DNA from: a virus
Virus record (IMG/VR): IMGVR_UViG_3300034118_000953
Coordinates: 1 to 21,234 of that record
Strand: one strand, 5' to 3'
DNA length: 21,234 bases
Position 1 is the first letter of the stretch, and every line of letters starts with the position of its first letter. The translations under genes and the position numbers were made by a program. Shown in pieces: positions 1 to 21,234 of this stretch. The notes beneath the pieces are model-generated. The model made no database searches, was not told where the DNA came from, and saw nothing but the letters and a program-made list of their open reading frames with translations.

Positions 1-55
1 ATCGGTCCCATGTAGCCGCGTTCGACCAAGGCGAACGCGGCTACATGGGACCGAT
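1..55. repeat. Perfect 23-bp inverted repeat at the window edge
   Basis: Bases 1-23 are the exact reverse complement of bases 33-55, with a 9-base spacer (24-32). The right arm lies inside the collagen-like coding frame and makes sense there (Gly-Glu-Arg-Gly-Tyr-Met-Gly). The left arm, read in the same frame, gives residues that break the Gly-X-Y pattern. This suggests that the left arm is a fold-back copy of the right arm made during amplification or assembly, not native sequence. A real terminal hairpin is the less likely alternative. Confidence 0.9.
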
Positions 56-1055
56 TGGTGCTCAGGGCATCCAAGGTGAGCAGGGTGAGCCTGGACAGAG
101 GGGAGCGAAGGGCGACAAGGGTGACAAGGGAGATTCCGCCATCGTCTCCGCTCAGTATCCGCTCATCCTGAGCGAAGACAATGTCATCAGCCTGGACAGC
201 AAGAACCTTCTTGAGCGTCTTCAGAAGGTCTTCACGCCGCTCTCCAACCCAAACCTAGACCTATCCAAGTTCGACTGGCTTGCCGCATCGGGTGGTGGCG
301 TGGGAGTCAAGTGGAACGGCAACTATGTCCGCTCCACGATCAACGACATAGACTTCCGTGGCAACGGCATTTCCGTCAAACAGGCGGGTGGTGGTGTCAT
401 CGTAGACCTTTCGGGTCTCGTTGCCGCTGGGGGCGCGGGAGGTGGTGGTGTGACTGCCGATGTCGGCGTGTTGTACCTCAAGGGAAACACCGCTGCCACT
501 CCCATCGGAGTCATCAACGGAAGGTCGGTGGTGGAGGGAACCTATCAGACGGGAATGCTCCATGGCTTCACCAAGGACGCGGGAACCAACTCGCTGAAGT
601 ACATCGGTGAGGGTGGACGATTCCATGTCGTGGTCTCCTTCAACTTCTACGAGGGAAATCAGAATACATGTGGATTCTACATCGGCTGCAACCGCGACAT
701 CTCCAGCGGTCTCAGCGCGAATGGAGACAGGATCTCCGAGTCGGAGGTCTATGCCAACTCCTCCAATCCATCCGCGCAGCCCATAGCGGCAACCATACAG
801 ACCGTCATTGACCTGAACAAGGACGACCGTCTGTTCATGATCGCGCAGAACAAGGATGCGACCACAAGCATCACCGTCGAGTTCATGAAGATGGTTGCTG
901 CTCCCATCACCAGGATCACGGGTGGATATGTCGATTCCATCAACGGACTGAGCGGAGCGATTGGAATCACCGCAGGGCAGTTCATAGAGATAACGCAGAG
1001 CGGAAACACCCTGACGATATCGGGCTTGTCCGTGATACATGGAGGGGTCTTCTAG
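3..1055 (+). CDS. Collagen-like tail fibre protein, 5'-truncated
   Basis: This is probably a virion tail-fibre or adhesin protein. The N-terminal part visible here is a run of Gly-X-Y triplets (GER, GYM, GPI, GAQ, GIQ, GEQ, GEP, GQR, GAK, GDK, GDK), which forms a collagen-like trimeric stalk in phage fibres. A globular beta-rich region with glycine-rich linkers follows. The C-terminus (about 930-1030) carries a short module, S-I-N-G-L-S-G-A-I-G-I-T-A-G, then I-T-Q-S-G and T-I-S, that recurs in the fibre gene at 2944. The first ATG at 45 falls in the middle of a Gly-X-Y run and the frame is open to the window edge. The true start is therefore upstream, and bases 1-23 may be artefactual. Stop is TAG at 1053. 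Host-attachment function is inferred from architecture and neighbours. Confidence 0.8.
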   Translation, partial: RSHVAAFDQGERGYMGPIGAQGIQGEQGEPGQRGAKGDKGDKGDSAIVSAQYPLILSEDNVISLDSKNLLERLQKVFTPLSNPNLDLSKFDWLAASGGGVGVKWNGNYVRSTINDIDFRGNGISVKQAGGGVIVDLSGLVAAGGAGGGGVTADVGVLYLKGNTAATPIGVINGRSVVEGTYQTGMLHGFTKDAGTNSLKYIGEGGRFHVVVSFNFYEGNQNTCGFYIGCNRDISSGLSANGDRISESEVYANSSNPSAQPIAATIQTVIDLNKDDRLFMIAQNKDATTSITVEFMKMVAAPITRITGGYVDSINGLSGAIGITAGQFIEITQSGNTLTISGLSVIHGGVF

Positions 1056-1075
1056 TCAACTAGATACATTGCACC

Positions 1076-2353
1076 ATGACTGACTATCAGATCATCAAGA
1101 CGAAATACGGCATCACCGCAGGTGTTGTCCCACCAGGACTGACCACGGGAGAACTGGCTGTCAACATTGCCGATGCCATCCTCTTCGTCGGAGGAACGGC
1201 AGGAAATGCCATTCCAATCGTCAGCGGTGGAACCGGCGGCGGTGGTGGAAGCGGTGTGGGTGGATTCACCTATTCATCGACTCCACCCGTTTCCCCGACC
1301 GTGGGATACAGATGGATCGACGCAGACACGGGCAAGGAATATGTCTGGGTATCCGATGGAACCAGTGACCAATGGATTCAGCCGATGGTGGATTCTGTTG
1401 TTGGAGCCACTGGAGCCACGGGTCCACTTCCCACCAACTTCGTTCAATCGTTCAATGGAGCGACTGGTGTAGTTTCGTTCGTGAACTTCGTGTCTAGTGT
1501 GAATGGGGAAACCGGTTCTGTCACGAACGTGGCAAGAACCAACCAAGGAAACACCTTCAGCGTCAGACAGGTCATGAATGCTGGCATCACCGCATCCGAC
1601 CTGTTCGTCTCTGGTGGTGCTACATTCAACGGTGTGGTGGGATTCGCAGATGGATCTACGCAAAACACGGCATATCTTCCGTCAAACTACGGTCCAAAGA
1701 TAACCGACTGGGTTGGTGGGATTACGCAGAACATCATCATCAATCCACATGGAACAGTAGCCACAGGAACATCGAATACGGTGAATTTGGGAACCACCGG
1801 CGGATATCGTATGTTCCTGCATCCATTCTTCTTCGGTAGCGGGGCAACCATTTCGCGAATAGTAACCATGCAGGGTGGAGCCGCCTCTACTTCTGGTCAT
1901 ACTGGTGCTCTCAAGTTTGTCGTCTACGGAACCAACCTAAACTCAGGTCTTCCTTTCAGAAAGATCTACGAGAGTTCTTCGCTCAACCTCACATCTACCG
2001 ATTTTCAAAGATTTGAAGCAGTGCCCAGCGTTAGGATCAATCCCGGAACATACTGGATCGGGTTCATAATGGACATGACCCCAAAGGTCGGTCTGACGTA
2101 TTCCTGGTCCGTCATAACAAACAGTGCCGCTGTCTGGGAAGACTATCAAAACAGATTCTTCAGCAACAACAACCTGAGTCACCTAAGATACACGTTCTCG
2201 TCCATGACGCTGGGCAATACTCTGGAGCACGGATTCACCGCAGCACTTGCCCATAGTGCCACCGTGTCGGCATCGCCAGCGGTTGGATTTGGAACTTCTG
2301 AGATGCATTCATCTTCCAGGTCACCTTGGGTGGGAGTGGCGATACAGCAATGA
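1076..2353 (+). CDS. Tail fibre / receptor-binding-type structural protein
   Basis: A 425-aa virion-type protein. Residues 1-50 contain T-T-G-E-L-A-V-N and a following F-V-G-G segment, like the GELAxN...yvG start found in many phage fibres and tropism determinants. Residues 65-105 (W-I-D-A-D-T-G-K-E-Y-V-W) resemble a fibre domain that contacts the next subunit. A short collagen-like GATGATG stretch leads into L-P-T-N-F-V-x-S-F-N-G, the module shared with the fibre at 2944. The C-terminal 200 residues, with P-G-T-Y-W-I-G-F, look like a beta-sandwich tip and could bind the receptor; that is inference. No good Shine-Dalgarno sequence precedes the ATG, although the start fits well 20 bases after the upstream stop. 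The 3' half looks AT-richer than its neighbours. The stop overlaps the next start (ATGA). Confidence 0.75.
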   Translation: MTDYQIIKTKYGITAGVVPPGLTTGELAVNIADAILFVGGTAGNAIPIVSGGTGGGGGSGVGGFTYSSTPPVSPTVGYRWIDADTGKEYVWVSDGTSDQWIQPMVDSVVGATGATGPLPTNFVQSFNGATGVVSFVNFVSSVNGETGSVTNVARTNQGNTFSVRQVMNAGITASDLFVSGGATFNGVVGFADGSTQNTAYLPSNYGPKITDWVGGITQNIIINPHGTVATGTSNTVNLGTTGGYRMFLHPFFFGSGATISRIVTMQGGAASTSGHTGALKFVVYGTNLNSGLPFRKIYESSSLNLTSTDFQRFEAVPSVRINPGTYWIGFIMDMTPKVGLTYSWSVITNSAAVWEDYQNRFFSNNNLSHLRYTFSSMTLGNTLEHGFTAALAHSATVSASPAVGFGTSEMHSSSRSPWVGVAIQQ

Positions 2354-2940
2354 CGATCAGCAAAGTCCTCATTTGCGACGAAAATGGAAATGTCTTTTCC
2401 GAAGACAACAGGGTGTTTTCTCATCTCAAGGAGTTCACACTGGCTTCAATCAAGCAAGCCGCCAAGGAGGAGATTCTCTCCCGCTATCCTGAGTTCAAGC
2501 AGAGGAACCTGTCCATGGGAATCCTCACCGCCGAAGAGGAGAGGGAGATCCGAAACGGGATAGAGAGCATACGGCTGTATGCCCACTCGCTTGAGGATAG
2601 AGTCCTAGCAGTCCAATGGAACGGTCAGGAATCCACCCGTGTAGCAGCCTGTGATGAGATATCGTCCATATCGTGGAACTATGCCGTGGAAGCACCTCCT
2701 GCTCCCGTCAGATACACCTCCTACGAGTTCCTGTTGCGGTTCACCCCGCAGGAGAGGGCTGCTTTCCGTGCTGCCGCGATGACCGATCCACTGGTCGCTG
2801 ACTTTCAGCAACTGGCTACAGCCGCACAGCAGGTCATCTCCAACGACCCCAACACTGTTGCAGGAATGAACTACCTCGTCTCGGTCGGACTCCTCGCGCA
2901 GCAGAGGGCAAACGAGATACTGGGCGTATCAGAGAAATAA
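2350..2940 (+). CDS. Small tail-fibre-associated protein (assembly/attachment type)
   Basis: A 196-aa protein. ATG 2350 is chosen because it overlaps the upstream TGA as ATGA, typical coupling in this genome; an in-frame ATG at 2326 would overlap the fibre gene by 28 bases. The central part has K-x-x-I-L-S-R-Y-P-E-F-K-Q-R-N, a pattern common in small phage proteins beside tail fibres. The C-terminal third (F-T-P-Q-E-R-A-A-F-R, then N-T-V-A-G-M-N-Y-L-V-S-V-G-L-L) resembles another widespread phage-tail-gene domain built of helices. It lies between two fibre genes, so a role in fibre assembly or as a minor tail component is likely. No catalytic motif is visible and the exact function is unknown. 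Confidence 0.7.
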   Translation: MTISKVLICDENGNVFSEDNRVFSHLKEFTLASIKQAAKEEILSRYPEFKQRNLSMGILTAEEEREIRNGIESIRLYAHSLEDRVLAVQWNGQESTRVAACDEISSISWNYAVEAPPAPVRYTSYEFLLRFTPQERAAFRAAAMTDPLVADFQQLATAAQQVISNDPNTVAGMNYLVSVGLLAQQRANEILGVSEK

Positions 2941-2943
2941 GCC

Positions 2944-3798
2944 ATGCCACTAGACTTCCCAAACTCACCATTCGTAGGTCAGGTATTCACAAGCGGATCC
3001 AGTTCTTGGATCTGGGATGGAACCGCGTGGAATGTCACATCGAATGCTCTTGCGGTTGCCACAGGTGCAACGGGAGCCACAGGTGCAACGGGAGCCACGG
3101 GTGCAACTGGTCCCGCTGGTGCTACGGGAGCAACAGGACCGACAGGTGCTACTGGTACAACAGGAGCCACAGGTGCAACAGGACCGACAGGGGCAACAGG
3201 ACCGACAGGGGCAACAGGACCGACAGGGGCAACTGGTGCAACAGGAGCCACAGGTCCGCTTCCCACGAACTTCGTCTTGTCCTTCAATGGCATCACGGGT
3301 GCTATTGGGCTAACTGCTGGAACCAACATCAGCATCACCCAAAGCGGTCAGACATTCACCATAGGGGTGACTGGCATAGTTGGTGGCGGTGGCGGTGGCG
3401 CAACTGGCGCAACTGGTGCAACAGGACCGACAGGAGCCACAGGTGCAACAGGACCGACAGGGGCAACAGGAGCCACAGGTGCAACAGGACCGACAGGGGC
3501 AACTGGCGCAACTGGTGCAACTGGTGCAACAGGACCGACAGGGGAAACAGGAGCCACAGGTGCAACAGGAGCCACAGGTCCGCTTCCCACTAATTTTGTC
3601 TTGTCCTTCAACGGACTTACTGGTCCTATAGGAATCAGTGCGGGATCCAATGTCACCATCACCCAAAGCGGTCAGACATTCACCATCTCCTCGTCTGGTG
3701 GGGGTGGTGGTGGTGGAGCCACTGGTCCCACAGGTCCAACTGGACCAGCGGGTGGAGTCGATGAAGGATTCGTTATTGCAATGGCTATCGCGTTATAG
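2944..3798 (+). CDS. Collagen-like tail fibre with duplicated module
   Basis: A 284-aa fibre protein. The start [14 protein letters not shown] with W-I-W-D-G-T-A-W (residues 2-29) is the usual N-terminus of phage structural proteins that attach to the virion. Residues 41-105 and 153-213 are collagen-like (GAT/GPT triplets). Each is followed by a copy of a module reading [12 protein letters not shown]-x-x-x-G-x-x-A-G, then [10 protein letters not shown] (106-140 and 214-248). Polyglycine linkers follow each module. The C-terminus is a short hydrophobic tail ([10 protein letters not shown]). It starts three bases after the upstream stop. The triplet arrays can change length by slippage, so fibre length may vary between relatives. 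Adhesion function is inferred. Confidence 0.8.
3064..3258 (+). repeat. First collagen-like triplet array (GATGPT codons)
   Basis: A 9-base degenerate repeat (GGTGCAACG-like, Gly-Ala-Thr) with 18-base higher-order units GGGGCAACAGGACCGACA. It encodes residues 41-105 of the fibre at 2944. The reverse strand reads as long valine/alanine/proline open frames, which are artefacts of the repeat. Confidence 0.9.
3400..3582 (+). repeat. Second collagen-like triplet array
   Basis: The same 9-base Gly-Ala-Thr / Gly-Pro-Thr repeat as at 3064-3258, encoding residues 153-213 of the fibre at 2944. One triplet has drifted to Gly-Glu-Thr. Near-identical blocks on both sides of the intervening module give scope for recombination within the gene. 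Confidence 0.9.
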
Positions 3799-3810
3799 AT
3801 AGGAGTACCT

Positions 3811-4419
3811 ATGAAACGACTTTTGGGAACAGACATCGCCGGATCCTACACCTTCAATCCAACGGCAAAAACGATTGAATTCAGGGGTCTTGCAGAGAAC
3901 ATCACCTTGGACAACATCCTGCTGATAACCAATGTCAGCAGGAACATCATCATCTACAACTTTGCGGATGTCAACAAGGGAGAGCAGTCCTTCTCCAACA
4001 ATGTCCTCACCCTGACATACGACACGGCTGGTGCGGGAATGGCTTCATCCGATGTCCTACAGATCTTTCTGGATGTCAATTCAGGCTCATTCGACACCAA
4101 GACCACCTCGACGGACGATCAGATCATCTTGCTCAGGCGCATCGTCAAGTTGATGGAGTCACAGGCAGCATGCGATCCCGCTCAGAGGCAGAGGATCACG
4201 CTGGATGCGGTGACCAATGGTCTAGTCAATGCCAACGCCATTCCCGTGTCTCAGACTTCGGCAGCAAACCTCCTTGCCACCGTAAGCATAGCAGCCGGAC
4301 AGGACGTGCGCGCGGTCACCAACCTGACGACGCTGGCGGGATACGACCAACGACTCTATTCGGACTGGGCTAGACAAGCGTACAACACCGGCATTCGATC
4401 ACAACTCACATTTGCATGA
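3811..4419 (+). CDS. Virion-type protein of unknown role
   Basis: A 202-aa protein with a good ribosome site (AGGAG, 5 bases before ATG). The N-terminal half is beta-rich (Y-T-F-N-P, I-E-F-R-G-L, then I-T-L-D-N-I-L-L-I-T-N-V, N-I-I-I-Y-N-F-A-D). It resembles a small structural domain that I associate with tail-region genes of T4-like environmental phages. Around residues 100-120 is a helical segment (I-I-L-L-R-R-I-V-K-L-M-E-S-Q), possibly a coiled-coil trimer starter. The C-terminus contains N-A-I-P-V-S and ends ARQAYNTGIRSQLTFA. It lies between a fibre and a giant repeat protein, which supports a virion role. I cannot name a specific function. Confidence 0.65.
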   Translation: MKRLLGTDIAGSYTFNPTAKTIEFRGLAENITLDNILLITNVSRNIIIYNFADVNKGEQSFSNNVLTLTYDTAGAGMASSDVLQIFLDVNSGSFDTKTTSTDDQIILLRRIVKLMESQAACDPAQRQRITLDAVTNGLVNANAIPVSQTSAANLLATVSIAAGQDVRAVTNLTTLAGYDQRLYSDWARQAYNTGIRSQLTFA

Positions 4420-4441
4420 ACACAGGATCTAGGGAGAAAGA

Positions 4442-7400
4442 ATGAGCCTATCATCGAACAAACTGACCAAGCAGGTGGATCTTCCAGTCTGGGAGTGGAC
4501 TCGCCCACTTCCAACTGGCGCAGTCTCGGGACTGTCTTCTTCTTGTGTTGCCGACAACACCGACTTCAATGCTTACTCTGGTAAGTTCGTCTATCTGCTT
4601 CTAACCCAAGCCACTGCAAACTTCTGGAGATACGACACCGTTGCCGACTCATACATGCAACTGGCTTCGCCGGTGCATACAGCCGCAGCGGCGACCGGAA
4701 CCAGCATGAGGTTTGCGGGTGGTCTTGGCTACTACGGCAAGGTGATCTCCGCGACTTCCAACACCATACAGGCAGGTCTTCCGTTCTCTGGCTCTGCGGT
4801 GGGGTTCAGGGTAAGGATCACCTCCGGCAAGGGTGCTGGTCAGACGAGAATCGTGCGCTCGGTTTCCGAACCAGTTTCTGCCGATATAGGAACCGTCACG
4901 GCAATAACGGCTAACACCACATCGTGCATCTTGACCGATGCGAACAAGAACTGGGGAATCGCCGCTGGCACGGGATCTTACTCGCAACTAAACAATTGGG
5001 CTGGGTATGTGGTTCGCATCACCACTGGAACCGGCGTCGGTCAGATGAGGAAGATCCTCTACAACAGCCAGAACACCATAGCAGTAGCAGATGCCAACAT
5101 GTACGCCATCAATCCTTGGGCAATGCCGTTGGGATCTGGTACTGCATTGGGATTCGTCACCAACCCAGCGGTTGCATCCGACTACTCCATAGAGTCGTCC
5201 GTGCTTACGGTCGATACCGCTTGGGATGTTCAGCCTGACGACACATCCGTGTTCATGATACAGTCTGGTGGAATCGTTCTTGCATCCACCACGACCACAG
5301 CCAACGGAGGAGTTGCCATGCAGTACTACTGCGTCCTCTCCGACATGTGGTATGCCAAGGCTGTGCAGAACACGATGGTTCCTGTCACTCCAACGGATCT
5401 GTCAATCGAGCGTCTAACGGAGAACTCAAGCCTCTGGTACTCTGGTACGGTCACAGCCGGAACCACAGGCAGCATCACGGACAGCAATGCCTCATGGGCA
5501 AGCAACGAATGGGCAAGCGATTCCGTCCACTATGCCTACATCTGGACTGGCACGGGAAGAGGGCAGATCGCAAGAATCCTGTCCAACACATCCAACACGC
5601 TCACATTCGCCTCTCCTATTTCTGTTGCTCCGGACAGCACATCCAGGTACGACATATTGGGATATGATGGAGGAATGGTCTCCTCCACCAGCGGAAGGAT
5701 AGTCTTCGACAGCACCAAGAACTGGGCTGTCAACCGATGGACAAACTATGCCATCAGAATCCTCAGCGGAACAGGTGCGGGTCAGTTGAGGCAGATTCAG
5801 TCCAACGGCTACGACAGCATCGTCGTCGTCGATCCTTGGAATGTTCAGCCCGACTCTTCGTCCATCTATATCATTCAGGCATATCCACACGATGTCCTCA
5901 TATCGGTTGGAGGAAATTCGCAGCCATTCATATACAGGATGAACGATGTGGATCTCCTGTCGCATGGAAGAATCCTTGATGAAGGAATCCTACAGGTGGC
6001 ATGTGCCATCCCGACTGACGGTGGATCTACGGCAAGCCATGAGATCTACGAACAGAAGCCGATTGCCATAACCGGTCTTGCGGGAACCACGACCATCACT
6101 GCCACAACCGCTATTCCACATGGACTCAAGGTCGGTCAACGGGTCAGCATCCGTGGAGTGACGAACCTCAACAATGCCTTCAATGTCACTGGAAAGGTGC
6201 AGATCGCCACGGTTCCGTCCACGACTTCGTTCACCTACACGCCGAATGCAGCGGGAACAGGCACATACACGCTGTCCAACGGCGTGGCACTCAGCACATC
6301 GAACCTCGTCGATGCATCCAAGTATCACGGAGACACAGCCACGGGTGGATCGACCACCACCATAACCTTCGCAAGGGCGCAGCCCAGCAACATCAACGGG
6401 TGGTATGTCACCGGAACTAATGTCACGGGTGGAGCGCAGGTCGCAAGCGGTGCGGGTGGCTTCACGCTCACCCTGAGCGCAGCGGGCGTGGGAACCCCTA
6501 GCGGCATCATTCAGTTCACCAAGTTCCCCGTGCAGACAGCACTTTCCACTGCCGTTGGCAGCGCGAACGGATTCACCTTCTCCTCGGCTACGACGGTTCC
6601 GTTGTTCGCCAAGGGATGGCTGACCACGGGAACGAACATCGGAATCGGTGCGATCCTCACGGGTGGCGAAAACGGTCTCACCGCAGCCGTGTCCATACAG
6701 AACGCGGGTACGGTGTCGGGCGGTGTCACCCTGTCCAATCCGGTCAACAACCCGCTTCCCGCCACAGGCTTCACCTATGCATCGGGAACGGGATTGACGC
6801 TGACGCTCACCGCGAACTCCCCGACCTATGTCAATGGCTGGTGGGTGTCGGGAACAGGCGTTGCCAATGCTACCCGTGTGGTGTCTGGCGCAGGTGGTTT
6901 GACCTTGTCGCTCACCAATGCCTTGACGGGAACACCGACATCCATTCAGTTCAATCCACCGACCACCGGCGTAGTGATGTTCTACGGAAATCAGGCTGCT
7001 CCTGCCGTGAGCACCGCCACTACAAACCATGCTTCCAATGCCATGCAGTTGGTGGCAGGAACCACGGCTATCTACGCTCCGATTGCTGCCGTAGGTGCTG
7101 CCAATGCGGGAATCTCCAAGTATGTCCTTGCAAGAAGGGAACCCATTGCAACCCAGTTCAGGGATCAGAACATCTATCTTTCGGGAGTAGCCGTTGGAGT
7201 CCAATCCGTCACGACTCTCGTAGATACAAACTCGTTCTGGGGAAACAACACGGGGTCTGGAACCACGGGATCCACAACGATCACCCTGAACGCGCTGGGT
7301 TCCTACATCCACAACGGATGGTATGCGTTCGGCACGGGAATCACCTCGGGAACCAAAGTGGTCAGCGGTGCGGGTTCGACCTTGATCAACCTTGATACTC

Positions 7401-8062
7401 CGACCGTGGGAACCGTCTCTGGCGGCATCACCTTCTCTGCATGGGGACCATGGAACATCGGAGCAACTGGAAACCTTCCAGTGGTCGCCAGAAGGCTGAG
7501 GATCCTGTCATCCACCGCTGCCAACAGCGACTACCTCATCACATCCGTGACTGCAAGCACAGGTACATTGACTTTCGCTACGGCTACTGCTGGTGCATCG
7601 GGATCATCCTCCTATGTCATCGTGCCAGGCTTGGTTCCAGGCGCGGGATCATCACTTCAATGGATCAGCGACTCCTCAATCGACACAAACGCCGGACGGA
7701 ATGTCATTCGTGTGCTCGGAGGAGGATCTCAGGTCTTCACGCGGATAGACCTGACCACGGATAAGATTGCCGTTCTCTACACATCACCTCAGACAGAAAC
7801 CCTGACCACGGGATCGATGTATGCCTATGATCAGTACGACAGGCTGTACTTCACCAAGGATGCAACCAACAGGTGCTACTACCTCGACTGCAACACCCTG
7901 CTCGTTCACGGAGCGGGAGTCGTCCCCTACCTGGTTCCAACTGCCGCGCTCGGCAACTTCATGGAGGTATTCAAGACCCAGGATGGTCTGAAGTACCTGT
8001 GGCTGGTCAGGAAGGGAGCGGCTGCCAATGTCGAGGTATTCAGGCAACTCGTGTTCTACTGA
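4442..8062 (+). CDS. Large repeat-built virion protein (baseplate/fibre type)
   Basis: A 1206-aa protein, the largest in the window, with ribosome site AGGGAGA before ATG 4442. Two repeat families are visible. The first, at about residues 129-136, 196-203, 370-377 and 443-450, has G-x-G-x-G-Q-x-R followed by a small hydrophobic strand and W-x-x-x-P-D-x-S; this recurs in phage tail proteins and suggests a beta-structure stack. The second, at about 652-690, 724-765, 798-835 and 958-998, reads N-G-W-Y-x-x-G-T-x-x-x-x-x-x-x-V-x-S-G-A-G, then G-T-x-S-G-x-I-x-F. Between them (about 558-600) is G-L-K-V-G-Q-R-V-S-I-R-G-V-T with A-F-N-V-T-G, another frequent virion domain. No enzymatic motif was found. 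It is probably an extended tail or baseplate-associated component; its exact site is unknown. Confidence 0.75.
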   Translation: MSLSSNKLTKQVDLPVWEWTRPLPTGAVSGLSSSCVADNTDFNAYSGKFVYLLLTQATANFWRYDTVADSYMQLASPVHTAAAATGTSMRFAGGLGYYGKVISATSNTIQAGLPFSGSAVGFRVRITSGKGAGQTRIVRSVSEPVSADIGTVTAITANTTSCILTDANKNWGIAAGTGSYSQLNNWAGYVVRITTGTGVGQMRKILYNSQNTIAVADANMYAINPWAMPLGSGTALGFVTNPAVASDYSIESSVLTVDTAWDVQPDDTSVFMIQSGGIVLASTTTTANGGVAMQYYCVLSDMWYAKAVQNTMVPVTPTDLSIERLTENSSLWYSGTVTAGTTGSITDSNASWASNEWASDSVHYAYIWTGTGRGQIARILSNTSNTLTFASPISVAPDSTSRYDILGYDGGMVSSTSGRIVFDSTKNWAVNRWTNYAIRILSGTGAGQLRQIQSNGYDSIVVVDPWNVQPDSSSIYIIQAYPHDVLISVGGNSQPFIYRMNDVDLLSHGRILDEGILQVACAIPTDGGSTASHEIYEQKPIAITGLAGTTTITATTAIPHGLKVGQRVSIRGVTNLNNAFNVTGKVQIATVPSTTSFTYTPNAAGTGTYTLSNGVALSTSNLVDASKYHGDTATGGSTTTITFARAQPSNINGWYVTGTNVTGGAQVASGAGGFTLTLSAAGVGTPSGIIQFTKFPVQTALSTAVGSANGFTFSSATTVPLFAKGWLTTGTNIGIGAILTGGENGLTAAVSIQNAGTVSGGVTLSNPVNNPLPATGFTYASGTGLTLTLTANSPTYVNGWWVSGTGVANATRVVSGAGGLTLSLTNALTGTPTSIQFNPPTTGVVMFYGNQAAPAVSTATTNHASNAMQLVAGTTAIYAPIAAVGAANAGISKYVLARREPIATQFRDQNIYLSGVAVGVQSVTTLVDTNSFWGNNTGSGTTGSTTITLNALGSYIHNGWYAFGTGITSGTKVVSGAGSTLINLDTPTVGTVSGGITFSAWGPWNIGATGNLPVVARRLRILSSTAANSDYLITSVTASTGTLTFATATAGASGSSSYVIVPGLVPGAGSSLQWISDSSIDTNAGRNVIRVLGGGSQVFTRIDLTTDKIAVLYTSPQTETLTTGSMYAYDQYDRLYFTKDATNRCYYLDCNTLLVHGAGVVPYLVPTAALGNFMEVFKTQDGLKYLWLVRKGAAANVEVFRQLVFY

Positions 8063-8073
8063 TCGGAAGACCC

Positions 8074-8253
8074 ATGAAACTCGAAGAGATCATACGGATA
8101 ATGCAGAACAAGGTTGATGCGCTGTACCACACTAGGAATCTTGCCTACAATGCTGGAGACCTGGAAAAGATGATCAACCTTGACCTAGAGATATCCACCA
8201 CGCAGGACAGCATAGAGAAGATCCGACAGGCAATGTCGCAGTCCTCTCCCTGA
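8074..8253 (+). CDS. Small helical protein of T4-like phages, function unknown
   Basis: A 59-aa protein starting M-K-L-E-E-I-I-R-I-M-Q-N-K-V-D, with GGAAGA 5 bases before the ATG. It is predicted to be nearly all alpha-helical (two helices joined at N-A-G-D-L), acidic to neutral, with no membrane segment. I recall similar 55-65-aa proteins (R-N-L-x-Y-x-x-G-D-L-E pattern) next to structural genes in T4-like cyanophages, but their role is unknown to me. The longer frame that begins at 7873 overlaps the upstream gene by about 190 bases and is not credible. It begins 11 bases after the 1206-aa gene and is probably cotranscribed with it. Confidence 0.7.
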   Translation: MKLEEIIRIMQNKVDALYHTRNLAYNAGDLEKMINLDLEISTTQDSIEKIRQAMSQSSP

Positions 8254-8364
8254 AAACAACCATTCTTTTGACGACCCGTTGCATCCGGTGAAAGACCGGC
8301 TACGATATCACCGTCACGACATCACAACCGACATCACAGGCATGACCAAGGAGTACAACTGCAT

Positions 8365-10290
8365 ATGAGCCTACCGACACCTTACCAGCACTTCATCTAC
8401 ATCAGCCGATACAGCCGCTGGCTTGAGGACAAGAAGAGACGGGAGACATGGGAGGAGACGGTGGAACGGTACTTCTCCTTCTTCGACACCCACCTCAAGG
8501 AGAAGCACGGTCATAGTGTCGATCCTGCCCTGAGGCAGGAACTCAAGGATGCAGTCCTCAACCTGGAGATCATGCCTTCCATGCGATGCCTGATGACCGC
8601 TGGAGAGGCTCTCAAGCGCGACAATGTCGCGGGATACAACTGCGCCTACACGACCATCAGCCGACTCAGGGCATTCGACGAGATCCTCTATGTCCTCATG
8701 TGCGGGACTGGAGTGGGCTTCAGCGTCGAACGGCAGTATGTCGAGAAGTTGCCAACGGTGTCCGAGCATTTCAGCGACTCCGACACCACCATCGTCGTTC
8801 AGGACTCCAAGGGAGGATGGGCAAGGGCATACCGCGAACTGGTCTCCCTGCTCATCAATGGTCAGATCCCCAAGTGGGATCTCTCCAAGATCCGACCAGC
8901 GGGAGCGCGTCTCAAGACATTCGGAGGCAGGGCATCTGGTCCCAAGCCTCTTGACGACCTCTTCCGCTTCACGGTTGCCACATTCAAGGGAGCGGCTGGC
9001 AGGAAACTCACATCCATAGAATGCCATGACATCGTCTGCAAGATCGCGGAGATCGTCGTGGTCGGAGGCGTTCGCCGTTCTGCCCTGATCTCCCTCTCCA
9101 ACCTCACCGACGAGAGGATGAGGGATGCCAAGATGGGTGCATGGTGGAACCAGAACCCGCAGAGGGCATTGGCAAACAACTCGGTGGCTTACAAGGAGAA
9201 GCCCGAGATCGGCGTGTTCATGCAGGAATGGATTTCCCTGTATCAGTCCAAGAGCGGAGAACGCGGCATCTTCAACAGGGATGCGGCACGGAAGACCGTG
9301 GCAAGGCTAGGAGAGCGCAGGGATCCCGACCATGAGTTTGGGACGAATCCATGTTCGGAGATCCTCCTCCGCGACTCCGAGTTCTGCAACCTCAGCGAGG
9401 TCATGATCCGATCAGACGACACGGTCGAGAGCCTGAAGCGCAAGGTTCGCCTTGCCACCATACTGGGAACATGGCAGTCCTCGATGACGCACTTCCCATA
9501 CCTGTCCAGCGCATGGAAGAAGAACTGCGAGGAGGAGCGTCTCCTTGGTGTCAGCCTCACGGGAATCTACGACAACAGGATGATGCGCGGAGAGGATGCA
9601 TCGCACGATCTCCCTCAGGTTCTGACCGCACTCAGGCAGGAAGCCATCGAAACGAACAGGACAATCGCTTCCGCGATAGGAATCGATCCGTCTGCCGCGA
9701 TCACATGCGTGAAGCCTTCGGGGACCGTCAGCAGCCTCACGGACACGGCATCGGGAATCCACCCAAGGCATGCCGAGTACTACATCCGCACGGTCAGGGC
9801 AGACCGCAAGGATCCATTGTGTCAGTTGATGATCGACAAGGGATTCCCATGCGAACCCTGCGTCATGAAGCCAGACAGCACGATGGTGTTCTCGTTCCCC
9901 ATGAAGGCAGTCGGATCGGTTGTCCGGGACGACATCGGGGCAATCGACCACCTCAAGTTGTGGTTGCAGTATCAGACCCACTGGTGCGAACACAAGCCTT
10001 CCGTCACCATCACCGTCCATGAGCATGAATGGCTGGATGTGGCGGCATTCGTCTACGAGAACTTCGACCAGATCAGCGGCATCTCGTTCCTTCCTGCCGA
10101 CCTTGGGACATACCGTCAGGCTCCATATCAGACCATCACCAAGGAGGAGTACGAGGAACTCGCATCCAAGATGCCTTCAATCGACTGGTCGGAACTACAG
10201 GGATACGAGAAGAGCGACAACACGGTAGGAACGCAGACCTATGCTTGCAGCGCGGGATCGTGCGAGGTGGTGGATCTGGTCAACAACTGA
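8365..10290 (+). CDS. nrdJ: Adenosylcobalamin-dependent (class II) ribonucleotide reductase, monomeric type
   Basis: Reduces ribonucleotides to deoxyribonucleotides in the cytoplasm for phage DNA synthesis, using adenosylcobalamin to create the catalytic thiyl radical. The 641 residues show the class II monomer plan. C93 in Y-N-C-A-Y is the first redox cysteine. N328-P-C330-S-E332 and C341 match the spacing of N406, C408, E410 and C419 in the Lactobacillus leichmannii enzyme, so radical site, general base and second redox cysteine are all present. P-S-G-T-V-S is the phosphate-binding loop. The C-terminal C-S-A-G-S-C is the shuttle cysteine pair that passes electrons from thioredoxin. It is about 100 residues shorter than the Lactobacillus enzyme. 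No intein is seen. AAGGAG lies 11 bases before ATG 8365. It stands alone among virion genes, with no thioredoxin or glutaredoxin nearby. Confidence 0.95.
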   Translation: MSLPTPYQHFIYISRYSRWLEDKKRRETWEETVERYFSFFDTHLKEKHGHSVDPALRQELKDAVLNLEIMPSMRCLMTAGEALKRDNVAGYNCAYTTISRLRAFDEILYVLMCGTGVGFSVERQYVEKLPTVSEHFSDSDTTIVVQDSKGGWARAYRELVSLLINGQIPKWDLSKIRPAGARLKTFGGRASGPKPLDDLFRFTVATFKGAAGRKLTSIECHDIVCKIAEIVVVGGVRRSALISLSNLTDERMRDAKMGAWWNQNPQRALANNSVAYKEKPEIGVFMQEWISLYQSKSGERGIFNRDAARKTVARLGERRDPDHEFGTNPCSEILLRDSEFCNLSEVMIRSDDTVESLKRKVRLATILGTWQSSMTHFPYLSSAWKKNCEEERLLGVSLTGIYDNRMMRGEDASHDLPQVLTALRQEAIETNRTIASAIGIDPSAAITCVKPSGTVSSLTDTASGIHPRHAEYYIRTVRADRKDPLCQLMIDKGFPCEPCVMKPDSTMVFSFPMKAVGSVVRDDIGAIDHLKLWLQYQTHWCEHKPSVTITVHEHEWLDVAAFVYENFDQISGISFLPADLGTYRQAPYQTITKEEYEELASKMPSIDWSELQGYEKSDNTVGTQTYACSAGSCEVVDLVNN

Positions 10291-10356
10291 GAACACACTC
10301 GCCGCGCCTCTCACCCGCAAGGGATGACGCGCATTTTGGGCGGGTAGAGATGGAAC

Positions 10357-10386
10357 GACCTCCCGAAACGGAGGTCTTCCTGTTTT
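10357..10386 (+). terminator. Rho-independent terminator after nrdJ
   Basis: Seven-base perfect stem GACCTCC / GGAGGTC (10357-10363 with 10370-10376), loop CGAAAC, then TTCCTGTTTT. The T-tract is imperfect, but its position 66 bases after the nrdJ stop and before a convergent gene fits. On the minus strand the stem has no T-run, so it should act mainly on plus-strand transcripts. Confidence 0.7.
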
Positions 10387-11860
10387 AGGGGTTCACTACC
10401 TGCGTGTACTTGACATGCAGGATGGGGAGGTTGGATACATTTCGTATGGTCATGGAGGAACCAGTTTCCGGCACTATGTTCCTGCTCAACCTGAGGTACT
10501 GATATGGTTTGTAGTTCTCCGTCGTTGTACCTGATTGTCCGAAATTTGTCAGAACCGACGAAAGTTGCTCGGGACTATTTGAAAATGCAAAATCGGCAGC
10601 GTTCACAACGCCGTCTTGATTTAGATCACCTGGCACATACAAGTTGAACTCTTCGGTGTAGTTTTCGTCATCTGGTATGCCGTCGAACAATGCTTCGACT
10701 CGGTATATCCCGTTGTTGGATGAAACAGATGCTCCTGTTATCTCTATGTACGAGCCAGCGGTGATTCCAAGGTTGTTGAATCCACCGAAGAACTTCTTGG
10801 AGAGAGCGTTGTTTTCTACGGTGACGTTGAGTGCAAGCAGATTGTCGGTTCCATATGATCCTGAGTACCTGCATCTAAGCACAAGTTCAGTGTTTCCCTG
10901 ACTGATCGAATATGGTTGTGTCGAAGCATCGGCATAGTTGATGTCGCCCCAGTTGATCTTTGCCGAAACCTGCTGATTGGATTTTGTTCCGTTGAACAGA
11001 GTGGTTTCCGAGAGGTTTTGGAACACGGCATCGTTTCCAGACACCCCCATGAACTGCAAGGTCTTGCTGGAGCAGGTGATTATGGTGGGTGATGATTGTC
11101 TGCTTGCGCTCAACGCCTCGTTGACGGGGAAAGTCTTCTCGTTGAAGGTGACCATGGCTCCAGCCGACAGACCAACGGCATTCAGCCAGTTGAAGGAACC
11201 GAATGACCTGATGTAGACCAGGTTGGTTCCCTGTGAGATGCCAGCAACCATGCTTGAGTTTAGTTTGAGGACTCCGTGGTGGAAGTTCTTCCTCAACGAA
11301 ACGGATGTGGTGCTGGGCATCGTCGTAACATTGGTGGATTCCCTGCTGTGAAAAGATATCCAAGCGGAGTCCTTGTAGAAATCATCATGGAATGGTTCTC
11401 CGCTCCCCCCTGTCCTCACATACTTGCTCTCTGAGTATTCAGGTACGGTTTCCTCGTTGTTCGGGAACAAATCTTGCTTCCCGAGGAGTATCATCGACAG
11501 CGTCAATCCACCATTTGACCGTGCTGCCATGAAATCGTTGACGAGAGCCTTCACATCCATTGTGTTCTTGTCGGATGGGTTTGAGAACACGGCGGTGCTT
11601 TCAGCCACGGAGTTTCCCACCGCGTACCCTCCTCCGTTGGACAGCGATTCGGCTTCATTGGTTCTGGCTGCGCCCACACCTGGAAAGTCGGGGAAGAACT
11701 GTTGTGCCTTCGGTATCGGATTCTGCACTGGTGAATGAACCAGGCTTGCAAAGAGGGGATCCTGCACCTCATGGGGGATTACAGAGTTCTTCTGATACCA
11801 GTTCACCTGATCGTTGATGTCTGTTCCGGCAAGCCTTGCCTGTATCGGTTTAGGTTCCAT
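10385..11860 (-). CDS. Virion- or surface-type protein with a dockerin-like calcium loop
   Basis: A 491-aa protein of mostly beta-rich, low-charge sequence. Residues 411-426 (about 10583-10630) read G-D-L-N-Q-D-G-V-V-N-A-A-D-F-A-F. This is the D-x-N-x-D-G-x-x-x-x-x-D calcium-binding loop of type I dockerins, followed by L-S-S-V-L-T-N-F-G as in the dockerin-like tails of many secreted bacterial proteins. Only one copy is present, whereas classical cellulosome dockerins have two. Before it (about 260-400) are beta-sandwich-like stretches, including G-S-Y-I-E-I-T-G-A. GGAG sits 8 bases before ATG 11860. It is the last gene of a minus-strand operon after the large barrel-like protein, so it may work with that protein in the virion. 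Function otherwise unknown. Confidence 0.65.
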   Translation of the reverse strand: MEPKPIQARLAGTDINDQVNWYQKNSVIPHEVQDPLFASLVHSPVQNPIPKAQQFFPDFPGVGAARTNEAESLSNGGGYAVGNSVAESTAVFSNPSDKNTMDVKALVNDFMAARSNGGLTLSMILLGKQDLFPNNEETVPEYSESKYVRTGGSGEPFHDDFYKDSAWISFHSRESTNVTTMPSTTSVSLRKNFHHGVLKLNSSMVAGISQGTNLVYIRSFGSFNWLNAVGLSAGAMVTFNEKTFPVNEALSASRQSSPTIITCSSKTLQFMGVSGNDAVFQNLSETTLFNGTKSNQQVSAKINWGDINYADASTQPYSISQGNTELVLRCRYSGSYGTDNLLALNVTVENNALSKKFFGGFNNLGITAGSYIEITGASVSSNNGIYRVEALFDGIPDDENYTEEFNLYVPGDLNQDGVVNAADFAFSNSPEQLSSVLTNFGQSGTTTENYKPYQYLRLSRNIVPETGSSMTIRNVSNLPILHVKYTQVVNP

Positions 11861-11885
11861 CAGAGTCTCCAGTTGCTTGCATCTG

Positions 11886-13904
11886 TCATATCACACCTGA
11901 TCCACCAATAGTGTTGGTGTCCTGCTCCACGAATACTGGTGGAGTTGGTGCGTTGGTGTAAATCCAAGCCCCCCGACCGCCGTCGTCAAAGACCACGTTT
12001 TTGCTGTTGGGGTCACTCGCATCCGAATACGTCCAGTTGTTTTCACTGTTTATCGGTGTGAACCTCCAGACGTACAGATGTTCAGAACCAGGCTTGGTTG
12101 GGCATCCACTCACGATATACCTTGTGAGGAAGTTTACCCTGTCTGTGTTCAGACTGTGAATCCTAAAGCCACCTATCCTTTGATTTATGTCGGCTAGAAC
12201 TTCGTTCATCCTCTCAAAGTTTGCGTTTCTCGTGTTCTGATCTGGCTCCGATGTGTTCCACCAGTTGAACATCTCTAGGTTCATGAAACTTGCATGGCGA
12301 ACCAGTTCGTAAAACAGTTCTCTATCTTCTGTTCCAAATCGAGATCCGAATTGTGCATCATCTGCACTCAACTCTATACTCGACAACCAGTGTCTCATCG
12401 GAAGATTCGGTGAACTCCTCTTAGCCATACGCATTTTGTGTATTTGAACCATGAACTGATTCCACACCGTGTCTAGGAATTGCACTCCACCCCCGTTGGC
12501 GGCAGCATAGTCGTTCCACACCAGCCGAGTTGGATCGTTGTTCAAAACTTGATATACGTTTGGAAAATTCCATCCCCCATAGAGGAACAGCGATCCTGCG
12601 TTTCCATTGTGAGCATCAATCCACATTGGATGACCGTCTACTGTGTACGCCTCATTTTCGGGGGTCATCTTCGACACATCGCCGTTGCAGATGTTTTGTT
12701 CGTTTCCGAACTTGCCTTTGATGGTCTTTACGACAAACTCCTCCATGAACCTATGGTTGAGGGCAATTGCAGCCCTGTTCCATCTGATGTAATCGTTTTG
12801 ATATTGGGGATGGTATGTCCTTGTGTACATGTTGGAGAAGTTGAGTGGGTATTCCCCGTCGTTCGTGTAGAGATCATTGAAACTCTTCTCCCCATACCAT
12901 GTCTGAGAGGCTCTTGGGTCGTTCACAATGTTGTTGATGAACTCATCCGTCCAACCGGGAGTACTAGTTCCATCGAACCTCGTAGTGGGAGTTATCCAAA
13001 ATCCATGAGAGATGTACTCACCTGGAGGGCTATTGATTGTGATGTAGTCTGGGATGGCTCCCGCACTCTTGAATGCATCGCAGATCACTTCAAACTCGTA
13101 TCTTGCCCTGATGCCAGCATTTTCTGCCCAAGGAGAATTCAGTCCCGTTACCGTTTCAGGATAGCCATACCTATCGGAGATCTCTTCAAATATCGGTGAT
13201 TGATCTAGTCGTGTTGTTCTCAGACATCTCTTTCCTGTTGGAAGTTCGGACATTTTTTGTACAGTGGCAACGAATCTGTTGGGACAGCCACTTGGGAAAC
13301 CGGTGATATAGGATTGCGGACTGCTCCATTCCCATCCACCATCTTGGGCGCAATCGAACATATGGATCATTGGTTTCACATATTCGTATTGATTGACATT
13401 TCCAAGAGACTCAGGTGCTAGCGTGTTATGGGGCGCGTCTGCTCCTGTTGGAATCCACGAAGCGATCCATATGTCCTGCTGTATGGCGGATGGATCGTAG
13501 GATTCGGTGTTCCATTCCCTGCTCTGCGCTACGGTTAGGTTCAAGTCAGCCTGGGTGATGGATGCACTAGCCGGAATGCCAGACATGTCGAATCCAATCG
13601 CAACTCTCGTAGGAGTCCTTGGTGCTATGGAGCCTTTGGAAGGATAGTTTGACGCATCGGAATGGTTCCATGGGTTCATGGCTCCGACCACCAACTGCGT
13701 TGCCGTGGAGGGGTTGTTCGACCCCGAAGTTTGATTCGGGATGTTGTCCCATCGGTCAGCCCCGACTCCAGGAGACGGAGTGTACCAGTAGAAGGTGTCG
13801 AAGTCGGCTATCCGTATGAACTCGCCTTCGGTTGTGTTCACCGAAGGAGAATCCCCTCTCCTTCGGTTCTTCGTGTTCCTTCTGTTTATGAACGGATTGG
13901 ACAT
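11886..13904 (-). CDS. Large putative glycosidase-like barrel protein
   Basis: A 672-aa protein with no signal peptide. It opens with a basic stretch (residues 8-16, R-R-N-T-K-N-R-R-R). Residues 100-125 (V-A-I-G-F-D-M-S-G-I-P, then A-D-L-N-L-T-V) look like a beta-sandwich domain. From about 265 to 580 the pattern fits a TIM barrel: a helix then strand D-Y-I-T-I-N with P-P-G-E (residues 286-296), W-I-D-A-H-N (428-433), L-F-L-Y-G-G-W (439-445), H-W-L-S-S-I-E-L-S (505-513) and L-E-M-F-N-W-W-N-T-S-E (543-553). Tryptophan and acidic residues at strand ends are typical of glycoside hydrolases, but I cannot assign a family or prove catalytic residues. It lies 3 bases after the upstream fibre-like gene. 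Cell-surface polysaccharide digestion is a reasonable inference. The DNA looks AT-richer than neighbouring genes. Confidence 0.6.
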   Translation of the reverse strand: MSNPFINRRNTKNRRRGDSPSVNTTEGEFIRIADFDTFYWYTPSPGVGADRWDNIPNQTSGSNNPSTATQLVVGAMNPWNHSDASNYPSKGSIAPRTPTRVAIGFDMSGIPASASITQADLNLTVAQSREWNTESYDPSAIQQDIWIASWIPTGADAPHNTLAPESLGNVNQYEYVKPMIHMFDCAQDGGWEWSSPQSYITGFPSGCPNRFVATVQKMSELPTGKRCLRTTRLDQSPIFEEISDRYGYPETVTGLNSPWAENAGIRARYEFEVICDAFKSAGAIPDYITINSPPGEYISHGFWITPTTRFDGTSTPGWTDEFINNIVNDPRASQTWYGEKSFNDLYTNDGEYPLNFSNMYTRTYHPQYQNDYIRWNRAAIALNHRFMEEFVVKTIKGKFGNEQNICNGDVSKMTPENEAYTVDGHPMWIDAHNGNAGSLFLYGGWNFPNVYQVLNNDPTRLVWNDYAAANGGGVQFLDTVWNQFMVQIHKMRMAKRSSPNLPMRHWLSSIELSADDAQFGSRFGTEDRELFYELVRHASFMNLEMFNWWNTSEPDQNTRNANFERMNEVLADINQRIGGFRIHSLNTDRVNFLTRYIVSGCPTKPGSEHLYVWRFTPINSENNWTYSDASDPNSKNVVFDDGGRGAWIYTNAPTPPVFVEQDTNTIGGSGVI

Positions 13905-13907
13905 GGT

Positions 13908-15485
13908 TCAGGTTCCGACATAGTAGAGGGTGAGACCTGCCATGGCAGACGCAAAGTAGACCTTGTTCGCATTGTCCGTCTCTATGAATATCTCGTCTCC
14001 GTTGTACAGAGGAATGCCGTTGGTGTTGCTGGATTGCATCGCTGCCGAACCGACGAACACGGGATTGGTGTTGCTGTTTCCGATGTCCGTCTTGAGGTGG
14101 ATGCCGCTCTTGAGGGCAAAGGAGCCGAAAGCCGCTGCCGTTGGGTTGCATGATACCCTTCCGCTAGTGATGCCAGTTGGCTGATTGACCGACACCACAT
14201 TCACTCGAATGGACGAACTGGTCGAGTCGAACGAAGACTCCACGGCAGCCTGTATCTTCTCAGCCGCAGCCGTAGTCTGCTCTATGCGGTTGATGACGGT
14301 GGGAGCATTGGCATCGTCGGTCCTGACGCGGTTGAACGAGGATACTCTTGCTATCGCTGCACCGAAGTCGGTCAACACGCTCATCGCGCTTCCCGTGAGA
14401 CCGACCTGATCTCCCGACGCACCGAGGACTCGGATCACCGCATTGACCGAATCATTGGTCGCGCTCAGGTTCCTGATGTCAAGGTCCGTAGCAGACACCT
14501 TGACTGGATTGGCATCCGCTCCTGCGTATCCGTGGATGGAGACCGCTCCTGCCGATGTTCCTGCCGCAGCAAGGGATACGCCCGATAGGGTGAAGTTCGC
14601 GGATGTGATGTTCGCGGTGACACCGATGCTTCCCGATGCAAGGTTCACGAAGAGGTTTCCGCTGCCATCGACCCTGAGAGGGACATCCGTGGAGCCAGTG
14701 CGACCCATTGCAAGCGTGGTGACGGGATATGCTCCCGATATGCCGACCACGCGGACGGTGTCCTCAGCCGATCCGACGAGCGGGGACAGTGCAGCCTCGC
14801 TGGAGACAGGGGTTCCGCCCGTGCTTGCCCTGAGAAGCCTTGTCTGGAATCCCTGAGTGATCGTGGTTGAGAAGGGACTCGACTGACCGTTCTGCACGGA
14901 GACCGTGTTCAGGACGGACATGCTGTCCTTGGTGTATGTGAGTCCACGGATGTCCAGAGCGGTGGCTGTGATGCCTACGGGGAAAGCACCAGATGCTCCG
15001 ATGACACGGACGAAGTCTGCCCCATCGTGGGCAGTTCCCGATGCAATCGACCCGCCTGTGAGGGAACGGATTCCGAAGTTTGCCGCAGTCACGCCGATTG
15101 GGAACGCACCAGATGCTCCGATGACACGGACGAAGTCTGCCCCGTCGTGGGCAGTTCCCGATGTCAGGATTCCGCCAGTGAGGGAACGGATGCCGAAGTT
15201 GGCAGCGGTGACACCGATGGCTGTAGCACCAGCGATTCCGAAAACTCCCATGTTTCCGAAAGTCTGCACTGCATTGGAGATGCTGGACACCGTCACGGTC
15301 GGGGTGTTGACCATCTGTACGGGAAGCCCGTTTGATGCCGTGACGCGATTGAAGTCCTGTGTGCTTCCATAGGCAATCTTCATCACCTGATAGTGCGCTG
15401 CATCCGTGGGGCTGTAGTCTGTCGCGATTACCGCGTCTCCAGAGGCTCCTGTGACCAGAAAGTTGCTGTCGATGTCCGTGGGCAT
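13908..15485 (-). CDS. Repeat-containing fibre-like virion protein
   Basis: A 525-aa protein starting M-P-T-D-I-D-S-N-F-L-V. ATG 15485 is chosen over the upstream in-frame ATG at 15629 because AAAGGAA lies about 9 bases before it and the longer version would run through the divergent promoter region and antisense to the gp33-like gene. The body is a string of degenerate repeats, each with V-R-V-I-G-A-S-G followed by G-V-T-A-A-N-F-G-I-R-S-L-T-G-G. Two are nearly identical (14986-15225). The last 80 residues, with G-I-P-L-Y-N-G-D-E-I-F-I-E-T-D-N-A-N-K-V-Y, form a small beta domain that resembles those at the end of other phage adaptor and spike proteins. It is first in a minus-strand operon with the two genes below it. 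Role as fibre or fibre adaptor is inferred. Confidence 0.7.
   Translation of the reverse strand: MPTDIDSNFLVTGASGDAVIATDYSPTDAAHYQVMKIAYGSTQDFNRVTASNGLPVQMVNTPTVTVSSISNAVQTFGNMGVFGIAGATAIGVTAANFGIRSLTGGILTSGTAHDGADFVRVIGASGAFPIGVTAANFGIRSLTGGSIASGTAHDGADFVRVIGASGAFPVGITATALDIRGLTYTKDSMSVLNTVSVQNGQSSPFSTTITQGFQTRLLRASTGGTPVSSEAALSPLVGSAEDTVRVVGISGAYPVTTLAMGRTGSTDVPLRVDGSGNLFVNLASGSIGVTANITSANFTLSGVSLAAAGTSAGAVSIHGYAGADANPVKVSATDLDIRNLSATNDSVNAVIRVLGASGDQVGLTGSAMSVLTDFGAAIARVSSFNRVRTDDANAPTVINRIEQTTAAAEKIQAAVESSFDSTSSSIRVNVVSVNQPTGITSGRVSCNPTAAAFGSFALKSGIHLKTDIGNSNTNPVFVGSAAMQSSNTNGIPLYNGDEIFIETDNANKVYFASAMAGLTLYYVGT
14986..15225 (-). repeat. Tandem 120-bp coding repeat
   Basis: Two adjacent 120-base units (14986-15105 and 15106-15225) are nearly identical over their first 55 bases and similar beyond. 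A third partial copy starts at 15226. Each encodes a 40-residue unit containing G-I-R-S-L-T-G-G and G-T-A-H-D-G-A-D-F-V-R-V-I-G-A-S-G of the fibre-like protein. Confidence 0.85.
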
Positions 15486-15520
15486 GGGTGCTTGTTCCTT
15501 TTGATTTCTTTGGCTCCTTG

Positions 15521-15550
15521 TATGTATGCCCCTTGAAACCCGCATACATA
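15521..15550. promoter_or_regulatory. Mirror-image divergent promoter candidates (CATACATA)
   Basis: TATGTATGC (15521-15529) and GCATACATA (15542-15550) form a perfect 9-base inverted repeat with a 12-base spacer, between the minus-strand fibre-like gene and the plus-strand gp33-like gene. Each arm points GCATACATA towards one gene. CATACATA differs from the T4 late promoter TATAAATA at two positions. Using T4 geometry, transcripts would start near 15515 (minus) and 15556 (plus). The symmetry would also suit a dimeric repressor site. Confidence 0.5.
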
Positions 15551-15567
15551 GTGGTAAACTTGTCACC

Positions 15568-15783
15568 ATGATAAACCCAGAGCAGATATCGAACGCGGTG
15601 GAACGAATGGTCTCAGGTAGGGACATCACCTACATGGAGGCTGTCCTCGAACTTTGCGAGGAGGAGGGACTCGATGTCTCCCTCGTTTCCCGCCATCTGT
15701 CCAAGCCGATCATCGAAAACATAGAGCGAGAGGCAATGGAAGTGAATCTACTTCCAAGAAAAGAATCGTTGCCTCTCTCTTGA
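15568..15783 (+). CDS. 33: gp33-like late-transcription co-activator
   Basis: A 71-aa protein. In T4, gp33 binds host RNA polymerase and, with the sigma factor gp55 and the sliding clamp, activates late promoters. The core here, D-I-T-Y-M-E-A-V-L-E-L-C-E-E-E-G-L-D, then P-I-I-E-N-I-E-R-E-A-M-E-V-N-L-L-P, has the helical pattern that I recognise from the short gp33 proteins of cyanophages (Y-M-D-A-V-x-x-Y-C-E-E-x-x-L). Its place directly upstream of gene 32 also matches T4 and relatives. T4 gp33 is longer (112 aa), and no clear clamp-binding C-terminus is seen, as the protein ends E-S-L-P-L-S. ATG 15568 lacks a strong Shine-Dalgarno sequence; an in-frame ATG at 15526 lies inside the promoter candidate and is less likely. 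Family assignment is from pattern only. Confidence 0.7.
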   Translation: MINPEQISNAVERMVSGRDITYMEAVLELCEEEGLDVSLVSRHLSKPIIENIEREAMEVNLLPRKESLPLS

Positions 15784-15807
15784 CATACGCAGAACACGCA
15801 GTATACT
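15780..15807 (+). promoter_or_regulatory. Sigma70-like promoter for gene 32
   Basis: A perfect -35 box TTGACA (15780-15785), 16-base spacer, and TATACT -10 box (15802-15807). The -35 box overlaps the stop of the gp33-like gene. The predicted start is near 15814, giving a leader of about 45 bases before ATG 15859. That leader is rich in A and C, with few G or T before AAGGAG. Confidence 0.7.
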
Positions 15808-15858
15808 TCTTTCAGGTCAGACATCCGCACACACCGCACACACAAGGAGAAACAGCAC

Positions 15859-16791
15859 ATGTCGGATTTCGCAAGTTTCAAGAAGAACTCAAAGACAGCA
15901 GCAGCAACTCTTGCATCGCAACTCGAAAAGGTCGCCAAGGGAGGAGGAGAGAACTCCTACAAGGACGACCGATTCTGGCAGCCTGAGGTGGACAAGACGG
16001 GAAACGGCTATGCCGTGATCCGCTTCCTCCCTGCCCCTCCAAACGAAGACCTTCCTTGGGTTCGGGTCTTCAGCCACGGCTTCCAGGGCAAGGGTGGATG
16101 GTTCATTGAGAACTGCCCCACCACCATCGGACAGAAGTGTCCGATCTGCGAGGCAAACAACGAACTCTGGAACTCAGGGGTCGAGGACGACAAGAACATT
16201 GCCCGCAACCGCAAGCGCAAGTTGTCCTACATCAGCAACATCATGGTGATCGATGATCCGACCAATCCCGCCAACAACGGGAAGGTCTTCCTCTACCGCT
16301 ACGGCAAGAAGATCTTCGACAAGATCAACGACAAGATGAACCCCGAATACAAGGACGAGGATGCGGTCAATCCGTTCGACTTCTGGCAGGGAGCGAACTT
16401 CAAGATCAAGATCCGCAATGTCGAGGGCTACCGCAACTACGACAAGTCCGAGTTCTCCGCTTCGTCTCTTCTTCTCGACGGCAAGGACAAGGATCTTGAA
16501 GCCCTGTGGAAGACCGAGCACTCCTTGCAGGAGTTCGTCAAGCCAGACCAGTTCAAGCCCTACGGCGAACTCAAGACGAAGTTCCAGTCGGTGATCAACG
16601 GCTCTGGAACCGACAAGGCAGAGAACATGAAGTTGGACGAGGATGAGGATGCCCCGAAGGACTTCAAGCCCAAGTTCCCCGCAAAGGAAGCGAAGTCTCC
16701 TGGTCGTGAGCAAAAGCCGAAGATGGAGGAGTCTTCGGACGATGACAATGACGCTCTATCGTATTTCAACCGCTTGGTTGAAGAAGATTGA
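15859..16791 (+). CDS. 32: Single-stranded DNA-binding protein, T4 gp32 type
   Basis: Coats single-stranded DNA at replication forks and recombination intermediates and recruits other replisome proteins. The 310 residues follow the gp32 plan. The basic N-terminus (S-F-K-K-N-S-K-T, residues 6-13) corresponds to the cooperativity region. Zinc ligands are H73, C86, C94 and C97 (T4: H64, C77, C87, C90), with the second spacing two residues shorter. The OB-fold core contains R-K-L-S-Y-I-S-N-I-M-V-I-D and K-V-F-L-Y-R-Y-G-K-K-I-F-D-K-I. The acidic C-terminal tail (residues 288-310, E-E-S-S-D-D-D-N-D) binds partner proteins. AAGGAGA lies 8 bases before ATG 15859. It has its own sigma70-like promoter and a strong downstream terminator. 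T4 gp32 represses its own translation through an unstructured leader, which could apply here. Confidence 0.95.
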   Translation: MSDFASFKKNSKTAAATLASQLEKVAKGGGENSYKDDRFWQPEVDKTGNGYAVIRFLPAPPNEDLPWVRVFSHGFQGKGGWFIENCPTTIGQKCPICEANNELWNSGVEDDKNIARNRKRKLSYISNIMVIDDPTNPANNGKVFLYRYGKKIFDKINDKMNPEYKDEDAVNPFDFWQGANFKIKIRNVEGYRNYDKSEFSASSLLLDGKDKDLEALWKTEHSLQEFVKPDQFKPYGELKTKFQSVINGSGTDKAENMKLDEDEDAPKDFKPKFPAKEAKSPGREQKPKMEESSDDDNDALSYFNRLVEED

Positions 16792-16797
16792 TACATA
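16790..16797 (+). promoter_or_regulatory. Promoter-like octamer GATACATA
   Basis: GATACATA overlaps the gene 32 stop codon and matches the CATACATA element at 15543 and 18218 in seven of eight positions. If it works like a T4 late promoter, transcription would start near 16803 and end at the terminator at 16936. Confidence 0.3.
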
Positions 16798-16802
16798 TCG
16801 AT

Positions 16803-16936
16803 GTTCCTACCGCTCGTTACCGAGTCGGTCGTGGATGACAGGGCGAGTGACTACGCTATTCATCCCCGCGTCGAGAACTTACCCGATGAGGAGTCTCGCT
16901 GCCGAGCAGAGGGGTCGAAAGACCCCTCTGCTTTTT
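16803..16936 (+). ncRNA. Structured 3' region of gene 32, candidate small RNA
   Basis: The 168 bases between gene 32 and the next start contain no credible separate gene but several hairpins. ACCGCTCG / CGAG(T)CGGT with loop TTAC lies at 16809-16829, GGATGA / TCATCC within 16833-16865, CTCG / CGAG with loop CTGC at 16895-16906, and a perfect terminator stem at 16906-16936. It could be a long 3' untranslated region, or a separate RNA of about 134 bases from the octamer at 16790. I see no tRNA cloverleaf. Confidence 0.3.
16906..16936 (+). terminator. Strong rho-independent terminator after gene 32
   Basis: An eleven-base perfect stem GCAGAGGGGTC / GACCCCTCTGC with a GAAA tetraloop, followed by TTTTT. 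It is the strongest terminator in the window and separates gene 32 from the downstream gene pair. Confidence 0.95.
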
Positions 16937-16943
16937 CATACAG

Positions 16944-16951
16944 ACTACATA
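16944..16951 (+). promoter_or_regulatory. Promoter-like octamer ACTACATA
   Basis: ACTACATA sits between the gene 32 terminator and ATG 16960, where a new promoter is needed to express the next two genes. It shares the TACATA core with five other intergenic sites here. It is very close to the ATG, so a transcript from it would be nearly leaderless. Confidence 0.25.
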
Positions 16952-16959
16952 CCTTCAGC

Positions 16960-17271
16960 ATGAAGAGACGCAGAAACATCCACAACCAAGACTGCCATGA
17001 ATCTGAGTATTCGTTCATGAGACGAGTTGCCGATAGGTTGGACATGCCTTGGCAAGCAATAGTTTCAGATGAGAAATCGCTTGCTATTCTGCGTGAGGCA
17101 ATGTATGCTGGTATGAATGTCGCGGAGACAACGCGATTCTTTCAGGAGATTCTCGAGGAGAAGGACATCAGGAAGAAGACCAAGGTGAAGACACCTGGTC
17201 AGAAGATGGACATCTCCAAACGAAGCAAGCATTTCCCCACTCCACCATGTGACCTAGACTCAACTTCATGA
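16960..17271 (+). CDS. Small basic protein of unknown function
   Basis: A 103-aa protein, rich in lysine and arginine at both ends (M-K-R-R-R-N; K-K-T-K-V-K; S-K-R-S-K-H). The middle, about residues 18-70, is helical (F-M-R-R-V-A-D-R-L-D-M, then I-L-R-E-A-M-Y-A-G-M, then T-R-F-F-Q-E-I-L-E-E). Basic ends on a helical core could suit a DNA- or RNA-binding accessory protein, but no known motif is visible. ATG 16960 is chosen because it follows the terminator; the same frame is open back to 16801 but that part is the hairpin region. No good Shine-Dalgarno sequence is present. Its TGA overlaps the exonuclease start (ATGA), so the two are coupled. I do not recognise the family. Confidence 0.6.
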   Translation: MKRRRNIHNQDCHESEYSFMRRVADRLDMPWQAIVSDEKSLAILREAMYAGMNVAETTRFFQEILEEKDIRKKTKVKTPGQKMDISKRSKHFPTPPCDLDSTS

Positions 17272-17945
17272 CCTTCAACTACCAACCAATCGATCTCAAC
17301 CTTCCTCCGCTGCGATGCCTTGAAGGTGAGGAAGGTCGCGTCTATGTCACTCCCAACGGCATCCATCTTCCGTCCGTGACCACCGTCACTGGCTTCGAGG
17401 GGAAGGACGGGTTTGCCATATGGCGCAGGAAGAACCCGCTTGAAGCCGTCCGCGTGATCGATAGGGGGAACAGGATCCACTCCATGATGGAGAGCCTGTT
17501 GAAGAACGAACCCGTGCCTCTGACGGAGAATGCTGAGATCGACTCCCTCTACCACATGCTGAGGGACGATGCGGAGAAGAAGATAGGTCTCGTCCACGGG
17601 CTTGAACTACAGATGTGGTCCGAGCGCATCGGTCTGGCGGGAAGAGCCGACTGCATCTGCGAGTATGACGGGACTCTCTCCGTGGTTGACTTCAAGGGTT
17701 CGACGCGGGAGAAGACCAAGTCTGGCATCAAGAACTACTTCCAGCAAGCCACGGCATATGCCCTGATGTTCGAGGAGATCACGGGGATGAAGGTGGGGCA
17801 GATCGTGGTGCTAGTCGCATGCGAGACGGGAACGCTACAGGTCTTCAAGGAAAAGCCCATCGATCATGTCAATGGGCTTGCCAGGGCTATGCGTATCTAC
17901 AGGAACGGCGGAACCGAAGGGTTCGTCAGCCTCTTTGCTCAGTAG
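17268..17945 (+). CDS. PD-(D/E)XK exonuclease (RecB/Cas4-like fold)
   Basis: A predicted nuclease for phage DNA recombination, repair or host DNA breakdown. The 225 residues carry the RecB-type set: G-N-R-I-H71 (the G-x-x-x-H motif), E113 in G-L-E-L-Q, D128 in G-R-A-D-C-I, D141-F-K143 in S-V-V-D-F-K (the D-x-K core), and Q160-x-x-x-Y164 in Q-Q-A-T-A-Y. All catalytic positions are present, so it should be active. Similar proteins of this length are annotated as exonucleases in T4-like cyanophages, usually near replication genes. It has no iron-sulfur cysteine cluster, unlike Cas4. The start overlaps the upstream stop by four bases (ATGA). Its stop overlaps the convergent gene at 17939 by seven bases. 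Confidence 0.85.
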   Translation: MTFNYQPIDLNLPPLRCLEGEEGRVYVTPNGIHLPSVTTVTGFEGKDGFAIWRRKNPLEAVRVIDRGNRIHSMMESLLKNEPVPLTENAEIDSLYHMLRDDAEKKIGLVHGLELQMWSERIGLAGRADCICEYDGTLSVVDFKGSTREKTKSGIKNYFQQATAYALMFEEITGMKVGQIVVLVACETGTLQVFKEKPIDHVNGLARAMRIYRNGGTEGFVSLFAQ

Positions 17946-18160
17946 AATCCGATCATGGTCACACCTGCGGACCTGACTTCACGGAACTTCAGTTCGAGAA
18001 CCTGACCCGCTTGCAGGGCTACGGTGAATGTGGCTCCGTTGTCCCTACGGAAGGGAACCACGACTGCCGTAGCCGTGCTGCTCGTCGGATTGTGGATTGC
18101 CATCCCTGCGAATGAGATTCCTGCGGTCGGAATGGTGAATGCGTCCGTGTAACTGTTCAT
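17939..18160 (-). CDS. Small beta-rich virion-type protein
   Basis: A 73-aa protein reading M-N-S-Y-T-D-A-F-T-I-P, then F-A-G-M-A-I-H-N-P-T and Q-A-G-Q-V-L-E-L-K-F-R-E-V. It is entirely predicted beta strand, with no lysine-rich or enzymatic motif. The pattern resembles the small terminal beta domain of the fibre-like gene at 13908 (both have a short charged strand followed by a hydrophobic end), so it may be a minor spike, cap or decoration protein. AAGGAG lies about 10 bases before the ATG at 18160. It is monocistronic and has its own promoter candidate (CCTACATA on the minus strand). It ends inside the last codons of the exonuclease gene. Specific function is not known. Confidence 0.7.
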   Translation of the reverse strand: MNSYTDAFTIPTAGISFAGMAIHNPTSSTATAVVVPFRRDNGATFTVALQAGQVLELKFREVRSAGVTMIGFY

Positions 18161-18178
18161 TTGGGGGTTTCTCCTTGC

Positions 18179-18229
18179 CCTCTATGTAGGTCTCCGTGGA
18201 GTTGGGGACGGGTAGGGCATACATAGAGG
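18179..18229. promoter_or_regulatory. Second mirror-image divergent promoter candidate
   Basis: CCTCTATGTA (18179-18188) and TACATAGAGG (18220-18229) are perfect 10-base inverted repeats with a 31-base spacer, between the minus-strand gene ending at 17939 and the plus-strand small membrane gene at 18260. The right arm reads GCATACATAGAGG and closely matches GCATACATAGTGG at 15542. The left arm, on the minus strand, reads CCTACATAGAGGG. Confidence 0.5.
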
Positions 18230-18259
18230 TGGTTTCTAATCTAACACAAAGGAGAAAGT

Positions 18260-18397
18260 ATGGAACCTACAATCTTGGCATCGTTCGGTGATGTCCTCGG
18301 AACTACTTGGTGGAGTGTTTTGGTCTTCGTGGCTGGTGCTCTTATTGGCGCACCTCTCTGGACTTGGGTAAAGAAGTTCTTGCCCTGGAACAAGTAA
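18260..18397 (+). CDS. 45-aa single-pass membrane protein
   Basis: A short gene, well supported by the ribosome site AAAGGAG 5 bases before ATG 18260, a promoter candidate and a strong terminator just after. The protein starts M-E-P-T-I-L-A-S-F-G-D. One hydrophobic helix spans about residues 17-36 (W-W-S-V-L-V-F-V-A-G-A-L-I-G-A-P-L-W). The C-terminus is basic (V-K-K-F-L-P-W-N-K), which suggests that it faces the cytoplasm. I recall similar 40-50-aa membrane proteins with T-T-W-W-S-V and P-W-N-K ends in T4-like cyanophages, role unknown. A holin or holin regulator is possible, but one helix and no lysin gene nearby make that weak. It ends one base before the convergent endonuclease stop. Confidence 0.8.
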   Translation: MEPTILASFGDVLGTTWWSVLVFVAGALIGAPLWTWVKKFLPWNK

Positions 18398-18398
18398 C

Positions 18399-18998
18399 TC
18401 ACAGGACGACACGGCGTTCAGCAACGGCAGCGGCACGGATGCCGCTGCTTTTTCTTTTGGCTTCCCTCCAAACCTTCCGATATGCATTTGCCCTGTCTCT
18501 GTTGGCTTCCCGCCAAGCCTTCTCTTGAGCCTTCACCTTCTCCTTGTTGGCTTCCCGCCAAGCCTTCTCTTGAGCCTTCACCTTCTCCTTGTTGGCTTCT
18601 CGGTGCGCCTTCAGTCGAGACTTCACCTTCTCCTTGTTGGCTTTATACCAAGCCTCATTTTTAGCCTTGTTTTGTTCCTTTCTCTGCTTCTCGGTTAGTC
18701 CCTTCTGTTTCCCTTCCCCACCAATGGTCATGTTGTATCCGCCTAGACTCCCATGTGTCCTGTAGAGCCAGATGTAGTGATGCTCCATGAAGTTCAAAGT
18801 ATGTTCACCATCCTCGGACTCATACAAGGTCTCTATGGAGAAAGAGTCAACACCATGCTTCTTGATGGCACGGTGGATCGGATACTTGGGTTTCTTGGAT
18901 TGACTGATGTGTTGTGACCAGCGATTCTCAAGGGTTCTGCTGGTATAGCCGACATAGACGGGCTTGGAGTCCTTGCGGACAAGATAGATAGTGTGCAT
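18399..18998 (-). CDS. Free-standing GIY-YIG endonuclease with C-terminal helical repeats
   Basis: A probable mobile endonuclease that cuts related phage genomes at an uninvaded site, so that repair copies the gene in. The 199 residues start with the GIY-YIG fold: T-I-Y5-L-V and Y15-V-G17 as the two signature strands, R26 in N-R-W as the likely catalytic arginine, E72 in M-E-H-H as the metal-binding glutamate, and N89 in G-Y-N-M-T-I-G-G. Residues 119-182 are about four copies of a 15-residue unit, E-A-N-K-E-K-V-K-A-Q-E-K-A-W-R, which probably forms a long basic helix that contacts DNA. GGAGG lies 6 bases before ATG 18998. It is antisense to both neighbouring plus-strand genes, as expected for an insertion. 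Its last codons are the terminator of the gene at 18260. Confidence 0.85.
   Translation of the reverse strand: MHTIYLVRKDSKPVYVGYTSRTLENRWSQHISQSKKPKYPIHRAIKKHGVDSFSIETLYESEDGEHTLNFMEHHYIWLYRTHGSLGGYNMTIGGEGKQKGLTEKQRKEQNKAKNEAWYKANKEKVKSRLKAHREANKEKVKAQEKAWREANKEKVKAQEKAWREANRDRANAYRKVWREAKRKSSGIRAAAVAERRVVL
18427..18458 (+). terminator. Strong terminator for the 45-aa membrane gene
   Basis: A nine-base perfect stem GCAGCGGCA / TGCCGCTGC with CGGA loop, then TTTTTCTTTT. It lies 29 bases after the TAA at 18397 and sits inside the 3' coding end of the opposite-strand endonuclease gene. Confidence 0.9.
18453..18644 (-). repeat. 45-bp tandem coding repeat in the endonuclease gene
   Basis: About four copies of a 45-base unit that encodes E-A-N-K-E-K-V-K-A-Q-E-K-A-W-R. 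The two central copies are nearly identical in DNA, which shows recent duplication. The outer copies have diverged. Confidence 0.9.
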
Positions 18999-19029
18999 TG
19001 GGAGCCTCCTTCACAGGTTTCTTGCCATG

Positions 19030-19061
19030 CCCCTGGGTGCTGATTACACCGCAGGGGTTTT
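19030..19061 (+). terminator. Terminator-like hairpin upstream of the endonuclease gene
   Basis: CCCCTGGGTG pairs with CACC(G)CAGGGG, with a single bulged G and loop CTGATTA, then TTTT. The T-run places it on the plus strand, although the nearest upstream plus-strand gene (18260) already has its own terminator. It may block read-through that enters the gene at 19127. Confidence 0.6.
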
Positions 19062-19095
19062 CTATGACTACCTATGATTCACCATATTTCTGTCG

Positions 19096-19103
19096 TATAG
19101 ATA
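19096..19103 (+). promoter_or_regulatory. Late-promoter-like TATAGATA
   Basis: TATAGATA differs from the T4 late promoter TATAAATA at one position. It lies between the hairpin at 19030 and AGGAG (19116-19120) of the gene at 19127, with predicted start near 19109, a sensible distance for a short leader. Confidence 0.4.
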
Positions 19104-19126
19104 CCATTGCACCATAGGAGACTTCA

Positions 19127-19621
19127 ATGCACCCATTCACACGACAGGATTCCCTTGCGAAAGCAGCACAATCCACTCTTGAGAAGAACAGGAACACCAC
19201 CCTTGCAGACTATCTGGCAGAAGCCGACTCGATGAAGGCTATGACCAAGACCTCGCCTCAGATGTTCAATTTCGGCAACCACTATGTGGAGAAGCCTGAG
19301 AACATCGAGCGCATCAACGGATTCATCAAGAGGTTCCTCGCGGGAACTCACCTTGAGCCTGAGACTCAGATACGCCACCTGTTCCTCCATCTTCAGTCCA
19401 TCGGTCTCATCGTCAGCGGATACAAGGGACAGGACGGCACATTCGACATCGACCAGTTCGGCAAGCCACTGGACAACAAGCCCGTGGAAGGCGACCAGAA
19501 GACGCACGACATGTACTTCCCCCGTGGGAACATCGGAGGCAAGATCAAGATCAGCCGCACGATGACTCCTGGAGGAAGATACATGATCGACGCAGAGGTC
19601 TACGGCTTCCGCAAGAACTGA
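19127..19621 (+). CDS. Protein of unknown function, first of a plus-strand operon
   Basis: A 164-aa protein with AGGAG 6 bases before ATG 19127. The first 60 residues look helical (Q-D-S-L-A-K-A-A-Q-S-T-L-E-K, then L-A-D-Y-L-A-E-A-D-S-M). After that comes N-I-E-R-I-N-G-F-I-K-R-F-L-A-G, a further helical pair, and a C-terminal beta part with G-G-K-I-K-I-S-R-T-M-T-P-G-G-R-Y-M-I. No signal peptide, membrane helix or catalytic motif is visible. The gene heads an operon with those at 19627, 19998 and 20759. I do not recognise the family. An accessory virion or DNA-metabolism role is possible but unsupported. Confidence 0.65.
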   Translation: MHPFTRQDSLAKAAQSTLEKNRNTTLADYLAEADSMKAMTKTSPQMFNFGNHYVEKPENIERINGFIKRFLAGTHLEPETQIRHLFLHLQSIGLIVSGYKGQDGTFDIDQFGKPLDNKPVEGDQKTHDMYFPRGNIGGKIKISRTMTPGGRYMIDAEVYGFRKN

Positions 19622-19626
19622 TACAC

Positions 19627-20001
19627 ATGGACAAGCGGCTGTGCGACGAGGACTTCCTTGTCCTCGCACTTGAACACTATGAGAACCCGCAGTGCGAGTC
19701 GCTGGAGGAGTTCTACGAGGATCTCGACAGGATCAAGTACCTGAAGAGGCTCCTCAACAGGACCGAGGGAGACATGGATCAGGCAGTCAGGCTAGCCCTG
19801 AACCACATCATAGTGGTCACCAATGTGTTCGGTTCGGTGATGGGAAGCAGGATACTCTTCTTCCGCATGGAGGAAAGGCATCATGGGCAGTTGAAGGCAT
19901 ACCTTCACTACCTGAACCTCCTGCCCAGAAGCATACCCGAGGTGGACCTGGACGCGATTGCGGTCGATGCCGCGCTTTTGGAGAAACTGAGGAACCTATG
20001 A
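19627..20001 (+). CDS. Conserved T4-like phage protein of unknown function
   Basis: A 124-aa, mostly helical protein. The opening L-C-D-E-D-F-L-V-L-A-L-E-H-Y-E-N-P-Q-C, then E-F-Y-E-D-L-D-R-I-K-Y-L-K-R-L-L-N-R and L-N-H-I-I-V-V-T-N-V-F-G, with R-I-L-F-F-R-M, is a pattern that I recall from a small conserved family (D-E-N-F-L, then N-H-L-I-x-L-x-N-V-F-G) in many T4-like environmental phages. The family has no established function that I know of. The R-I-K-Y-L-K-R-L region could bind nucleic acid, but this is speculation. It begins 5 bases after the upstream stop with no clear Shine-Dalgarno sequence, so reinitiation may drive it. It overlaps the next gene by ATGA. Confidence 0.75.
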   Translation: MDKRLCDEDFLVLALEHYENPQCESLEEFYEDLDRIKYLKRLLNRTEGDMDQAVRLALNHIIVVTNVFGSVMGSRILFFRMEERHHGQLKAYLHYLNLLPRSIPEVDLDAIAVDAALLEKLRNL

Positions 20002-20762
20002 AGAGATACGGAGAGTTGGTTGAGTCTGCTGCCGAGAAGGAGTTCATGGATCTCATGGAGGAGGCTAGGTCTGATCCCGCCAAGATGGAGGTCTTCCTTG
20101 CCATCCTTGAGGAGAACGGGTTCGTCAGCACCGCATCCGCCCCTGGCGTGGCAATGGTGTCGGATGGAGAGCCTGTGCTGGTCAAGCAGGGGAATGTCGA
20201 TAGACCGAAGATGACCAACAAGCCCTTCGGCAAGGGAATCTGGCGAAGGAAGAAGCGGAAGCCCGACATCTCCGAGATGGCTCTCCCCAAGAAGAAGGTG
20301 GCTCACACTGGTCACCTTGAGCATGTAGCCGACACCCTGTTCCACGGCGATCCGCACGAAGCCATCCGCCACATGGAAGCCATGCACTCAAGGTTCAGGG
20401 ACAAGCCCGTGAAGGGGCATCAGGCTTCGCTCAAGGTGGACGGAGGGATGTCCGTGATCGTGGGTCGCGACCATGACGGCAAGCACTTCGTCCGCAGCAA
20501 GCACGGCGACAGCACCATGTTCAAGGAACCCGAGCAGATCCATGCCACGGGAAAGCCGCACTATTCGCGTGACCTCGTCCCGCTGCTCCACCATGTGCGG
20601 AAGATGGACATCAAGCCAGGGACAGCGTTTCAGGCTGATCTCGTCCACCACGGAGGATCGGATGCAGATGTCGTTCAGCCAAACACGATCAAGTACAAGG
20701 TGAAGAAGGGCAAGAGCCTCGTCCTCGCAACGCACTCACAATACGAGATTCCCAAGCAATGA
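19998..20762 (+). CDS. KxDG-motif protein, nucleotidyltransferase/ligase-like
   Basis: A 254-aa protein. ATG 19998 is chosen because it overlaps the upstream stop (ATGA); the longer frame from 19692 reads across the upstream gene. Residues 1-100 are helical and basic, with R-R-K-K-R-K at 83-88. From about 104 the order matches a family of T4-like phage proteins that I recall: H-L-E-H-V-A-D with a G-D-P-H-E-A-I turn, K146-V-D-G149 followed by a hydrophobic strand, then F-Q-A-D-L and P-N-T-I-K-Y. K-x-D-G is the motif I of DNA/RNA ligases and capping enzymes, in which lysine is adenylated. The other ligase motifs are only partly visible, so activity is unproven. The frame ends in an ATGA overlap with the next gene, which may continue the same functional unit. 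Confidence 0.7.
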   Translation: MKRYGELVESAAEKEFMDLMEEARSDPAKMEVFLAILEENGFVSTASAPGVAMVSDGEPVLVKQGNVDRPKMTNKPFGKGIWRRKKRKPDISEMALPKKKVAHTGHLEHVADTLFHGDPHEAIRHMEAMHSRFRDKPVKGHQASLKVDGGMSVIVGRDHDGKHFVRSKHGDSTMFKEPEQIHATGKPHYSRDLVPLLHHVRKMDIKPGTAFQADLVHHGGSDADVVQPNTIKYKVKKGKSLVLATHSQYEIPKQ

Positions 20763-21234
20763 AGAAGGTCACCAACCATCCCGACATCTCGCAGTTGTCA
20801 GCAGAGGGAGTCCATGCTCCCGACCTGTCCATCCACAAGGGAATGAAACTGGGCATCTCCGACAAGCGCAGCAAGGCAGTGACCAAGCACCTTGAGGCTG
20901 CGAAGAAGCACCTGACTCCAGAGGTGTCCGAGTTCTCCTCCCGCATGGCAAGCGGAGAAGGTGTCCACAAGAGGATGCACGAACTCGTCCGCAACTACTC
21001 CAATGCTGCCGCAAGGACAACGGGGAAGAGGAGCGTGGCAGGGCTGAGGAAGCATGTCGCTGGCTATGCGGAGAGGACGGTCAAGAGCGAGGCAGGAAGG
21101 AAGAAACTCCATGATGCCCTCCATGCGGACATAGATGCCAACAAGCACCATCTGAATGCCCTCTTCAAGGCTCACCACCACATCGTACAGGCAAAGCACC
21201 ACATGCTGGACGAGTTCGGGAAGAGCCACAGGGG
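20759..21234 (+). CDS. Histidine/lysine-rich helical protein, 3'-truncated
   Basis: 158 codons are visible and the frame runs off the window end. The start M-K-K-V-T-N-H-P-D-I-S overlaps the upstream TGA as ATGA. The body is predicted long alpha-helix with heptad-like spacing and many basic and histidine residues (K-H-L-E-A-A-K-K-H-L, H-A-D-I-D-A-N-K-H-H-L, K-A-H-H-H-I-V-Q-A-K-H-H). In the KxDG family that I recall, similar helical sequence follows in the same chain, so this gene may be a split-off C-terminal part of the protein at 19998. No catalytic motif is visible. Confidence 0.7.
   Translation, partial: MKKVTNHPDISQLSAEGVHAPDLSIHKGMKLGISDKRSKAVTKHLEAAKKHLTPEVSEFSSRMASGEGVHKRMHELVRNYSNAAARTTGKRSVAGLRKHVAGYAERTVKSEAGRKKLHDALHADIDANKHHLNALFKAHHHIVQAKHHMLDEFGKSHR

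Follow-up and report, generated by a model that had tools for sequence, protein, structure and literature searches.

Short intergenic sequences with the core TACATA recur in the IMG/VR fragment IMGVR_UViG_3300034118_000953 (21.2 kb, 21234 bases, 95% coding; this whole stretch is termed the window) and raise the question of whether they are promoters and, if so, of which kind. In the first-pass annotation, the core was placed before six units and read, as part of a recurrent CATACATA element, as a drifted, lineage-specific form of the T4 late consensus TATAAATA. The window is a fragment from an uncultured T4-like phage, which is further represented by a sibling contig of 9.5 kb. A megablast search against cultured phages gave no match at the nucleotide level and, by gp32, the nearest cultured family is the Kyanoviridae (50-53% identity). 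As that annotation had also claimed, a gp33-like co-activator is encoded, and its PHROG match identifies a genuine homologue. Relatives were collected by a gp32 scan: 29 close loci with gp32 identity of at least 77% constitute clade A, with additional loci near 60%, and unbiased k-mer counts were run on 12 clade A IMG/VR records. Gene starts were taken from a home-made gene caller, and the octamer sites of related records are not independent of one another. With cyanophage gp55 and phrog_234 as queries, gp55 was absent from the window and from the other clade A and B contigs searched, all of which are fragments. An IMG/VR scan with gp55 led to cyanophage-like contigs, which were left aside, and a sister genome (G026, 156.6 kb), located via gp33, encodes gp55 (104700-105218), gp33 and gp45.

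TACATA occurs seven times in the window, six times in intergenic DNA, at the places first reported, where each copy is oriented toward a transcription unit on its own strand, and once within a gene (10745-10750, minus strand). The expected number is 1.99 (sd 1.32), and seven was reached in 0 of 100 shuffles. With 1058 of the 21234 bases being intergenic (5%), the location of six of the seven copies there has a binomial probability of 1e-7, or ~2e-4 once corrected for the choice of hexamer (~2080 possible hexamers). TACATA ranks top among the intergenic hexamers of the window, in which TAAATA has a count of 0. The octamer originally proposed, CATACATA, does match TATAAATA at six of eight positions, but is present exactly at only three of the six sites, the others being GATACATA, ACTACATA and CCTACATA, and the sequence common to all six is TACATA only (Table 1).

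Table 1. Predicted promoters, genes and noncoding RNA in the window; +1 positions are predictions
Feature	Position	Strand	Remarks
Predicted late promoter CATACATA	15521..15528	-	+1 15515
Structural-type genes, putatively under the 15521 promoter	13908-15485, 11886-13904, 10385-11860	-	
Predicted late promoter CATACATA of gp33	15543..15550	+	+1 15556; octamer to ATG 15568, 17 nt
Sigma-70-like promoter TTGAAA-16-TAAACT of gp33	15533..15560	+	Overlaps the late octamer
gp33 late co-activator	15568..15783	+	phrog_254, E about 1e-16
Sigma-70 promoter TTGACA-16-TATACT of gp32	15780..15807	+	Without a late octamer
gp32 single-stranded DNA-binding protein	15859..16791	+	phrog_224, E 1.7e-115
Predicted late promoter GATACATA	16790..16797	+	Overlaps the gp32 stop codon; +1 16803; noncoding RNA downstream
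Conserved noncoding RNA, ~135 nt	16803..16937	+	Intrinsic terminator at end, stem about 16904-16933
Predicted late promoter ACTACATA	16944..16951	+	+1 16957, 3 nt before ATG 16960
Conserved 103-aa protein, function unassigned	16960..17271	+	Predicted nearly leaderless
Predicted late promoter CCTACATA	18183..18190	-	+1 18177; would drive 73-aa gene 17939-18160
Predicted late promoter CATACATA	18218..18225	+	+1 18231
45-aa one-helix membrane protein, putatively driven by the 18218 promoter	18260-18397	+	
Probable seventh site TATAGATA	19096..19103	+	23 nt before ATG 19127, behind terminator-like hairpin

In the k-mer counts, TAAATA and TACATA emerged as leading intergenic hexamers in the 12 records: TAAATA ranks first (80 intergenic copies, 17 expected) and TACATA third (50 copies, 12 expected). 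The list also holds ribosome-binding-site words and sigma-70 -10 words, and the top 8-mers of the clade A count are TATACATA and GCTAAATA. Equal frequency in coding DNA, named beforehand as a refutation of the late-promoter reading, was not observed: six intergenic copies to one coding were found in the window, and relatives have an approximately six-fold density enrichment (6.0 in clade A with the window excluded, 6.1 in clade B1). The corresponding values are 0.9 for T4, 1.2 for S-PM2, 1.4 for Aeh1, 2.0 for DSL-LC03 and 2.4 for Syn9. Numbered as in T4, where the late octamer occupies -13 to -6 (PMC1524935), C at -9 is characteristic of the clade A and B1 lineages, because TACATA is enriched there and far less so in the comparison phages. 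As pipeline controls, T4 returned TAAATA with A at -12 and Aeh1 TAAATA with C at -12, in agreement with the published promoters.

The motif is conserved at about 28 related loci, and orthologous sites switch among TATAAATA, CTAAATA and TACATA. Where the window has CATACATA at 15521, almost every relative reads TATAAATA and two (L028 and L029) read CATAAATA, and at the gp33 site (15543) relatives carry CATACATA, GATACATA, AATACATA, CCTAAATA, CCTAGATA or ACTAAATA. Most relatives have TATACATA at 16790, with CATAAATA in G009, and GCTAAATA or ACTAAATA is found at 18183; TACATA or TATATA forms (CATACATA, TATACATA, GATACATA or CATATATA) occupy 18218, and TAAATA forms, with an ATG exactly 5 nt downstream, occupy 16944. 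The probable seventh site, at 19096, is aligned with TATACATA, 24-25 nt before an ATG, in most relatives and with CATACATA in G016. Throughout, the core TA.ATA (T-11, A-10, A-8, T-7, A-6) is invariant and -13, -12 and -9 vary, and the clade consensus, as read from these alignments, is N[A/C]TA[A/C]ATA, with -12 and -9 apparently relaxed from A to A/C. The original idea of a drifted lineage-specific consensus survives as to the late promoter, but the consensus is not CATACATA and C at -9 is clade-wide rather than private to the window. Two of the six window sites have C at -12, as do about a third of the clade sites; its combination with A-9, the Aeh1-type CTAAATA, is frequent in relatives and occurs at 0 of 6 window sites. 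C-12 and C-9 are jointly rare, with 6 cases against 40-42 for each other combination (142 sites in 12 records; p = 2e-5), as if a single deviation were cheap and two costly. This double type is found at two window sites and also in the gp18 promoters of sister phages.

The interchange of orthologous sites with TATAAATA, and the presence of TACATA before the head and tail genes gp22, gp18 and gp3 of sister phages, bear out the late-promoter reading, and we estimate a probability of about 0.9 that the TACATA element would function as a T4-type (gp55/gp33) late promoter. In G026, TATACATA precedes gp22, CCTACATA precedes gp18 and GATACATA precedes gp3, and these sites are kept in the relatives with upstream sequence as TATACATA, [AC]CTACATA and [GA]ATACATA, respectively. 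No octamer lies directly upstream of gp43, uvsX, gp41, gp61, gp44 or gp45 in G026; one does lie directly upstream of regA and of thyX. Counting against the late-promoter reading, there is none directly before gp23 or gp20 in most relatives, and some late genes therefore presumably rely on read-through. Of 142 clade octamers, 128 (0.90) face a gene on the same strand, compared with 0.39-0.75 for non-overlapping control hexamers; a few, which speaks against the reading, are misoriented or far from any gene. The predicted +1, the sixth base past the octamer, is A or G at 89 of 125 non-leaderless sites, and T is the commonest base just before it. By analogy with T4, gp55 on the RNA polymerase core, linked through gp33 to the replication clamp gp45, would read one octamer at -13 to -6 without a -35, and transcription would begin six bases past the octamer late in infection. 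The late units would then comprise a tail-type structural operon, gp33, three small genes and, downstream of gp32, the noncoding RNA with its terminator.

The position of gp33 among these units counts against the late-promoter reading, as gp33 does not belong to the late genes when these are defined strictly as in T4. Its sigma-70-like promoter is better conserved in relatives, with TTGAC.. and TATAAT-like hexamers at matching positions. Overlapping early and late promoters have been described for RB49 and S-PM2 (PMC2984593) and, with the gp33 octamer nested in the spacer of the sigma-70-like promoter, we infer early expression with late reinforcement: gp33 would be made first via host sigma-70 and then boost its own late promoter.

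Compared with known systems, the clade has in common with T4 a single octamer at -13 to -6, without a -35, placed before late genes in either orientation, together with gp33 in the window and gp55 and gp45 in the sister genome. It differs from T4 TATAAATA in having C at -9 at all six window sites and, across the clade, A or C at -12 and a free -13. The late promoter of the cyanophages S-PM2 and Syn9 is NATAAATA. Its A at -9 is not found in the window, where the six sites have C and the probable seventh has G, and although these phages belong to the family closest by gp32 and S-PM2 has the same overlap of early and late promoters, their TACATA enrichment is slight and there is no 5-nt ATG peak. 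Aeromonas phage Aeh1, with a late promoter published as CTAAATA (PMC1524935), is a precedent for drift inside the T4 family and shares C-12 with two of the six window sites, but retains A at -9 and has no enrichment of TACATA. The phage-specific promoter ...GAATACATC of Pseudomonas phage pf16, a phage that has a late sigma factor, has ATACAT inside its published consensus (PMC5587285). This consensus, however, spans 28 bp with a terminal C, and with only 5 ATACATA in 158 kb pf16 was ruled out as a precedent. Literature searches on CATACATA and TATACATA as phage promoters, and on leaderless late mRNA in T4, found nothing relevant among the results listed. The clade would widen the T4 late-promoter code at -9, where T4, Aeh1 and the marine cyanophages keep A, and provide late-gene maps for a clade known from metagenomes only.

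As the motif was chosen after the window had been read, an artefact of chance or A/T composition has to be considered; the shuffles, the intergenic enrichment and the conservation at related loci, which by itself already refutes this explanation, make its likelihood virtually nil. A short conserved intergenic motif might also be the site of some other phage protein, a repressor, replication or packaging factor, and not a promoter. Against it stand the polarity toward genes, a fixed 5-nt spacing to the ATG in one class, the purine at +1, octamers right after terminators and orthologous sites identical to TATAAATA, and we give this reading only a very slim chance. Host sigma-70 promoters, with TATACA or TATAAA read as -10 boxes, would account for octamers that are A/T-rich and -10-like, and the gp33 octamer does overlap a genuine sigma-70-like promoter. 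However, TTGACA is located 15-18 bp from the octamer at 3 of 142 sites, precisely as in an off-register control (3 of 142), whereas TATA[AC]T in the same clade records is accompanied by a TTGACA -35 in 32 of 63 cases (control 2). Octamers without a -35 are, in this respect, unlike the separate sigma-70 promoter class of the clade, and they interchange with the T4 consensus and the Aeh1-type CTAAATA; that they are themselves sigma-70 promoters is highly improbable.

The cause of C at -9 is separate from promoter function. The C:A ratio at -9 is 6:0 in the window and 50:86 in relatives (Fisher p = 0.003, a guide only as related sequences are not independent), and at three of the six window sites relatives mostly have A. 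C at -9 is a clade-wide alternative, with only the window having C at all of its TACATA/TAAATA sites. Neutral drift in a GC-rich relative, with gp55 unchanged and the position tolerant, might account for this: at 54% GC, the window is the most GC-rich member of the clade, mutational drift is sufficient for a C bias, and orthologous sites show mainly C or A at -9 but now and then G or T, with G also found at the probable seventh site of the window. The 6:0 ratio argues against drift, as do two other GC-rich relatives, G009 (50%) and G010 (51%), that retain mostly A, and the gp22, gp18 and gp3 sites that keep C in several relatives of 42-49% GC. We place drift slightly short of an even chance, and between drift in a GC-rich genome and a changed gp55 as the source of C-9 the balance is about even. 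A six-sequence gp55 alignment revealed no residue linked to the -9 preference. The clade points to gp55 as a naturally occurring series in which to study sigma specificity. The most elaborate proposal, that the clade has its own late-promoter code with A or C at -9, that the window lineage became fixed on C via a changed gp55, and that leaderless late mRNAs with 5 nt between octamer and ATG encode gp3 and other structural proteins along with non-structural ones, is tentative, and we would sooner expect it to fail in some part than to hold as a whole.

An ATG begins 5 nt past the intergenic octamer at 16 of 124 clade A sites, with one site each at 4 and 6 nt. This peak is absent in DSL-LC03, Syn9 and Aeh1, and S-PM2 has a single such site and T4 three. 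With G026 and clade B1 added to clade A, such sites number 22 and are spread over about ten unrelated gene families. Among these are gp3, the gene that follows the RNA, and genes for a RuvC-like and a phosphoesterase-like protein, names that, gp3 apart, were read from the sequences and are not database matches. Before gp3, the 5-nt spacing is constant in six different sequences, directly behind a terminator hairpin. Given the -13 to -6 placement of the octamer in T4, the A of the ATG in this class is the predicted +1. This makes the direct prediction that these late mRNAs would be leaderless, a prediction met with in none of the literature searched on the T4 family. In the window, the octamer at 16944-16951 is 8 nt from the ATG, and so a 3-nt leader is predicted.

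The gene downstream of this octamer has homologues that are mostly 58-65% identical and no PHROG match. The start of a longer ORF, 16801-17271, inside the RNA region was rejected as the start of this gene, as relatives have indels there that are not divisible by three and homology begins at 16960. Permissive Rfam matches in the RNA region are at chance level, and the window has no Rfam match at the gathering cut-off. The conserved segment of ~135 nt that follows the 16790 promoter is single-copy; clade A loci have it, G026 and L018 among them, while the clade B loci searched and DSL-LC03 gave no significant match. Conservation of the RNA body is mainly at the sequence level, whereas the terminator stem has compensating substitutions in 11 of 12 pairs, and the structure as a whole is 91.8% paired, a value reached in 0 of 500 shuffles. 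The 16790-16797 site would therefore be predicted to drive a conserved, terminated and previously undescribed noncoding RNA.

Upstream of about ten gene families in clade A (close relatives with gp32 at least 77% identical) and clade B1 (further related loci), the inferred T4-type late octamer lies exactly 5 nt before the ATG, and late mRNAs from such octamers are predicted to be leaderless. About 20 clade A/B1 sites have this spacing in addition to the two tabulated. The gp55 of the clade, encoded in the sister genome G026, is 50–54% identical to cyanophage gp55; its C-terminus is rich in lysine and unlike the clamp-binding end of T4 gp55.

The conserved RNA downstream of gp32 in the window has a terminator that shows covariation in comparison with related loci, matches no Rfam family at the gathering cut-off and, among the loci searched, is restricted to clade A. 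In related phages with gp32 60% identical, this position, directly 3′ of gp32, is occupied by a tmRNA gene, with the tag ANTVRLAA, and a tRNA cluster.

The homing-endonuclease-like gene, which contains a KEKVKAQEKAWREAN repeat, is an insertion between two late units that adjoin each other in relatives. The long inverted repeat (ATCGGTCCCATGTAGCCGCGTTCG...CGAACGCGGCTACATGGGACCGAT) that opens the contig forms a hairpin that is possibly an assembly artefact.

Features of the window and of related loci (L) and genomes (G)
Feature	Location	Remark
Inverted repeat	window 1-56	contig end
Tail-fibre protein	window 2944-3798	collagen-like repeat (12-residue stretch)
Noncoding RNA, conserved	window 16803-16937	~135 nt; between gp32 and next gene
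Homing-endonuclease-like gene	window 18399-18998	phrog_314
Late octamer 5 nt before ATG	L307:9140-9160	gp3 of G026
Late octamer 5 nt before ATG	L005:11105	
tmRNA gene, tRNA cluster	L036:10916-11500	after gp32
tmRNA gene, tRNA cluster	L034:7683-8267	after gp32
tmRNA gene, tRNA cluster	L037:5583-6240	after gp32
gp55	G026:104700-105218
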